From Saprospiraceae bacterium (GTDB lineage: Bacteria > Bacteroidota > Bacteroidia > Chitinophagales > Saprospiraceae), in assembly GCA_022841745.1 (NCBI GenBank), contig JALHQW010000045.1:1-64000 (forward strand): 64,000 bases of DNA, in the 5' to 3' direction. The translations under genes were made by a program, and so were the position numbers. Numbering within the stretch: position 1 is the stretch's first letter; every line of letters begins with the position of its first letter. Below are positions 1 through 64,000 of the stretch, one piece after another. Under the pieces are notes generated by a model. That model saw nothing but the letters and a program-made list of their open reading frames with translations, made no database searches and was not told where the DNA came from.

Positions 1-53
1 AACCATGGTTGTATATTGCCTAATGCAATCTCGAATAGTTGTTTGCTGTTCAT
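1..53 (-). CDS. Transposase N-terminus, ISL3-like (partial)
   Basis: Only the first 17 codons are in the window: ATG at 53, reading MNSKQLFEIALGNIQPW and running off the left edge. The pattern LF-x-I-A-L-G followed by a P-W pair resembles the start of ISL3-family (IS204/IS1001/IS1096/IS1165) transposases, DDE enzymes that cut and paste the element. It starts about 63 bp inside the inferred element end at 116, the usual arrangement for a single-gene insertion sequence. With so few residues the family call is tentative; the partial frame itself is clear. Confidence 0.5.
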   Translation of the reverse strand, partial: MNSKQLFEIALGNIQPW

Positions 54-116
54 GACTTTTTTAAGGCGAATTTAGAAATCATGAACTATACTACCCACAC
101 GAAATCACGAAGAACC
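1..116 (-). mobile_element. End of an ISL3-like insertion sequence, cut by the window edge
   Basis: Read on the minus strand from position 116 downward, the sequence begins GGTTCTTCGTGATTTCGTG and soon enters a transposase-like start at 53. A GG(T/C)TCTTC-type terminal repeat is characteristic of ISL3-family elements. Position 116 is also where the interrupted four-helix-bundle gene stops resembling its family. ISL3 elements usually make 8-bp target duplications, so 117-124 is the expected duplicated site. The other end lies outside the window, so the duplication cannot be verified here. Family assignment is from recalled terminal-repeat and N-terminal resemblance only. Confidence 0.55.
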
Positions 117-367
117 ATTATTTTCAAACAAATAAATGTTTCCCGAAGCTCCTTTAAGCACACCCTTAATTTATGAATAAAATCGGATGGCGATTCTGCA
201 CCACGAGCTTCGCCGTAGTTTAAAGCAGGTGACGTGCCAGAACGCAGCAGTTGTCCGCCTAAATGCTTCGCTGCTGCTGTTTTTGGCAATGCTTCCACCA
301 GGCCAATTATTCTGGAAGCAAATTCAATTAGGCGGTCCTCCAATTCTTGTGGTGTTAGTTTTTTCAT
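86..367 (-). pseudogene. Four-helix-bundle protein (S23-type), 3' end replaced by insertion element
   Basis: Starting at the ATG at 367 (MKKLTPQELEDRLIEFASR), the product matches the small four-helix-bundle family (TIGR02436, formerly 23S rRNA intervening-sequence protein, usually about 115-120 residues). Family features visible are the GGQLLRSGTS segment, the NYGEARGAES segment and the KLRVCLKELRETFICLKI helix. After that, at about 117, family resemblance ends and a short unrelated tail (MVLRDFVWVV) runs to a stop at 86. That tail is encoded by the inferred insertion-element terminus, so the fourth helix is missing. Proteins of this family have no firmly established biochemical role. The gene is probably non-functional; native coding is 117-367. 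Confidence 0.7.
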
Positions 368-403
368 AGTTGTTTGGTTGGCCCACCAATCATACATCAT
401 GAA

Positions 404-460
404 TCATACATCATGAATCATAAATCAGTGTGGTTTTTATTTATGATTCATGATGTATGA
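404..460. repeat. Perfect 22-bp inverted repeat (hairpin)
   Basis: Positions 404-425 and 439-460 are exact reverse complements separated by a 13-nt spacer. Both arms are built from the words atgattcatga and tgatgtatga, which recur in the tandem repeat immediately to the right. It lies between the interrupted four-helix-bundle gene and the 3' end of the aldehyde dehydrogenase, so it could end transcription, but it has no clear T-tract. Confidence 0.75.
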
Positions 461-484
461 TGTATGAAATATGATTTAAGGGAT

Positions 485-631
485 GGATTTATGATTCATG
501 ATTTATTTGATTTATGATGTATGATTTGGGAGCGGATTTATGATTCATGATTTGTTTGATTTATGATGTATGATTTGGGAGCGGATTTATGATTCATGAT
601 TTATTTGATTTATGTTGTATGATTTAGAGGG
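485..631. repeat. Three tandem copies of a 49-bp AT-rich unit
   Basis: Copies start at 485, 534 and 583 with an exact 49-bp period and differ by only a few substitutions (for example atttatttga versus atttgtttga). The unit is itself made from shorter words: atgattcatgat and tttatgatgtatgattt. The third copy runs into the last codons of the aldehyde dehydrogenase gene that ends at 624. Confidence 0.9.
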
Positions 632-2054
632 AGCCAATACTCACGAGCTTCTTCTCCATATACTCAAATATCCCGTCGTTCCCCAGTTCGCTGCCTTGCC
701 CACTTTGCTTCCAGCCACCGAAAGGTGCCTCTGTGCCATGCGGTGCCCATTCGTTGATGCCAACAATACCGAACTCCAGTGCTTCGCTGGCATGGATGGC
801 AGTATTCAAGTTGTTCGTCCAGACGTAGGCGGCAAGGCCGTATTCGGTGGCATTGGCCAAGGCAATGGCCTCCTCAAAGCCGGCAAACGGCGTGACTGGC
901 AACACGGGGCCAAATGCTTCTTGTGAAAAGATGGGCGAATCCGAACCGACCCCGGCGAGCACAGTTGGGCTGTAGAAATAGCCTTTTTCGAACGGGATTT
1001 TGCCTCCCGCCCGCACCATTGCACCATGTGCAACAGCCGCTTCGACCAGTCCGATCACATGTGCCTGTTGCTTGCGGTTGATGAGCGGGCCTACCTGTGT
1101 TTCGGCTTCAAGGCCATTGCCGGGGCGGTACTTACCAACGAGGTCAGCAGCAATGCGGGTGAACTCGTCATGAATGGACTTATGCACTAAAAACCGCTGC
1201 GGCGAAACGCAGACCTGCCCGCAGTTGCGGAACTTGGCAGCCACTGCCGAAGCAGCCACTTTGGCCACGTCCACATCGGGGAAGACGAGCACGGGCGAAT
1301 TGCCGCCGAGTTCGAGCGAGAGCTTGGTATTGGTCTTGGATGCCTTGTCCATGAGCAGCTTACCGACTCGGGTGCTGCCCACGAAATGCAGTTTGCGCAC
1401 CTCCACCGATTCCATCAACGCATTGCCGATACTGGCCGCATCGCCGCTCACGAGGTTGACCACACCCGGCGCAAAGCCTTCATTGTCAAATATTTGCGCC
1501 AGCAACATGGCCGTTAGTGGCGTGTATTCAGATGGCTTCGCAACGATGGTGCAGCCTGCCCCCAAGGACGCCCCCCAAGCCCGAGCGAGGTTCCAAACCG
1601 GGAAGTTCCAGGCCGTGATGATGCCCACCACACCGATGGGCTGCCAGATAACATGGCTCCGCTTGTTGTTGCGGTTGGTGGGTATGACCGTGCCATAGGT
1701 GCGCTTGGCCTCCTCCGAAAACCACTCGAACAGGTCGGCGGCTACGAGCCATTCGCCCTTGGCCTCCACGAGCGGCTTGCCGCTTTCCTGCGTGGTGATT
1801 TTGGCAAATTCGCCAGCATTTTCCCGAATTCTTGCCGCCACGTTTTTCAACATGCCAGCCCGTTGGAACGCATTGGTCTTGCTCCAAGCGGGGAAGGCTG
1901 CCCTTGCCGCAGCGATGGCCATGAGCGCATCGTCTGCATTGCCGAAAGGCACGGCAGCGACCACCTCCTCGGTGGCTGGGTTCAGCACGTCCCAAGTGCC
2001 GTGGTTGAGGGCATCGGCCCATTGGCCGTTGATGTATTGCTTGAAATTGCTCAT
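624..2054 (-). CDS. NAD(P)-dependent aldehyde dehydrogenase (succinate-semialdehyde dehydrogenase-like)
   Basis: This 476-residue protein spans a complete aldehyde dehydrogenase fold. It oxidises an aldehyde to the acid via a thioester on the catalytic cysteine. Visible features are the cofactor-region AWNFP motif (residues 148-152), the general base Glu248 in LELGG, and Cys282 in FRNCGQVC. The FVGSTRVGKLL segment is the conserved nicotinamide-binding loop. It begins 12 bp after gabT on the same strand, so it is almost certainly co-transcribed. That context favours succinate semialdehyde, or another semialdehyde released by an aminotransferase, as substrate. A second, distinct family member is the gabD at 3711-5168, so the two may divide substrates, for example succinic versus glutaric semialdehyde. 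Substrate is inferred; family is certain. Confidence 0.93.
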   Translation of the reverse strand: MSNFKQYINGQWADALNHGTWDVLNPATEEVVAAVPFGNADDALMAIAAARAAFPAWSKTNAFQRAGMLKNVAARIRENAGEFAKITTQESGKPLVEAKGEWLVAADLFEWFSEEAKRTYGTVIPTNRNNKRSHVIWQPIGVVGIITAWNFPVWNLARAWGASLGAGCTIVAKPSEYTPLTAMLLAQIFDNEGFAPGVVNLVSGDAASIGNALMESVEVRKLHFVGSTRVGKLLMDKASKTNTKLSLELGGNSPVLVFPDVDVAKVAASAVAAKFRNCGQVCVSPQRFLVHKSIHDEFTRIAADLVGKYRPGNGLEAETQVGPLINRKQQAHVIGLVEAAVAHGAMVRAGGKIPFEKGYFYSPTVLAGVGSDSPIFSQEAFGPVLPVTPFAGFEEAIALANATEYGLAAYVWTNNLNTAIHASEALEFGIVGINEWAPHGTEAPFGGWKQSGQGSELGNDGIFEYMEKKLVSIGSL

Positions 2055-2066
2055 ATTTTTTAGGAA

Positions 2067-3365
2067 TTAGGCAGTCAGTTCCATCAGCGTTTCTTCCAGA
2101 ATATTCAGTCCTTTTTTCAATAAATCCTCCTCAATGGTCAGTGGACTGAGCACCCGAATGCAATTGCCGAAGGTACCAGCACTGATGATAACGAGGCCTT
2201 CTTTCTCACAAGCGTTCACCAGTTTATTGGTCAAATCGGCGTCGGGCTGCCAAGGGTCGCCGTTTTTCACCAACTCAAAAGCCAGCATAGCGCCGAGGCC
2301 CCGCACGTTGCCGATGGCGGGGCATTTTTCCTTCATGGCCTCCATCCGCTGCCGAACAGTGCGACCGACTTTTTGCCCCAAGTCATTGATGCCGACGGCC
2401 TCCATGTATTGTATATTGGCCAATGCTGCTGCGCAACAAACGGGGTTGCCGGGGTAAGTGCCGCCGATGGTACCCGGCTTGGCGGCGTCCATGATGTCCG
2501 CCCGACCCATGACCGCCCCGATGGGCATGCCGCCACCCATGCTCTTGGCCCAGGTGGATATGTCGGGGGTGATGCCGTAATGCTCGTAGGCCGCCCACCG
2601 CCCCGTGCGGCCGAAGCCCGATTGCACTTCGTCAAGGATGAGCAGGATGCCATGCTCTTTGCAGGTTTCCTGTAATGCCTTCAGATAGGCTGGTGGCATA
2701 ACCGTAAACCCACCCTCGCCCTGCACCAGCTCGACGATGACCGCTGCGATATGCTCCGGCCCTACTTGGTAATAGAAGAAATCCTTCAACCGCCTGACCT
2801 GCTGCTCGATGTACTCGGCTTCGCCCAAACTGCCGCCGTAGCGGTAATGGTAGGGGAATTCAAGGCGATAAACCTCTGGGGCATACGGCCCGCAGTTGGT
2901 CTTGTTTTTTGACTTGGCGGTGAGCGACATGGCCATCATCGTGCGGCCATGAAATGCTCCTGTGAAGCAAATGATGCCCGGTCGGCCAGTGGCCATGCGG
3001 GCAATCTTGATGGCATTTTCCACTGCCTCAGCGCCCGAATTGGTCATCATCACCTTGGTGGCTTCGCCGTGCGGGAGCAGTTCCACCAGCTTTTCCGCCA
3101 ATGCGAGGTAAGGCTCCGTGACGGAGACGTTGAAGCAGGAATGGATGAGCTTGGCTGCCTGTTCCTGTATCGCCTTCACAACGGGTTCGGGGCAATGGCC
3201 TGCGTTCATCACGCCGATGCCACCGGCAAAGTCAATCAGTTCCCGACCGTCGGCGTCCCAAATGCGGGCACCTTCAGCCCGCATAGCCGTGGAAGGGTTG
3301 AAGATGCCAAGGGCGTTGGGTATGAGCTGCTTTCGGCGGTCGTAGAGTATGCTTGATTTGGTCAT
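2067..3365 (-). CDS. gabT: 4-aminobutyrate aminotransferase (class III, PLP-dependent)
   Basis: This 432-residue protein belongs to the class III aminotransferases and probably transfers the amino group of GABA to 2-oxoglutarate, giving succinate semialdehyde and glutamate. Visible motifs are NSGAEAVENAIK (109-120, cofactor phosphate binding), LILDEVQSGFGRTG with Asp245 that pairs with the PLP ring nitrogen, and the Schiff-base Lys274 in STWAKSMGGGMPIGAV. Length matches GabT. The neighbouring aldehyde dehydrogenases on the same strand complete the GABA-to-succinate shunt and support the substrate. Class III enzymes acting on ornithine, beta-alanine or lysine derivatives are hard to separate by eye, so another omega-amino acid is possible. 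A 26-bp element 14 bp before its start is repeated before gabD. Confidence 0.85.
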   Translation of the reverse strand: MTKSSILYDRRKQLIPNALGIFNPSTAMRAEGARIWDADGRELIDFAGGIGVMNAGHCPEPVVKAIQEQAAKLIHSCFNVSVTEPYLALAEKLVELLPHGEATKVMMTNSGAEAVENAIKIARMATGRPGIICFTGAFHGRTMMAMSLTAKSKNKTNCGPYAPEVYRLEFPYHYRYGGSLGEAEYIEQQVRRLKDFFYYQVGPEHIAAVIVELVQGEGGFTVMPPAYLKALQETCKEHGILLILDEVQSGFGRTGRWAAYEHYGITPDISTWAKSMGGGMPIGAVMGRADIMDAAKPGTIGGTYPGNPVCCAAALANIQYMEAVGINDLGQKVGRTVRQRMEAMKEKCPAIGNVRGLGAMLAFELVKNGDPWQPDADLTNKLVNACEKEGLVIISAGTFGNCIRVLSPLTIEEDLLKKGLNILEETLMELTA

Positions 3366-3379
3366 TTCTCTCTTAATTT

Positions 3380-3405
3380 TTTGATTTAAGATATAAGATA
3401 GACGA
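3380..3405. repeat. 26-bp element shared by the gabT and gabD upstream regions, copy 1
   Basis: Positions 3380-3405 are identical to 5202-5227. Copy 1 lies 14 bp upstream of the gabT start and copy 2 lies 33 bp upstream of the gabD start, in the same orientation relative to each gene. The word includes gatttaagatataagatag and is followed by further gatttcagatt words. It could be a common regulatory site or a member of the intergenic word repeats seen throughout the window. Confidence 0.7.
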
Positions 3406-3510
3406 TTTCAGATTTCAGATTTTTCGGGGCACAGGTTGTTTGTAAAAAAGATTTAACCAATTCTACGTTGTTACTTTAGGAAGTATTCCGAAGGAACGCT
3501 TCAAAGTTTA

Positions 3511-3668
3511 GGAACACGTCGCTTTTGTTCCCGCAGTGCGGGACAGGCTATTCCGAAGGAACCCCGTCCACGTCGTGAGGGAGGTCATGCACGGCTGCCC
3601 TCACGACATGGACGGGTCTTTTCACAGCCTGTCCCGATTTTTCGGGAATGACAAAAGCGACGTGTTCC
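3511..3668. repeat. Long imperfect inverted repeat (158-nt hairpin) in the gabD-gabT gap
   Basis: This feature fills much of the 345-bp gene-free stretch between gabD and gabT. The outer arms (3511-3528, 3651-3668) pair perfectly. Middle segments gcgggacaggct and its complement agcctgtcccg, and inner segments cgtcgtgaggg and ccctcacgac, pair with small bulges. The right arm contains a cattcccg word that recurs at 16061 and 47671. It may act as an mRNA stabiliser or attenuator between co-oriented genes; no T-tract argues for a simple terminator. Confidence 0.8.
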
Positions 3669-3710
3669 GAGACGTTGACGGCCTTCTTTCAGGTCTTGAA
3701 TTTCCATTCC

Positions 3711-5168
3711 TTAAACCTCAAAACACAAGTACTTCACCTCCATAAACTCCTCCATCCCATACTTCGACCCTTCCCTTCCGATGCCACTTTCCTTCATGCC
3801 GCCGAAAGGTGCGACGGCAGTGGAAATCATGCCTGTGTTAATGCCCACCATGCCGTACTCCAAACCCTCGGCCACTCGCCAAACCCGGCTGATGTCACGG
3901 CCATAGAAATAGGAGGCCAGGCCAAACGGGGTGTCATTGGCCATTTTTATCACTTCTTCTTCGGTGGAGAATCGGAAGATGGGCGCTACAGGGCCAAAGA
4001 TTTCTTCCTGGCTCAGTAACATGTCTTGGGTGGCATTCGCCAAAACGGTGGGTTGGAAGAAAGTGCCACCGAGGTCGTGTCTATGCCCGCCTGTGACGAC
4101 GGATGCGCCTTTTGCCACGGCATCATCAAGCAGCATCTCCACTTTTTCGATGGCCTGTTGGTTGATGAGCGGGCCGATGGCCACGCCTTGGCTCATTCCG
4201 TTGCCGACTACGAGGCGGCGAACTTGTTCCGTGAATTTTTCCACAAACGCCTCATAAACAGCATCTTGCACATAGAGGCGGTTGGCGCAAACGCAGGTCT
4301 GGCCAGCATTGCGGTATTTAGAAACAATGGCGCCTTGCACGGCCTTGTCCAAATCGGCATCATCAAAAACAATGAAGGGGGCGTTGCCACCGAGTTCAAG
4401 GGAGACCTTTTTCACGGTGTCGGCGCATTGACGCATGAGCAGCTTACCGATTTCGGTGGAGCCAGTAAAAGAGAGTTTTCGCACTCTGGGATTGGTGGTG
4501 AGTTCACGTCCTACCTCGGCGGGCCGGGCGGTGGTGATGACGTTGAAAACGCCAGGTGGAATGCCCGCCCGCTCTGCCAGTGCCGCCATTGCGAGTGCTG
4601 AAAGTGGGGTATCCTCGGCTGGTTTTATGACCACAGTGCAGCCAGCGGCCAAGGCTGGTGCGACTTTACGTGTTATCATCGCATTGGGGAAGTTCCAGGG
4701 CGTGATGGCCGCCACTACACCGATTGGCTGCTTAATAGTAACGATTCGCTTGTCGGCAGCATGGCCGGGAATGACGTCACCGTAAGCCCGTTTTGCCTCC
4801 TCTGCAAACCACTCCACGAAACTTGCCCCATACACGATTTCGCCTCTGGCCTCGGCCAATGGTTTGCCCTGTTCAGCAGTGAGAATAACGGCAAGGTCGT
4901 CGGCATGGGCGAGCATGAGGTCGTTCCATTTGCGGAGCAAAGTGGACCGTTCGCCAGCCGTTCTTTTCCGCCAATCCTCGAATGCCTCGGCGGCGGCGTC
5001 AATGGCCATACGGGTTTCTATGGTTCCCATATCGGGAAGGTCGGCGAGGTGCGAGCCATCGAATGGATTAGAAACGGGGAAGGTGGCGCCATTGGCGGCG
5101 TTCTGCCAATGGCCTTTGATGTAAGCTCGTTGGCGAAGAAGCGATGTTTCTTTCAATGGGAGGTTCAT
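3711..5168 (-). CDS. gabD: Succinate-semialdehyde dehydrogenase
   Basis: This 485-residue protein is a close match in length and motif order to GabD, which oxidises succinate semialdehyde to succinate with NAD(P)+. Visible elements are ITPWNFP (155-161), [11 protein letters not shown] (234-244), the base Glu258 in LELGG, and catalytic Cys292 in NAGQTCVC. Cys292 and Cys294 form a C-x-C pair like the redox-switch disulfide known from human SSADH, so oxidative regulation is possible (inference). It lies upstream of gabT and a second aldehyde dehydrogenase on the same strand, separated by a long hairpin. An upstream 26-bp element is shared with gabT. Confidence 0.9.
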
Positions 5169-5201
5169 AATGAAGCAAATTAAGTGACCGTATTTGGGGA
5201 G

Positions 5202-5344
5202 TTTGATTTAAGATATAAGATAGACGAAATATGATTTCAGATTTATTTGGGATTTGAAGATTTCACGAATTTCGATTGATGTGTCAGTTGTTCCCCAACC
5301 CATGGTTTCAAGAATCGACTGTGTCTATCTTAAATCTTAAATCC
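5202..5344. repeat. Shared 26-bp element, copy 2, with an inverted copy at 5323-5344
   Basis: 5202-5227 is identical to 3380-3405. An inverted, slightly diverged copy (gtctatcttaaatcttaaat...) lies at 5323-5344, so the two can pair around a loop of about 95 nt upstream of gabD. The inverted copy overlaps the last codons of the amine oxidase gene that ends at 5330, so the repeat word contributes its final Gly-Phe-Lys-Ile codons. Confidence 0.65.
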
Positions 5345-6838
5345 TTTCAAAATCGCTTCTGCCGCCCGCTTCCCCGACTCAACCGCCCCATTCATAAATC
5401 CCTGCGATTTGAGGCTGCAATGTTCGCCCGCAAAATAGATTTTTCCAACATTTTCGGCCTCTGCGCCGCCAAAACTTGTCCATTGGCCGGGGCGGTAACA
5501 GGTGTAAGAGCCTTTTACGTACAGGTTCGTTGACCAATTGAAAATGAATCGCTTACCATTATGGGCGGCCTTGCAACCCGGAAAGGCGGTTTCCAATAGG
5601 TTCAGGTGGTCGTCCAAATCTGTGATTTTCAAATCCTTGCCAGGAGCGCCACCTAAGTAAACGGTATAGCCGCAGGGGCCTGTATTGTTGTTCTGCATAT
5701 AGGTATGCTCCCAGCCCGATATGTTTTTTTCGGTTAGAATGCTGCCGATGTACCCATGCGATTTCCAGGCACGCTCGTTGAAACCCAGGGCGGCTTTGGC
5801 ATTCGTACCAATTCCGAGTGACTGGATGGCCATTTTTTTCTGCTTAGGCAAATCCAATTGTATGTCCACGTTGCGAAGCATCGTAAACGGAATGGCGAGG
5901 ATGACGGCATCGGCTTTTACTTGCTTACCGCCTTGAAATTGAAGGGAATAGCCTTGGCCTTTAGCCGAAATCGCTTCCAAGAATAGTTCGTACTCGACAT
6001 GGCTACTCAAGCTTGCAGCCAAGGTCTCGGCGAGGGTGGAGTTGCCCCCTTCGATGGCGTAACGCTCGTCGCTGTCGCCAATGGCGGCGAAATGCCCCTG
6101 GTTCAACCGTGGCGGCATCAGGTAAATCATGTTCAGGGCTGATTGCTCCGCAACATGAAGGCCATACTCGCAGGTGAAGGCAGTGTGCAGCACTTGCTTG
6201 AGCAAGGGCGATGCGCCAGCATTGGCTATGTATTCTTCGAGCGAGGTATTGTCCAAGTCCCGGAACTGTGGCGTTTTATAGCTGATGACTTTCGGGAATT
6301 TGGCTATGTCTTTTTGAAAAAACGGTGCTACCGAAGCGAATTCCTTGGCGAGGTCTGCGTTGGAGTAGGATTGGCCATTCAGGAAATAATTGGTGCCCAT
6401 AAGCTCCTCTCCAGTATCGGCATACATGTCTTGTAATGGCAATCCAAGCTCTTTGCAAAGCTGGAGCATGTCATGGTGGCTGGAGTCAATGTACTGTCCG
6501 CCCATTTCGGTCCAAGTGCCCGGTGCGGCAAATTCTTTAAGGGTGAAAACCCGTCCTCCGACCCGACTGCTGCCCTCATAGATTTTGGCTGAAATTCCGT
6601 GTTTTTGAAGGTAATACCCAGCTGTGAGGCCCGCCAAGCCTGCTCCAATGATGGCGATATTCGGAGCCGTTTTATTGGGCTTGCAAGCAAATTGCGAAGC
6701 ACCAAGGGCGACACCAGTGCCGAGCACCAAGCTGTTTTGAAGGAAGCTCCTACGGGAAATAGAAGGCTGCTGTGCTTGTTGGCTCGTGGCACTAAGCGAC
6801 TTTTGAAGGTGGCGGAATAGAGGGGACCTTGCTTTCAT
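5330..6838 (-). CDS. Tat-exported flavin monoamine oxidase
   Basis: The ATG at 6838 (MKARSPLF) gives 502 residues; an in-frame upstream ATG at 6883 would add 15 residues before the signal. The N-terminus carries a twin-arginine signal (SRRSFLQNS, arginines near residues 29-30), and a small-residue stretch ends in ASQFAC, which could be a lipobox. The dinucleotide-binding motif IIGAGLAGLTAGYYL follows, then GSSRVGGRV. The C-terminal FAD motif KIYFAGEHCSLKSQGFMNGA is intact. Such enzymes deaminate amines or amino acids to aldehydes, releasing hydrogen peroxide and ammonia. Location between susCD and GABA genes suggests an extracytoplasmic amine feeding the same route, for example a polyamine or L-amino acid (inference). 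Confidence 0.85.
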   Translation of the reverse strand: MKARSPLFRHLQKSLSATSQQAQQPSISRRSFLQNSLVLGTGVALGASQFACKPNKTAPNIAIIGAGLAGLTAGYYLQKHGISAKIYEGSSRVGGRVFTLKEFAAPGTWTEMGGQYIDSSHHDMLQLCKELGLPLQDMYADTGEELMGTNYFLNGQSYSNADLAKEFASVAPFFQKDIAKFPKVISYKTPQFRDLDNTSLEEYIANAGASPLLKQVLHTAFTCEYGLHVAEQSALNMIYLMPPRLNQGHFAAIGDSDERYAIEGGNSTLAETLAASLSSHVEYELFLEAISAKGQGYSLQFQGGKQVKADAVILAIPFTMLRNVDIQLDLPKQKKMAIQSLGIGTNAKAALGFNERAWKSHGYIGSILTEKNISGWEHTYMQNNNTGPCGYTVYLGGAPGKDLKITDLDDHLNLLETAFPGCKAAHNGKRFIFNWSTNLYVKGSYTCYRPGQWTSFGGAEAENVGKIYFAGEHCSLKSQGFMNGAVESGKRAAEAILKGFKI

Positions 6839-6866
6839 TTTCAAATAATATGGTACTGACCAAAAA

Positions 6867-6897
6867 GAGGTGACACCTTTCAATAAGATGTCACCTC
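6867..6897 (-). terminator. Rho-independent terminator after susD
   Basis: GAGGTGACA (6867-6875) and TGTCACCTC (6889-6897) form a perfect 9-bp stem. Read on the minus strand the stem is followed by CTTTTTGG, a T-tract. It lies 20 nt past the susD stop, so susCD and the amine oxidase are probably mostly separate transcripts. The stem is flanked by an A/T-rich sequence on both sides. Confidence 0.75.
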
Positions 6898-6917
6898 AAA
6901 TTTATGCTTGTTCGGTA

Positions 6918-8291
6918 TCAATAACCTGGATTTTGCACGATTGCGCCGTTTGTGGCGGTAATCTCCCGCTGTGGAATCGGCAGAACGGCACGAAACTCGT
7001 CGCCCAATACCTCTGCTGCACGGCCCGTGCGGGCAAGGTCGAAGAAGGCATGGCCTTCGAAGTTCAACTCGGCACGGCGCTCTTGGAGGATTTCGTTTTG
7101 GAAATCAGCCTCATTGCTGGGTGTGATATTGTCTAAACCACGTGCATCGCGCAGGTTGTTTAAGCTGGCCAAACCATTGCTAAGACCAGCAGCCTCGGCA
7201 TAAATCAAGTAAGCCTCGGCGAGGCGGAAGAGATAAGCAGGGTTGTCCTTGGTTTCTTCACCCCTGTATTTCTGGGTGCGACCGCTGCCATCGGAAGTGA
7301 TGCTCTCATCGTTGCTTTCCGTGGCATAGTCAAGGTAGGTTGACCTCAGATCGGTGGGCCTACTCTCGAAAAAGGATTTTAGCGAAGGGCTGGCAAGGAA
7401 GAACAACTCCGTACGTAGGGCATCGGGGCGGCTATAGGTCAGTGAGTTGTAGTCGCTGCGGTTTTGATTGTCGAAAGCCAGTTCTAAAATGCTTTCGGAG
7501 GTTTGACGTCCAGCGTAGAGTTTACCGAACTGGTCTTGTGCGAAGAACTCAAAAGCAGGGTCTTCAATAACAGTGATTGCATTTTCGGCTGCTTTTGCAG
7601 GGTTCTTTTCATACAAATGGACCCTTGCCAGCAAGCCATGAATGGCGGCAACGTTGAAGTATTGAACGCTCCTGTCTTCATTGTCCACCAAGTCGAGTGC
7701 AGCTTCCAACTCGCTGATAATGAATTCATAAGACTCTGCTACCGTAGCTCGTGGCACCACGTCTTCAATGCCCTGAACTGTTTTTACTACTGGGATTCCA
7801 AATGCAGCACTTTTGTCCCAATGGTAGCCAAAATAACGGAGTAGGTCGAAATGCGCCAAGGCACGGATGGCCCTTGCCTGTCCTTCGATTTGGCTGCGGC
7901 GGTCGGCGTCGAGGTCTTCGATATTAGGCAGTGCTTCCAGCAAGTAATTGCAGTTGGCAATGGTGCGGTACATTGAAAGCCAAAGTTGCTCGACAATGGT
8001 GTTCGATGGCGTGACGGCCTTTGCCCCGATTTCATCGAGCAATGGATTGTCAAAGCCGCCCGTGGTGCAATTGTCGCCCAAGGCATCGGCAATAAGCGGG
8101 TACATGCCGCCATAATAGTTGGGGTCTTGCAAAGTGCTATAAAGGCCCAAAAGCGCACTCTCGGCATCGGCAGCCGTGTTGAATGCATTGTCTGCGTCTA
8201 TGTCGTTGGGCGAGGTTTCATCCAACAAATTGCAGGATGAAAATGCCAATAAGCACAACATGGATATGATGGATAATGCTTTGAATTTCAT
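6918..8291 (-). CDS. SusD/RagB-type outer-membrane nutrient-binding lipoprotein
   Basis: This 457-residue lipoprotein is the surface lid of a SusCD importer. The signal peptide ends in a lipobox with Cys20 (LLAFSSC), followed by the SusD-typical start NLLDETSPNDI. Helical TPR-like segments follow (IEGQARAIRALAHFDLLRYF is the classic SusD signature near residue 135-155), and a C-terminal ERRAELNFEGHAFFDLARTG motif is the RagB/SusD C-terminal hallmark. It is shorter than many glycan SusDs (500 or more), which occurs among peptide- or small-molecule-type systems. Transcribed directly after susC with a 186-bp gap. Substrate cannot be read from sequence; neighbours are an amine oxidase, GABA genes and a divergent amylase. 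Confidence 0.93.
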   Translation of the reverse strand: MKFKALSIISMLCLLAFSSCNLLDETSPNDIDADNAFNTAADAESALLGLYSTLQDPNYYGGMYPLIADALGDNCTTGGFDNPLLDEIGAKAVTPSNTIVEQLWLSMYRTIANCNYLLEALPNIEDLDADRRSQIEGQARAIRALAHFDLLRYFGYHWDKSAAFGIPVVKTVQGIEDVVPRATVAESYEFIISELEAALDLVDNEDRSVQYFNVAAIHGLLARVHLYEKNPAKAAENAITVIEDPAFEFFAQDQFGKLYAGRQTSESILELAFDNQNRSDYNSLTYSRPDALRTELFFLASPSLKSFFESRPTDLRSTYLDYATESNDESITSDGSGRTQKYRGEETKDNPAYLFRLAEAYLIYAEAAGLSNGLASLNNLRDARGLDNITPSNEADFQNEILQERRAELNFEGHAFFDLARTGRAAEVLGDEFRAVLPIPQREITATNGAIVQNPGY

Positions 8292-8477
8292 GTTTAAATA
8301 ATGAAAGATTCAAACTGTTTAGGCGGATATAGGATGAGGGAAAAATGAAATTATTGCGCTCATCCCATGTCTTGGGGTGTTTTAGGAGCATTAAAAGTTC
8401 TCCCAGGGACACTCACTGCCAAGCAGTTATAAAGGATTTAATAAATCAATTGAAAAAACGGTCGTCATTAACGTGGA

Positions 8478-11400
8478 TTAGAACCCAATATTGACACCCA
8501 ACAAAATCGTCCTTGCTTGCGGGTAAGCACCATAATCAACCCCAGCCGTGCGAGAGTCACCACCCCCAGTTGAGCTAACTTCTGGGTCAAAGCCCTTGTA
8601 TTTGCTGAACAGGAATGCATTCTGCGCTTCCAGGTAAATCCGCACCTTGGAGGCCCATTTGACATCGGTCAAGGTATAGCCAAGGGTTAGGTTTTGTAAC
8701 CTGAGGAAAGAGCCATCTTCCAAGTACTGGGTCGAACCCTCGTAGTAGTTCTGGTTGATGAAAGAGGCACGGGGATATTCAGCATTGTCGCCCGGTTTGC
8801 GCCAGCGGTTGTCCACCCGAGCGGAGTTGTTGGCGTAGATGGAAGATAACCCACCGTCATTTCCGTAGCCAAGGTTTTCGTAGGTTGGACGGATGAGGTT
8901 GTAAACCTGATTGCCGTAGGAGAAGCGAAAGAAGACAATCATGTCAAAGTTCTTCCAGTTGAAGATATTGGTGAAGCCACCAAATGCATCGGGAAGCGCC
9001 TTGCCGATGATTTGCGAGTCGTCGCTGTCAATTACGCCGTTGCCGTCGAGGTCTTCAAATAGCGCATCGCCCGTTTCGGGGTCAATGCCGAGGTACTTCA
9101 CGCCCCAGAAGCTGCCGATGGCCTCTCCCACCTTCAGGATATGGGTCGGGGCAAGGTCAGTATAGGCGCTGAGCAACACCTCATCATTGGTAAGTTGCTT
9201 GATTTCATTTTTCACCTTGGTGAAATTGAGGTTCAAGCGCCATTTGAAATTTTGTTTTTTCACCAAAAGGCTATTAAGGCTAAACTCAATGCCCCGGTTT
9301 TCAACCTCACCTGCGTTGCGGGTCACTGATTCAAAGCCAGTGGTACCTGCCACGATGTCCTCGCTCAACAACCTGGATTTGTTGGATTTGAAAACCTCGA
9401 TGGAGCCAATGTGGCGACCATCTACCAGTTCAAAGTCAATTCCGAAGTTGGCAACTTTGTTGGCCTGCCAAGAAAGGCTCGGGTCTGCGATATTGCGAAG
9501 CATGATGCCAGCACCGCCAAAATAGCGTGATGGGCCATAGAAATTGGTGTTTTGGAAATTGCCGATTTCCTGGTCGCCAGTGATGCCATAGCTTGTCCTG
9601 AGTTTTAGATCGGACAACACGCTGTTTTTATTGAAGAAATCCTCTTCGCTGACCCTCCATGCAAACGAAGCTGAAGGGAAGACGCCAAAGCGATTGCTTT
9701 TAGAGAAACGGGAAGAACCATCGGCACGTAGCGTTGCCGATACGAGGTAGCGGCTCCTATACCCATAATTGACCCTTGCGATATAGGACAAGAGCGAGAA
9801 AGCCGTGCCGGTCGAGGTGGCCGAAACGATATTCGCTGCGCTCGATACTTTTTGCAAGGAGCCAGCGGGGAACCCTTGGCCAACGACGCTCGAAAATTCG
9901 GAAGCCGTGCGCTGGGCCGTGATGCCGCCGAGGATGTTCAGGTCGTGCATATCCACCGTGCGCTGCCAGGTCAGGGTATTTTCATTCAGCCAAGTCAAGG
10001 AGCGGAAGTTGCTTTCCAGCACCTCGCCACCCACTGCTTCTGCATCGGTGGTAATCCCAGACAAGAACTGGTTGTCGCTCAGTTGGGTAAAGTCGGCTGA
10101 GAACGAAGACCTGAGTTTCAAGGCTTCACCCAGTTTGTATTCCGCAAAAGCAGAGCTGATGAGGCGGTAGGTTTGCGTCAAAGGCTTTATTTCCTTGGCC
10201 GACTTCACTGGGTTGTCGGAAAGCCAGCTCACTTGATAATCCTCGTAGGTGGCATAGCTGCCATCTTCGTTGTAAACGGGCATGAGCGGCGATGCGCCCA
10301 AGGCGTTGGTAATCGTGCCCGTGTAGGTGTTGTCGTTGAAGCTGCGGCGGTTACGGGAGTAAGAAGCCGCCATGTTGGTACCAACGGTAAAGCGCTTGCT
10401 CACCTCGTGGTCGAGGTTAAGGCGGTAGTTGAAACGCTTGTAATAGTTCTCGATGATGATCCCTTGCTGGTCGTAGTAGCTGGAACTCATGAAGAACTTG
10501 GTCTTGTCGCTGCCGCCCTGCATCGAAAGTTCATAGTTGCTAATGGGTGCTGTGCGCAACACCTCGTCAAGCCAAACGGTGTTCGTGCCGTCAAGGTTGA
10601 AGTTTTCGAGCGGGTCGGTCAGCACGGACGGGTCGAAATCTTCACCGAAATAGGTGTTGTCTGCATTGTAGAGGGCGAGGTCGTTCTGGCGGGCTTCTTC
10701 AATCAGCCCCACCATCTGCTCGCTGGTCATGAAATCAATGGAACGTGCCACTTTTTGCATGCCCGCATAGTAATTGAAATTGACGCTCGTTTTGCCCTCT
10801 TTTCCACGTTTTGTAGTGATGAGGATGACGCCGTTGGCAGCCCTTGCCCCGTATATTGCGGCAGCGGAAGCATCCTTTAGCACCTCGATGCTTTCGATGT
10901 CGTTCGGGTTGATGTCCGAAATGGAGCTGAGGTTTTGGCCGCTTCCGACGCTGTTGCGGTCAGTGTCGAAGGAAGTGGAAAGTGCCGAGTTGCTCTCGCT
11001 GAGCATGGGCACGCCGTCCACTACATAGAGCGGGTTGCTGCTTCCCCGCACGCTCACAATAAGGCCTGCACCTGGGGTCCCTGATGGCGAGATAACGTTC
11101 AGGCCAGAAACCCTGCCCTGAACACTGGAAGCGAGGTTGGAAACGGGCTGGTCCTTGAAATCCTCGTTGCGGATGGACGAGATGGCACCTGTTACCTGGC
11201 TTTTGCGCTGTACACCGTAGCCGACCACGATGAGTTCGTTCAATACCTCTACATCGGGCGTAAGCATAACGTCTATGGAAGTTCTGCCTTGGACCAAGAT
11301 TTCGGCATTTTTGTAGCCAGTATAGGAAATGACCAGTACGCTTTTTTTATCCGTCAAATCAATGATATAGGAGCCATCCACATCAGAGATGGTGCCCTTG

Positions 11401-11558
11401 CCCGTTTCTTTGACCGAAATGGAAGCGCCGATAAGGGGTTCCTGCGAGAAGCCATCCCTGATGTAACCCGTCACGGTGATGCCCTGTGCTGTCAGGTCTA
11501 AGGAGACCAAAAAGCACGTTAAAAGGGAAAAAAGTGAAAGTAAGTGTCTAATAGTCAT
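8478..11558 (-). CDS. SusC/RagA-family TonB-dependent outer-membrane transporter
   Basis: The ATG at 11558 (MTIRHLLSLFSLL) gives 1026 residues with a signal peptide ending at TAQ. Next comes a carboxypeptidase-regulatory-like beta domain (VTGYIRDGFSQEPLIGASI), then the TonB-box and plug start VLNELIVVGYGVQRKSQVTG, plug motifs (DIESIEVLKDASAAAIYGAR), and a long beta-barrel ending in a terminal Phe (LLGVNIGF). It imports a ligand captured by the adjacent SusD, driven by TonB. An in-frame start at 11585 exists but would add residues before a good signal peptide. No adjacent sigma/anti-sigma or hybrid regulator is present, so regulation is not apparent. Confidence 0.95.
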   Translation of the reverse strand: MTIRHLLSLFSLLTCFLVSLDLTAQGITVTGYIRDGFSQEPLIGASISVKETGKGTISDVDGSYIIDLTDKKSVLVISYTGYKNAEILVQGRTSIDVMLTPDVEVLNELIVVGYGVQRKSQVTGAISSIRNEDFKDQPVSNLASSVQGRVSGLNVISPSGTPGAGLIVSVRGSSNPLYVVDGVPMLSESNSALSTSFDTDRNSVGSGQNLSSISDINPNDIESIEVLKDASAAAIYGARAANGVILITTKRGKEGKTSVNFNYYAGMQKVARSIDFMTSEQMVGLIEEARQNDLALYNADNTYFGEDFDPSVLTDPLENFNLDGTNTVWLDEVLRTAPISNYELSMQGGSDKTKFFMSSSYYDQQGIIIENYYKRFNYRLNLDHEVSKRFTVGTNMAASYSRNRRSFNDNTYTGTITNALGASPLMPVYNEDGSYATYEDYQVSWLSDNPVKSAKEIKPLTQTYRLISSAFAEYKLGEALKLRSSFSADFTQLSDNQFLSGITTDAEAVGGEVLESNFRSLTWLNENTLTWQRTVDMHDLNILGGITAQRTASEFSSVVGQGFPAGSLQKVSSAANIVSATSTGTAFSLLSYIARVNYGYRSRYLVSATLRADGSSRFSKSNRFGVFPSASFAWRVSEEDFFNKNSVLSDLKLRTSYGITGDQEIGNFQNTNFYGPSRYFGGAGIMLRNIADPSLSWQANKVANFGIDFELVDGRHIGSIEVFKSNKSRLLSEDIVAGTTGFESVTRNAGEVENRGIEFSLNSLLVKKQNFKWRLNLNFTKVKNEIKQLTNDEVLLSAYTDLAPTHILKVGEAIGSFWGVKYLGIDPETGDALFEDLDGNGVIDSDDSQIIGKALPDAFGGFTNIFNWKNFDMIVFFRFSYGNQVYNLIRPTYENLGYGNDGGLSSIYANNSARVDNRWRKPGDNAEYPRASFINQNYYEGSTQYLEDGSFLRLQNLTLGYTLTDVKWASKVRIYLEAQNAFLFSKYKGFDPEVSSTGGGDSRTAGVDYGAYPQARTILLGVNIGF

Positions 11559-11898
11559 AAAGTTAAGTTGTTTGTAGTTCTTCAACCGACTGATCGAGAT
11601 TCGGCGAGGCTTGAGGCGACGCCTCGAAAGGGCGGCTCAACTTCTGTAAATACGATAATGTTTGCTCGCCCTTTCGAGGTGTTGTCACATCAAGCCCTGC
11701 TCCTGCCTAATTTGCTAATCAAATAACTATGGGCAGGGTTTCGATTCATTTTTGCAATCGCCATTCATGGATATTAGCGCCAAAGATGGTGGTTATCAAT
11801 GATTTTATAGCTACAAATTGGCCGCATCCATTCATCTAGTCCAAGTCCTTATTTTTGCCCTGCGGTATCTTCCGCTATCTAACCAAAAATTGAAAAGC
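11559..11898. other. Divergent intergenic region between susC and the amylase, with long inverted repeat
   Basis: This 340-bp stretch has no convincing gene. Positions 11608-11634 and 11667-11696 form an imperfect inverted repeat; the perfect core is cctcgaaagggcg against cgccctttcgagg. The hairpin lies about 50 bp upstream of susC and could influence either divergent transcript. A -7-like word on the plus strand is at 11850-11857. Confidence 0.7.
11850..11857 (+). promoter_or_regulatory. Candidate -7 element (TATTTTTG) for the amylase gene
   Basis: TATTTTTG fits the Bacteroidota primary-sigma -7 consensus TAnnTTTG and lies 41 nt before the ATG at 11899. No good TTTG -33 element is visible at the expected 19-21 nt spacing, so confidence is low. 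Confidence 0.35.
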
Positions 11899-14727
11899 AT
11901 GTCCCGTTTTTACACCCTAATGCTATTGTTTGGTTGCTTCGCAACAAGCACCGATGCCCAGGTTATCTGGGCCGACCCCGTTTTTCCAACGGAAAGCGAT
12001 GCGGTCACCATCTACTTCGATGCCACGGAGGGTTCAGGCGGCCTCGCCAACTGCAACTGCGATGTTTACCTGCACACAGGCGTCATCACGAACCTGAGCA
12101 CAGGGCCGAGCGACTGGAAGCATGTCGTTACCGCTTGGGGGCAGGCCAACGCAGCTTGGAAAATGACCCCGGTGAGCGGTCAACCCAATGTTTATAGCTA
12201 CAATATTACCCCGACCATCCGGCAATATTATGGCCTGACGAACGCCAACGAAGTCATTGAAAAACTGGCTTTTGTGTTCCGCAATGGGACAGGCTCGCTG
12301 GAGGGCAAGGGCACGGGCGGTTCTGACATTTTCTATGATGTTGCGCCAGCAAACCAGGGGTTTACCATGACGCTCATCGCACCAACGGCGCAAGCAGTGT
12401 TTACGAGCATTGGTGCGGTCATCAATATACAAGCCGCTGCTTCGCAATCTTCGGAGTTCAGCATTGTGGACAATGGTGTTGCAACAGTGGCGGGCAATGG
12501 CACCTCGCTCAACTACAATTTGAACGTGACCAGTGGTGGCGTGCACCAAGTGGAGGTCATCGCTGATAATGGCATGGAGACGGTCAGCCGTTCGTTCACT
12601 TACCTTGTACCATCAACGCCCACACAGGAAGCATTGCCGCAAGGCACCGATTTGGGCATCAATTATGTGTCAAACACACAAGTTCGATTGGCTTTTGTCG
12701 CCCCCGGCAAAAACTTTGCTTATGTCATTGGCGACTTCAACGATTGGCAGTTCAGCGATGATTTCGAGATGAAACGCACCCCTGATGGTACCACCTGGTG
12801 GATTGATATTGCAGGGCTAACCCCTAATCAATACTATGCTTTCCAGTACGTGACCGACGGCGACATTCGCATTGGCGACCCCTACAGCGACCTCGTGCTC
12901 GACCCCTCCAATGACCAATACATACCCGCCGAGACCTTCCCGAATATACCGCCATACCCGACGGGCAAGACCAATGGCATCGCCTCCCTGCTGCGCACCG
13001 CCGAGCCAGCATTCGATTGGCAAAACGATGATTATGACCGCCCTGAAAAGGACGAACTGATTATCTATGAAATACTGATGCGGGATTTCACCAAGAAACA
13101 GAATTACCAAACGCTGCTCGATACGCTCGATTACCTCCAACGGCTTGGTATCAACGCCATTGAACCCATGCCCATCAATGAATTCGACGGGAACCTAAGC
13201 TGGGGCTACAATCCGACCTACCACTATGCCTTGGACAAGTACTATGGAACGCCCGAAGCCTTCCGAACCTTGGTGGACGCTTGCCACGAGCGGGGCATCG
13301 CCGTCATACTCGATGTGGTGTTCAACCATGCGCACGAGAAGAACCCGCTTTGCATGTTGTACTGGGACAACGCCAATTTCAGGCCCGCCGCCGACAACCC
13401 CTGGCTGAACCCCATCCCAAAGCACGATTTCAACGTCTTCTTCGACTTCAACCACGAAAGCCAGGCTACCAAGCTTTATGTGAGAAAAACGCTGCAACAC
13501 TGGCTGCGTGACTACCATGTAGATGGGTTTCGTTTCGACCTCTCGAAGGGCCTCACCCAGAACACTAATGGCCCATTCGATGCAGGGGCCTATGATGCCA
13601 CCCGCATTGCAACGATAAAGGACTATGCAGACGCCATTTGGGCGGTGGATGATAAAGCTTATGTCATCCTGGAGCATTTCACTGCCAATACCGAGGAAGA
13701 AGAACTGAGTGACTACGGCTGCATGTTCTGGGGTGGGGCAGGGGTAAGTAACCAGTTCCTCGAAAGCTCGATGGGCTTTGCAAGCAACTTCTCTGGGGCC
13801 AATTACAAGAACAAGGGCTGGGACGACCCACACCTCATCGCCTATATGGAGAGCCACGACGAGGAGCGCCTCCTATACAAGAACATTACCTTCGGCAACA
13901 ACTCTACCCCCGGCTACAACGTGCGCAACCTCTCCACGGCCTTGGACCGGGCGGAACTGACCAGCGTTTTTTACCTCAGCATTCCCGGCCCGAAGATGCT
14001 TTGGCAGTTCTTCGAAATGGGCTACGACTTCTCCATTAATCGCTGTGAGGACGGTAGCATCAACAACAATTGCCGCCTCTCGCCCAAGCCCATCCGCTGG
14101 GACTATATGGCCCAGCCCGACCGGGTGGATTTATGGAACGTGGTGCGTCGCATGAACCACCTCCGTACTGAGCAGGAGACCTTCCGCACCACCAATTTCA
14201 CGATGAACACCAGTGGCTTCCAAAAGACCATCCACCTGAACGACCCGTCCATGAACGCCGTGGTGCTTGGTAATTTCAGCGTCAGCGCCAACAGCGTGAC
14301 GCCGAATTTTCAACAAACAGGTTGGTGGTACGAGTATTTCACGGGCGACAGCCTGAACGTACAAAACGCCGCAACACCGCTTTCTTTCGCCGCTGGCGAA
14401 TACCGGCTTTATACCGACAAACGAGTGACGCCGCCGAGTTTTTATACGGATTCCGAAGAGGCTGTTTTCGGTGAAACGTTCGAGTGGTTGGTCTCGCCGA
14501 ACCCTGCCAGCAATGCAGTTACGATTGATTTGTTGTTGAAACAAACGGCTACGGTCGGCCTGGCTATCTTGGATGCTCAGGGCAGGCAGGTGCTTTCTGT
14601 TGATGAAGCATTATTGCCCGCTGGGCAACAGCAACTAAAAGTGCAATTGGGCCTGGTATCGGGACTTTATTTTGTGGCAATTAAGGTTGATGGGGACTTC
14701 TCTGTGAGAAAATTGTTGGTCAAATAG
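11899..14727 (+). CDS. Secreted GH13 alpha-amylase-family glycoside hydrolase with T9SS sorting domain
   Basis: The ATG at 11899 (MSRFYTLMLLFGCFATSTDAQ) gives 942 residues with a signal peptide; an earlier in-frame ATG at 11818 lacks one at its start. Order: N-terminal beta-sandwich region (to about 250), CBM48-like early-set domain (YVIGDFNDWQ), GH13 barrel (about 390-800), C-terminal beta domain, and T9SS type A sorting domain (SPNPASN ... GLYFVAIKVDG ... RKLLVK). Catalytic elements: DVVFNH (region I), nucleophile Asp547 in DGFRFD, acid/base Glu592 in ILEHF, and His653-Asp654 in ESHDEER. It probably cleaves alpha-1,4-glucans at or outside the cell surface. The divergent SusCD pair could import products, but no other starch genes are nearby. 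Confidence 0.92.
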   Translation: MSRFYTLMLLFGCFATSTDAQVIWADPVFPTESDAVTIYFDATEGSGGLANCNCDVYLHTGVITNLSTGPSDWKHVVTAWGQANAAWKMTPVSGQPNVYSYNITPTIRQYYGLTNANEVIEKLAFVFRNGTGSLEGKGTGGSDIFYDVAPANQGFTMTLIAPTAQAVFTSIGAVINIQAAASQSSEFSIVDNGVATVAGNGTSLNYNLNVTSGGVHQVEVIADNGMETVSRSFTYLVPSTPTQEALPQGTDLGINYVSNTQVRLAFVAPGKNFAYVIGDFNDWQFSDDFEMKRTPDGTTWWIDIAGLTPNQYYAFQYVTDGDIRIGDPYSDLVLDPSNDQYIPAETFPNIPPYPTGKTNGIASLLRTAEPAFDWQNDDYDRPEKDELIIYEILMRDFTKKQNYQTLLDTLDYLQRLGINAIEPMPINEFDGNLSWGYNPTYHYALDKYYGTPEAFRTLVDACHERGIAVILDVVFNHAHEKNPLCMLYWDNANFRPAADNPWLNPIPKHDFNVFFDFNHESQATKLYVRKTLQHWLRDYHVDGFRFDLSKGLTQNTNGPFDAGAYDATRIATIKDYADAIWAVDDKAYVILEHFTANTEEEELSDYGCMFWGGAGVSNQFLESSMGFASNFSGANYKNKGWDDPHLIAYMESHDEERLLYKNITFGNNSTPGYNVRNLSTALDRAELTSVFYLSIPGPKMLWQFFEMGYDFSINRCEDGSINNNCRLSPKPIRWDYMAQPDRVDLWNVVRRMNHLRTEQETFRTTNFTMNTSGFQKTIHLNDPSMNAVVLGNFSVSANSVTPNFQQTGWWYEYFTGDSLNVQNAATPLSFAAGEYRLYTDKRVTPPSFYTDSEEAVFGETFEWLVSPNPASNAVTIDLLLKQTATVGLAILDAQGRQVLSVDEALLPAGQQQLKVQLGLVSGLYFVAIKVDGDFSVRKLLVK

Positions 14728-14848
14728 GCAGTTTAGCCGCTGCCAGTTACATTTGCCCCCACCGCTTGCTTTTGGCATGCAACTGCTTAGCAGAAGGTGT
14801 TTTTCGGGTAAAAATTTCCAATTTTTTACCCAAAAAACAATCCTAAAT

Positions 14849-14893
14849 GTGGGAGTAGAGAGGAAAAATGAAATTTTTTCTTTCTACTCCCAC
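14849..14893 (+). terminator. Hairpin after the amylase gene (terminator-like)
   Basis: 14849-14868 and 14874-14893 form a nearly perfect 20-bp stem (gtgggagtag against ctactcccac at its base) with a 5-nt loop. There is no trailing T-tract, but it sits between the amylase stop and the protease start and likely separates them. Confidence 0.6.
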
Positions 14894-14921
14894 ACCCTCC
14901 TAAGTGGTTACTTGGGCTTTT

Positions 14922-16004
14922 ATGAAAAACATCATTGAGCAGTTCCGAAACATCGTTATCCAGTTAGCCACACCTTATAGTACGGGCACTGGGTTCCTAT
15001 TGCGAAGCCATGGGGTAGTTGTCAGCAATTACCATGTGATTCTAGACAACAAGGAGGTGGTGATAGAGGGCAGTTTATTGAAAAGGCAATTGGCCCAGGT
15101 TGTGTTCACGGACCCGAAGCATGACCTTGCCTTCATAGCTGTGGCCGATTGCCCGGAAGCCCCCGATGCCATTTTGTCAAGAAATGGCGAGATATCAGTA
15201 GGCGATACAGTCGTAGCAATTGGTCACCCATTCGGCCTGAAATTCACGGCCACGCAGGGCATTGTTTCTGGCAGGGAGTTCCTGCAAACCGATTTGCCCT
15301 ATATCCAGCATGATGCGGCCTTGAACCCTGGCAACTCAGGTGGTCCCTTGGTAAATGCGGAGGGCGAAGTTATTGGTGTCAACACCTTTATTATTACGGA
15401 GAGCGAAAGCATGGGCTACTCATTGCCGGTGCAGTACTTGGCGGAAACATTGGAGCAATGGGAAAGCGGCAACAAGCAGGTGGGAACCCGCTGCGGCGAA
15501 TGCGGCACAGCTGTTTTTGAGGGCAAGGACGAGGATGGTTACTGCCCCAATTGCGGAGCAGCCATTGAACTGCCCCATGATATTGCCCCCTACGAACCCG
15601 CAGGGATTGCAAGGACCATTGAAGAGATTTTGGGGAAATGTGGCCACGATGTGCGCCTTGCCCGCCGTGGGCCAAACGTATGGGAAGTGAAGAACGGTAG
15701 CGCCAATATTTCCATCAGTTATTACGAGCCAAATGGCCTTGTGGCAGGTGATGCCATCTTGTGTGACTTGCCCGCCACGAACATCAAGCCCGTTTATGAG
15801 TATTTGCTTCGGCAAAACTTCGAAATGGAGACCTTGAGCTTTAGCGTAAGGGGCAAGGAAGTAGTACTTTCCTTGGTCATTTACGACCGATACCTTAACC
15901 TTGAAACGGGTATGAAACAGTTCAAAAACCTATTCCAAAAAGCCGACTTCTACGACAACCTACTCGTTGAGCAGTTCGGCGCCAGTTGGAAAAAGGAAAA
16001 TTGA
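14922..16004 (+). CDS. Cytoplasmic trypsin-like serine protease fused to a zinc ribbon and a YbjN-like C-terminal domain
   Basis: The ATG at 14922 (MKNIIEQFRNIVIQ) gives 360 residues with no signal peptide. Residues 10-180 form an HtrA/Deg-like S1C protease domain: His38 in SNYHVI, Asp68 in KHDLAFI, Ser139 in NPGNSGGPL, all in the right order. No PDZ domain follows. Instead there is a rubredoxin-like zinc ribbon (Cys191, Cys194, Cys208, Cys211 as CxxC-x13-CxxC), then a domain of about 140 residues resembling YbjN/CesT-type chaperone folds (TIEEILGKCGHDVRLA ... WEVKNGSANISISYY). The architecture suggests an intracellular quality-control protease whose ribbon and chaperone-like part select substrates (inference). 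The last domain is assigned by pattern only. Confidence 0.8.
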   Translation: MKNIIEQFRNIVIQLATPYSTGTGFLLRSHGVVVSNYHVILDNKEVVIEGSLLKRQLAQVVFTDPKHDLAFIAVADCPEAPDAILSRNGEISVGDTVVAIGHPFGLKFTATQGIVSGREFLQTDLPYIQHDAALNPGNSGGPLVNAEGEVIGVNTFIITESESMGYSLPVQYLAETLEQWESGNKQVGTRCGECGTAVFEGKDEDGYCPNCGAAIELPHDIAPYEPAGIARTIEEILGKCGHDVRLARRGPNVWEVKNGSANISISYYEPNGLVAGDAILCDLPATNIKPVYEYLLRQNFEMETLSFSVRGKEVVLSLVIYDRYLNLETGMKQFKNLFQKADFYDNLLVEQFGASWKKEN

Positions 16005-16055
16005 ATTCTTGTCATTCCCGATTTATCCCTTTGGGAAGGGAACCCAATCCTTCAA

Positions 16056-16093
16056 TTGTCATTCCCGTAGGGAACCTAATCCTTCAATCCTTC
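16056..16093 (+). repeat. 38-bp repeat just upstream of the GNAT start, copy 1
   Basis: 16056-16093 is identical to 47667-47704. It contains gtcattcccgtagggaacc followed by a taatccttcaatcc word, and it ends 2 nt before the GNAT start codon. The preceding 70 bp contain a second, diverged version of the same words. In the other copy the repeat ends 4 nt before an ATP-grasp gene. Confidence 0.9.
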
Positions 16094-16095
16094 TC

Positions 16096-16578
16096 ATGCC
16101 ACACCTACGCCCAGCCACGATAACAGATGCCCCCTTGATTTTACAGTTCATCAAGGAACTGGCCGATTACGAGCGTATGCTCGATGATGTGGTTGCAACG
16201 GAAGAAATGTTGCGCCATGCCCTGTTTGGGCCGAGGCCCGCAGCCGAGGTCATCCTTTGTTTTGAGGAAGATAAGCCAGCGGGTTTTGCCTTGTTTTTTC
16301 ATAATTTCTCCACTTTCCGGGGCAAGCCTGGCATTTATCTGGAAGACCTTTTTGTGCGTCCCGAATTCAGGGGAAGAGGCTATGGCAAGTTGCTGCTGCA
16401 GGCGCTCGCCCGCCTCTGCGTCGAGCGGGACTGTGCCCGCCTCGAATGGTCGGTGCTGGACTGGAACACGCCTTCCATCGAATTTTACAAGAGCCTCGGG
16501 GCAGTGCCGATGGACGAGTGGACGGTCTTCCGGCTAACGGATGATAGCTTGACCAAGCTTGCAGCTTTGGAGATATGA
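16096..16578 (+). CDS. GNAT N-acetyltransferase, spermidine/spermine- or thialysine-acetyltransferase-like
   Basis: The ATG at 16096 (MPHLRPATITDAPLILQFI) gives 160 residues, the usual size. In-frame sequence further upstream is repeat-derived and not part of the family. Conserved GNAT elements are the beta-4 segment GIYLEDLFVRPEFRGRGYGKLLL, containing the acetyl-CoA pyrophosphate loop RGRGYG, and the WSVLDWNTPSIEFYKSLGA motif. The latter two are typical of the SSAT1/SSAT2 (PaiA-unlike) group that acetylates polyamines or thialysine. Substrate is inferred from this resemblance. Its stop overlaps the next start (ATGA at 16575), so the two are translationally coupled. Confidence 0.85.
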   Translation: MPHLRPATITDAPLILQFIKELADYERMLDDVVATEEMLRHALFGPRPAAEVILCFEEDKPAGFALFFHNFSTFRGKPGIYLEDLFVRPEFRGRGYGKLLLQALARLCVERDCARLEWSVLDWNTPSIEFYKSLGAVPMDEWTVFRLTDDSLTKLAALEI

Positions 16579-17381
16579 AGTGTGTAGATATCACCGACCA
16601 AATCGGCCACCATATCCATTTGCCGCAGCCACCACTGCGCATCATCTCGCTCGTGCCCTCGCAAACGGAACTGCTTTTTCACCTCGGCTTGGGCGATAGG
16701 GTAGTGGGGGTGACCAAATTTTGCGTCCATCCTTTGCAGGAGTGCAAAGCAAAACAGCGGGTAGGCGGCACCAAAAAACTGGACATGGTTAAAATAGCTG
16801 CCCTGCAACCCGACCTCATCATTGCCAATAAGGAGGAAAACGACCGCCAGCAAATTGAAGCACTGCAACAGCAGTACCCGGTTTGGACGAGCGATATTGA
16901 GATCTTGGACGACGCATTGGGCATGATAAGCACTATTGGGCAGATGACCCAAAAAGAACCAGCAGCCGAACAACTCAAAATTGCCATTGGGACTGCTTTT
17001 GAATCCTTGAAAACAGCGGGGCCTGGCATCCGGGCAGCCTATATGATATGGTACAAGCCTTGGATGGCCGTGGGCAGCGGCACCTTTATCCATGAAATGA
17101 TGCGGTTGGCTGGTTTCATAAATGTGCTTGAAGGCAAAACCCGCTACCCAGTTCTGACGTTGGAAGAACTGGCAGAAGCAAGCCCCGAGGCTGTCTTGCT
17201 GTCATCGGAGCCTTTCCCTTTCAAGCAGTGCCATTTTGACGAAGTCAAAAAACTTTGTCCAATGGCCGACGTAAGATTGGTGGACGGCGAAATGTTCTCG
17301 TGGTATGGTAGCCGGATGTTTTTGGCTGCGACATATTTCGCTAAATTGCGCAATGAAATCATAAACTCGCTAAATCACTAA
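16575..17381 (+). CDS. BtuF/FepB-like metal-chelate receptor without signal peptide
   Basis: These 268 residues form a periplasmic-binding-protein-like fold of the helical-backbone metal-receptor type (cobalamin or siderophore receptors). The hallmark RIISLVPSQTELLFHLGLGDRVVGVT opening is followed by LDMVKIAALQPDLIIANKEEN. There is no signal peptide or lipobox; the protein begins MKCVDITDQIGHHIHL, directly in the fold. Cytoplasmic relatives of this family exist but their role is poorly defined. It overlaps the GNAT gene by 4 bp and lies 3 bp before a subtilase, so it is probably expressed with both. No ABC permease or ATPase accompanies it. Confidence 0.75.
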   Translation: MKCVDITDQIGHHIHLPQPPLRIISLVPSQTELLFHLGLGDRVVGVTKFCVHPLQECKAKQRVGGTKKLDMVKIAALQPDLIIANKEENDRQQIEALQQQYPVWTSDIEILDDALGMISTIGQMTQKEPAAEQLKIAIGTAFESLKTAGPGIRAAYMIWYKPWMAVGSGTFIHEMMRLAGFINVLEGKTRYPVLTLEELAEASPEAVLLSSEPFPFKQCHFDEVKKLCPMADVRLVDGEMFSWYGSRMFLAATYFAKLRNEIINSLNH

Positions 17382-17384
17382 GTT

Positions 17385-19163
17385 ATGAAACAAGTTATAC
17401 TCTCATTGATAGTTATCACGCACTGTTTTACGGTCGCATCTGGACAATCGTCGTGCCTTATTTATGCTAGTCCTGATAAGCTGGATGAAGCGAATATCGA
17501 AGGAATAATTAATCCGGCTAAAGGCAATAATGGAGTTGGTTCATCTGCAAGACAATATTTTACCACCATTAAAGGAAGTAAAGAAGACCTACTTATTATT
17601 CAGTTTGAACAAACGATAGACGTAGCCCAATTTATGGTCAAAGTGAACAGGCTCGCGTTCCCGAATTATTTATTGATTCATTTAAGGCAGCTTTCCAAGC
17701 ATCAGAACATTCACCTTTTCAAGCCGAAAATAGGAATGGATAGGCAGGGGATACTTAATTTTTTCCTTGACCAACCCGAAGTCCTATCGGCCTCCTGGAA
17801 CGCCCCCGTCCAATTCCGTGACAGTATCCCTAACGACGAACTTTACGATACACAATGGAATATGGAGCGCATCGGTGCACCCAAGGTTTGGGAGGTGACC
17901 ACAGGCGGCACCAGTTTCCACGGCCATGAAATCGTGGTGGCCGTGCTCGACAAAGGCTTTGACCTCACCCATCCCGACCTCTTTGCAAATTATTGGAGAA
18001 ACGAGGCTGAAATTCCGAATGATGGCATTGACAACGACGACAATGGCTATGTGGACGATGTCTATGGCTGGAATTTCCGGCAGAACTCGCCCATTTTTCC
18101 GGTAGAGCGACATGGCACTTCTGTGAACGGGATCATAGGTGCAGTAGGCAACAACGGAATCGGTACAGCAGGCATCAATTGGAACATCAAAATGATGCCC
18201 CTTGCCATCGAATACGTGGACGAGGTGATTGCTGCCTTTGATTATGTGCTTGAAATGAGGGAACGTTACAACCAGTCTAATGGAGCAGAAGGAGCTTTTG
18301 TAGTGGCGACCAATGGCTCCTTTGGCATTGATGGAGCCCCCTGCGAAGAATACCCGCAATGGGGCAGCATGTACGACCCCATGGGGCAAGCCGGTGTGCT
18401 GAGTGTAGCTGCCACTGCCAACCAAGATTGGGACGTGGATCAAGTGGGCGACATCCCGACGAGTTGCGAAAGCGAGTTTTTAATTACCGTCACCAATACC
18501 GGGCAAGATGACAACAGAGCTGATGGGTCTGCATTTGGCAAGGAAACCATTGACTTGGGAGCACCTGGCGAAAGCACTTCGACCACCTCCTTAGCGGCAG
18601 GTTATCGGGAGGATTTCAGTGGAACCTCCTCAGCCTGCCCGCACGTTTCGGGTGCCATTGCGCTGCTGTACAGCTTGCCTTGCGCTTTGATTGACTCCAT
18701 GGCGCTTACCTCACCTGCCGCCGCCGCTGCCATGATGCGGGATGCCGTTTTGAAAAATACCGCTCCCATTGCCAGCCTTGCCGATGAGACTGTGACAGGT
18801 GGTAGGCTTGATGTGTACGAGGCCATGAAATACCTTCACGCCTATTGCATTGCAAGTGAAAGTGAAATTAAGGAGGGCAATTTCAAGGAGCTGTATTTGG
18901 GCACCAAAGACCTCATACGTGTAAGGCCGAACCCCACTTCCGACTTCTTGTACATTGATTACAGCAGCTTGGACTTCCGGCCCTTGAGAATCAGGGTTTA
19001 CAATATGCTCGGACAGAAGATGTTTTCCGACCGGCATGTGGAGCCAATGCCATTCGAAGAGCAGACCATCCGCCTCAACGTAAACGATTGGCCGAGCGGG
19101 GTATATGCCGTGAACTTGTTCGACTTGTCAAGGAAGATTACGTTCAAGTTCAGAAAGGATTGA
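17385..19163 (+). CDS. Subtilisin-like S8 serine protease with T9SS sorting domain
   Basis: The 592-residue protein starts with a signal peptide (MKQVILSLIVITHCFTVASGQ). It has a propeptide-like N-terminal region to about 140 and an S8 catalytic domain with Asp189 (VAVLDKGFD), His243 (ERHGTSVNG), oxyanion Asn310 (VATNGSFG) and Ser415 (GTSSACPHVSG). A short C-terminal region ends in a T9SS sorting domain (RVRPNPTSDFLYIDY ... GVYAVNLFDLSRKITFKF). DGIDNDDNGYVDDVYG is a calcium-binding loop typical of Bacteroidota subtilases. It would act on proteins at the cell surface. It follows the metal-receptor gene by 3 bp, suggesting an operon from 16096. Confidence 0.92.
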   Translation: MKQVILSLIVITHCFTVASGQSSCLIYASPDKLDEANIEGIINPAKGNNGVGSSARQYFTTIKGSKEDLLIIQFEQTIDVAQFMVKVNRLAFPNYLLIHLRQLSKHQNIHLFKPKIGMDRQGILNFFLDQPEVLSASWNAPVQFRDSIPNDELYDTQWNMERIGAPKVWEVTTGGTSFHGHEIVVAVLDKGFDLTHPDLFANYWRNEAEIPNDGIDNDDNGYVDDVYGWNFRQNSPIFPVERHGTSVNGIIGAVGNNGIGTAGINWNIKMMPLAIEYVDEVIAAFDYVLEMRERYNQSNGAEGAFVVATNGSFGIDGAPCEEYPQWGSMYDPMGQAGVLSVAATANQDWDVDQVGDIPTSCESEFLITVTNTGQDDNRADGSAFGKETIDLGAPGESTSTTSLAAGYREDFSGTSSACPHVSGAIALLYSLPCALIDSMALTSPAAAAAMMRDAVLKNTAPIASLADETVTGGRLDVYEAMKYLHAYCIASESEIKEGNFKELYLGTKDLIRVRPNPTSDFLYIDYSSLDFRPLRIRVYNMLGQKMFSDRHVEPMPFEEQTIRLNVNDWPSGVYAVNLFDLSRKITFKFRKD

Positions 19164-19266
19164 ACATTTTTAACCATTCTTCCCAAAATTCGTGAAGCAA
19201 TGACTGGTTCGTGAAACATTCTGGAAGATTTTTCTGTAAAAAATTTTTCTTTGTCTGGGAAAGCCC

Positions 19267-19274
19267 TATTTTTG
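19267..19274 (+). promoter_or_regulatory. Candidate -7 element (TATTTTTG) upstream of tRNA-Arg and the ribosomal genes
   Basis: The word matches TAnnTTTG. A TTTG lies at 19250-19253 but with a 13-nt spacer rather than the usual 19-21. It could drive the tRNA and the rpmB-rpmG-DUF4295 set. Confidence 0.45.
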
Positions 19275-19378
19275 CAGCCGCTTACGGAAAAATGGTTTCC
19301 TTCAGCATTGAAATAATGAAAAAACGAGCACTGAATGAACTTCTTCCGATGGAAATGTTGTTCGTGCTTCGTTCAAAT

Positions 19379-19452
19379 GGCTCCGTGGCTCAATTGGATA
19401 GAGCATCTGACTACGGATCAGAAGGTTAGAGGTTCGAGTCCTCTCGGAGTCA
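19379..19452 (+). tRNA. tRNA-Arg (ACG anticodon)
   Basis: The four-arm cloverleaf is visible. The acceptor stem GGCTCCG/CGGAGTC pairs with one G-U. The D arm is GCTC...GAGC. The anticodon arm TCTGA-CTACGGA-TCAGA carries ACG (deaminated to ICG in bacteria) and reads CGN arginine codons. The T arm AGAGG-TTCGAGT-CCTCT is complete. The CCA end is not encoded; the discriminator base is A. Confidence 0.95.
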
Positions 19453-19535
19453 CTACAATTGCGGATTAAGGATTAAGGATTGCGGAATTTTCAGCCACAA
19501 TCCGAAACCCGAAATCCCAAATTCGAAATCAAGTT

Positions 19536-19799
19536 ATGTCAAGAGTTTGTCAACTAACAGGAAAGCGCCCGGTATCCGGCAACTCGGTCTCGCACTCCAA
19601 CCGCAAGACACGTCGCCGCTTTTTGCCGAACCTTTTCAAGAAGCGCTTCTTCATACCTGAGACTGGTGAATGGATTGTTTTGAAAGTGTCGAACACGGCA
19701 TTGCGTTCCATCAGCAAGCATGGTATCACCGTTTATCTCAAAAAGCAACAGGCAAGGGGTCAGGCCCAAGGTATCCGCCTCAACCAGCCCGGTTGCTAA
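19536..19799 (+). CDS. rpmB: 50S ribosomal protein bL28
   Basis: An 87-residue bL28: MSRVCQLTGKRPVSGNSVSHSNRKTRRRF is the family start with the conserved CxLTGKR and SHSNRKTRR segments, and the C-terminal LRSISKHGITVYLKKQ fits. It binds 23S rRNA near the ribosomal E site. The order rpmB-rpmG-DUF4295-ftsY is the normal Bacteroidota arrangement. The 84-bp leader between the tRNA and this gene holds ggattaagga and ccgaaa words of the intergenic type. Confidence 0.97.
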   Translation: MSRVCQLTGKRPVSGNSVSHSNRKTRRRFLPNLFKKRFFIPETGEWIVLKVSNTALRSISKHGITVYLKKQQARGQAQGIRLNQPGC

Positions 19800-19844
19800 T
19801 CATTTGAAATTTACCTGTTTCAAAAACAGTACAACTAAAGCAAA

Positions 19845-20033
19845 ATGGCTAAGAAAAGCAAAGGAAACCGCATTTTGATTACGCTTGAATGCACCGAGCA
19901 GCGGAAAACCAGTGTTCCGGGCATTTCCCGTTATGTAACGGAAAAGAACCGTAAGAACACCCCCGACCGTCTCGAATTGAAAAAATACAACCCATTTTTG
20001 AAAAAAGTTACCGTCCACAAAGAGATCAAGTAA
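19845..20033 (+). CDS. rpmG: 50S ribosomal protein bL33
   Basis: A 62-residue bL33 that starts [19 protein letters not shown] and contains the conserved [26 protein letters not shown] region. The zinc-binding cysteine pairs of the C+ type are absent (only one Cys is present), so this is the zinc-independent C- form. It sits between rpmB and the DUF4295 gene on the same strand with gaps of about 45-70 bp, consistent with one transcript. Confidence 0.96.
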
Positions 20034-20103
20034 TCTTTCCAGTGGTAGGTATCGTTAGTGGGTCAACAAAGAAATCATAACCATCATTTCAACGCTGTAA
20101 ATC

Positions 20104-20277
20104 ATGGCAAAAGTATCCAAAAACGCAAAAGTCGCCCAACGTGCCGCAAACCTCGGTTCGGGTCGTGATTTTGTGAAGGTCATCAAAAGTGTGAAAGACC
20201 CCAAATCGGGCAAATACACCTACAAAGAATTGATGATCCACAAAGACAAGGTGAAGGAGTTCTTCGAGAAGAAGTAA
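20104..20277 (+). CDS. DUF4295 small basic protein
   Basis: A 57-residue, lysine-rich protein starting MAKVSKNAKVAQRAANLGSG, ending in KVKEFFEKK. It belongs to the DUF4295 family, a short protein conserved in Bacteroidota directly after bL28 and bL33. Its basic character and fixed ribosomal-gene context suggest a role tied to the ribosome, but no function is established. A strong terminator follows it. Confidence 0.9.
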   Translation: MAKVSKNAKVAQRAANLGSGRDFVKVIKSVKDPKSGKYTYKELMIHKDKVKEFFEKK

Positions 20278-20309
20278 TCGTCCGTTCAACCTTATCGCTG
20301 ATAGCATCT

Positions 20310-20356
20310 CGAAGGCTTTTCTTAAACCTGCTTTAAGAAAAGCCTTCGTCGTTTTT
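20310..20356 (+). terminator. Rho-independent terminator after DUF4295 gene
   Basis: A perfect 17-bp stem (20310-20326 with 20332-20348), 5-nt loop, followed by TCGTTTTT. It ends the rpmB-rpmG-DUF4295 transcript, so ftsY probably has its own promoter or receives readthrough. Confidence 0.9.
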
Positions 20357-20384
20357 GAACTCTTGGGTATTTTGGTAGCCTGAT

Positions 20385-20412
20385 CATACCTCATACCTCA
20401 TACCTCATACCT
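20385..20412 (+). repeat. Four tandem copies of catacct ending 2 nt before the ftsY start
   Basis: Exact 7-bp units at 20385, 20392, 20399 and 20406, followed by GT and the ATG at 20415. The repeat occupies the position where a ribosome-binding site would lie. Copy-number slippage would change the ftsY leader length without altering the protein. Confidence 0.9.
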
Positions 20413-20414
20413 GT

Positions 20415-21371
20415 ATGAACTTCTTCAAAAAATTCTTCACCAAGGAAAAAGAACAAGACCTTGAACAGGGGCTTGAAAAGACCAAGACAGGCTTTTTTGA
20501 AAAGCTGTCCAAGGCAGTAGCCGGTAAGTCCACTGTGGACGTGGAGGTACTCGACGAACTGGAAGACATCCTCATCACCTCGGATGTGGGCCTTGAAACC
20601 ACGGTAAAGATTATCAACCGCATCGAAGAGCGGGTGAAGCGGGACAAGTACCTGAACACCAGTGAATTGGACAGCATCATGCGGGACGAAATCGTGCAGT
20701 TGCTGGAAGAAAACAACACGGCGGATACACATGACTTTGCGGCACCTCCCGGCAAAAAGCCTTATGTCCTATTGGTGGTAGGTGTGAATGGCGTTGGCAA
20801 AACAACGACCATTGGCAAACTCGCCTACGCATTCACGCAGGCGGGCCAAAAAGTGGTTATAGGTGCGGGCGATACTTTCCGGGCGGCAGCCGTTGACCAG
20901 TTGAAGATTTGGTCGGAACGGGTGGGATGCCACTTCTACGCCAAGGGCATGAACACTGACCCAGCTGCGGTAGCCTATGAAACGGTGGACTATGCCCTGA
21001 AAAACAATCTAGATGTTTGCATCATTGACACAGCAGGCCGCTTGCACACCAAAATAAACCTGATGAACGAGCTGACCAAAATCAAGCGTTCCATCAGCAA
21101 GTGCTTGCCCGATGCGCCCGACGATGTGATGCTCATCCTTGATGCTACCACCGGCCAGAACGCTATAGAGCAGGCCAAGCAGTTCACCTCTGCCACGGAC
21201 GTCACCTGCCTAGCCCTCACCAAATTGGACGGCACCGCCAAGGGCGGCGTAGCCATCGGCATTTCCGACCAATTCAAGATTCCCATCAAATACATTGGGG
21301 TAGGGGAGGCAATAGACAAACTTCAGGTGTTCAACAAACGGGCGTTTGTAGAGTCCCTCTTTAAGCGGTGA
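20415..21371 (+). CDS. ftsY: Signal recognition particle receptor FtsY
   Basis: This 318-residue SRP-type GTPase has the compact NG architecture usual in Bacteroidota, without the long acidic A domain of E. coli. The helical N domain covers roughly residues 1-100. The G domain shows GVNGVGKTTTIGKLA (P-loop), GDTFRAAAVDQL, DTAGRLH (G3), TKLDGTAKGG (G4) and the closing YIGVGEAIDKLQVFN. It docks ribosome-SRP complexes at the membrane for co-translational insertion. Start chosen at the only ATG, just after the catacct repeats; a long hairpin overlaps its stop. Confidence 0.97.
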   Translation: MNFFKKFFTKEKEQDLEQGLEKTKTGFFEKLSKAVAGKSTVDVEVLDELEDILITSDVGLETTVKIINRIEERVKRDKYLNTSELDSIMRDEIVQLLEENNTADTHDFAAPPGKKPYVLLVVGVNGVGKTTTIGKLAYAFTQAGQKVVIGAGDTFRAAAVDQLKIWSERVGCHFYAKGMNTDPAAVAYETVDYALKNNLDVCIIDTAGRLHTKINLMNELTKIKRSISKCLPDAPDDVMLILDATTGQNAIEQAKQFTSATDVTCLALTKLDGTAKGGVAIGISDQFKIPIKYIGVGEAIDKLQVFNKRAFVESLFKR

Positions 21372-21458
21372 GAGAAAGTGAGAGAGTGAGAGATGTGAGA
21401 GGGTGGAGCGTACACACATAGGAAGCTCACCCTCTCACATCTCTCACTTTCTCACCCT
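21369..21458 (+). terminator. Long gtgagag/ctctcac hairpin after ftsY
   Basis: Left arm 21369-21405 is made of gtgagaga words; right arm 21427-21458 is its near complement (caccctctcacatctctcac...). It starts on the ftsY stop codon and probably serves as its terminator, though the A-run that follows is only useful for the opposite strand. The loop is about 21 nt. Confidence 0.7.
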
Positions 21459-21460
21459 CT

Positions 21461-21496
21461 AAAAAAAAGTCCCGCCAATTGTAAACAGGCAGGACT
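21461..21496 (-). terminator. Rho-independent terminator of the rplU-rpmA operon
   Basis: AGTCCCGCC (21468-21476) pairs with GGCAGGACT (21488-21496) with one G-U. On the minus strand the stem is followed by a run of T (the A-run 21461-21467). It lies 40 nt past the rpmA stop. Confidence 0.85.
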
Positions 21497-21536
21497 CCAA
21501 ATATAAAGCTATGAAAACTAAAACTAATCGTGTTGA

Positions 21537-22238
21537 TTATTCCTCTTCCTGAGCGGAAACTGCCTTCCCTCCATCGAGTTCATCTTGCAATTTCTTTAAC
21601 TCATCCCATTTTCCTTCGGCAGCCATGCTTGCTTGCTGCGGCCAGGTAGATGGGTCATGGAAGCCGAAACGTGAGCCTGCTTCAACAAGGATTTCTTTGA
21701 TCCTTTCTGGAGCTGTGGCGGCCATGCCTGCAAATGTAGTAATTCCTGCGGCAATAAGCAACTTTTCGATGGCTGGGCCTACGCCTTCAATCTTCTTCAG
21801 GTCGTCTGGCTTGCCAGTGGCTGGTGCAGCGGCGGCTACTGGAGCCACTGGTGCAACTTCCTCAACTGCAACTGGTGCCGGAGCTTCTTTTACGACCACA
21901 GGAGCGGCTGCCACTGGAGCTGGTTTATCCTTAACCACTGCTGGTTTTGGTTGTGGCTTCATCGGAGCGATGGTCTCGGGAACATCAAATGGAATGATGC
22001 TCACGAAGGTGCGGTCACGGCGGCTCTTGGTGAATTTCACATTGCCTGCGACACCGGCATGGAGCGTATAGTCCTTGCCCATGTAAACATGCTCACCTGG
22101 GTGGAACTTAGTGCCACGCTGGCGCACGATGATATTGCCAGCCACGGCCTTCTGGCCGCCATAAAGTTTAACGCCGAGTCGTTTCGCATTACTGTCCCGG
22201 CCATTCTGGGTTGAACCTTCCCCTTTCTTATGTGCCAT
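21537..22238 (-). CDS. rpmA: 50S ribosomal protein bL27 with C-terminal helix-hairpin-helix extension
   Basis: Residues 1-85 are a complete bL27 ([24 protein letters not shown] ... [22 protein letters not shown]). That is already the normal full length, but the protein continues to 233 residues. The extension is a Pro/Ala/Val linker (about 86-150), then a helix-hairpin-helix-type domain: [25 protein letters not shown], then [29 protein letters not shown]. Such HhH modules bind nucleic acid or mediate protein contacts. It lies 70 bp after rplU on the same strand, the usual rplU-rpmA order. The ribosomal role of the core is certain; that of the extension is unknown. Confidence 0.93.
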
Positions 22239-22308
22239 TTTTTAAATTTTTAATGGTTGAAAATTAACCGACGCTTTTTCAGCGCCAGCGAAGAGTGACG
22301 CCCAGCTT

Positions 22309-22623
22309 TTAGGCAGTAATTGAATTGATTTTCAGTTTCGTGAATTGTTGGCGGTGGCCCTTCTTCACCCGGTAGCCTTTGCGCCTTTTCTTCTTGAAAA
22401 CGATGACTTTGTCGCCCTTTACGAGCGGGTTGAGGACAGTAGCGCCAATGTTGGCGCCCTTCACTATCGGCGTGCCGACATTGACGGAACCGCTGCTGTC
22501 AATCAGGTGTACCTGGTCGAACGAAACACTGGCCCCTTCTTCGGCTTCTAACCGGTGGACGAAGATCTCCTGACCTTCCGTCACTTTGAATTGCTGACCG
22601 GCTATGGTTACGATTGCGAACAT
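22309..22623 (-). CDS. rplU: 50S ribosomal protein bL21
   Basis: A 104-residue bL21 of normal length: MFAIVTIAGQQFKVTEGQEIFVHRL start, KVIVFKKKRRKGYRVKKGHRQ rRNA-binding segment, and LKINSITA end. Unlike some Bacteroidota bL21 proteins, this one has no C-terminal extension; the HhH extension is on the adjacent bL27 instead (comparison from memory). First gene of the rplU-rpmA operon, with a -7 promoter word 70 nt upstream. Confidence 0.96.
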   Translation of the reverse strand: MFAIVTIAGQQFKVTEGQEIFVHRLEAEEGASVSFDQVHLIDSSGSVNVGTPIVKGANIGATVLNPLVKGDKVIVFKKKRRKGYRVKKGHRQQFTKLKINSITA

Positions 22624-22693
22624 GATGGAAATTTTTGTTTAAAAATTTGATTGCTTGCTTTTGAATTGCGGAAAAGCCTTTCAAAAACGGGCG

Positions 22694-22701
22694 CAAAGAT
22701 A
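22694..22701 (-). promoter_or_regulatory. Candidate -7 element (TATCTTTG on the minus strand) for rplU-rpmA
   Basis: The minus-strand word fits TAnnTTTG exactly and sits about 70 nt upstream of the rplU start. No clear TTTG -33 partner is visible at the expected spacing. Confidence 0.5.
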
Positions 22702-22773
22702 GGCACTGCTTTTTGGAAATACTATTTTATTATGAGAAAAAACAGGGTGATTGAACTGTTTTTTCTTATTTTT

Positions 22774-25149
22774 TCATTTTGAAATCATGAACCGACCCGC
22801 TGGCAGCCAGTCACCGTCCATTGACAGCCGGTATTGGTAAATGCCGGATTGCCAGCCCGATGTTTCGAGTTTGAAAATTTGCCCGCTCACTTTTTGCTGC
22901 GCAACCATTTGACCGAAGGCATTGAACACTTCCAGCTTCATTTCACGGGCATTTATATTTTCTCCTTTTAAGTCTATGACTATGTAATCACTGGCCGGGT
23001 TGGGCCTTGAACTCAATTGGAACTTGGCGGGGTCGAACTGCAAGGTGCTGGAAGACAGGTCTTTGTAAATGACGTTCAGTTCGAAATCATCGAAATAGAA
23101 GCCATCGGCTTCTATGAACTCATCGGTGAACAGCCGGAAAGCGAACTGGAAACTGACACTGTCGTCAAGGTCAAGCCATTCAGTTAGGTCTATATCCTCC
23201 CGTACCCAGGTGTTTTGTGCCCCGTCATAAAGTGGTGCATCAGACGATTGCTCGTTGGTGCCAGCTTCCGAGTATTTGCCACAGAGTGCTTGGTAGCCCG
23301 TTTCGGCAAAATTCCCAAGGATTTGCACATAGTCCTCATCCTCTTCGATGTTCCACTTGCCCCAATAGCTGAGATGCACACTGACGGCGTCTTTGATGGT
23401 GACGGGGTTTTTTAGTGCAATTTCAGTGATGGAATTGGGCAGGTAATCGCCATTGGGTGAGTCGGTGATGCTGGTAGGGGCAGAGTGGAATGCTTCATCG
23501 GTGGTTTCCCAATCTGATGTCACCCATTCGCTTAGGTCATCAGCCGCATCAAAAAATGATGTTTGGGCATTTGCCGTGTAAATCCGCTCAACCGGGTGAT
23601 TCCACTGATAAAGCCCATTGTCCAACACCAAATTGAACTGGATGAGGTCGCCTTCTTGTACCGACGGCTTTAAGGTGAAATTGATGCTGCCATTGCCTTC
23701 GTCCAAGTGCAGCAATCCAAAATTCATGGGGGAACCGACTCCGGCTATATTGTCGCTGACAGGTTCCAGCCGCACGGTCAGTTGCCCAGGTGCCAATCCA
23801 ATTTTTTTCAACGAAAAAACCACGCTGCCAGTCTGGTCGCTAATGGCTCGCTCGCCACCCGGCGTGAGCAAGCCAAAATTCAGTATCAAGTGCGCAGCGG
23901 TCAGGTTCATGGTCATGCAGGACTTGTTGAGGGCGTCAATTTCGACTTCGTCTGGCCAGAAGCCGGGGCCAACCTCCGGGGTCATGGCGTATATTTTGCC
24001 CTTTGAGGTCTGCTCGCCGTACATCCAATCGTCGGAGTCGCCGTTCACGGTATAGCCGACCGTCTGCGTTCCAAAGCCGTTCAAGAAATTGTTCTCACGG
24101 GCCATGAAGGGGCCGAAACTGGAAAAGGTCGGGTGGTCAACCGTTGCGCCGTCAACGTATCCCCAGGGATAGATTAACAAGTTGCCAAAAGTGTGGTAGT
24201 TTAGGGCAATCTGGAAATTGCGAGCAAGGCAGAAGTCACGAATCATCTGGGTTTCTGGCTCTGAGAAAGCAGAAGGGCCCCGGTAGGTCGCTGAATTTGG
24301 GCTGGGCGAAGAGCCATTGTCGTCAAAGCCCCATTCGTAGCCATAGTTCCTGTTGAGGTCAACGCCAAAAATTCCGTTGCCGTTGTCACGGCGGTTCTTG
24401 CGCCACATGCCACCTCCGCCCGGATTGGTGGTCTCATTGTAAACATAGCCATCAGGATTGAGGCATGGCACAAAGTACATTTCCGAGTTGTCAACGAGGT
24501 ATTTTACTTCGGGGTTTGTTTCATAATGCTCCAAAAGGTACCACAGGTAGAAAATCATCTGGGAAAGGCTGTTCGGTTCCCTTGCATGGTGAAGGGCCGT
24601 ATAAAGCACTTCCGGCTCGGCTTCATTCTGGTTGGGGTTGTCCGAGATTTTCAGCCAATAGACGGGCCTACCTTCATGGGTCGTATAAGCACTGGTGATT
24701 GGCTGCTTGGCCTTCACGATATGGGGGTAATCCTGTGCCATTTGGTCAAGGATGTCGAGCATTTCCTGATAGGTGAAATAACCGCCCATGCCGCCTGGTT
24801 GGTAATTGGCTGGCGTCTCAAATGTTGCCACGGGTAGGTTGTTGCCGCACAGCGGCAAGGAGCGCCCCTGTGAAGCTTCGAGTGAATGGTCGTGCTGATG
24901 TGCCTGGAGGTCGGCAACCAAGACCTCGGTGCGGTATCCCATAGACTTCATCAATTGGATTTCCGATTGTTCGAATTCCCCAATGAAATATTTGAAGGGC
25001 TGGTGCCTGCCGTGGTCAACGTCAAGGCCAAGGGCTGCCAGTTGAGCCAAAGGGTGGGTGGCATCAAGTTGGATTTTTACCCTTGAATATTGCTGGGAAA
25101 ACACCGTGGTTTGGATTGCCAAAAAGCAAAAAATCAAGATTTTTTTCAT
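22774..25149 (-). CDS. Secreted M14 zinc carboxypeptidase with T9SS sorting domain
   Basis: The 791-residue precursor has a signal peptide (MKKILIFCFLAIQTTVFSQQ) and a propeptide-like segment. The M14 domain covers about residues 120-430, with zinc ligands His188 and Glu191 in HHAREPNS, substrate-binding VPCLNPDGYVYNE and RKNRRDNGNGIFGVDLNRNYGYEWG, the third ligand in NYHTFGNLLIYPWGY, and the catalytic Glu in MTPEVGPGFWP. Beta-sandwich regions follow (a jelly-roll fold near residues 540-700 resembling immune inhibitor A/MAM-type domains), then the T9SS domain (SSRPNPASDYIVIDL ... IYQYRLSMDGDWLPAGRFMISK). It trims C-terminal residues from peptides outside the cell. Followed to the left by rplU with about 150 bp between. 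Confidence 0.93.
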   Translation of the reverse strand: MKKILIFCFLAIQTTVFSQQYSRVKIQLDATHPLAQLAALGLDVDHGRHQPFKYFIGEFEQSEIQLMKSMGYRTEVLVADLQAHQHDHSLEASQGRSLPLCGNNLPVATFETPANYQPGGMGGYFTYQEMLDILDQMAQDYPHIVKAKQPITSAYTTHEGRPVYWLKISDNPNQNEAEPEVLYTALHHAREPNSLSQMIFYLWYLLEHYETNPEVKYLVDNSEMYFVPCLNPDGYVYNETTNPGGGGMWRKNRRDNGNGIFGVDLNRNYGYEWGFDDNGSSPSPNSATYRGPSAFSEPETQMIRDFCLARNFQIALNYHTFGNLLIYPWGYVDGATVDHPTFSSFGPFMARENNFLNGFGTQTVGYTVNGDSDDWMYGEQTSKGKIYAMTPEVGPGFWPDEVEIDALNKSCMTMNLTAAHLILNFGLLTPGGERAISDQTGSVVFSLKKIGLAPGQLTVRLEPVSDNIAGVGSPMNFGLLHLDEGNGSINFTLKPSVQEGDLIQFNLVLDNGLYQWNHPVERIYTANAQTSFFDAADDLSEWVTSDWETTDEAFHSAPTSITDSPNGDYLPNSITEIALKNPVTIKDAVSVHLSYWGKWNIEEDEDYVQILGNFAETGYQALCGKYSEAGTNEQSSDAPLYDGAQNTWVREDIDLTEWLDLDDSVSFQFAFRLFTDEFIEADGFYFDDFELNVIYKDLSSSTLQFDPAKFQLSSRPNPASDYIVIDLKGENINAREMKLEVFNAFGQMVAQQKVSGQIFKLETSGWQSGIYQYRLSMDGDWLPAGRFMISK

Positions 25150-25364
25150 GGATGTGCTATAGTTATTGATGGTATTTAAAAGCGGGCAAATGTAGTTAAT
25201 TGCGAAGCAAATAAATGTAACGGTAGTTGCAGACGCACTTCATTTTCAATTACCTGCTTTCTGTTGTATGGCACATCTGCAAGTCGGACACATCACATCT
25301 TTGGAAATGATAAAATATTGAACTAAGTTGCGCCCAATTTTTCACTCAATTCTCCTTTCAGATT

Positions 25365-26120
25365 ATGGAAACAATAAAATTAGGCTCCAACAGCCCACAA
25401 GTTACCCGCTGGCAATTCTTCCTGATTGGCCTAGGCAACAACCAAATTGTCGCCGATGGCGATTTCGGACCGAAGACACACAAAGCCACTGTGAAGTTTC
25501 AGGAGGAGAATGGCCTTGGAGCTGATGGCGAGGTTGGCCCCAGAACCTATCTCGCTGCATTCAGGGCGGGTTATCGGCTCAAAGAAGCATTTGAGTATCC
25601 GAAAAAGCCTGAATTCACCCCATTGGTTGGCAATGCTGCCCGGGCCAAGATCTTCGGAAATTTCAAGTTCAGGTCGGCAGGCGATGGTACTGAAGCCATT
25701 GTCATCACCGATGGCTGGGCAGAAAAAAATATCGAGCGGGTGGAAATACCGCAGTTGAAGGGCATCAAAGGTGTTCCACCAAGTAGCAAAATCCAGTTCC
25801 ACAAACTGGCTTCTGATCAATTGGTTAATTTGTTCGTTGACTGGGAGAAAGCAGGTTTAATGAAGCACATCCTCACGTGGGAAGGTTCTTTCGTGCCCCG
25901 ATATGTTCGTGGCAGCCGCAAAGTGTTGAGCAACCACTCCTTTGGCTCTGCCTTCGACATCAATTACGCCTGGAATAAACTTGGTCAAGTACCTGCCCTC
26001 GTAGGGGAAAAAGGCTCGGTTCGGGAAATGGTGGCTATTGCCAATAAGAACGGGTTTTATTGGGGTGGACATTTCAGCCGCCTTGATGGGATGCACTTTG
26101 AGATAGCCAAGCTGTTGTGA
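25365..26120 (+). CDS. Leaderless peptidoglycan-binding M15-type D,D-carboxypeptidase (endolysin-like)
   Basis: A 251-residue protein with no signal peptide (METIKLGSNSPQVTRWQFFL). Residues 1-65 form a peptidoglycan-binding type 1 domain (DGDFGPKTHKATVKFQ and DGEVGPRTYLAAF repeats). Residues 140-251 form an M15/VanY-like zinc peptidase: His191 and Asp198 in SNHSFGSAFDINYAWN, and His244 in DGMHFEI. It would cut peptide cross-links in cell-wall peptides. Domain order and lack of a leader are those of phage endolysins or toxin-type wall hydrolases delivered by another route, rather than of housekeeping carboxypeptidases. No phage or secretion genes flank it. Confidence 0.88.
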   Translation: METIKLGSNSPQVTRWQFFLIGLGNNQIVADGDFGPKTHKATVKFQEENGLGADGEVGPRTYLAAFRAGYRLKEAFEYPKKPEFTPLVGNAARAKIFGNFKFRSAGDGTEAIVITDGWAEKNIERVEIPQLKGIKGVPPSSKIQFHKLASDQLVNLFVDWEKAGLMKHILTWEGSFVPRYVRGSRKVLSNHSFGSAFDINYAWNKLGQVPALVGEKGSVREMVAIANKNGFYWGGHFSRLDGMHFEIAKLL

Positions 26121-26206
26121 TTTTTGTAAATCGCAAACACGATTTAGTTACCATTATTCATTTTAAAAGGCCTCGTCATTAAAAGGGGCAAATGAGCGTT
26201 TTTGCC

Positions 26207-27499
26207 ATGAAATTAAATCAGCTTATTTGGGTTTTTACTTTCACGAATTTTGCCCATTATAACAGTTTTGCTCAATCGGTGCCAGTGCCTGCCCCGGTGC
26301 AGGCCCAGCCTATCCTCATCACCAATGCAACGGCGCACCTTGGCAATGGGGAGGTCATCGAGAATAGCTATATAGCCTTCGAGCAAGGCAAAATCACCTT
26401 CGTGGGCAATATGACGGTTGCCAGAGGTTTTCCAGGCCACCAAATCATTGATGCAACTGGAAAGCATCTCTATCCCGGTTTTATAGCGCCCGATACGGAG
26501 TTGGGACTGCAGGAAATTTCAGCCGTGCGGGCCACCGCCGATGCCGACGAGATTGGCAGCCTAAACCCAAACGTTCGATCCATCATCGCCTACAATACTG
26601 ACTCTGAAGTGACGCCGACCGTGCGCTCAATGGGGGTGTTGCTGGCCGAGGTCACGCCCTCCGGCGGACGAATCTCTGGCCAATCGAGCATCGTGCAGTT
26701 GGATGCCTGGAACTGGCAAGACGCTGCCTATGCCACCGATATTGCCATCCATCTCAATTGGCCAAACGCCACCCGATGGAATTGGCAGGAAAGCCGGACA
26801 GAACGCAATGAGGAATACGCCAACCAGTTGCGTGAATTGGACGATTTCTTCCAACAAGCAATCGCTTATGGCCAAAGCTCTGGGAACAAGGCCAAAAACC
26901 TGAAAATGGAGGCCATGCAAGGGCTTTTTGATGGAACAAAAAAACTTTTTGTCCATACCAATGCGGCAGCTGGAATGCAGGAAGGGGTGCTCTTTGCAGA
27001 GCGTTTCCAACTAAAACCGACCATTGTGGGCGGCTATGATGCTTGGTTGGTAACTGATTTTCTGAAGGCGCACAACGTGCCAGTTGTTTTTACAAGCACC
27101 CACCAACTGCCTTCCCGTGAAGATGAGGATATTGACCAACCCTTTAAGACGCCCGCCCTTTTGCACAAGGCTGGCATCAAATGGTGCTTTGCGCATGGTG
27201 GGTTTTGGCAGCAGCGCAACCTTCCGTTCCAGGCTGGTCAAGCGGTCGGCTTTGGTTTGCCTTACGAGGAGGCTGTGAGGGCACTAACGGGCGGTACTGC
27301 CGAGATTATGGGCATTTCAAAAACGGTAGGCACGATTGAAGTGGGCAAGGATGCCACCCTTTTCATCAATGACGGCGATGCCTTGGACATGCGTACTTGT
27401 AAATTAACAAGGGCTTTTATTCAGGGAAGGGACATTGATTTAGACAATAAACAAGAGATGCTCTATAGAAGGTACCAAGCGAAGTACAAGACCAGGTGA
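26207..27499 (+). CDS. Secreted amidohydrolase-fold protein with degenerate metal site
   Basis: The ATG at 26207 (MKLNQLIWVFTFTNFAHYNSFAQ) yields 430 residues with a signal peptide; the ATG at 26192 adds five residues. It is an amidohydrolase-superfamily protein related to imidazolonepropionase-like enzymes: ITNATAHLGNGEVIENSYIAF (composite domain), YPGFIAPDTELGLQEISA, and the closing VGTIEVGKDATLFINDGDALDM. The HxH motif that normally follows YPGxID is replaced by APDTELG, so at least two metal ligands are missing. It may be catalytically altered or inactive. The N-terminal half of the double amidohydrolase at 50554-53559 has the same replacement position, so the two are probably related parts of one family. 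Confidence 0.8.
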   Translation: MKLNQLIWVFTFTNFAHYNSFAQSVPVPAPVQAQPILITNATAHLGNGEVIENSYIAFEQGKITFVGNMTVARGFPGHQIIDATGKHLYPGFIAPDTELGLQEISAVRATADADEIGSLNPNVRSIIAYNTDSEVTPTVRSMGVLLAEVTPSGGRISGQSSIVQLDAWNWQDAAYATDIAIHLNWPNATRWNWQESRTERNEEYANQLRELDDFFQQAIAYGQSSGNKAKNLKMEAMQGLFDGTKKLFVHTNAAAGMQEGVLFAERFQLKPTIVGGYDAWLVTDFLKAHNVPVVFTSTHQLPSREDEDIDQPFKTPALLHKAGIKWCFAHGGFWQQRNLPFQAGQAVGFGLPYEEAVRALTGGTAEIMGISKTVGTIEVGKDATLFINDGDALDMRTCKLTRAFIQGRDIDLDNKQEMLYRRYQAKYKTR

Positions 27500-27514
27500 T
27501 GGCCACGTTTGGTC

Positions 27515-29722
27515 TTAAATGATCGTGTTGTATTCGAAAGCTTCGAGTTTCTTTGGGACAAACAAGGAGAAAGTGGTTCCCATGCCGAGTTCAGATTGAA
27601 CCTTGATACTGCCCCCTATTCGGCTCATGATTTTCTGGCAAATGGCCAGCCCGATTCCCGTGCCTTCGTATTCCCTTTGGCAGTGCAGTCGCTTGAATAT
27701 TTCGAAAATCTTACCCTGGTTTTCCTCCGATATGCCAATGCCATTGTCCGCTACTTCTATGACATGGTGCTCCGCCGTTTCAAAAGAAGTTATTCTGATA
27801 AGGGGCTGCTTGCTTTTTTCAACAAATTTGACGGCGTTGGAAATTAGATTTTGAAACAGTTGAATGTACAGCTGTTGCGTTCCCTTAAGAGTAGGCAACA
27901 ACCCTCGCTCTATAACAGCATCCGTCTCCACCATGCGGATTTTTAGGTTGGCCATGCAAATGGTAAGTACCTCGTTTAGGTCAACATTCACCATCTCCTC
28001 CGAGTTTTGGCTGATGACCGAATAGCGCAGCAGGCCGTCCAACAAGTTGTTCATCCGGGTTACACCCTCAAAAACAAAGGTGAAGTATTCTTGGTCTTTT
28101 TCAGAAATATGTGGTTTGGCTATTTTATGGATGACCTGCGTGAAAGACCCAATCATGCGAAGCGGCTCCTTCAGGTCATGGCTGGCGATATAAGCGAACT
28201 GCTTTAAATCTTCATTCGCCCTGACAAGTTCATCGTTTTGCCTTGCGATTTTTTCGCCTTGGTTCAGCAATTGCGATTGGTATTCGTTTTCCTTGGTCAG
28301 CAGCTCAATTTCCTTTTGTTGCTCTCTAATGGCATGCCTGATTTCCATGTCGAGGTTGTGGCGGGTGCGTTGAACCTTAGAAAACTCCTCCAGGATTTTG
28401 GCGTGTTTATCTTGGTATTCAAATGCCTTTTCAAAATCCCCACGCAACTTAAATAGCTCGGCCAATTGCTTGTATGCCCTTATTTCAGAGGAATCATCCT
28501 TGATTTGTTTCGACAAATCGGCAGCAGTAAGCGCATATTCAAAAGCTTGGTCAAATTGATGCTCTTCAAATGCTATCCTTGACAGGTTCAATAGGTTGAT
28601 TTGCTTGCCATTTGATGTAGCCAGTTTTTCATATAGGCTCCTTGCAGTTTCACTGTCAACTTTAGCCTCCGCTATTCGGTCAAGTGCAATTTTGGTTCGC
28701 CCCAATTGGGCTATTGAATATGCCAGCAGTTCTTGGAAATTGCATTGGGCTGCCAACCCATTGGCCTGTTGGAAAAAGTCGAGCGCAATTTCAGGCTGTT
28801 CTGAGGTCAGGTAAATATTGCCAAGGTTATTGAAAACGACTGTTCGGGTTTTTGGGTCGAGCACCTCACTATGTTGCCCAAGCACGCTTTCGTAGCGTTT
28901 TATGGCCTCTTCGTAATTGTAAAGGTGTGCGTAAAGTGTTCCGATGTTGATTTGAATCTGTAACACCAATTCCTTGTACCCGATGGCCTCGCATTTGGTG
29001 AGGGCCTCTAAAAAGTACTGCATCCCAATCTTATAGTTGGATTTCACGCCACAGACTACTGCAATGTTTCGTAGGGCAATGACTTCTTTTTCGGCATCCC
29101 CCGCCAACTTGGCAAGTTGCAGCAACTCTTGGCTCATCTCCAACGACTTTGAATATTCTTGTTGAAGAATATACGACTGCGAGTATATCTGGTACATCTC
29201 TGTCCAAAGCTGTGGGGCATTGATCTTCGTTGTGCCCTTTAGTAAAACCTCAATGTGAACGGCTTGTTGCAATGCATTGTTGACATCCTGGATGGCGATA
29301 TACAAGGAAGCCAGTCCAGCATGTGCATATATTTTAAGGTCTATGGCTTTCGCCAATGCCACGGCATTTTCAAAGCATTCCTTGCATTTTTGATAGTCTT
29401 TCGTATTGAGGTAATACTGGCCTTCGATTAAGCTGGTGCCAACTATTATTTCATTGATAGCCTGCCCACTACCAATTGACTTAGCCGCCTCTAAATGAGC
29501 GAACGACTTGGAATAGAAAGACGGGTCGCATTGGTATAAGGCGTTGGTATTGTAGATAAGGGATAGAAGTAAATGCACCCGTGCAAGCCCGTCGTTGTCA
29601 GGGTGCTCAGAGTTTCCAAATTCAAGGGCAATTTGTGCTGCATTGACTGCTTTTTTTAATTGCCGTTCTCGGAAAAAACGTATTGAATCTTCTATCAGAA
29701 GGTATAGTGGCTTGTTCATCAT
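27515..29722 (-). CDS. Cytoplasmic TPR-domain sensor histidine kinase
   Basis: The 735-residue kinase has no signal peptide or membrane segment. Residues 1-440 are tetratricopeptide-type repeats (for example NIGTLYAHLYNYEEAIKRYES and NNLGNIYLTSEQPEIALDFFQQA), then a coiled coil (about 440-505), then the kinase core. The core has phospho-acceptor His515 in IASHDLKEPLRMIG, N box NLISNAVKF, G1 DNGIGI and G2 GTGIGLAI. It likely senses an intracellular protein or ligand through the repeats and phosphorylates an unlinked response regulator, since none is adjacent. Two ATGs stand at the start (29722 and 29719). Orphan arrangement: neighbours are an amidohydrolase and moaD. Confidence 0.9.
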   Translation of the reverse strand: MMNKPLYLLIEDSIRFFRERQLKKAVNAAQIALEFGNSEHPDNDGLARVHLLLSLIYNTNALYQCDPSFYSKSFAHLEAAKSIGSGQAINEIIVGTSLIEGQYYLNTKDYQKCKECFENAVALAKAIDLKIYAHAGLASLYIAIQDVNNALQQAVHIEVLLKGTTKINAPQLWTEMYQIYSQSYILQQEYSKSLEMSQELLQLAKLAGDAEKEVIALRNIAVVCGVKSNYKIGMQYFLEALTKCEAIGYKELVLQIQINIGTLYAHLYNYEEAIKRYESVLGQHSEVLDPKTRTVVFNNLGNIYLTSEQPEIALDFFQQANGLAAQCNFQELLAYSIAQLGRTKIALDRIAEAKVDSETARSLYEKLATSNGKQINLLNLSRIAFEEHQFDQAFEYALTAADLSKQIKDDSSEIRAYKQLAELFKLRGDFEKAFEYQDKHAKILEEFSKVQRTRHNLDMEIRHAIREQQKEIELLTKENEYQSQLLNQGEKIARQNDELVRANEDLKQFAYIASHDLKEPLRMIGSFTQVIHKIAKPHISEKDQEYFTFVFEGVTRMNNLLDGLLRYSVISQNSEEMVNVDLNEVLTICMANLKIRMVETDAVIERGLLPTLKGTQQLYIQLFQNLISNAVKFVEKSKQPLIRITSFETAEHHVIEVADNGIGISEENQGKIFEIFKRLHCQREYEGTGIGLAICQKIMSRIGGSIKVQSELGMGTTFSLFVPKKLEAFEYNTII

Positions 29723-29976
29723 TAAATTATTAGAGTGCCAAGCGCTGTTGGGGATACTTGTTTTTTGTGAGAGTGCTGAAAAATAGTGGGTAGGATTTAG
29801 CCTTTTTCATACCCGACAAACCAAATAACTTGCCAATTATTGCTTCAGTCAAACCCGCAAAAGCTTTTAACTTTCCGCCATAAAATGCCAATACGGCATA
29901 AATGAGCATTGCATTACCGTCAAAACGATAATAAAATTAAGCTTTTGTCATAATAGCATAGCAAAAAACTTTGACC

Positions 29977-30219
29977 ATGAAAATCAGTCTCCTCAGCTTT
30001 GGCATTGCAAAGGAAATAACAGGCCAACGTTTTTTGGAAGTGGAAATACCAGCCAGCGCATCAGTGAAGGCCCTTCGGGCGATGCTCGTTGAGCGGTTTC
30101 CACGCCTATCAAGCCTGTCGTCTGTCCGGCTTGCGGTGAACGGGGAATATGCCACCGAAGACCTCACTTTGAAGGAAAACGACGAAGTGGCCATCATTCC
30201 ACCAGTCAGTGGAGGGTGA
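29977..30219 (+). CDS. moaD: Molybdopterin synthase small subunit
   Basis: Chosen start is ATG 29977; a TTG at 29971 in frame would add two residues. The 80-residue ubiquitin-like protein ends in PPVSGG, the C-terminal Gly-Gly needed for adenylation and thiocarboxylation. It donates sulfur to precursor Z in the MoaD-MoaE complex. ThiS is a possible alternative, but overlap with moaE (TGATGG at 30216-30221) settles it. The only other moco gene in the window is moaE. Confidence 0.9.
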   Translation: MKISLLSFGIAKEITGQRFLEVEIPASASVKALRAMLVERFPRLSSLSSVRLAVNGEYATEDLTLKENDEVAIIPPVSGG

Positions 30220-30323
30220 TGGAATTGCTTGTCCCTTTGGGGCGGATTTCGGATTGGCAGATTGCGGATTTAAGCCGAGAAGTAAATTGCAGCATGGCTT
30301 TTGGTCAGGATAATTTATTGAAA

Positions 30324-30740
30324 ATGATTGATATTCAACTACTTACAACGCCATTGGATACACTTGGCTGCATAAGTTTCGTCCAGTCGGACGACTCAGG
30401 CGGCATTGATGTGTTCATCGGAACCGTGCGCAATGCCACCAAAGGCAAGCCCGTGCTCCGCCTTGAATTTGAGGCTTATGAGCCAATGGCTGTTGCCGAA
30501 ATGCGAAAAATTGCGGAGCAGGCCATCCAGAAATTTGGCGTAAAAAGAATAGCCATCCACCACCGCTCAGGCATCCTCGAAATTGGCGAAGCCGCCGTCG
30601 TAATTGCCGTGAGCGCCCCGCACCGGGCAGCCGCTTTCGATGCCTGCCGCTACTGCATTGACACCTTGAAAGAGACCGTGCCTATCTGGAAAAAGGAGAT
30701 TTTCGAGGACGGGGAAGTTTGGGTAGCCGCTCATCCTTAG
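30324..30740 (+). CDS. moaE: Molybdopterin synthase catalytic subunit
   Basis: The chosen ATG at 30324 (MIDIQLLTTPLDTLGCISF) gives 138 residues, the standard MoaE length. An in-frame ATG at 30216 overlaps the moaD stop but its added 36 residues match intergenic words (ggattgcggattt) rather than the family. The conserved DDSGGIDVFIGTVRNATKGKPVLRLEFEAYEPMA start, IAIHHRSGILEIGEAAVVIAVSAPHR middle and active-site KKEIFEDGEVWVAA end are all intact. It inserts two sulfurs into cyclic pyranopterin monophosphate. The remaining moco genes are elsewhere. Confidence 0.9.
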   Translation: MIDIQLLTTPLDTLGCISFVQSDDSGGIDVFIGTVRNATKGKPVLRLEFEAYEPMAVAEMRKIAEQAIQKFGVKRIAIHHRSGILEIGEAAVVIAVSAPHRAAAFDACRYCIDTLKETVPIWKKEIFEDGEVWVAAHP

Positions 30741-30821
30741 TTGGCAGTTAGGCAGTGAGCCTCAAAGAGGTAAACAGTGTGCAGTCAGTGTCTGCTGAAA
30801 TCATCGCTGTTTCGGTCTATG

Positions 30822-30886
30822 CCAGTATCCAGCATCCAGCATCCAGCTTCCAGTATCCAGCATCCAAGTATCCAGTATCCTGTATC
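30822..30886. repeat. About nine tandem 7-bp units (cagtatc/cagcatc)
   Basis: The heptamer cagYatc is repeated from 30822 to 30886 with few substitutions and one insertion. It overlaps the last two bases of the acetyltransferase gene that ends at 30885 on the minus strand. Confidence 0.85.
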
Positions 30887-31532
30887 AATTTCCCCCAACC
30901 CCCACCTCATCCAATTTCTTTTGCAGCCCTTCAAAAAACCGCCCCGCATGTAGCCCGTCCATCAGCCCGTGGTGGGCTTCGAGGGAGATGGGCATGAGCC
31001 AGCGGCCTGATTGCTCTATTTTTTTACCGAAAACAAGTTTGGGAATGCTGTCCTCCCGGCCAAAGCGGCGGGCATGTTTGATGGCAGTGAACGAAATCCA
31101 AGGCACTACCGAGCAGTGCAGCACATCATGGATGTTGTCGCCGGGGTCGAAATTGGGGTTTTGTTTATGGGCCGCTGTGAGTTGCACAGCAGTTTCCACA
31201 AATTGGCGGAGGTCGGGCTTCATTGCATAGTAGCAAAAACTGAAAGTCTCATCGTCGTGCAGCACGGTTGCTCCGCAATGCACGAGGTCGTAAAGCCGCA
31301 CCTCCCCGTTTACCAGCCGCAGGCGGAACACCTCGATTTCGTTGGCGGTTTGCGCAGTAAGAAACAAGGTGCAGAGCGAGAATGGCAAGCCCGAACGCTT
31401 GCAAAAATGATGCAATTCGGTCACGTCCACATTGGCGCTGATATTGAAAAAGGGGTCGTCGAATTTACGAAAGAAACGGAAAGCAGCCTCCCGCTTCCAG
31501 CCCTTGGTCTCGATAGTCGTATATTGGCTCAT
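30885..31532 (-). CDS. Chloramphenicol acetyltransferase-like O-acetyltransferase
   Basis: The 215-residue protein has CAT-family length and the diagnostic HHxxxDG motif (His187/His188, Asp192, Gly193 in LEAHHGLMDG). It also has the family segments FRFFRKFDDPFFNISANVDV and FSLCTLFLTAQTANEIEVFRLR. CAT enzymes transfer acetyl from acetyl-CoA using the second His as base. Many chromosomal CAT-like proteins do not act on chloramphenicol, so resistance should not be assumed. It overlaps the MFS gene by 4 bp (ATGA) and is downstream of it, so the two are co-translated: export plus acetylation of some compound (inference). Confidence 0.88.
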   Translation of the reverse strand: MSQYTTIETKGWKREAAFRFFRKFDDPFFNISANVDVTELHHFCKRSGLPFSLCTLFLTAQTANEIEVFRLRLVNGEVRLYDLVHCGATVLHDDETFSFCYYAMKPDLRQFVETAVQLTAAHKQNPNFDPGDNIHDVLHCSVVPWISFTAIKHARRFGREDSIPKLVFGKKIEQSGRWLMPISLEAHHGLMDGLHAGRFFEGLQKKLDEVGVGGN

Positions 31533-32848
31533 GCTATTTTTTCATGTGCAATTTTCACCCTTGTAAGTATCACCAGGCCGATAAGGAAGAACCCGGCCAG
31601 TACCAACACCGCCACCCGTAAGCCACCCGATACCTGTCCCGTAAAGGCAAAGCTGAACGAGCCGAGCGCCGTAGCAGCTTTTTCCAGCACATCGTAAAAA
31701 CTAAAAAACGAAGTGGTGTCCTTAACGCCGGGTGGTAACAGTTTGGAATAACTCGCCCTTGATTGCGACTGCACCCCGCCCATGACGAGGCCCACCGCTG
31801 CCGCCATCAGGTAAAACTGCACCTTTCCCTCGACCATATAGCCGAAGAAACAAACCAATGTCCAAAGCACCAGCATGACCACGAGGCCCGCTTTATTACC
31901 AATGGCATCCGATAGTTTCGCAAATACCCAAGCGCCGATGAGTGCCAATATTTGGAGTAACAAGATGACAATAATCAACTCGTTGGATTCCATTTTCATC
32001 TCTAAACTGGCGAACAACGAAGCCAAGGCGATAACCGTCTGCACCCCTGCGCTGTAAAAAAAGAAGGACAGCAGGAATAGCTTCAGGTTGGGCAGTTGCT
32101 TTACCATCTTCCAAACGCTCATGAACTCTTCGTAGCCTTCTTCCCGAATGGCTTTCCAAGTCAGCTCGCCCTTGCCATCGGGCGGCAGGCGACGGAACGA
32201 ATATTGGGCGAAGCCGAACCACCACAAGCCTACCGATAGGAAAGCAAGACGAACGGGCAAAGTACCTGTATCCGCTATGCCGAACCATTCTGGGAAGGTG
32301 ATGATGATTAGGTTGATGACCAACAAAATGACGCAACCAAGATAGCCCATCATAAAGCCCCGTGCGCTCACCCGGTTATACTGGTCTTCTGTTACGATGT
32401 CGGGTAGGTAGGAGTTGTAAAATACGATGGAGCCACCGAAGGCCGCCGTGGCGATTAGAAACCCGAAAATTCCCAATGAGAGCATTGGCCCTGATTGCAG
32501 GTTCTCGCCATCAAAAAAGAAGAGCGACATACAGGCCAGCGAGCCTACCGTGGTGAAGAACCGCATGAACGCCATGCGCCGCCCACTGCTGTCGGCGATG
32601 CCGGAAAGGATGGGTGAAACAATGGCAATGACCAAGTATGACACTGCCACTATCAACGAAAACATAGTAGTGTTGTACATGGCGATGCCCCATGGGGCAA
32701 TTTCCCTTGCCGTAATGGCCTCGAAATAAGCTGGGAAAATGGCCACGGCAATGGTGAGCGAATAGGCCGAATTGGCCCAGTCGAACATGGTCCAGCCCTT
32801 GATGACCTTCGGGTCGTTAAGCTGGATGGTGGGTTTCGTATTGGTCAT
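31529..32848 (-). CDS. UMF1/Atg22-like MFS transporter
   Basis: A 439-residue membrane protein with about twelve predicted hydrophobic segments. The N-terminal motif KVIKGWTMFDWANSAYSL is the hallmark of UMF1/Atg22-type permeases (TC 2.A.1.24), with the NSYLPDI motif further on. Eukaryotic Atg22 exports amino acids from vacuoles; bacterial members lack a confirmed substrate. It ends overlapping the CAT-like gene and shares its strand. The region upstream holds the CCCGAAAA repeat. Confidence 0.88.
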   Translation of the reverse strand: MTNTKPTIQLNDPKVIKGWTMFDWANSAYSLTIAVAIFPAYFEAITAREIAPWGIAMYNTTMFSLIVAVSYLVIAIVSPILSGIADSSGRRMAFMRFFTTVGSLACMSLFFFDGENLQSGPMLSLGIFGFLIATAAFGGSIVFYNSYLPDIVTEDQYNRVSARGFMMGYLGCVILLVINLIIITFPEWFGIADTGTLPVRLAFLSVGLWWFGFAQYSFRRLPPDGKGELTWKAIREEGYEEFMSVWKMVKQLPNLKLFLLSFFFYSAGVQTVIALASLFASLEMKMESNELIIVILLLQILALIGAWVFAKLSDAIGNKAGLVVMLVLWTLVCFFGYMVEGKVQFYLMAAAVGLVMGGVQSQSRASYSKLLPPGVKDTTSFFSFYDVLEKAATALGSFSFAFTGQVSGGLRVAVLVLAGFFLIGLVILTRVKIAHEKIA

Positions 32849-32863
32849 GTTGAAATGATTGCT

Positions 32864-33073
32864 GGTGGGTTTTCGGGTTTTGGGGTTTTCGGGTTTTGGG
32901 GTTCTGAGGTTCTGGGGTTCTGGGGTTTTGGGGTTTTGGGGTTTTCGGGTTCTGAGGTTCTATGGTTCTGGGGTTTTCGGGTTCTAGGGGTCCTAGTGTT
33001 CTGGGGGTTCCCGAAAACCCGAAAACCCGAAAACCCGAAAACCCGAAAACCCGAAAACCCGAAAACCCGAAAA
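32864..33073. repeat. G-rich gggttttcggg tract facing eight perfect CCCGAAAA units
   Basis: CCCGAAAA is repeated exactly eight times at 33010-33073. The left half (about 32864-33009) is a degenerate series of gggttttcggg, ggggttctgagg and ggggttttgg words that is largely its reverse complement, giving a potential hairpin of more than 200 nt. The two ends meet the 5' end of the MFS gene and the 3' end of the hydroxy-acid oxidase. The apparent frames that read through both strands are by-products of the short periodicity. Confidence 0.9.
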
Positions 33074-33083
33074 CCCCCTTCTA

Positions 33084-34235
33084 CTATTTCACCACCAAAT
33101 GCTTGGGAAAATCCCCTACCTTTTCGCAGCACACCTGCTCCATTACTTGTTTCAATTGTACTTTCAGCAATGAAATAACTTGGTTTGCCCCCTCCTCGCC
33201 CATAGCTGCTACGCCATACATGAAGCTGCGGCCAAGCAGCGTAAACTCGGCACCGCTGGCCAAGGTACGTGCAATATCCGGCCCCGTGCGTATTCCGCTG
33301 TCCATCATGACCGTTATCCGGCCCATGCAGTGCTGCGCAATGGAGGGCAGCGTCCGGATGGTGGATTGCCCAGCATCCAATTGCCTGCCGCCGTGATTGC
33401 TTAGAATGATGCCGTCCAGCCCTATGCGGATGGCCATTTCGGCATCCTCGATGCTTGCCACGCCCTTCAATACGAGCTTGCCTTTCCAGCGGTCACGGAT
33501 GGATTTGAGCTTTTCCTCGTTGAGCCGACCCGCAAAGGTCTCGTTCATCGTCTTTCCCAACTGCTTGATATTCAGGTTTTTGGGAAAATACTGGAACATG
33601 GTCTCAAACCTCGGTTTGCCGTATTTCAAGGTGTTCAATGCCCAATTGGGGTGTCCCAGGATTTGCAGTATATTGCGGAAGCTCATCCTCGGCGGCATCG
33701 CCAAGCCATTGCGGAGGTCTTTGTGGCGAAAGCCAAAGCTGGGTACGTCGCAAAGCGCAAGCAGCACCTCGCAACCTGCGTTTTCAGCCCGGTCAAGGAG
33801 GTCGTCACGGAGGCGGTTCTCCCTTGGGTGGTACAACTGGAACCAGAATTTGCCGCCTGTCACCTTGCCGATATGCTCGATGCTTGCCGTGCTCACGGTG
33901 CTGAGGGTGAAAGGGATATTTTGCGCAACGGCAGCTTTGGCCAGGATTTCCGGGCTGTTTGGCCAGATGAGGCCCTGCAAGCCGATGGGCGCAATGCCAA
34001 ACGGGGCATCGTATCGTTTGCCGAACAACTCGCAGCTGGTATCGGAGTTTTGGTGCGGGCTGAGGTAGTAGGGCACGAGTTCCACTTCCCTGATTTCGGT
34101 GGTGTTCTTGCGGAGGTTCACTTCCTCGTTGCAGCCGCCGTCGAGGTATTCAAAGGCAAAGCGAGGGATTCGGCGCAGGGCCATTTCCCGCAGGTCATCA
34201 ATGGACGGGTATTTCGGATTGTATTCGATGTTCAT
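33084..34235 (-). CDS. FMN-dependent alpha-hydroxy-acid oxidase/dehydrogenase (lactate/glycolate type)
   Basis: The ATG at 34235 (MNIEYNPKYPSIDDLREMA) gives 383 residues; the ATG at 34259 is less family-like. This TIM-barrel FMN enzyme oxidises an L-2-hydroxy acid to the 2-oxo acid. Visible: RRIPRFAFEYLDGG start, APIGLQGLIWP, FQLYHPRENRLRDDLL, catalytic His281 in LSNHGGRQLD, and DSGIRTGPDIARTLASGAEF. These place it with LldD/glycolate oxidase/mandelate dehydrogenase; the acceptor (oxygen or membrane quinone) is unclear. Two palindromes with complementary loops lie about 63 bp upstream. The C-terminus (CCEKVGDFPKHLVVK) looks complete. Confidence 0.9.
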   Translation of the reverse strand: MNIEYNPKYPSIDDLREMALRRIPRFAFEYLDGGCNEEVNLRKNTTEIREVELVPYYLSPHQNSDTSCELFGKRYDAPFGIAPIGLQGLIWPNSPEILAKAAVAQNIPFTLSTVSTASIEHIGKVTGGKFWFQLYHPRENRLRDDLLDRAENAGCEVLLALCDVPSFGFRHKDLRNGLAMPPRMSFRNILQILGHPNWALNTLKYGKPRFETMFQYFPKNLNIKQLGKTMNETFAGRLNEEKLKSIRDRWKGKLVLKGVASIEDAEMAIRIGLDGIILSNHGGRQLDAGQSTIRTLPSIAQHCMGRITVMMDSGIRTGPDIARTLASGAEFTLLGRSFMYGVAAMGEEGANQVISLLKVQLKQVMEQVCCEKVGDFPKHLVVK

Positions 34236-34584
34236 TTTGGCGAAAAATGGTTGGTACACTGGGCATATCCAAGTTTTTGGGCAGGGCCAAACGTAAACCG
34301 AAACCCCAGTTTCGGTGTGATAACGCCGGAACTGGGGTTCCGGCCTACAATGGGGCCATGCCTAAATCTTGGTGGTGCGAGCTATATTACCCTTAATCGG
34401 GGCTTTCAAACTTCCGCCAGCAAGGTCATGAATTTTTATCGCTTGGAAAAAGCCAATTGCCTAATTATTTGAACCGAGCGGTTTGTATTTCGCAAAATTC
34501 CAGACCAATCTCTTTTTGGGCTTGTTTCTGTCTAAACTTGGTGGTTATCTTTCGCCATTGTTTCACCTTTACTACCCTTCCATT
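34236..34584. other. Divergent gap between hydroxy-acid oxidase and M4 protease
   Basis: No gene is supported in these 349 bp. It holds the two palindromes at 34298-34343 and a weak -7-like word TATCTTTC at 34546-34553, 32 nt before the protease start. Confidence 0.6.
34298..34343. repeat. Two 18-bp palindromes with complementary loops
   Basis: CCGAAA-CCCCAG-TTTCGG (34298-34315) and CCGGAA-CTGGGG-TTCCGG (34326-34343) are each self-complementary hairpins. Their loops, CCCCAG and CTGGGG, are also perfect complements, so the pair can form either two small hairpins or one longer stem. Position suggests an operator or attenuator for the leftward oxidase gene. Confidence 0.75.
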
Positions 34585-37500
34585 ATGAAAGTACACATCC
34601 TCTTCTTGGCGATTGCCCTTCAACTTGCTTGTTTCTCAATTACGACCGGACAAACCACCAAATTGGCGAACAAACGGTTTGTTGCGGAGCAATACAGCAA
34701 CTACGAAAACACGGATGCCACGCTCACGCACCATAACTTTTTCGAGGAAATGGCCGGGAGAATGCAACTCTCGGTTGGCACCGAAATAAGGCTGCAAACC
34801 ACCGTGGAAGGGAGAAATGGGTTTGCCCATTTTAAATACCAGCAATTTTTCCAAGGCCTGCCCATCGTAGGTGGTACCTATATTTTGCATGAAAAAAACG
34901 GGGTCGTAGCACGGGCAACAGGTTATTATGCAGCCGATATTCGTGTTGAAACGCAGGCGAGACTAAGCGCCAACACAGCCCTCAGCTTTGCCAAGCAACA
35001 CCTCAAAGCCGAAGAATATGCCGAGGCGCAGCAACAACCTGTTCTCTGCCTTGTTGACCCACAATTTCCGGGCAACTCAGGTACCCTCAGGCTGGCCTAT
35101 CAGGTTGACCTGAACATCGTCGAGCCTTTCGACAAGCGTCGCCTCTACGTGGATGCCCTTTCTGGGAAGGTATTCAAGCAGTTGCCGCTGATACTGAACG
35201 AGGGCGTGCCAAGCAAGGCCCAAACCCGTTACTATGGCATCCAGGACATCATTACCGATAGCCTCGGCCCTTCCAACTTCCACCTGCACGACCCGACAAG
35301 GGGCGAAGGGATTACGGTCTATCGGCCCGACCTGACCGTGTTCACCAATACCAGTTCCAATTGGAACCTGACCAATAACGAGCAGGACGAAGTGGCGCTC
35401 GATGCCCATTATTGCTCGCAGGAATACTACGACCTCATGCTGGAATCCTTTGGTTGGGACGGATTGGATGGAAATGGAAAGGCGTTGAAAGTACAAGTCC
35501 ACAACAACGGGGCGGGCGAGGTCAATGCTTTTTGGGACGGTGAATTCACCAATTACGGCGATGGCAACTGCATTTATGGCCCACTCACAACACTGGAAGT
35601 CGTAGGACATGAGTTTGCGCACGGCTTTACGCACCATACCTCGAAGCTGGTCTATGCCGGCGAATCGGGTGCCATCAACGAGAGCATGTCCGATATATTC
35701 GGCAAACTGTTGGAGCGAAAAACCGACCCCGACAATTTCAGTTGGGACCTCGGCCATTCCTTCCTGCTCACCCCGGATGCCAAGCCGTTCAGGGTCATGG
35801 ACGACCCGGCCAGCGTGGACATGCCCGATTTTTACAAAGGAGCGCTCTGGTTTGACTATTCTGGCGTGCATACCAACAGCGCCGTGGGAAACCTCTGGTT
35901 CACGATGGTGGTGGATGGCCGAACGGGCACCAATGAGATTGGCGAGAGCTTCGATGTGCCAGCCATCGGCATTGACAAAGCTGGGCAAATCGCCTTTCTT
36001 GTCAATGCAGCCTACCTGACCGAGAACTCGAATTACAACGATTTCTATGAATACTCCCTGTTGGCTGCCGCTGAGTTGTATGGGGCTGGCTCCTTTGAGC
36101 AGCAAGCCATTCAGGAAGCGTGGAAGGCGGTGGGTTTGCCCTCAGCCCCCTCACAAACGCTCGACCTTGGGCTGAACGCCACCTATAATATTGATAGCCG
36201 ATGCGGGGTTGGTCAATACTATCCGATCATTTTTAAGGTCGTGAATACGGGCGGGCAGCCTTATGAACCTTCAATGGGAGCTTCCGTTAGTTTGATTGAT
36301 TACACCGAGATATTGGATGATTATATCCTAACAATTGACGAGCCAATTGCCCCTGGAGAGTCTATGATAATCACGGTGGAAGATTGGTTTATCCCGAATG
36401 AAGCTGGCACTTATTTTCTCAATATTGAATTGAATTTTGCGGATGAAAATTCAGGTAACAACTATAGTTGGAATGCTTATGAAATCGTTGAACATCAGGC
36501 AGACGACCTTACCCTAAGCGTTTACAACGAGACACCAGACTGTTTCACTAAGATTGTCAAAACCTATTTTTACATCATTAGCCAAAACTGCGAGACAATA
36601 CCTGCTGGGACAGTCGTCACCTTGAAGGCAGTAACAGCGTCTGGTGCCTTGTTATGGTCAGTGCCATATTCCTTGCAATTTGATTTGCCGGGTTTTGGGG
36701 TGGAGGCTTATGAGTCAGAAGTTGACCTTTCGTTGCTGCCAACGGGAGAGTCGGTCTTCTTTGTGGTTGAAGGCAGTGATGACCCAAATGAGGAAAATGA
36801 TATGTACGAGCAAGAGAACTCCTTTCTACAAGCCATTGAAGTGGATTACCTCAACAATTTTACGGATGCGTCTGATGATGGTTTTCTTGATCTGCGTTAT
36901 TTCACGCAAGATCCTATAGTTTCCTATCAATCGGACAGCTTTTTTGGTAGTACGGGCTATTTCGACGACCCCGAATCCCTGGTGCATTGCCCTGAATACG
37001 AGGAAAACTTCGATAGTGATTTTTACAATGGCATTAACGCAACCATGCGGGCCTGCCTCGATTTTTCTGCTTCGCAAACTTCCTTGTTGGAGTTTGATCT
37101 GGCCCTGCTTAGGAACGAAACCGCTACAGCCGAGAACTTCCTGCACAGCAGCATGTTGCAGGCAAAATGGACGGGTACTGAGGTCGGTGGTGACATTATT
37201 TTTGACCAACCAGAAGGCGAGGTGGTACACCATAGCTACCAATTGCCCTTCAATTTTAAGGGTGAACTGAAGCTGAAACTCTATACCGAGATTGGAGATT
37301 GGGACATTGACCCCGTGAATTTTGAAACCGACGATTTCGTGCTGTTGGACAACTTTCGCCTGACCGCCACTTACACTGATGCAAAAGAGCAACACCAAGC
37401 TACCAGCCTGCTCATTTCACCCAACCCGACCCAAGGCAGGGTCTTGCTACAATCAAACGAGGCCATTCACCAACTGTCGCTCCATAACCTGAATGGCCAG

Positions 37501-37632
37501 GCCATCCGACAATTGGAGGTAGGGGCTACCGAGTACAACATGGATGTGACGGCTTTGAATCCCGGCATCTACCTGCTGGAAATCCAGTTGGCGAACGGGC
37601 AATGGAAGCATGAAAAATTGGTGAAGATTTGA
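34585..37632 (+). CDS. Secreted thermolysin-type M4 metalloprotease with T9SS sorting domain
   Basis: The ATG at 34585 (MKVHILFLAIALQLACFSITTGQ) gives 1015 residues with a signal peptide; the frame opens at 34483 without one. Order: FTP-type propeptide (about 20-210, YQQFFQGLPIVGGTYI), M4 catalytic domain with His342, Glu343 and His346 in GHEFAHG and third ligand Glu366 in GAINESMSD, then the AIDKAGQ-type helix and thermolysin C-lobe. Two extra beta-rich regions precede the T9SS domain (LLISPNPTQGRVLL ... KHEKLVKI). It degrades proteins extracellularly. A convergent histidine kinase gene begins 107 bp beyond its stop, with a hairpin between. Confidence 0.93.
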   Translation: MKVHILFLAIALQLACFSITTGQTTKLANKRFVAEQYSNYENTDATLTHHNFFEEMAGRMQLSVGTEIRLQTTVEGRNGFAHFKYQQFFQGLPIVGGTYILHEKNGVVARATGYYAADIRVETQARLSANTALSFAKQHLKAEEYAEAQQQPVLCLVDPQFPGNSGTLRLAYQVDLNIVEPFDKRRLYVDALSGKVFKQLPLILNEGVPSKAQTRYYGIQDIITDSLGPSNFHLHDPTRGEGITVYRPDLTVFTNTSSNWNLTNNEQDEVALDAHYCSQEYYDLMLESFGWDGLDGNGKALKVQVHNNGAGEVNAFWDGEFTNYGDGNCIYGPLTTLEVVGHEFAHGFTHHTSKLVYAGESGAINESMSDIFGKLLERKTDPDNFSWDLGHSFLLTPDAKPFRVMDDPASVDMPDFYKGALWFDYSGVHTNSAVGNLWFTMVVDGRTGTNEIGESFDVPAIGIDKAGQIAFLVNAAYLTENSNYNDFYEYSLLAAAELYGAGSFEQQAIQEAWKAVGLPSAPSQTLDLGLNATYNIDSRCGVGQYYPIIFKVVNTGGQPYEPSMGASVSLIDYTEILDDYILTIDEPIAPGESMIITVEDWFIPNEAGTYFLNIELNFADENSGNNYSWNAYEIVEHQADDLTLSVYNETPDCFTKIVKTYFYIISQNCETIPAGTVVTLKAVTASGALLWSVPYSLQFDLPGFGVEAYESEVDLSLLPTGESVFFVVEGSDDPNEENDMYEQENSFLQAIEVDYLNNFTDASDDGFLDLRYFTQDPIVSYQSDSFFGSTGYFDDPESLVHCPEYEENFDSDFYNGINATMRACLDFSASQTSLLEFDLALLRNETATAENFLHSSMLQAKWTGTEVGGDIIFDQPEGEVVHHSYQLPFNFKGELKLKLYTEIGDWDIDPVNFETDDFVLLDNFRLTATYTDAKEQHQATSLLISPNPTQGRVLLQSNEAIHQLSLHNLNGQAIRQLEVGATEYNMDVTALNPGIYLLEIQLANGQWKHEKLVKI

Positions 37633-37670
37633 GTTGCCTCTCCCTCTCTCCTAATAGGTGCTGACTGGGA

Positions 37671-37728
37671 CTCACCCCTCTCCTCGTAGAGCCTGCCCCG
37701 ATTATTCGGGGAGAGGGGTAGGGGTGAG
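37671..37728. terminator. Hairpin between convergent M4 protease and kinase genes
   Basis: ctcacccct (from 37671) pairs with aggggtgag (to 37728), with an inner CCCCG-attatt-CGGGG stem at 37696-37711. It can serve transcripts arriving from both sides; no T-tract is evident. Confidence 0.6.
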
Positions 37729-37739
37729 GTCATATCATA

Positions 37740-40700
37740 TCAAACTGACATCCGCACGACGACCTCTGTGCCTGCCACTTCGCCGTCTTGGCCCGTCAGT
37801 TGGTGCATTTCGACGGCTTCTTCGGGCAGGCCAGTTTCCTTTTTCATCCATTCAAGCCGCTCCTTGGTCACGGCTATGCCAACCGATTGGCGGCTTGTGC
37901 CTGTGGCAGTTTCCACTTCCTGTCCTGCTTTGCGGGCCTGTGACTGCTCAATGCCGATGCCGTTGTCCCGGATGGCGACTTCCAGCAGGTCTTCTTTCTC
38001 TGCGAAAATGAGCGAAATCAACCCTTTTTTCCCAGAAAGTGGCCCGATACCGTGCAGGATGGCGTTCTCCACAAAAGGCTGCAACAACATCGGTGGTACC
38101 AGCAAATCGGGGCTTTCGATGCAGCTGGTATCAATCTCAAAATCGAATTTACCCTCCCGGCAGAACTGCTCCATTTCGAGGTATTGGCGCAGGGTTTCCA
38201 CCTCTTTTTCCAATGGAATCAACTGTTGGCGGCTATTGTCGAGCACAGCCCGCATCAACCGCCCGAACTTGAGGATATGCTGCCGGGCCGAGTCCATATT
38301 GCCCGAGGAGACAAGGCTTTGGATGCCGTTCAGCGCATTGAAGATGAAATGCGGGTTCATCTGCAACTGCCTCGATTTTTGCTCCAGGGTGAGCAGGCGG
38401 TTTTGCAGTTCGAGCTGCTCTTTTTCCAATTTGGCCTTTTGTTTTACCTGCGCAATGCGCCACCTGAACCAGCCCCAAACCAAGAGCAAGCCACCGCCTA
38501 TAGCCGATAGCCGGAACCACCAAGTTTGCCAAAATGGCGGGGTGATGGTAAGGGCAACTTCCAGCGGCTCACTGATGATGCCATCTTCGTTCTTGGCCCG
38601 TAGCCGGAAGCGGTACTCATTGGGCGGCAGGTTGGCGTAGCTCACCTCAGTGCGTGGGCTGAACGGCGACCAGTCGGCCTCTTGCCCCACCAATTGCCAG
38701 GAGTACATGACCCGTTCTTGGTTATAAAAATCGGTGGCAAAGAACTCGAAGCCAAGGTGGTTTTGGTTATAGGGAAAAACAGCGCCATTGGTCAGGCCGC
38801 CCCAGTTGTCCGACCACCGTGCCATCAACGAGTTTTCGAGCGGCTCGTAAAATAGGCGTACGCCCGTGAGCATTGGCGAGGGTGCTCCCCCTTCGATACT
38901 GTCCGAGGCAGGTAGGAAGTGGGTCAGGCCATTCATGGTGCCAAACCAACTGTCGTTGCCAGCGGTAACGGCGTTTTGGCAGGTCTCCACACCGAGGAAG
39001 CCCTCAGCCATGCCGTAGTGCTTCACTTCGGCGATGTTCCCAAGGGAGTCCAACCGCAGGCGGTCAACACCCCGCTCGGTGCCGACCCAAAGTTGGCCGT
39101 CTCGGTCGTTTTTCAACAGATAAATGTTACCGGAGGCAAGGCTGTCCGCAGTGCCGAACTGCTTGAACATCATGGTTTTATCTTTATAAATGTCCACGAA
39201 GCCGATGCCATAGCCCGCTGTGCCAGCCCAAAGATGGCCATATTGGTCTTCGGCGAGGCAGCGCACGATTCCACCGGGCAGCCCATGCTTCTGGCTTAAT
39301 AAGGTTACCTTGTCATTCTCGATGTAGCCCACCTCGCCCGTTTGCGAAGCAAACCAGATGCGCCCTTTCTTGTCAACGTGAAGGGCATGTACGGTAAGGT
39401 CGGGCAGCCCATCGGCGAGGCCAAAATTCTTGATTTTAAACTGGTAGGTATTGCCGGGTGTGATGCTTATTTTCGACACGCCACCATCGGTGGTGGCTAC
39501 CCAATATTCGCCGGACTGTGCCCTCGTGACGTCCCGTATCCAGTTGCCAGCGAGGCCATTTTTTTTGGTCAAAAAATGGAACACGGCGCTGTCCCGGTCA
39601 TCGAGGATGGCGAGGCCGAGTCCCTCTGTTCCTATCCAAAGGCCATCGGTCTGGTCGTGGTGGAGTGCCCGGCATTTTATATTGTAAAACCCATTTGAGC
39701 CATCGAAATGCCGGAAGCTGGTGGAAGAACTTGAGTCCTTGCCTGGCCCCCAATAGCTGATGCCCCTGTCGCCTGCCGAGAACCACTTGCCGCCAGTGCG
39801 CTCGTCTTTGCAAACGGCATAGACGAAATTAGAGCGCAGCCCGTCGCCAGTGTCAAAGTGCTCGAAGCGCTGGGTGCTGTACTTGCACACCCCCCCACCG
39901 GAGGTGCCAAGCCAGACCACCTTGCCTCCTTCATGCCCCACGATTGTTCGGATATTGTTGCTGCAAAGCCCATCCTGGGTAGTGATTCGCTCGATTTTGC
40001 CAGTGGCGGGTTGCCAGATACAAAGGCCAGCGTCCTGCAGGCCAATCCAGATGGTGCCGTCCCAGTCATTCCGCCAAAGGCATTGCACCTTGTTGCTGGG
40101 CAGGCCGTTTTGGGTATTGAGGAAGTTGCGTTTTTTGCCGTCAATGATAAGGATGCCGCTGTTGAAAATGCCCGCCAATGTGCGCCCGTCACGGGTTTCG
40201 GCAATGGCCATGACCTCGGCCTTTCGGCGCTGGATGGTTTGCCACTGGCCATTTTCCAATTTGAAAAGGCCATTGTCGCCACCCATCCAGACTTGGTTTT
40301 TGCTGTCGCAAAATGTGGCGGTGAGCCTGCCCATTGGCAGGCCATCTACTGTTTGATATTGAGTGGTTTTGCCTTCGGCAATTTGGTAACTGCCATTTTG
40401 CGAAGCAACGAAAACCATGTCACGCTGCATGGAAAGTGCATTGACGGCCACTTCCCTGCCATTTCCCAAGCTGATAAAATCGAATTTTCGGCCATCGAAG
40501 CGGTTTAGCCCCCGGTTGGTGCCAATCCAGATATTACCTTGCGGGTCTTCGGTGAGGGCATTCACATAGGCACCTTTCAACCCATCCTTTTCGGCAAAGG
40601 TATTGAAGCTGCGCCCATCGTACCGAGCGAGGCCACCGCCCTGCGTACCGAGCCAAAGGTAGCCCCGGCTGTCTTGACAAATGGCATAGACCTGCGACTG

Positions 40701-40808
40701 CGGCAGCCCATCGCCCACGGTGTATTGGGTGATGCGGTAAGGCTGGGCATTAAGGGCGCCTCCCAATACCATAAGAAGGAAGGAAAAAATGGGAAAATAG
40801 CGGGTCAT
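37740..40808 (-). CDS. Beta-propeller membrane sensor histidine kinase (LytS/YpdA-type core)
   Basis: The 1022-residue kinase starts with a signal peptide (MTRYFPIFSFLLMVLGGALNAQ). Two regulator-type beta-propellers follow (repeats such as DSRGYLWLGTQGGGLARYDG and DPQGNIWIGTNRGLNRFDG) and fill about 20-640. A Y_Y_Y immunoglobulin-like domain (PPNEYRFRLRAKNEDG) and one membrane helix near 755-775 precede a coiled coil. The His-kinase core has phospho-acceptor His820 in MNPHFIFNALNG and DNGIGI. Sensing is presumably of an extracytoplasmic ligand. It overlaps a beta-barrel gene by 4 bp and is encoded opposite a divergent LytTR response regulator, almost surely its partner. Confidence 0.93.
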   Translation of the reverse strand: MTRYFPIFSFLLMVLGGALNAQPYRITQYTVGDGLPQSQVYAICQDSRGYLWLGTQGGGLARYDGRSFNTFAEKDGLKGAYVNALTEDPQGNIWIGTNRGLNRFDGRKFDFISLGNGREVAVNALSMQRDMVFVASQNGSYQIAEGKTTQYQTVDGLPMGRLTATFCDSKNQVWMGGDNGLFKLENGQWQTIQRRKAEVMAIAETRDGRTLAGIFNSGILIIDGKKRNFLNTQNGLPSNKVQCLWRNDWDGTIWIGLQDAGLCIWQPATGKIERITTQDGLCSNNIRTIVGHEGGKVVWLGTSGGGVCKYSTQRFEHFDTGDGLRSNFVYAVCKDERTGGKWFSAGDRGISYWGPGKDSSSSTSFRHFDGSNGFYNIKCRALHHDQTDGLWIGTEGLGLAILDDRDSAVFHFLTKKNGLAGNWIRDVTRAQSGEYWVATTDGGVSKISITPGNTYQFKIKNFGLADGLPDLTVHALHVDKKGRIWFASQTGEVGYIENDKVTLLSQKHGLPGGIVRCLAEDQYGHLWAGTAGYGIGFVDIYKDKTMMFKQFGTADSLASGNIYLLKNDRDGQLWVGTERGVDRLRLDSLGNIAEVKHYGMAEGFLGVETCQNAVTAGNDSWFGTMNGLTHFLPASDSIEGGAPSPMLTGVRLFYEPLENSLMARWSDNWGGLTNGAVFPYNQNHLGFEFFATDFYNQERVMYSWQLVGQEADWSPFSPRTEVSYANLPPNEYRFRLRAKNEDGIISEPLEVALTITPPFWQTWWFRLSAIGGGLLLVWGWFRWRIAQVKQKAKLEKEQLELQNRLLTLEQKSRQLQMNPHFIFNALNGIQSLVSSGNMDSARQHILKFGRLMRAVLDNSRQQLIPLEKEVETLRQYLEMEQFCREGKFDFEIDTSCIESPDLLVPPMLLQPFVENAILHGIGPLSGKKGLISLIFAEKEDLLEVAIRDNGIGIEQSQARKAGQEVETATGTSRQSVGIAVTKERLEWMKKETGLPEEAVEMHQLTGQDGEVAGTEVVVRMSV

Positions 40809-41542
40809 TGGTTGCTGGGGCTTTTTAACTGAATGCTGCCAAAGAGGTTTCTAACGTAAATGCAAACAGCTAAGGAGTGGGGGCGAATAGCATTGGTGAC
40901 CAAGAGGCTTTCGTTTTCTATTTTGCCAAAGCGTAGGATAAGCATTGGCCGTAGGCCAATTGACCGGTTATTTGGCAGCGGCCAGTGGACCCCGGTACCA
41001 ATATGGAGATTGAAGGAGCCGCCTTTCTTTCCAGCCTCAATGAAGTCTTTTTCAAAAAGAGACGGTTCAGTGCCAGTGATATGCTTCCAGTTTTCATGGC
41101 CAAAGAACCTTGAGTAGCCAACCCCGATGGTGGAGGAAATTTGCATTTTACTTAAAGGAAAAAACCGCTCTAGGAAGCTGAAAATGCCAATTTCGTTCAG
41201 CTTGATGTTCCGCTGAAAGGCTGTTTCAGTGCCATTTAGAATATCACTGCCAAAGCGCAGCCCCGACACCTGCTCTCGGATAGTCATTTTGGAAAGCTGC
41301 ACCCCTCCCGTTAGCCAAAAGCTGCTGTTTAATTGCCTTGATGCAAAAATGCCAAGCCCTATCCCTGCTCCCGGCTCTAATTTATGGGTGAATGGTGATT
41401 CGTCCTTATCGGCGCTTACTGGTAAGCTGGCCAAAGTGGATGCTTCGATATTGAGGAAAGTTTTTTGCCCAAAGCAGTATGTTCCCAAAACAGAGAAAGC
41501 AGCAAGGAGAAGGGTGCGGAAAATGAATAATTTATGATTCAT
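40805..41542 (-). CDS. Outer-membrane beta-barrel-like protein of unknown function
   Basis: The ATG at 41542 (MNHKLFIFRTLLLAAFSVLGTYCFGQ) gives 245 residues with a signal peptide; in-frame codons further upstream are untranslated leader. The mature part has alternating hydrophobic beta-strand patterns (LEPGAGIGLGIFASRQL, SSTIGVGYSRFFGH, SFNLHIGTGVHWPL, GLRPMLILRFG) as in small PorT/OmpW-type barrels. No specific family is recognised. Its stop overlaps the kinase start (ATGA), so it leads a two-gene unit and may help present or sense the signal read by the propeller kinase (inference). Confidence 0.7.
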   Translation of the reverse strand: MNHKLFIFRTLLLAAFSVLGTYCFGQKTFLNIEASTLASLPVSADKDESPFTHKLEPGAGIGLGIFASRQLNSSFWLTGGVQLSKMTIREQVSGLRFGSDILNGTETAFQRNIKLNEIGIFSFLERFFPLSKMQISSTIGVGYSRFFGHENWKHITGTEPSLFEKDFIEAGKKGGSFNLHIGTGVHWPLPNNRSIGLRPMLILRFGKIENESLLVTNAIRPHSLAVCIYVRNLFGSIQLKSPSNQ

Positions 41543-41596
41543 GATGAAATATGCTGTGGGTAATAAACCAAGGTTATCTGCACGTAAAATTAGGGC

Positions 41597-41604
41597 TATT
41601 TTTG
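41597..41604 (+). promoter_or_regulatory. Candidate -7 element (TATTTTTG) for the LytTR regulator
   Basis: The word fits TAnnTTTG and lies 15 nt before the regulator's ATG, so the leader would be very short. The whole divergent intergenic region to the barrel gene is only 77 bp, so both promoters and any LytTR site must be there. Confidence 0.4.
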
Positions 41605-41619
41605 TGCAAATTTTCCAAC

Positions 41620-42384
41620 ATGAAAAAAATCCGCACCGCACTCATAGACGACAACCCACACGCCATCCAAATCCTTCGGGACGACCTGGGCCGTATGTTC
41701 CCAGAAGTGGAAATCGTGGGCGAGGCAGATGGGGTGGTGCAGGGCGCCAAATTGCTGCGCAACACCCAGCCAGACCTCCTTCTCTTAGACATACAGATGG
41801 GCGACGGCACTGGCTTCGACCTGCTGGAAATCGTGCCCGACCTCAAGTTCCAACTCATCTTTACCACGGCCCACGACGAGCATGCCATCAGGGCCTTCCG
41901 CTTTGCGGCGGTGGATTATTTGCTAAAACCGATTGACCCAGAAGAACTGCGCCGGGCGGTGGAACGAGCCAAGAAGCTGTTGCCCATTGCGCCAGCGACC
42001 CAAGCTCAAGTGCCAGTGTTGCGGGAGCATTTTCAAAAAGAAAGCCCCACCAAGGGTGCAAGCAAAACCATTGCACTGCACACCGCCGAGAAAATTCACA
42101 TTGCCCGTTTGTCGGACATCCTGCGCATGGAGGCGGATGGGAACTACACCGAAGTGCATTTCACCAATGGACAAAAACTGCTGCTGACCAAGACACTGAA
42201 GGAGTTTTCGACCATTTTAGAGGAAACGGGTTTCTTGAGGGCGCACCAGTCGCACCTTATCAACTTTGAGCACATACGGGAGTTTATCAAGACCGATGGC
42301 GGCTATATCGTGATGGCGGATGGGGCCAAAGTGCCAGTCGCCGTGCGCAAACGGGCGGAAGTGGTGGAAAGATTGGGCGGTTAA
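41620..42384 (+). CDS. LytTR-type response regulator
   Basis: The ATG at 41620 (MKKIRTALIDDNPHAIQ) gives 254 residues; longer in-frame starts would reach into the promoter region. Receiver domain: Asp57 in LLLLDIQMGDG, acidic pair D10-D11 in LIDDN, Lys in LLKPIDPEEL. A flexible linker of about 30 residues leads to a LytTR DNA-binding domain (HTAEKIHIARLSDILRMEADG, LRAHQSHLINFEHIREF). It probably binds direct repeats and activates genes on phosphorylation by the divergently encoded propeller kinase. Confidence 0.93.
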   Translation: MKKIRTALIDDNPHAIQILRDDLGRMFPEVEIVGEADGVVQGAKLLRNTQPDLLLLDIQMGDGTGFDLLEIVPDLKFQLIFTTAHDEHAIRAFRFAAVDYLLKPIDPEELRRAVERAKKLLPIAPATQAQVPVLREHFQKESPTKGASKTIALHTAEKIHIARLSDILRMEADGNYTEVHFTNGQKLLLTKTLKEFSTILEETGFLRAHQSHLINFEHIREFIKTDGGYIVMADGAKVPVAVRKRAEVVERLGG

Positions 42385-42485
42385 ATGGTGACTTTTAGAA
42401 GCCATTTCGTTCTTCCTTTGTCGAATTGTTTGCCCTTCTGCTAAACTTAGCAGTTTTTGACAAAAATAATTGGTGGTCATGGTTG

Positions 42486-42493
42486 TAAATTTG
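42486..42493 (+). promoter_or_regulatory. Candidate -7 element (TAAATTTG) for the metzincin-like protease gene
   Basis: Fits TAnnTTTG and lies 86 nt before the start codon at 42580. No -33 TTTG at the right distance is visible. Confidence 0.35.
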
Positions 42494-42579
42494 CGAACCA
42501 AAGTTTACAACAGCCGTTCCCTTGCGGTACGGAATATAAATTCTTACCAAAATAATTTTGAAAAGCTAATCTTCAATCC

Positions 42580-45500
42580 ATGATGAGACATCTCCTGACT
42601 ACGCTAAATTTTATTTTCTTGTCGGTGGCCCTAACTGCGCAATCGGCACCTAACTATTTCAAGCAGGTCACTGAACAGCAGGTTTTCCTCCCCCGCAATG
42701 CGGAAACGGTGAATATGCCCAACAATTACCTCCTATTTTCGCTGGATTTGGATGCCATGCGCAATCACCTGCGCAGTGCACCCGCAGAAGGCTCCTCAGC
42801 GGCTATTGCGGGCAATTTCCAGGTACAACTTCCATTACCGGATGGCACCATGCAGACTTTCAAAGCATGGGAATCAAAAGTGATGCACCCCGACCTCGCA
42901 GCCCGCTATCCCATGATACGGACTTTTGCAGGGATGAGTACGGAAAACCCAAGCCACTTGGTGCGTTTTGGCTATGGCCCCAATGGCTTCCACTCCTTTA
43001 TAACCACAGACGATGGTGGTTCTTTAGTAACGCAGTATGCGAGCAACCAGACCCAATACTATATCTGTTTTAGCCGCGCTGAACTAAGCTGGCAGCGTGT
43101 TGACATGCCGCCAACCTTCATCCAATATGTGCCCATGGAAGGCGAGCAGACCATTGATTTCAATGCCGACCTGGGCGAAGAAGTCAATTTGAGGGGTGGC
43201 GGAGAAGGCAATTTGACGGTTAGGAGAGAATACCGTTTTGCATTGGCCTGTACAGGTGAGTATGGTATCGGTCATGGTGGCACGGTGGAATTGGCACTTG
43301 CTACCTTGGTACAGGCCACCAGCGTACTCAATAGCGTCCTCGAACGTGATGCCGATTTCAGGCTTGTACTGATTCCGAATAATGATAAATTGGTCTTTGT
43401 AAATCCAGATTCCGATCCATATAACAACTCCAACATGGGTACTGCCTTGCTTGGACAGAATGAAGACGTAATGAACACAATTGTCGGACTTACCAGTTTT
43501 GACATAGGTCACGTTTTCACTGGCCCATGTACCGACGTGGGTGGCGTTGTGTCGGGTTCTGTTTGTACAGGAGGCAAAGGCCGTGGCGTAACCTGCCACT
43601 GGGGCAATGATGTTGTAGGTACGACGCTCTCTATTGCTGCGCACGAGATGGGGCACCAATACCAGGGAGGGCATACTTTCAATAACTGCCCTGGTCAAGA
43701 AGGCCAACTCAGTTCAGGCTCCGCATGGGAACCAGGCAGTGGAAGTACTATTTTGTCCTACCAAGGATCATGCGGGTCCAACAACATCCCCGGGCCTGCT
43801 ACGGTTTACTACCATGGCGGTACAGTAGAGCAGTTTTGGATAAATACACACGTAACAGCCGGCAGTATTTGTGGTCAAACATTTGAGACTAGCAACCACT
43901 CGCCAGCAGTAAGCCTCAACTATACTGATGGATTTTACATCCCAATCAGTACCCCGTTTGAGTTGATTGCAGATGCCTCTGACGCAGATGGCGACCCACT
44001 GACCTATTCATGGGACCAAATTGACCTTGGCCCCAATGCCCAGCTTGGAACCCCTGTTGGGGATTCACCGCTGTTCAGGACTTATGTGCCTTCTGCCAGC
44101 CCCAAGCGTGTCTTCCCAAGGCTGCCAACTATCCTCAGCAATGGTTCAGAGCTCGTGGAGGTACTGCCAACCTATAGCCGGAACATGAACTTCCGATGCG
44201 TGGTGCGGGACAACAACGTTACCGAAGGCGCAGGCGGCATAACCTGGCAAGATGTTTCCTTCAAGGCAACCGCCGAGGCAGGTCCATTTTTGGTACAATA
44301 CCCCAATACAGCCGCCCACAGCTTAGTTGGGGGCACCGAAGTAACGGTTACTTGGGATGTGGCCAACACCGATAAGGAAAAAGTGAACTGCAAGGCCGTT
44401 AACATCAAACTGTCCACCGATGGCGGCCAGAACTTCAACCGGGTTTTGGCGGTTGCCACACCAAATGATGGCTCCGAAACGGTATTCATCCCAGACGTTA
44501 CCTCTAATAATGCAAGGATTAGGATAGAGGCCGCCGACAATATTTTCTTCGACCTTTCCAATCAGAATTTTGCAATTGCGCCCGCAACGGAGCCTTCTTA
44601 TACCCTCGTGATTGCACCGCAAATCCAACAGGTCTGCGTACCCAATAGCGCCTCGGTTGAAATCCAGACAGGCAGCATCCTTGGCTTCGATACACCTGTT
44701 AGCTTTGAAATTGTGGACGGCTTGCCCGATGGCGTACATGTTGATTTCAACAACAACCCGGCTACCCCAGGGCAAAGTACCTTGCTTACCTTCAATATGG
44801 ACGATGTAACCGCTGATGGTAATTTCGAGATTTCCTTGCGGGCTGTGGCAGGTGCCGACACGGTTTACCGTTCGCTGTTCTTTAACATCGTTTACAATGA
44901 TTTCTCGGCATTAGATGCACTGACACCTACCAACGGGCAATCGGGGCTTGGCCTTCAGCCAATATTTACTTGGACTGACCTGCCGCAGGCCGATTTATAT
45001 GATTTCGAGCTGTCCACTAGCCCGAACTTTGAACAGGGCACCATCGTACAATCAGGTCAGGGGCTTGTTGAGGCCAGTTTTTCACCATCCATTGCCTTGG
45101 ATGAAAGCAAGATTTACTATTGGAGGGTTCGACCCTACAATGAGTGCGGTGAAGGCCCTTACATGACCTCAAAGACCTTCCAGACCTTTACCGTCCAGTG
45201 TGCGCCATTCAGTGCAACTGATGTTCCCAAGCCCATCTCTCCAATTGGCACACCAACTGTCAACAGCATTCTCACCATTTTACAAAATGGTACCATTTCA
45301 GATGTGAACGTCACCCAAATCAAAGGAGAGCATGATGTATTGAACGACATTCGGGTGTCATTGGTCAGTCCTGCCGGCACAACGGTCAAACTGTTTGAAA
45401 ATATTTGTGGCAACGTCTCAACCTTCAATTTCGGCTTGAACGATGAATCGCCCTTTACCATCGATTGCCCACCATTAAATGGCTATTCTTACAAACCCCA

Positions 45501-46248
45501 GGAGTCCTTGACCGCTTTCGTCGGTGAAAATACCGTGGGCGATTGGACATTGAAGGTGGATGTGATTGACCCAGATGGCCAAGGTGGCACAATTGACAAA
45601 TGGGGCATCGAATTCTGCGCAAGCATCAGCCCCAACAGCCCCTTCATGGTCAACAATGATACTATCTACGTGAAGCCGCTGGATACCAGGGTCATCCATA
45701 ATTTCGAGTTAGCAGCGGAAGATGTTGACAACAGTGGCGATGAGCTTGTTTTCACGATTGTTGATGAAACGGATTTTGGGTTTGTAAGCCGCAACGGGGT
45801 CCAGTTGGGTGTGGGTGATCGCTTCAACATGACCGATATCCATTTTAAGCACATTACCTATACGAATACCGATGGCAATGCCGATTATGATTTCTTTACC
45901 TTCATCGTGGAGGATGGTACAGGAGGCTGGCTCGGTACGCCTAAAATGAACATCGTTATTGATGAAAATGCGTTGACAGGAACCGATGATAGGAAATTGG
46001 AAAATACCATCCTGCTTGCTCCAAATCCAGCCAGTACCTTGTTGAACATCAATTTCTTGACACCGATCATCGGCAACGGCAGGGCTGATTTCTTCGATGT
46101 GCATGGCCGGCTGGTCACTTCACGACCTATCAGCCAAGATACCCGGAGCTTGCAAGTGGGCTTGGAAGGCTTTGCCAATGGCATTTATTTCGTGAGCATC
46201 AGCTCTCCAGAAGGCGTAGTGGCTAAGAAATTCATCGTGGAGAAATAA
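42580..46248 (+). CDS. Secreted metzincin-like (reprolysin-type) protease with P-domain and T9SS sorting domain
   Basis: The 1222-residue precursor opens with a signal peptide (MMRHLLTTLNFIFLSVALTAQ). Domains: prodomain-like region to about 210; metalloprotease with HEMGHQYQGGH at 355-365; fibronectin/Ig-like repeats; a proprotein-convertase P-domain (about 860-1020, IKGEHDVLNDIRVSLVSPAG ... GDWTLKVDVIDPD); a cadherin-like repeat; and T9SS domain (LLAPNPASTLLNINFL ... KKFIVEK). His355, Glu356, His359 and His365 occupy the metzincin positions, but the usual Gly before the third His (position 362 of HExxHxxGxxH) is Gln, and Gly follows at 363. The prodomain and signal show it is exported. Ends before a clear terminator. 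Confidence 0.9.
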   Translation: MMRHLLTTLNFIFLSVALTAQSAPNYFKQVTEQQVFLPRNAETVNMPNNYLLFSLDLDAMRNHLRSAPAEGSSAAIAGNFQVQLPLPDGTMQTFKAWESKVMHPDLAARYPMIRTFAGMSTENPSHLVRFGYGPNGFHSFITTDDGGSLVTQYASNQTQYYICFSRAELSWQRVDMPPTFIQYVPMEGEQTIDFNADLGEEVNLRGGGEGNLTVRREYRFALACTGEYGIGHGGTVELALATLVQATSVLNSVLERDADFRLVLIPNNDKLVFVNPDSDPYNNSNMGTALLGQNEDVMNTIVGLTSFDIGHVFTGPCTDVGGVVSGSVCTGGKGRGVTCHWGNDVVGTTLSIAAHEMGHQYQGGHTFNNCPGQEGQLSSGSAWEPGSGSTILSYQGSCGSNNIPGPATVYYHGGTVEQFWINTHVTAGSICGQTFETSNHSPAVSLNYTDGFYIPISTPFELIADASDADGDPLTYSWDQIDLGPNAQLGTPVGDSPLFRTYVPSASPKRVFPRLPTILSNGSELVEVLPTYSRNMNFRCVVRDNNVTEGAGGITWQDVSFKATAEAGPFLVQYPNTAAHSLVGGTEVTVTWDVANTDKEKVNCKAVNIKLSTDGGQNFNRVLAVATPNDGSETVFIPDVTSNNARIRIEAADNIFFDLSNQNFAIAPATEPSYTLVIAPQIQQVCVPNSASVEIQTGSILGFDTPVSFEIVDGLPDGVHVDFNNNPATPGQSTLLTFNMDDVTADGNFEISLRAVAGADTVYRSLFFNIVYNDFSALDALTPTNGQSGLGLQPIFTWTDLPQADLYDFELSTSPNFEQGTIVQSGQGLVEASFSPSIALDESKIYYWRVRPYNECGEGPYMTSKTFQTFTVQCAPFSATDVPKPISPIGTPTVNSILTILQNGTISDVNVTQIKGEHDVLNDIRVSLVSPAGTTVKLFENICGNVSTFNFGLNDESPFTIDCPPLNGYSYKPQESLTAFVGENTVGDWTLKVDVIDPDGQGGTIDKWGIEFCASISPNSPFMVNNDTIYVKPLDTRVIHNFELAAEDVDNSGDELVFTIVDETDFGFVSRNGVQLGVGDRFNMTDIHFKHITYTNTDGNADYDFFTFIVEDGTGGWLGTPKMNIVIDENALTGTDDRKLENTILLAPNPASTLLNINFLTPIIGNGRADFFDVHGRLVTSRPISQDTRSLQVGLEGFANGIYFVSISSPEGVVAKKFIVEK

Positions 46249-46272
46249 ATCACCACAACTTTTTATTGGAAA

Positions 46273-46309
46273 AACGGGCTTCCCAGCAACACGGGGAGCC
46301 CGTTTTTTT
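46273..46309 (+). terminator. Rho-independent terminator after the metzincin-like protease gene
   Basis: AACGGGCTTCCC (46273-46284) pairs with GGGGAGCCCGTT (46293-46304, one G-U), followed by a run of seven T. Clear intrinsic terminator 24 nt past the stop. Confidence 0.9.
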
Positions 46310-46416
46310 ATATTTGCTCTTAACACCCACAGCCAAGGCTTTTTGCTCATTTCAACCATCAAAATAATACTGCCAGCCAATGACAGTTTGGGATTGACTG
46401 GCAATAATCGTATCAC

Positions 46417-47637
46417 ATGGCATTTGTTATATACACAGCGCCTAATTATACAGAAAATGCCGTCAGGTTCATTCGGACGCTTGCAAACCTGGAAGGAGTT
46501 CGATTGGGCTTAGTTAGCCAAGAGCCTGCCTCTTGGTTGCCACCAGACATTCAATCTCAACTGGCTGACTTCCAGCAAGTTGGCGATGTTTTCAATGCTG
46601 CCGAGTTGGAGTTGGCTGCCCGTTTGCTTTCTAATCGCCAAGGAGTGATTCACCGAATTTTAGGAGCGGTAGAACAAGCCCAGGTGCCAGTAGCCCAAGT
46701 TCGGGAAGTGCTGGGCATAGAAGGCATGACCGTGGAGGCAGCTTTGAACTTCAGGGACAAGGGACGAATGAAGAACCTGCTCCGTGCAGCTGGGCTTCCT
46801 TGCGCCAAGCATCAAAAAGTAACAAGTTCCAAAGCCGCCTTCGCATTTGCGGAGTCATCAGGTTTTCCATTAGTCGTGAAACCACCGGACGGGGCTGCCT
46901 CACAGTCAACCTATCGAGCCAACAACGAGGCTGAATTAGCTCACGCCCTGTCGTTGAACCCACCATCCGAAGGCCACGAGGTGTTGTTGGAGGAATTCAT
47001 TCAAGGCACGGAGCATTCTTTTGATACCTTCTCTATTGATGGTGCGCCTGTTTTTCACTCCCTGACGCACTACTACCCCAATCCGTTGGAACTGATGCGG
47101 GAACCTTGGATACAGTGGCAAGTGGTACTGCCCCGTGAGGTAGAGGCGTCTGCGCACGATGATATCAAGGCTGCGGCTTTCAAGACTTTGGATGCATTGG
47201 GCATGACCACTGGCATGAGCCACTTGGAGTGGTTCCGTCGCAAAGACGGAAGCCTTGCCATCTCAGAAGTAGCTGCACGCCCACCTGGTGCGCAGATAAC
47301 GACCCTTATTAGCCGTGCCAACGATTTCGATTGCGTGGCAGAATGGGGCCGGATGATGATTTTCGGGGAATTTGAAGTGCCGGAACGCAAATATGCCGTT
47401 GGTGCAGCCTACCTTCGGGGCATGGGAGAAGGCACTGTGCAAACAGTACAAGGTTTGGAACAAATCAGCGCAGGAATTCGCCATCTTATTTGCGATGCAA
47501 AAATCCCTAAATATGGCCAGGAGAAGGCGAAATCCTACGAGGGGGAGGGTTATATCATCGTTCGCCACCCTGAAACGGAGGTGGTGAAGGAGGCACTTTC
47601 CCAGATAGTTTCGAATGTTCGGGTCGTATTGCGCTAA
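46417..47637 (+). CDS. ATP-grasp enzyme of unknown substrate (1)
   Basis: A 406-residue, cytosolic ATP-grasp ligase. Visible are RDKGRMKNLLRAAGLP (start of the ATP-grasp fold), FPLVVKPPDGAASQSTY (glycine-rich nucleotide loop), LLEEFIQGTEHSFDTFSIDG, and the metal-binding motif EVAARPPGAQ near residue 288. Such enzymes join a carboxylate to an amine or similar nucleophile through an acylphosphate. The biotin-carboxylase/PurD-like arrangement, and lack of an obvious carboxylase partner, point to an amino-acid or small-metabolite ligase. It lies 72 bp before a second, divergent ATP-grasp gene. Substrate unknown. Confidence 0.82.
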   Translation: MAFVIYTAPNYTENAVRFIRTLANLEGVRLGLVSQEPASWLPPDIQSQLADFQQVGDVFNAAELELAARLLSNRQGVIHRILGAVEQAQVPVAQVREVLGIEGMTVEAALNFRDKGRMKNLLRAAGLPCAKHQKVTSSKAAFAFAESSGFPLVVKPPDGAASQSTYRANNEAELAHALSLNPPSEGHEVLLEEFIQGTEHSFDTFSIDGAPVFHSLTHYYPNPLELMREPWIQWQVVLPREVEASAHDDIKAAAFKTLDALGMTTGMSHLEWFRRKDGSLAISEVAARPPGAQITTLISRANDFDCVAEWGRMMIFGEFEVPERKYAVGAAYLRGMGEGTVQTVQGLEQISAGIRHLICDAKIPKYGQEKAKSYEGEGYIIVRHPETEVVKEALSQIVSNVRVVLR

Positions 47638-47666
47638 CCATGACCCTTCAATCCCTCAATCTTTTT

Positions 47667-47704
47667 TTGTCATTCCCGTAGGGAACCTAATCCTTCAATC
47701 CTTC
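47667..47704 (+). repeat. 38-bp repeat just upstream of the second ATP-grasp gene, copy 2
   Basis: Identical to 16056-16093. It ends 4 nt before the ATG at 47709, so in both loci the repeat sits directly where a ribosome-binding site would be. The preceding bases hold more ccttcaatcc words. Confidence 0.9.
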
Positions 47705-47708
47705 CAAA

Positions 47709-48911
47709 ATGAACAACCAACTTACCGTCCTCATCCTCGCTGGCGATGTAAAAGGCCAGCGGCTCATCACCGAATGCAAGCGGGAAGGTTGCCGGGTCTT
47801 TGTGCTGACCCGCCATGCCCTGAAGGACGACCATGATTGGCCTCGGAAGGACGTGGATGAGTTCTACTACATGCCCTCCTTGACCAAACGGGACGAGGTC
47901 ATTAATGCCGTGAGCTACCTTGCCCGCACGGAGGTGATTGACCGCATTATCCCCCTCGACGATTTTGATGTTGAAATCGCCTCTGCCCTAAGGGAGCATC
48001 TTCGGGTGCCTGGCATGGGCGACACCACTGCCCGCAATTTCCGGGACAAGTTGGCCATGCGCATGGTAACTGCCGAGGCGGGCATCCTTGGCCCTGAGTT
48101 CGTGCCCATCCTCAACCACCAGGCTATCCATGAATACACACAACGGGTGCCTGGCCCTTGGGTTTTAAAACCCCGCTCGCAGGCTGGGGCGGCTGGCATC
48201 AAAAAGATATACAGTGCCGATGAGCTTTGGCAAAAGCTCAATCAAATGGGCGACGAACAATCTCAATACCTGCTGGAACGCTTCGTGCCAGGCGAGATTT
48301 ACCATGTGGACGCCATTACCATCAACAATGAGGTGAAGTTCGTAGAGGTGAGCAAATACGGCAAACCGCCGCTCGAAATTATCCAAGGTGGCGGCATCTT
48401 CATGACCAGCGTCCAGAACCGAAGAAGCCTTGACGTGCTCCAGTTGCAGGAACTGAACAAGCAAGTATTATCAGCCCTCCATTTTCGAAGGGGTGTCACC
48501 CATACGGAGTTCATCAAGAGCCATGCCGATGGCAAGTTTTATTTCCTTGAAACGGCAGCGAGGGTAGGAGGGGCCTATATCGCCGATGTGATAGAGCACG
48601 CTACTGGCCTAAACCTTTGGTCGGAATGGGCCAAAATCGAAATTGCAGGGGAGAAACTGCCTTACAAAGTGCCCAAGTTCAAGCCAGGCTATGCGGGCAT
48701 CCTGCTTTGCCTTGCCAAGCAAGAGTGGCCCGATATGAGCGGGTTTGATGCACCGGAGGTTGTTTTTAAAATCCACAAGAAAAACCACGCTGGGCTGATT
48801 ATTGCCTCAGATGATGCGGATAGGGTGCAAGAACTTATGAATGTGTATTCTGTGCGCTTTGCCAATGATTTTCTTGCGGCTGCGCCACAATATGAGAAGA
48901 TTGATAGGTGA
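47709..48911 (+). CDS. ATP-grasp enzyme of unknown substrate (2)
   Basis: A 400-residue ATP-grasp protein with a different sequence but the same architecture as its neighbour: RDKLAMRMVTAEAGI, PWVLKPRSQAGAAGIKK, LLERFVPGEIYHVDAITIN, and ETAARVGGAYIADVIE. The N-terminal half resembles the biotin-carboxylase/carbamoyl-phosphate-type fold (ILAGDVKGQRLITECKREGC). The two genes form a tandem on the plus strand and may act in sequence on one small molecule (inference). No transporter, methyltransferase or precursor peptide is present next to them. The AT-richer ATPase/Toprim pair follows. Confidence 0.82.
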   Translation: MNNQLTVLILAGDVKGQRLITECKREGCRVFVLTRHALKDDHDWPRKDVDEFYYMPSLTKRDEVINAVSYLARTEVIDRIIPLDDFDVEIASALREHLRVPGMGDTTARNFRDKLAMRMVTAEAGILGPEFVPILNHQAIHEYTQRVPGPWVLKPRSQAGAAGIKKIYSADELWQKLNQMGDEQSQYLLERFVPGEIYHVDAITINNEVKFVEVSKYGKPPLEIIQGGGIFMTSVQNRRSLDVLQLQELNKQVLSALHFRRGVTHTEFIKSHADGKFYFLETAARVGGAYIADVIEHATGLNLWSEWAKIEIAGEKLPYKVPKFKPGYAGILLCLAKQEWPDMSGFDAPEVVFKIHKKNHAGLIIASDDADRVQELMNVYSVRFANDFLAAAPQYEKIDR

Positions 48912-49062
48912 TATTTCATCTTGTTGATTGTCAGATTGTTGTATCATTGGAAGCCATGGCAAATTGGTAGGAAAGTTGTAATTTTGAAGTCTAAATTTCT
49001 TTCAGATGGATTTTATAAAGCAATAGCGGATTAAGAATTTCAAGTCAATCAAGGATGTTGAG

Positions 49063-50088
49063 TTGCATTGTGAAAGGATAAACTTGTTCATAGGGGAACC
49101 GAATGTGGGGAAGTCGAATGTGTTGGAGGCGATGAGTTTGTTGGGTGCAGGTTATGGAAGACCAAGCGACAAAGTTTTTGCCGAATTTATTCGGTATGAA
49201 GAGATTTCTGACTTATTTCATTTTGATAATGTTTTAGAACCGGTTGAAGTAGAATGCAATCTTGGGGCAGCATTTTTGCGCCATTTATCATCCATTAATT
49301 CTTATGATATAATTATTGGGGACAAAAAGCTTTTTAAGGAAGTAAATGCGTATAAAAAACTGGCAGAAGTTGAAGCGCATATAGCTGGGGTAGCTAAAAT
49401 GCTGGTGAGCCAGAATGAAGCAACTATTCCATATTATTATGGTAACTTTAATGCATTTGGTGAGAATTTAGAGACTAATTTCTATGATTTGATTAGCCCT
49501 GTTAAGAAATATACATTTCATCCTTATTCCAAAGAACAAAATTTGTTTTCTCAGTTTTTATTACCCCCGTTTGGTCGAAATATTTATTCAATCGTAGAGA
49601 AAAACCAAGATTTAAAAAAGAAAATTGGTAAAGAATTCAAGAAATACGGCTTGGATTTAGTCATGGACATTAGAGGGAAGAAATTTGAGATTCAAAGAAG
49701 GGATGATGATTTATCATACAAAATCCCCTATACATCTATGGCTGATACGCTGCAGCGATACATTTTTTACATGGCTGCAATTGAATCAAACACCAATTCA
49801 ATTATCCTTCTGGAGGAAATTGAAAGCCACTCTTTTCCCAGATACGTTCAAGAATATGCTCAAAGGATGATTGATTCAAAGGACAATCAATTCTTTGTCA
49901 CCACCCATAGCCCATACCTGCTGAATACTATTATGTCTGAAAAGCAAGACATAGCCATTTTCTTAGCTACATATGAAGATTTTCAGACCAAGGTTAAACG
50001 CCTATACGAAGACGAAATCAGTGAGCTTTTGAATCACGGTTTGGATGTTTTTTATAACCTGAGAGCATTTGAACATGAGCCGGAATAA
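49063..50088 (+). CDS. OLD-like AAA ATPase with an amber codon upstream of its core (possible pseudogene)
   Basis: The core is a 341-residue ABC/OLD-type ATPase: Walker A GEPNVGKSN (about residue 10 from the TTG start), signature-like SMADTLQR, Walker B ILLEEIES, and H-loop FFVTTHSPYLLN. No membrane or export features. The natural start appears to be the ATG at 49006, giving MDFIKQ and then the family's first strand (RIKNFKSIKDVELHCERINL). An in-frame TAG at 49024 interrupts this. The next usable start is TTG at 49063, which loses most of beta-strand 1; ATT at 49030 would keep it but is rare. The gene is AT-richer than its neighbours. It overlaps a small Toprim-like gene by 14 bp, so the two form a unit. 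Confidence 0.75.
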   Translation: MHCERINLFIGEPNVGKSNVLEAMSLLGAGYGRPSDKVFAEFIRYEEISDLFHFDNVLEPVEVECNLGAAFLRHLSSINSYDIIIGDKKLFKEVNAYKKLAEVEAHIAGVAKMLVSQNEATIPYYYGNFNAFGENLETNFYDLISPVKKYTFHPYSKEQNLFSQFLLPPFGRNIYSIVEKNQDLKKKIGKEFKKYGLDLVMDIRGKKFEIQRRDDDLSYKIPYTSMADTLQRYIFYMAAIESNTNSIILLEEIESHSFPRYVQEYAQRMIDSKDNQFFVTTHSPYLLNTIMSEKQDIAIFLATYEDFQTKVKRLYEDEISELLNHGLDVFYNLRAFEHEPE

Positions 50089-50557
50089 TTGCATTCAAGC
50101 AGAATGTGAGGCTGACACGCTCTTGTTGGAAGTACTTGGCTTTAAGAAACCAGGGCATCAGCAAGGCATGTTCAACGTCATCAAAGCATTTGAAAAATAC
50201 CCTGGAGTTCAAATCATCGGAGTGATTGACAGGGATAAAAAGCAGCCAGCCCTAATCCAACGCCTTGTTGAAATAAAAGGCTATTCCGATATTATTTTAC
50301 TCCAACACCCTATTCAAAGGGTTCATTCGTTAATTACACACCCTAATTTGGAGGATTGGTTGTATGAAAAGGAATCAAAACTAAATGGCATTGACCCCGC
50401 TCAGTTCGGATTCAAATCGAAAAGCTATTTTCATGAGGTGGCAAAAAGCAAGGATGCCTTAAAGAATCAAGACCTAAGAAGGTTTTTCAATGCCTTAAAA
50501 CAAAAATCCGCCACCCTCCAAACTCTCAAATCTTGGCTCGAAGAGCTAGTGATTTAA
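50075..50557 (+). CDS. Small Toprim-like partner of the OLD-like ATPase
   Basis: The ATG at 50075 (MSRNNCIQAECEADTLLLE) lies inside the last codons of the ATPase gene; a TTG at 50069 would add two residues. The 160-residue protein has a Toprim-like signature: ECEAD with an acidic first residue, and GVIDRDK (DxD) about 40 residues later. The rest is helical and unassigned. Fused or paired ATPase/Toprim modules include OLD nucleases, Gabija (GajA) and PARIS. This small stand-alone form next to a short ATPase resembles the split arrangement. Toprim assignment rests on two motifs only. The amidohydrolase gene on the other strand overlaps its last 4 bp. Confidence 0.55.
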   Translation: MSRNNCIQAECEADTLLLEVLGFKKPGHQQGMFNVIKAFEKYPGVQIIGVIDRDKKQPALIQRLVEIKGYSDIILLQHPIQRVHSLITHPNLEDWLYEKESKLNGIDPAQFGFKSKSYFHEVAKSKDALKNQDLRRFFNALKQKSATLQTLKSWLEELVI

Positions 50558-53500
50558 TTGCCCTCATCCTCATCACTATCACAGTGATAATGGTGGTGTC
50601 CTCTTCCCCTCCCCCCTGGCTTCTGCGTAGGCCCACCATCTTTTTTTGCTGCCAACATCTTCTGAATCAGTCGGTTGCGCTCGGTATCCACCTCGGTTTG
50701 TAGTTTTTCATCTTCTTTCCTATCGAAAAACTTGATGCCATCCACGAAGGTCATTTCGGCCTTGGCGTAAATAGAGAGTGGATGGTCGCTCCAGACCACC
50801 ACATCGGCATCCTTGCCCATTTTCAAGGAACCAGTCTGGTCATCAATGTGCAGCAGTTTGGCGGGGTTCAGCGTCACAAATTTCAACGCCTCCTCCTCCT
50901 TCACCCCTCCAAAACGCACCGCTTTGGCAGCTTCCTGGTTCAGGCGGCGGGCCATTTCGGCGTCATCGGAATTAAAGGCGACGGTGACACCCTGTTCGTG
51001 CATGATGGCCCCATTGTGTGGGATGGCCTCCCATACCTCGAACTTGTAGGCCCACCAGTCGGAGAAGCTGCTGCCCCCGGCGCCGTGCTCCTTCATTTTG
51101 TCGGCTACCTTGTAACCTTCAAGGATATGCGTAAAGGTGTTCACCCGGAAACCCATGCGCTTTCCAAGTTCCATTAGCATGTTGATTTCGCTTTGACGGT
51201 AGCTATGGCAGGTGATGAACCGCTTGTCTTCGAGTATTTCCTGGAGCGTTTCAAGCTCCAGGTCACGGCGAACCAGCTTGCCCGATTTTTTCAGTTCCGC
51301 ATATTTTTTGGCTTCGCTGAAATAGTCTTCATAAACCTGTTCAACCCCCATGCGGGTCTGGGGGAAACGGGTGCCGCCCTCGGTGCCCCAGTTGCTTTGC
51401 TTCACATTTTCCCCCAATGCAAATTTGATGAAAGGCTTGGCGTCTTCGTTTTTCATCTCTTCCGCTGACAGGCCCCAGCGCAGCTTGATAATGGCGCTTT
51501 GCCCGCCAATGGGGTTAGAGGAGCCGTGTAGGAGCTGCGAACAAGTGACGCCACCACCGAGCTGGCGATAAATGTCAATATCCTCGGCATCCACCACGTC
51601 TCCAATGCGCACCTCGGCGCTGCTGGCTTGGGTGCCCTCGTTCACGCCCCTTGCCACGGCTATATGCGAATGCTCGTCAATGATGCCAGGCGTGATATGC
51701 TTGCCCGTGGCATCCACCGTTGCTGCAGTAGCATCGGTCAGGTTTTTGCCGATTTTCGAGATTTTGCCGTTGGCAATCAGCACGTCTGCATTTTGTAGAA
51801 TGCCATCCTTCTCACAAGTCCAGACCGTGGCGTTTTTCAGCAAATAATTCCCTTGCTTAGGCCGTTCTGACCAGCCAAATGCAGTGAAAGGGTACACAAC
51901 TTTTCCTAATTCCCCTATGGCTTTTTTATCCTCTTTTTTGGCGGTTTTGGAAGAATCGGCTTCCAAGGCCCCAATGCGGATGGCGCTCCAGTTCACCCAG
52001 TTGCCGCCGCCCTCTTGCCCTGTCCCGCTCATGCGGCCCTCTTCAACGGTGCCATTCAAGCGGGTCGTTTGTTCGCTGCCCTTGGGCTTGAAACTGAGCG
52101 TGATGCGTTCGCCGTTGATTTTATTGTTGACTTTTGTCTTTGTTGAGTCATTTACCACAATGTTCATCTCAAAGCCCTCGCCCCCTTCCGAAACGTCCAT
52201 TTTATACATCATGTCCCCTATGGCGAAATTATAGCTACCTGCAAGGTCTTTTGCCGCTAAGTCCTTGAAAACGAAGGGTTTGCCATTGACCCAATTGTGG
52301 TGGATTTTGGTTTTTTCTTCAAAAATATTGCCGGAGGCGATAATAAAATTGGCGATTTTTCCTTTGTCCAATGTGCCGAGTTCGTTGAGCGAATTGGCCA
52401 ATCCAGCAGGCGTGTAGGTCAGTGCCTTTAGGGCATCTGACTCGCTCAGCCCGTTTTCGATGGCCTTGCGAAGGTTGCCCATGAAATCCTCCTTTTTCTG
52501 TAAACCATTGGTGGTGAGGGCAAAAGCAATGCCCGCTGTGGCAAGTCGTGCAGGGTTGGTTGGGGCGAGTTCCCAATGCTTCATTTGCCCCAAAGTCACT
52601 TGCAAGGCGTCAATCGGGTCTTCCACATCATAGGCAGCTGGAAAATTGACGGGCACGATGAGCGGTGAATTGGCTGCCTTAACATCATCGAGGCGCTGGT
52701 ATTCGTCGCCGTTCCCCTTGATGGTATAGGTCACACCGAATTCCTTGCCCAATTGCACTGCCCTCAGCAAATCCTGCTTGTCACTGACCTCAAAAAACTG
52801 GATAAGCCCAAGCTGGTTGTTCCAGGCTTCCAGCGAGATGTTTTTTTCTGTGGCATTTCCGCCGCTCTTGTACCATTGGCCATCAAGGTAGGTCTGGCGC
52901 AGTAGGGCAATGCAGCCCATGAGCGAACTGGGATATGCCTGCGTGGAACTGCCCTTTCGGAACGAGAGGTGATGCCCAACCCGCTCTTTCACCACGACTT
53001 CGTGCTCGTTGCCGTCGCCGAGCGTGACCATGACCGAACTGCCCCTGCTAATGCCATCCATGTTATGCGACAAGACTGCGCCAAAGCCGAGTTTGCGAAG
53101 CTCCCCAGCTGCTTTTTCATTGGTCTTGAAATTTTCAAACGCTTGATATTCAGGCTTTAAGGATTGGTTCCAGGCATAAGCCCCTTCCTTGTTGGATAGC
53201 ATCTGCTGTCCACGGCCACCTCCGCCCCGCTGCCCATCGCCCTGTGTTTTTTCAGGCATTCCATAGTCAGAATAAAGGTCAATGAACCCAGGATAAACCG
53301 ACTTGCCGCTGGCGTCCACCACGACTGCATCTTTGGGCACGGGTATGCCCGAGCCAATGGCCTCAACCCTTCCTTTCCGAATGACGAGTGTCGCATTCTC
53401 CAATTTCTCATTCCATGATTTGTAGATAGTCGCATTGGTAATTGCATACAGCCCTTCCCGCTGGTCGGCAACGCCATTGCGTGGGAAAGTCGCCTGCGCC

Positions 53501-53559
53501 AAAAGGTAGGAGGTAGTAATGAGGAGAGATGAAAGGATTAGTAGGATAAGTTTTTTCAT
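50554..53559 (-). CDS. Secreted double-domain amidohydrolase with degenerate first metal site and metal-binding tail
   Basis: The 1001-residue precursor has a signal peptide (MKKLILLILSSLLITTSYLLAQ). The first amidohydrolase unit (about 25-430) has YPGFIDLYSDYGMPEK where HxH should be, so it lacks two ligands. A beta-rich insert follows (FKPKGSEQTTRLNGTVEEG). The second unit (about 570-970) is intact: HxH in IDEHSHIA, His in FITCHSYRQSEIN, His in FTHILEGYKV, and Asp in FNSDDAEMA. The C-terminal tail HHHYHCDSDEDEGN is rich in His and acids and may hold metal. Family resemblance is to imidazolonepropionase-like proteins, substrate unknown. The 430-residue protein at 26207 is like its first half. 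Confidence 0.85.
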   Translation of the reverse strand: MKKLILLILSSLLITTSYLLAQATFPRNGVADQREGLYAITNATIYKSWNEKLENATLVIRKGRVEAIGSGIPVPKDAVVVDASGKSVYPGFIDLYSDYGMPEKTQGDGQRGGGGRGQQMLSNKEGAYAWNQSLKPEYQAFENFKTNEKAAGELRKLGFGAVLSHNMDGISRGSSVMVTLGDGNEHEVVVKERVGHHLSFRKGSSTQAYPSSLMGCIALLRQTYLDGQWYKSGGNATEKNISLEAWNNQLGLIQFFEVSDKQDLLRAVQLGKEFGVTYTIKGNGDEYQRLDDVKAANSPLIVPVNFPAAYDVEDPIDALQVTLGQMKHWELAPTNPARLATAGIAFALTTNGLQKKEDFMGNLRKAIENGLSESDALKALTYTPAGLANSLNELGTLDKGKIANFIIASGNIFEEKTKIHHNWVNGKPFVFKDLAAKDLAGSYNFAIGDMMYKMDVSEGGEGFEMNIVVNDSTKTKVNNKINGERITLSFKPKGSEQTTRLNGTVEEGRMSGTGQEGGGNWVNWSAIRIGALEADSSKTAKKEDKKAIGELGKVVYPFTAFGWSERPKQGNYLLKNATVWTCEKDGILQNADVLIANGKISKIGKNLTDATAATVDATGKHITPGIIDEHSHIAVARGVNEGTQASSAEVRIGDVVDAEDIDIYRQLGGGVTCSQLLHGSSNPIGGQSAIIKLRWGLSAEEMKNEDAKPFIKFALGENVKQSNWGTEGGTRFPQTRMGVEQVYEDYFSEAKKYAELKKSGKLVRRDLELETLQEILEDKRFITCHSYRQSEINMLMELGKRMGFRVNTFTHILEGYKVADKMKEHGAGGSSFSDWWAYKFEVWEAIPHNGAIMHEQGVTVAFNSDDAEMARRLNQEAAKAVRFGGVKEEEALKFVTLNPAKLLHIDDQTGSLKMGKDADVVVWSDHPLSIYAKAEMTFVDGIKFFDRKEDEKLQTEVDTERNRLIQKMLAAKKDGGPTQKPGGRGRGHHHYHCDSDEDEGN

Positions 53560-53608
53560 AATTCAATGGTCGTGGTTCGTATTGGGCAAAGGTAGTAGTG
53601 CTTGTGAA

Positions 53609-53647
53609 TAAAAAAAGGGCGAAAAATTGCACTGCAACTTTTCGCCC
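53609..53647 (-). terminator. Rho-independent terminator after the adhesin gene
   Basis: GGGCGAAAAATTGCA (53617-53631) pairs with TGCAACTTTTCGCCC (53633-53647, one G-U). On the minus strand the stem is followed by a T-run (A-run 53609-53616). It lies 31 nt past the adhesin stop, just upstream of the amidohydrolase. Confidence 0.85.
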
Positions 53648-53678
53648 ATGATTATTAAAAGGACTTGGTCACTTCCTA

Positions 53679-56600
53679 TTATTTGGTGACAACCAACCTT
53701 TTCGACAAGCTGGTTTCCCCAATGATAATTTTAAGCATGTAAACACCGCCCGGCAGGTTCGAAAAATCAAGCGTGTGCTTGTTGCCTACCGTTGCCTGAG
53801 GCAATACGTTGCGGCCTGTCACATCAAAAGCACCAACCTTAATGCTGCCAATATTGGGCAGGTCCACTTCCAGCGTCACCCTTCCCGTTGTCGGATTCGG
53901 GTAAAGCATCACATGGCGGCCAAGTTCCTCCTCAAGGGTGCCAGTTGAGTTTTGGATGGTGTAACCGCTGAGCGACACGCAGCCATTGGCGTCCATAACG
54001 GACAGGGTATAAGTACCCGGTGCAAGGCCGCTTATGTCTTGTGTAGTGCCGATGGAGACACCAGCAGAATTCACCCAATTGTAGGTGTAAGACTGAACTC
54101 CGCCAGTCACGTTCACGTCAATGGAACCGTTTGCCTGGTTGTTGGTGGCGTTGATGATATTGACCAATGCAGTGACAAGCAGTTGCGGCTGTGTAACGGT
54201 CACGGACCCTGTTGCCGTGCAACCACTTGCATCTGATATGGATACGGTGTAAACACCTGCAACCAAGTTAGGCGCTGTCTGCGTGGTTGCGCCATTGCTC
54301 CAAGTATAGCTAAAGGGCGGTGTGCCTCCACCAGGATTTGCAGTTGCACTACCGGAGTCGTCCCCGTTGCAATCAACGTTTATGCCGGAGACCCCCAATG
54401 TCAAGGCAGCGGAGGCAGTTACCGTGAAACTACAAGTAGAACTGTTGCCGCTCACATCGGTGGCCATAAAGGTTACGGTGGTCGTGCCAGATGGGAAGCT
54501 GGAGCCACTTGGTAGGCCTGCTGTCTGGGTCAATGTGACAGGGCCTATGCAGTTGTCACTTGCCGTTACATCGAACACAGCCACTGGGTTGCAGGAAGGC
54601 AGTACGAGGTTGGCCGGGCAAGTGATGGTCGGCGCAATCGTTTCTGAAACCGTTACCGAAACCGTGCCCGACACGGCATTTCCACTGGCGTCGGAAGCGG
54701 TAACCTCCACCGTGTTTTGTCCAACATCGTTGCAATCAAAACTGGTTTGGCTGAGCACCCAGGTTGCTATCCCACAATTGTCGGTGCTGCCATTGTCAAT
54801 CATCGCAGGCGTCAAGGTGGCAGAGCCGTTGGCACCAATCACAAGAGTTGTGTTTTGGAGGTTGAGAACGGGGGCCGTATTGTCGCTAATGGTGACGATG
54901 ATATTGGTAGTGGAGGTGTTTAAACCTGAATCTGTGATGGAATAAACTACCGTGTTCTCTCCCAGGTCAGTACAATCGAAAGCAGCCTGCCCTAAGTTAT
55001 AGGTTACGATTTCGCAATTGTCTGTGCTGCCATTGTCCACATCGCTGGGTTGTATGGATGCTTGACCATTGGCGTCTAGTTCCAAGGCAATATTGTTTGC
55101 CAAGATGGTTGGTGGAATATCGTCGTCCACGCCGAGGTAAATCTCAAAACTTTGAGAGCAATCATTGGCATCCGTAACGGAAAGCGAGTAGTAGTCTGCC
55201 GCAAGCCCGGTGATAGTCGGGGTGGTTTCGCCATTTTCCCAAACCAAGCCGTAGTTGGGCGTGCCGCCTGTCACCGCCACGCTCAGCGTGCCATCGCTGG
55301 CACCACAGCTTGTTTCCGTTTCGTCCACATCAATGCCCAATTGTGCGGGCTCGATTATCGTGGCTTCGGAAACAGCCACGCAACCAATCTCATCAGTGAC
55401 AGAAACGCTGTATGTACCGCCCGCAAGGTTGCTGATGCTGCTGGTTGTCTCACCTGTTGACCAAAGAATCGTGGTTTGCCCTACGCCACCATTTAAGTTC
55501 ACGGTAGCTGAGCCGTCGGTCAGCCCGTTGCAGGATATATTGGTTGGGATGGCGCTGGCAGTGAATTCGAGCGGCTGCCCAACTATCGCTGTGGACACCA
55601 CCTCGCAGCCAAATGCGTCAACGGCGGTTACGAAATAAGTACCTGCCGCAAGGTTCGAGGCTGTTTGGGTCGTAGCCCCATTTGACCAATTATAGGTAAA
55701 CGGCGGTGATGCATTGTCGAGATTGATGGTAGCTGCACCATCTGTCTCGCCAAAACAAGAGGCATTTACCTCCGTGATATTTACAATAACAGCGCAGCTC
55801 ACTTCGCTTACCGTTACGGCTTGCTGTGCCGTGCAGCCGTTGGCATCTGTGATTACAACAGCGTAGTTGCCCGGTGCAAGGCCGTTGACGGTTGCGCTGG
55901 TGCCTACAGGCGTTCCATTTTCACTTGTCCATGCATAGGAATAGCTCGCTACGCCGCCAGATGGGGCTGCGCTCACCGTGCCATCGTTAACGCCCATTTG
56001 CGTCTGGCCAGTAGCGGAGGCATTGGCCAACAAAAGGTCAGGCTGGGTCAACACAACCGATTGGGCAGAAGTACAGCCTTCGCCATCGGTCACTACCACA
56101 CCATACGTCCCAGTGCCAAGTCCTGTTTGAGAAGCTGTAGTGGCGCCATTTGACCAAAGATAGCTGTAGTTGCCATCGCCACCGCTCGTTGCTATGCTGA
56201 CGGCACCGTTTGATCCGCTAAAGCAGCTGATATTGTTGCTGCTGGCAATGTTGGCCACGACAGGCTGCCTTTGTATGACCGTGGTACTTGCGGTACGAGT
56301 ACATAAGTTGGTCGTATTGGTAACGGTCAGCAAATAGGTTCCTGCTGCGTTGGCGCTGGAGGAAAGTGCGGCAGGGTTGCCATTGATATTGCCATTGCTG
56401 GTCGTCCAAGCGTAACTGAAGTTTGCCCCAGTCGAGGAGCCTGCCCCGTTCAACACCACACTACTGTTGTTGCAGTTCAGGGTGTTGGTGACGTTGGCAT
56501 TAGCCGTGGGCAATGCTTGGTCCACTGTGACACTGACGGTTGCGGTCTTGGTACAGCCGTTCAAGCCAGTGACTTTGAGCGCATAGCTGCCGGGGGTGCT

Positions 56601-58127
56601 CACGGTTGGGTTTTGCTGGGCAGTGGAGTAACCGTTTGGTCCCGTCCAAAGGTAGGTGACGTTGGAAGAGGTCGTACTGGCGTTCAGCGTCACCTGGCTG
56701 TTGTTGCAGTTGATGGTGCCGCCCGTTGCTACGACGTTCTGTGGCGGTTCGGTATCTTGAATAACAATGACCGTGGCCACATCGGTGCAGGTATCCTGGC
56801 CAATATTGCTCTTGATGGTCAATGAATAGGTGCCACCCAAGGAAATCGTCAAGGTCGGATTGGTGCCAACGACTGTATTGCCTCGCCGCCAGGTGTATTT
56901 GGGGTTATTGGCATAAACCGACGTGCTACTATTCAAGGTAATGCTCGGTGTGTAGCAATCAATGGTATCCACCCCGGTTATATTGGTTTTGACAGGCAGC
57001 ACGATAAGGTTGAGGGCAGTGGTGCTGTCGCAACCAAAAAAGCTGGGCAGGATTTGCTCATAATAGCCAGCATCGCAAAGCGTTTCGTTATTGAAATCCA
57101 CGCAATTGCCGGGGCAAATCGTTTTGTTGATGACGATGTATGGCGAAATTTTTTGGTTGAGTGTCAGCCTGATGATACTATCGCAACCTTGCCATGATTG
57201 GTAGGTCACGTCGTAGGTGCCTCCAGAATAGAAGACCTCGCCGTTCGGTGCAATATAGTAGTTGCCGGTGCAGACAATGCCATTTTCAAACCCCGCAGGG
57301 TAGGGGATGTCCTCAACAGTGATGGAGGTGCATTGCGGCAAAGAACCAAAGCAATCCAGTTCCGCATTTGAAACAAAGACGCAAACGTCATAGGTGCCCG
57401 GGCCAGGGAAATCCAGCGAGACTTCAGGCACTTCGCCTGTAGCAGTTTGAAAACCAGTTTGCAGGATTTCCCAGCCATAATAGGTTGGGAAAGCGCTTGG
57501 TTGCGAGGTAGCGGTGAACACGGCTTCCCCCCCATTGCATACGGTAGGAGGACCTGAAATGGTTAGGTCAAAATCGTCCAAAATGATATTCCCAATATTC
57601 GCTGTGCCAGCAGTACGCAAGGTAAACCCTGCCCCATTGGCATCCACATTGGTTACCAGCAAGAAATAGTTTTGTCCGGCAATCAGGTTGATGGTAGGTG
57701 AAAATTCTGGCGACGGTGGCACCCCAAAGGTCACGTCCGGCTTGTCGGCAATGCCGGTTGGGCCAGTGCCACCTACATTGTTGCAGGAGACCGCAGGTAC
57801 GGGCGGTGCGGTACCGCCATTGTTGCATGGGCAATTGCCAATCCAAAGCGCAAAATCGAAGTTCGGTGAGGGCTGGTTGACAGGTTCGATGATGAACTCA
57901 AAAGTTCCACTACTGGAGGCCGAAAACCCGTACCACCAACTGTCGGTTTCGCCTCCGAGGCAGGAACAGGCGGAAACATCCTCCGCTTTGCCGTTGCCGG
58001 AAGTGGTAAAAACGCCATTGATAGCGCCTCCGCCAATCAATTCAAACGAGGTGCAGCAATCCTTTTGAGCATTTGCCCAAATGGAACAAAACAAGAGAAA
58101 CATGGTGAATCGGTAAGGTTGCTTCAT
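53679..58127 (-). CDS. Giant SprB-repeat/HYR adhesin with T9SS sorting domain
   Basis: The 1482-residue surface protein has a signal peptide (MKQPYRFTMFLLFCSIWANAQ). An N-terminal beta-sandwich region (about 20-380) contains PKD-like modules. Many SprB-type repeats follow, with recurring YSYLWSNGATTASQTGLGTG, FTYNWSNGATTQTASNLAAG and LAAGTYFVTAVDAFGC. HYR-type domains come next (DNGSTDNCEIVTYNL and DNGSTDNCGIATWVL repeats), and a T9SS sorting domain (MLYPNPTTGRVTLEV ... SKRLVVTK). Such proteins coat the cell and act in gliding or adhesion. The gene is followed by a terminator. Upstream it has a 512-bp gene-free region with a promoter candidate. Confidence 0.92.
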   Translation of the reverse strand: MKQPYRFTMFLLFCSIWANAQKDCCTSFELIGGGAINGVFTTSGNGKAEDVSACSCLGGETDSWWYGFSASSSGTFEFIIEPVNQPSPNFDFALWIGNCPCNNGGTAPPVPAVSCNNVGGTGPTGIADKPDVTFGVPPSPEFSPTINLIAGQNYFLLVTNVDANGAGFTLRTAGTANIGNIILDDFDLTISGPPTVCNGGEAVFTATSQPSAFPTYYGWEILQTGFQTATGEVPEVSLDFPGPGTYDVCVFVSNAELDCFGSLPQCTSITVEDIPYPAGFENGIVCTGNYYIAPNGEVFYSGGTYDVTYQSWQGCDSIIRLTLNQKISPYIVINKTICPGNCVDFNNETLCDAGYYEQILPSFFGCDSTTALNLIVLPVKTNITGVDTIDCYTPSITLNSSTSVYANNPKYTWRRGNTVVGTNPTLTISLGGTYSLTIKSNIGQDTCTDVATVIVIQDTEPPQNVVATGGTINCNNSQVTLNASTTSSNVTYLWTGPNGYSTAQQNPTVSTPGSYALKVTGLNGCTKTATVSVTVDQALPTANANVTNTLNCNNSSVVLNGAGSSTGANFSYAWTTSNGNINGNPAALSSSANAAGTYLLTVTNTTNLCTRTASTTVIQRQPVVANIASSNNISCFSGSNGAVSIATSGGDGNYSYLWSNGATTASQTGLGTGTYGVVVTDGEGCTSAQSVVLTQPDLLLANASATGQTQMGVNDGTVSAAPSGGVASYSYAWTSENGTPVGTSATVNGLAPGNYAVVITDANGCTAQQAVTVSEVSCAVIVNITEVNASCFGETDGAATINLDNASPPFTYNWSNGATTQTASNLAAGTYFVTAVDAFGCEVVSTAIVGQPLEFTASAIPTNISCNGLTDGSATVNLNGGVGQTTILWSTGETTSSISNLAGGTYSVSVTDEIGCVAVSEATIIEPAQLGIDVDETETSCGASDGTLSVAVTGGTPNYGLVWENGETTPTITGLAADYYSLSVTDANDCSQSFEIYLGVDDDIPPTILANNIALELDANGQASIQPSDVDNGSTDNCEIVTYNLGQAAFDCTDLGENTVVYSITDSGLNTSTTNIIVTISDNTAPVLNLQNTTLVIGANGSATLTPAMIDNGSTDNCGIATWVLSQTSFDCNDVGQNTVEVTASDASGNAVSGTVSVTVSETIAPTITCPANLVLPSCNPVAVFDVTASDNCIGPVTLTQTAGLPSGSSFPSGTTTVTFMATDVSGNSSTCSFTVTASAALTLGVSGINVDCNGDDSGSATANPGGGTPPFSYTWSNGATTQTAPNLVAGVYTVSISDASGCTATGSVTVTQPQLLVTALVNIINATNNQANGSIDVNVTGGVQSYTYNWVNSAGVSIGTTQDISGLAPGTYTLSVMDANGCVSLSGYTIQNSTGTLEEELGRHVMLYPNPTTGRVTLEVDLPNIGSIKVGAFDVTGRNVLPQATVGNKHTLDFSNLPGGVYMLKIIIGETSLSKRLVVTK

Positions 58128-58342
58128 TTTTTTAACTATTTAAAATTGTGAATGGCTTGGAAAATCTAAACAGGTAATGGTGTTAGCAATATAATGAAAT
58201 AGGTCTAAGACATCGAATTGTTCGCTGATAGTAATCCGCTATAATTGGAATTCGGACTCAGAAATGTGCAATTCAATAGGCCAAACTTAGTGGGAATAGG
58301 CGTTTGGTAGAAGTCCTTTAAGGAAGAATAAATTGGTTGGTG

Positions 58343-58374
58343 CAAACTTAACGACAAAATTGGCCAATGACAAG
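58343..58374 (-). promoter_or_regulatory. Candidate promoter for the adhesin (CTTG-N20-TAAGTTTG)
   Basis: On the minus strand CTTG at 58374-58371, a 20-nt spacer, then TAAGTTTG at 58350-58343 matches the Bacteroidota consensus TTTG-N19-21-TAnnTTTG in all but one base. The leader to the ATG at 58127 would be about 210 nt. Confidence 0.45.
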
Positions 58375-58544
58375 GCGATAGCGCAAAAAAAACATCCTTG
58401 CCTCGAACATTTCAATGGTTCAAAACAAGGATGAAGTGCCGGGGATTTGAAAAATATGGAAGGACGACAAAGCGATTAACTGCCTGCCGCCTTCCATCGC
58501 ACCCGTTTATAAATCGTGGTCTATTGACAATTAGATGGAGAGGT

Positions 58545-58580
58545 GGATGAAAAAAATTTCAATTTTCAATTTTTTCATCC
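58545..58580 (-). terminator. Terminator-like hairpin after the TPR lipoprotein gene
   Basis: GGATGAAAAAAATT (58545-58558) and AATTTTTTCATCC (58568-58580) form an A/T-rich stem with a 9-nt loop about 60 nt past the TPR gene stop. There is a T-tract in the stem but not after it. Confidence 0.45.
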
Positions 58581-58639
58581 TTCCCGATATCAGTGCTTTA
58601 CTATGAGGAAAATTGTCAAAGGGAGTAAATCGTGGTGGG

Positions 58640-59884
58640 TCAATTGTTTAAGGCAAGCAACTCCGGTTTTTTCGAGCCAGTGCGGAGAGCTTTAACTCGA
58701 TGCTCTTCTGCTTTTTTCTGGTCGCCTTTGGCAGCATAGATGGTCGCCAGAACGCCGTTCACGTCAATATTATCGGGGCGGGCGGTGTATTCCTTTAAGG
58801 CAAACGTCATTGCCATATCGGGGTCATTGAACAGCTCGTGATAAACGTTGGCGAATTCCAAATCCATGTTATGCCCATGTGTGGCATCGTCGTTCATCAT
58901 TTCGATGACTTCGTCAATGGTGCGCTTGTATTCTGCATCCCGGCCCGTAGCCTTGTAGATTACTGCCAGGTTTTCATAAAAACCGACCTCTGGGATAATA
59001 GCCTTCGCCTTTTCAAGGTGTTGCTCCGCAATTTTATAGTTTTTGCGTTCTATCTCCACCGCTGCAAGGCCCTCCAAAGCAAACGGGTAGTCCGGCCTTG
59101 CCTCCAAGGCAGTGAGGAAGACTTTCTCCGCTTCTTCCAACTTGCCATATTCCAAGTAAAGATTGCCTAAGGTCACCATCGCCCATGAAGTATTATCAGC
59201 GCCAGGTGCTCCAGCTTCAACGGCCATGGTCAATGCTTCAATGGCGCCTGGAACGTCCCCGTGGATTTCCCGCAGGTAGGATACCCGGCTATAGCTGCGC
59301 AAATCGGGCTTGATGCTCACCATCTTGTCCGCCATTTCAACGGCCTTGGCGTAGTTGCCCATTTCCACATTGGCATCGGTCAAAACGCCGTAAATACCTG
59401 AATTATAAGGATTTAGCTTCAAGGCCTCCTCGCCCGTCGTGAGCGCCTTAGCAAACTCGTGCTGGCTTAGTTCCACACCAGCTTTTGCGCTCAGCGCACG
59501 AAATTTCAGGTCAGTGTCCTTGATGTTTTTTGGGTCAAAAGATTGCGCCAGCAACGCCTCCAAGCACTGCAATGCAGCCGGGTAATAATGGGGGTGCTCG
59601 CCCGTCACCCTTGCTTCTTGGATGAACAACTCGGCGAGGTTCAGCCAAGGCTCCTTGGCATTTGGGTCACCCATGAGGGTTTTCCGCTCACGGCCATAGA
59701 TGTTCTGAACGGTTTCCCATTCCTTGCCATACTGGATTTTCTCGTTGCGGTCAAGGAGTTGGGGGATTTTTTCAACCATGCCGATGCCAGCCTTGGCAAC
59801 GGTTTGGTCGGTTTCGTTTTTGCAGGAAAATAAGCTGGCTGTTAAAATGGCCATCAGGCCAACGGAGATGATTGTATTTTTCAT
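58640..59884 (-). CDS. TPR-repeat lipoprotein
   Basis: A 414-residue lipoprotein: signal with Cys21 after LTASLFSC, then TPR-type helical repeats from about residue 80 to the end (FAKALTTGEEALKLNPYNSG, YAKAVEMADKMVSIKPDL, LEEAEKVFLTALEARPDYPF, YKIAEQHLEKAKAIIPEVG). Residues 20-75 are unassigned. It may scaffold periplasmic partners. It lies downstream of two DUF4331 genes on the same strand and 129 bp from the nearer, so co-expression is likely. Confidence 0.85.
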   Translation of the reverse strand: MKNTIISVGLMAILTASLFSCKNETDQTVAKAGIGMVEKIPQLLDRNEKIQYGKEWETVQNIYGRERKTLMGDPNAKEPWLNLAELFIQEARVTGEHPHYYPAALQCLEALLAQSFDPKNIKDTDLKFRALSAKAGVELSQHEFAKALTTGEEALKLNPYNSGIYGVLTDANVEMGNYAKAVEMADKMVSIKPDLRSYSRVSYLREIHGDVPGAIEALTMAVEAGAPGADNTSWAMVTLGNLYLEYGKLEEAEKVFLTALEARPDYPFALEGLAAVEIERKNYKIAEQHLEKAKAIIPEVGFYENLAVIYKATGRDAEYKRTIDEVIEMMNDDATHGHNMDLEFANVYHELFNDPDMAMTFALKEYTARPDNIDVNGVLATIYAAKGDQKKAEEHRVKALRTGSKKPELLALNN

Positions 59885-59958
59885 AAACGGATGTGGAGAT
59901 TGGTAATTAGTGATTGGTTATTCGTGGCTGGTGATAGGTGAATCGTGATTTGTGATTT

Positions 59959-60004
59959 GTGATTGGTGAATCGAGGCGGGCGTGTGCCCCGAATCACCAA
60001 TCAC
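59959..60004. repeat. Inverted repeat of gtgattggtga words in the TPR-DUF4331 gap
   Basis: GTGATTGGTGAATCG (59959-59973) and CGAATCACCAATCAC (59990-60004) pair with one mismatch. The full gap 59885-60013 is saturated with gatttgtgattg, gattggtgaat and related words. Confidence 0.7.
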
Positions 60005-60013
60005 CAATCACTA

Positions 60014-62065
60014 CTACTTTTTAATCATTTTCAAAACCTGCATAACCTCGCCTTTTGCGTTTTCTGCTTTCGCAAAATAGACGCCTGCGGGCAGGGTGCT
60101 GGCATTGAAATCGGCGGTGTACTGGCCAGCTTCCATTGGCGCATTGACCAAGGTGCTCACCATTTTGCCGCTCATGTCATAGACCTTGATGCTGAATTGG
60201 CCAGCTTCGGCCACTTCATACTGCATCGTGGTTTGGGTCGTGAACGGATTGGGGTAGTTGGCCATGACCACCTGTGTGCCAGCAATTTCTGGAATGGAAA
60301 CACCTACGCCTGTTTGCGGAGCATTGGGTGCGTGTGCTGCTAGAGCCTCTGGGCCACCACATGCGCCGTCGCCAGGCCAAGGTTGTGCCATGAAGGGAAA
60401 CTTGCGGGTGAAAGGTGCATCGTTCGCTTCTACGCCAGTGGTGTATGTCAGTACGTCCAACAGGTCTTGGGTCACTGGGCTACCACCTGGCACATAATCA
60501 TCGTACCAAAGGCCAATAGCTGCCAATACCACACCCGACACAGCTTGCAGTTCGATGCGGGTCACGTCGTCCTCCAAGCGGCGGCCATTCGGGAAGCCGT
60601 CCATGTTAGGAATCCACTGGAGGTTGGCATTGCTGGCGTAGGCAGGGTTGGTAAGACCCAGCACGGCAGCCTGCACGATGCCCAAGGAACTGAACAATGG
60701 GTGGTTGCGGGGTGTCGGGGGTACTGCCATGTTTAGGCGGAGCATGTCGCCACCGTTCGGCAGGAAGTTGTTGATGAAAGGCTTACCTGCGGCCAATGGG
60801 TTGCCGTTCTTGCCCGTTGCCAGTTGGTAAGGGCGCACATTGGGCACTCCCGTGTGGAAGGCAGGCCAAAGGTCAACCGAGCGGGGCTTTCCGGGGCCAG
60901 GCAGCAGCAGCGTACCGAAAATGGCATCGTCCAATGCTGTACCGGCCACGGCGGCTGTGCCTTTCAGGCTGTAAAGCCCATCCTTGCCATTGCCAAAGTC
61001 AAATGAACCCAAGGCATTGCGTTGGATGCGCAGTGGCGCAAAGCCGGGGACTGCACCGCCGAAGAGGTCATCGTCCATGTACAACGCCAGTTCTGGGTTG
61101 TAAAAAAAGCCGTCCAACTGCGTGTCAGCGAGTTCCTGGTAAGGCGTGAGGGCGTTCCAGTAATCCTTGAAACCAATCGGAATAACGGCCTCGTTGGTCA
61201 GTGGCATGCCAAGGCGGCTCACTTGCACCCAGTTGCCAGAGAAGCTCTGACCGGCTGGCGTCAGCGTGCGGATTTGCTGGCGGCTGGCACTTGCCCAAAC
61301 GCCAATCACGAAGCGGTCGTCGAGGATATTGGCTGGTTGTTGCGGAGCACCGGCCTTGCGCAAGAAAGCAATCGGCACTTCGATGGCAATGGCGCTGGTG
61401 TTCATGCAAGCGAGGCCGTCCCGTGGGTCGCCGTTCTGGCGTGGAAGATCGCCAAGGTCGAACACGCCGCCGAGGTCAACGAAGAAGGGGTCGTCCACGG
61501 AACCAACGAAGGCCCGCTCGCCAGTCGCCGTTTGGCGTACGGCTTTCTTGAACAGGGCATCGTAGGTGGTGTTCAGGCCGACCGGGCCATTGATGCTGCG
61601 GGCACCGATGTTTGGTGGTGGCACTGGCACGTTATCGAGAACCGTCACCCAAGTCTGGCCGCCATTGATGCTCTTCTCCATCTTGTAGGTGGTGTAGAGG
61701 TTCTGCTTGCCGAGGCGGATATTGAAAAACGTCGTCGGGTCTTGGTTCACGATTTTGAAGGTGAAACGGTACGTGATTTCGTCGCCGGGAATGGCGGCGT
61801 TGTTGTCCACGTGGATTTCGTAGCGGATGTTCTCGCCGAACTGGTAGTAGTTCGGTCCGCCCTGTGCCAGTTGCAGCGGATTGAAGGTGGCGATAAGGAT
61901 GATGTTCTGGGTGCGCTCCGGGCTGCGGAAGGCATACACATCCACGTTGTCGGCCAGTGGGTCGTCGGCGATGAGCGGAGCTTCCCGGTGGCTGGAGGCC
62001 GTGGCACTGAGGCTGAAACAGCCCATTGCCAACAGCAGGAAAAGTGATTTTATAATGGATTTCAT
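60014..62065 (-). CDS. DUF4331 protein with T9SS sorting domain
   Basis: This 683-residue secreted protein opens with a signal peptide (MKSIIKSLFLLLAMGCFSLSATA) and the family-defining SSHREAPLIADDPLADNVDVYAF. The DUF4331 domain fills about 24-600 (EIHVDNNAAIPGDEITYRFTF, EFLGTDDPFF-like segments, NFLPNGGDMLRLN). A T9SS sorting domain closes it (MANYPNPFTTQTTMQY ... VYFAKAENAKGEVMQVLKMIKK). The function of DUF4331 proteins is not established. It is the downstream member of a tandem pair, 62065 being 143 bp after the paralog's stop, with 48 bp of matching upstream sequence. Confidence 0.9.
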   Translation of the reverse strand: MKSIIKSLFLLLAMGCFSLSATASSHREAPLIADDPLADNVDVYAFRSPERTQNIILIATFNPLQLAQGGPNYYQFGENIRYEIHVDNNAAIPGDEITYRFTFKIVNQDPTTFFNIRLGKQNLYTTYKMEKSINGGQTWVTVLDNVPVPPPNIGARSINGPVGLNTTYDALFKKAVRQTATGERAFVGSVDDPFFVDLGGVFDLGDLPRQNGDPRDGLACMNTSAIAIEVPIAFLRKAGAPQQPANILDDRFVIGVWASASRQQIRTLTPAGQSFSGNWVQVSRLGMPLTNEAVIPIGFKDYWNALTPYQELADTQLDGFFYNPELALYMDDDLFGGAVPGFAPLRIQRNALGSFDFGNGKDGLYSLKGTAAVAGTALDDAIFGTLLLPGPGKPRSVDLWPAFHTGVPNVRPYQLATGKNGNPLAAGKPFINNFLPNGGDMLRLNMAVPPTPRNHPLFSSLGIVQAAVLGLTNPAYASNANLQWIPNMDGFPNGRRLEDDVTRIELQAVSGVVLAAIGLWYDDYVPGGSPVTQDLLDVLTYTTGVEANDAPFTRKFPFMAQPWPGDGACGGPEALAAHAPNAPQTGVGVSIPEIAGTQVVMANYPNPFTTQTTMQYEVAEAGQFSIKVYDMSGKMVSTLVNAPMEAGQYTADFNASTLPAGVYFAKAENAKGEVMQVLKMIKK

Positions 62066-62087
62066 TTTTTTAAATTGTTGAATTGCT

Positions 62088-62135
62088 TAATTGTTGCATG
62101 GTTTCATGGCTGCATGGTTCCATTGTTTCATGGTT
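62088..62135. repeat. 48-bp upstream word shared by both DUF4331 genes, copy 1
   Basis: Matches 63942-63989 with few mismatches (for example ttcatggctgcatgg against ttcatggctacatgg). Each copy starts 22-23 bp before a DUF4331 start codon, which indicates that the upstream region was duplicated together with the gene, or that the word is a shared regulatory site. Confidence 0.75.
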
Positions 62136-62207
62136 GGAGTGACAGGGTTTAGCAGAGGCTGACTGCCAACTGTTTACCCCTTTGGGGCCAACTGTCGAAC
62201 TGCCAAC

Positions 62208-63920
62208 TCACTCTCCAGTTTCAGTGCCGCTCCAAGGTGTGGCCACGTATGGGAAGCTGGTTTTGAAAGGCTTGTCGTTCTCATCAACACCGGTAGAGTA
62301 GGTGAGCACGTCGAGCAGGTCTTGTGTCACGGGGTTTGTACCATTGAAATCGTCGTACCAGAGGCCAACGGCGGCAAGTACCACACCTGACACAGCTTGC
62401 AACTCGATGCGGGTCACGTCATCTTCCAAGCGGCGGCCATTCGGGAAGCCGTCCATGTTCGGAATCCATTGGAGGTTGGCGTTGGCGTTGTAGGTCGGAT
62501 TGGTGAGGCCCAATACAGCGGCCTGCACAAGTCCAAGCGAACTGAAGTCAGGGCTGTTGCGGGGCGTCGGCGTAGTGGCCATGTTCAAGCGAAGCATGTC
62601 GCCACCGTTCGGCAGGAAGTTGTGGATGAACGGTTTGCCTGCGGCCAATGGGTTGCCAGCTTTGCCCGTAGCGAGTTGGTAGGGGCGAACGTTGGGTACA
62701 CCTGTGTGGAAGATGGGCCAGAGGTCAACCGAGCGGGCCTTTCCGGGGCCAGGCAGCAGCAGCGTGCCGAACACGGCATCGTCGAGGGCCGTGCCAGCAA
62801 GGGCGGGATTGCCCTTCAGGCCGAACAAGCCGTCTTTTCCATAGCCAAAATCAAATGCGCCGAGCGAATTGCGCTGGATGCGCAGCTTGGCCATTGCCGG
62901 CACGGCACCACCAAACAGCGAATTGTCCATGTACAACGCCAATTCTGGGTTGTAGAAGAACTCGTCCATCTGCGTGTCGGCCAGCTCTTGGTAAGGCGTC
63001 AGGCTGTTCCAGTAGTCCTTGAAACCGATTGGAATTACGGCCTCGTTGGTCAGCGGCATGCCAAGGCGGCTCACTTGTACCCATGCACCAGCATCGGTCG
63101 GGTCGTCGCCAGTAGTGCTGAGGGTGCGCATGGCACGGCGGCTGGCACTTGCCCATACGCCGATGACGTAGTCGGGGTCGAGGATGCTGGTCGGGGTAGC
63201 AGGTGCGCCCGCTTTGCGCAGCGTCGAAATAGGCACCTGGATGGCAATGGTGTGGACGTTGGTCTGGCCGATACCGTCACGGCTTGGGCCGTTCTGGCGG
63301 GGCAGGTTGCCAAGGTCGAACACGCCGCCGAGGTCAACGAAGAAGGGGTCGTCGGCAGGGCCGCAGTAGATGCGCTCGCCCGTGGTGGCCGATTCGATAG
63401 CGTCGGCAATCAACTGCTCATAGGTCGTGTTCAGACCAACCGGGCCGTTGATGCTGCGTGGGCCGATGTTCGGTGGTGGTACTTCGCCACCAGAAAGGAT
63501 GGTTGTCCATGTCTGTCCACCGTCCATGCTGCGCTCGCAGGTGTAGGTTGTGCGGAGGTTGCGGGCACCCAGCCGGATGTTGAAGAAGGTGGTCGGGTCT
63601 TCGTTCACCCGCATGAAGGTGAAGCGATAAGTGACCTCGTCACCTGCTACGGCAGCGTTGTTGTCAATGTGGATCTCGTAGCGGATGTTCTCGCCGAAGG
63701 TGTGGTAGTTCGGCCCCCCGTGCGGCAGCTCCGCCGGGATGTAGTTGGCGATGATGGTCACCATGTTCGGATTGTCGGGACTTACAAAGGCGTAAACGTC
63801 CGTGTTGTCGGCCAACGGGTCGTTGGCAATGAGCGGCGCTTCCCGGTGACTGGAGGCCGAGGCCGCCACCCCCCAAAGGCATAGCGCCACGGTCAGGAGT
63901 TTTGAAACGAATGCTTTCAT
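62208..63920 (-). CDS. DUF4331 protein without sorting domain
   Basis: The ATG at 63920 (MKAFVSKLLTVALCLWGVAASA) gives 570 residues with a signal peptide; an in-frame opening at 63998 reads through repeat words. The DUF4331 domain (SSHREAPLIANDPLADNTDVYAF to VLTYSTGVDENDKPFKTSFPY) is closely similar to the neighbour throughout. It ends in ATPWSGTETGE shortly after, so the T9SS sorting domain present in the neighbour is absent, and this one would be released differently or stay periplasmic. It is first in the leftward DUF4331-DUF4331-TPR set and probably arose with its paralog by tandem duplication. Confidence 0.9.
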   Translation of the reverse strand: MKAFVSKLLTVALCLWGVAASASSHREAPLIANDPLADNTDVYAFVSPDNPNMVTIIANYIPAELPHGGPNYHTFGENIRYEIHIDNNAAVAGDEVTYRFTFMRVNEDPTTFFNIRLGARNLRTTYTCERSMDGGQTWTTILSGGEVPPPNIGPRSINGPVGLNTTYEQLIADAIESATTGERIYCGPADDPFFVDLGGVFDLGNLPRQNGPSRDGIGQTNVHTIAIQVPISTLRKAGAPATPTSILDPDYVIGVWASASRRAMRTLSTTGDDPTDAGAWVQVSRLGMPLTNEAVIPIGFKDYWNSLTPYQELADTQMDEFFYNPELALYMDNSLFGGAVPAMAKLRIQRNSLGAFDFGYGKDGLFGLKGNPALAGTALDDAVFGTLLLPGPGKARSVDLWPIFHTGVPNVRPYQLATGKAGNPLAAGKPFIHNFLPNGGDMLRLNMATTPTPRNSPDFSSLGLVQAAVLGLTNPTYNANANLQWIPNMDGFPNGRRLEDDVTRIELQAVSGVVLAAVGLWYDDFNGTNPVTQDLLDVLTYSTGVDENDKPFKTSFPYVATPWSGTETGE

Positions 63921-63941
63921 AAATATAAAGGTTTGATTGTT

Positions 63942-63989
63942 TAATTGTTGAATTGTTTCATGGCTACATGGCTTCATTGTTTCATGGTT
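63942..63989. repeat. 48-bp upstream word shared by both DUF4331 genes, copy 2
   Basis: Second copy of the element at 62088-62135, beginning 22 bp before the ATG at 63920. The right end of the window cuts off the rest of this upstream region, so its full promoter is not visible. Confidence 0.75.
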
Positions 63990-64000
63990 TCGGGGCAATA

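Follow-up and report, generated by a model that had tools for sequence, protein, structure and literature searches.

A predicted cytosolic HtrA-type protease of Bacteroidota with a zinc ribbon and a TY-chaperone domain, and its co-occurring partner protein

Introduction

Bacterial HtrA proteases are envelope quality-control enzymes under PDZ regulation; an export signal or membrane anchor is usual in them, and a C-terminal PDZ domain is usual though not universal. Cytosolic proteolysis is seen as mainly ATP-driven. What, then, is the role of an HtrA-type protease that lacks a leader and a PDZ domain and carries a different C-terminal half? We addressed this question for a gene in a 64,000-nucleotide stretch of contig JALHQW010000045.1 from a Saprospiraceae bacterium (the window), using its domains, its relatives across Bacteroidota, and the genes that accompany it.

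Results

Protease Domain and N Terminus

The window gene (Table 1) encodes a trypsin-like domain (Trypsin_2, residues 22–153, E=2e-27) that the Do/HtrA model TIGR02037 matches with E=1.5e-45. The full His-Asp-Ser triad and the GNSGG motif are present, placing the protein among S1C/HtrA proteases. Upstream of the ATG, an in-frame TAA at 14901 leaves just six codons (VVTWAF), so that no hidden signal peptide is possible, and in an alignment of 41 relatives the N terminus begins at almost the same point. Over the whole protein, mean hydropathy in 19-residue stretches peaks at 1.04, and in the first 45 residues of 44 orthologs it never rises above 1.07; by hydropathy, we found no membrane segment in the window protease or in that N-terminal region of the relatives. 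A domain-profile search of the 360 residues gave no PDZ match. As a control, all six other Trypsin_2/HtrA-type proteases of the 8.4-Mb window genome carry PDZ, and in five of them the N terminus includes a clearly hydrophobic stretch. We conclude that the window protein is apparently a cytosolic S1C/HtrA-type enzyme, with proteolytic activity predicted from its sequence. An earlier sequence-only reading, which had claimed a complete catalytic triad and the absence of signal peptide, membrane anchor, and PDZ domain, was thus correct on each count. The hairpin upstream of the gene (−31.2 kcal/mol, 22 pairs, 3-base loop) suggests that the gene is its own transcription unit.

Elsewhere in the window, we noted two adjacent, similar large proteins, likely a tandem duplicate, which we take to be of the DUF4331 type, and a putative extended L27 in which a long linker rich in Ala, Pro, and Val joins a ribosomal protein L27-like N terminus to a helix-hairpin-helix-like tail.

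Table 1. Features of the window, of the window genome, and of related loci
Feature	Position	Strand	Basis
22-bp hairpin, probable terminator, between GH13-type gene and protease gene	14848..14894		RNA fold
Predicted cytosolic HtrA-type protease–zinc ribbon–TY-chaperone gene, 360 aa	14922..16004	+	ORF, upstream stop, start conserved in orthologs
S1C/HtrA-type serine protease domain, residues 20–185	14979..15476	+	Trypsin_2 and TIGR02037 matches; conserved triad
Catalytic codons H38, D68, S139	15033, 15123, 15336	+	Triad conserved
Predicted zinc ribbon, residues 190–213 (C191, C194, C208, C211)	15489..15560	+	Four Cys invariant in 41 relatives
Predicted TY-chaperone domain (YbjN/class I T3SS chaperone fold), residues 224–356	15591..15989	+	Profile, Pfam, Foldseek
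Putative extended L27	21537..22238	-	
Two adjacent large proteins (SSHREAPLIADDPLADN...), presumably DUF4331-type	60014..63998	-	
Partner gene of the window genome, on another contig, outside the window	G000:C3:24150-25403		
Stand-alone 142-aa TY-chaperone gene, genome G135	L116:7558-7986		
Stand-alone 142-aa TY-chaperone gene, genome G152	L117:7659-8087		
Partner family member with GFFxxLF-like motif	L066:6851-8164		
Partner family member with GFFxxLF-like motif	L092:1486-2802	-	

Relatives and Zinc Ribbon

The nearest named records are Saprospiraceae/Saprospirales metagenome-assembled genomes (MAGs) with 73–78% identity to the window protease. A search for the same architecture across Bacteroidota, which the sequence-only reading had proposed as a check, recovered full-length relatives in 66 of the 199 order-level genomes and in 14 of 395 genomes of a phylum sample. 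The protease is mostly single copy, and almost every member of the window’s family in our sample has it. Eight residues are invariant in 41 relatives (H38, D68, C191, C194, C208, C211, W254, and G259). Because the triad His and Asp, the cysteines, and the domain order are conserved across relatives, a chance or assembly fusion is ruled out; judged by this conservation, the protease–zinc ribbon–TY-chaperone arrangement is old.

The four cysteines are spaced as two CxxC knuckles (C191-x2-C-x13-C-x2-C211), just as the initial reading had it. This segment gives weak matches to several zinc-ribbon families, below curated cut-offs, and is a zinc ribbon with predicted metal binding.

C-Terminal TY-Chaperone Domain

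The last domain had been called YbjN-like, with a structure check against YbjN- and CesT-like folds suggested; we assigned its fold by profile and by model. A PDB search with the single C-terminal sequence returned nothing reliable, and a match came with the family profile only: the profile of 41 relatives hit one chain, 2plg (Tll0839, a YbjN protein), with E=6.5e-6. In Pfam, TY-Chap1 and YbjN were each matched by 12 of these 41 relatives, and CesT by 1. Family-level profiles were needed because PF10722, run directly on the window genome, gave no match. We then relied on an AlphaFold model of the C-terminal domain alone (four sequences; modest confidence, pLDDT 59); a full-length model from four close sequences reached pLDDT 41 and was left out of fold claims. 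The modeled domain runs α-β-β-β-β-α-β-β-α, and we place it in the TY-chaperone fold by comparison with the reference topology α-β-β-β-α-β-β-α (PMC3575483) and by structural match. Its top Foldseek match was again 2plg (E=3.9e-5, TM 0.69); YbjN-type proteins and type III secretion system (T3SS) chaperones run throughout the 50 matches listed, among them SycN-YscB, a heterodimer of TY-chaperone-type fold. On profile and model evidence, the last domain of the window protease is of the YbjN/T3SS-chaperone fold, which bears out the original description.

T3SS chaperones with this fold function as dimers and bind partner peptides, and conservation in YbjN is concentrated in the core and the dimer interface (PMC5398634, PMC3575483). 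By analogy with these relatives, the TY-chaperone domain of the window protease may dimerize and bind peptides. Reading the genes neighboring the protease loci, we recognized no T3SS-type gene.

Partner Protein

Across 44 protease loci there is a single conserved neighbor, a protein of ∼390–470 residues whose gene immediately precedes that of the protease in the same orientation. This arrangement of protease and partner holds for 48 of 72 loci, where 1–56 bp usually separate the matches; at about one third of loci the two genes are not adjacent, and in the window genome they lie on separate contigs, so co-transcription is not required. The partner matched no NCBIfam or PADLOC model, and a plasmid search gave no match for it. 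In Pfam it matches TY-Chap1 only, and weakly (6.9e-4 for the window genome’s own copy). Profile–profile comparison found partner residues ∼63–183 homologous to the protease’s TY-chaperone domain (probability 97.4, E=1.6e-11). When the window genome was searched with a TY-chaperone profile, just two proteins came up at E≤1e-4, the protease and the partner.

The two genes also co-occur. Within the order, 66 genomes have both, 0 have the protease only, 3 have the partner only, and the remaining 130 lack both (Fisher p=1e-49 at genome level and 8e-26 at genus level, illustrative values that overstate independence because the genomes share ancestry). In the phylum sample, all 14 protease genomes have the partner, and one more genome has a weak partner-like match only. 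Within several families, protease and partner were gained or lost jointly. As for the partner-only genomes, in one (G125) the contig ends inside the protease gene. In the other two (G135 and G152), a stand-alone TY-chaperone gene (Table 1) takes the protease’s normal place and overlaps with the partner gene’s end. The sequence-only reading had proposed a cytosolic protease with its own substrate-selection module. The cytosolic protease, ribbon, and YbjN-like domain stand, but a solo selection module is incomplete as a description: given the exceptionless partner co-occurrence and the two genomes that keep a TY-chaperone gene beside the partner, docking or dimerization with the partner has no less support than substrate selection by the domain on its own.

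We also observed a short, amphipathic-looking GFFxxLF-like motif in the partner family, N-terminal in one subgroup and C-terminal in the other; it is a possible membrane or docking peptide. In several genomes of the window’s family (loci L062, L064, L066, L069, L116, and L117), the pair is followed by a PorP/SprF-like gene, related to type IX secretion. We took the proximity of PorP/SprF and GSCFA-like genes to be local synteny within a single family and drew no functional link from it.

Catalytic Decay

Several relatives have degenerate active sites, with the serine or the oxyanion loop gone. One genus with six members has S139G in two (L052 and L057) and AHSGG in place of GNSGG in four (L053–L056), although the AHSGG enzymes might still be active. 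Other disrupted catalytic-serine loops occur in G106 and G018, and H38 and S139 are both gone from a second copy in G175. Zinc ribbon and TY-chaperone domain are intact in the loop-degenerate relatives (L052–L057, L059, L060, and L085); in every catalytically degenerate relative the four cysteines remain, and the partner is still encoded in the genome. The S139G pair shares 92% identity in the TY-chaperone domain vs. 60% in the protease. Domain-wise pN/pS is clearly asymmetric in this pair only, with the AHSGG group showing no greater asymmetry than active enzymes, and is therefore not general evidence. Parsimony on the tree gives up to six separate catalytic losses, with weak deep support, so that fewer are possible. 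The catalytic losses, together with the stand-alone TY-chaperone genes beside the partner, suggest that what is conserved is at heart a complex of two TY-chaperone proteins, whose usual output is proteolysis.

Discussion

The two proteins probably act together as a chaperone–protease pair. We give slightly better than even chances to a specific form of this proposal, in which a cytosolic S1C protease works in a dedicated two-protein complex with an obligate partner that carries a homologous TY-chaperone domain. The protease’s TY-chaperone domain would dock with that of the partner, presumably as a heterodimer, so that the two form a cytosolic module that holds or selects substrates and bears the protease. 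The partner, or a joint chaperone surface, would grip unfolded or exposed peptide segments, and these would be handed to the ATP-independent serine protease or would switch it on; the zinc ribbon may serve as a rigid linker or a second contact. Physical contact, peptide binding, substrate delivery, and protease activity of the pair are all predictions of this scheme. A broader version is more tentative, and we place it somewhat short of an even chance: an energy-independent cytosolic chaperone–protease machine of Bacteroidota, built on an obligate TY-chaperone heterodimer that holds substrates. The HtrA-type protease would be a detachable output of this machine, lost or inactivated several times.

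Alternatively, the TY-chaperone domain could only homodimerize and select the protease’s own substrates, the partner being its main client or substrate or a stress-released, zymogen-like inhibitor. Most YbjN proteins and T3SS chaperones form homodimers (PMC5398634, PMC3575483), and strict co-occurrence suits a protease–client or protease–inhibitor pair equally well. However, the two genomes without protease and zinc ribbon retain a TY-chaperone domain beside the partner, and the pseudoprotease genomes retain a partner that would be unneeded in a protease–substrate or protease–inhibitor pair; we consider this explanation unlikely. Far less room is left for an ordinary exported HtrA with a mis-called start and a diverged protease tail. 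Its catalytic domain is clearly HtrA-like, but the in-frame stop just upstream, the conserved ortholog starts, the lack of a hydrophobic N terminus in all 44 relatives, and the independent fold assignment of the C terminus make this barely credible, and barring an unconventional export route, the sequence evidence refutes it.

Two further explanations take the pair into specialized pathways. In a defense or cell-death system, the partner would sense phage or stress and free the cytosolic protease. PADLOC reports similarity of the protease to RT-Protease_XI (E=7e-18), along with weaker ones, and TY-Chap1–3 are named in predicted ADP-ribosylation immune systems (PMC9503650). Yet the PADLOC matches fall in the generic trypsin fold, and the partner has none; the neighboring genes are housekeeping-like and, except for the pair, not conserved across families; and the pair is usually single copy and nearly family-wide in our samples, with the partner lacking a plasmid match. 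Having found no match to a known anti-phage protease in PADLOC beyond the generic trypsin domain, and no defense neighborhood, we regard a defense role as improbable. A cytosolic export-linked chaperone, for example in type IX secretion, with the protease as processing enzyme, would fit the secretion-chaperone fold of the C-terminal domain and the PorP/SprF-like gene that adjoins the pair or lies close to it in several genomes of the window’s family, including both genomes with a stand-alone TY-chaperone gene. Neither the window nor the loci of the pair in other families show this neighbor, though, and TY-chaperone folds occur beyond secretion as well (YbjN, DR1245), leaving an export role quite improbable.

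The S1C catalytic domain, the zinc ribbon, and the TY-chaperone domain are each of a known kind. In the open-access journal articles that we searched, we found no earlier description of their fusion or of the obligate partner. The preferred reading, a two-protein TY-chaperone complex with an attached protease, suggests what the partner family, for which neither Pfam nor NCBIfam has a full-length name, might do. With the natural series of active enzyme, pseudoprotease, and lone chaperone domain, the question of which part matters can be tested directly.

Compared with HtrA/Deg proteases (MEROPS S1C: DegP, DegS, HtrA2), the window protease shares the catalytic domain, triad, and NPGNSGGP motif but lacks leader, anchor, and PDZ and has a zinc ribbon and a TY-chaperone domain instead. 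Plant PDZ-less Deg proteases such as Deg5 likewise have a Deg/HtrA catalytic domain without PDZ and are organellar; to our knowledge, and likened here by description only, they have neither zinc ribbon nor TY-chaperone domain. The C-terminal fold is common to the YbjN family, Tll0839 (2plg), and DR1245 (4h5b) by profile and structure; these known members stand alone, whereas the window domain is fused to a protease. TY-Chap1 (Pfam PF22551) is the best-matching named family for both the protease relatives and the partner; its description concerns ADP-ribosylation conflict systems, and the text mentions no protease in that connection (PMC9503650). MamO (PMC4794232), a repurposed HtrA-type protease that gave up catalysis and kept another role, parallels the pseudoprotease lineages, although as a magnetosome protein it is not an architectural relative. 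If the proposed complex exists, it would couple chaperone and protease in a different manner, with PDZ swapped for a secretion-chaperone fold and a partner of the same fold.
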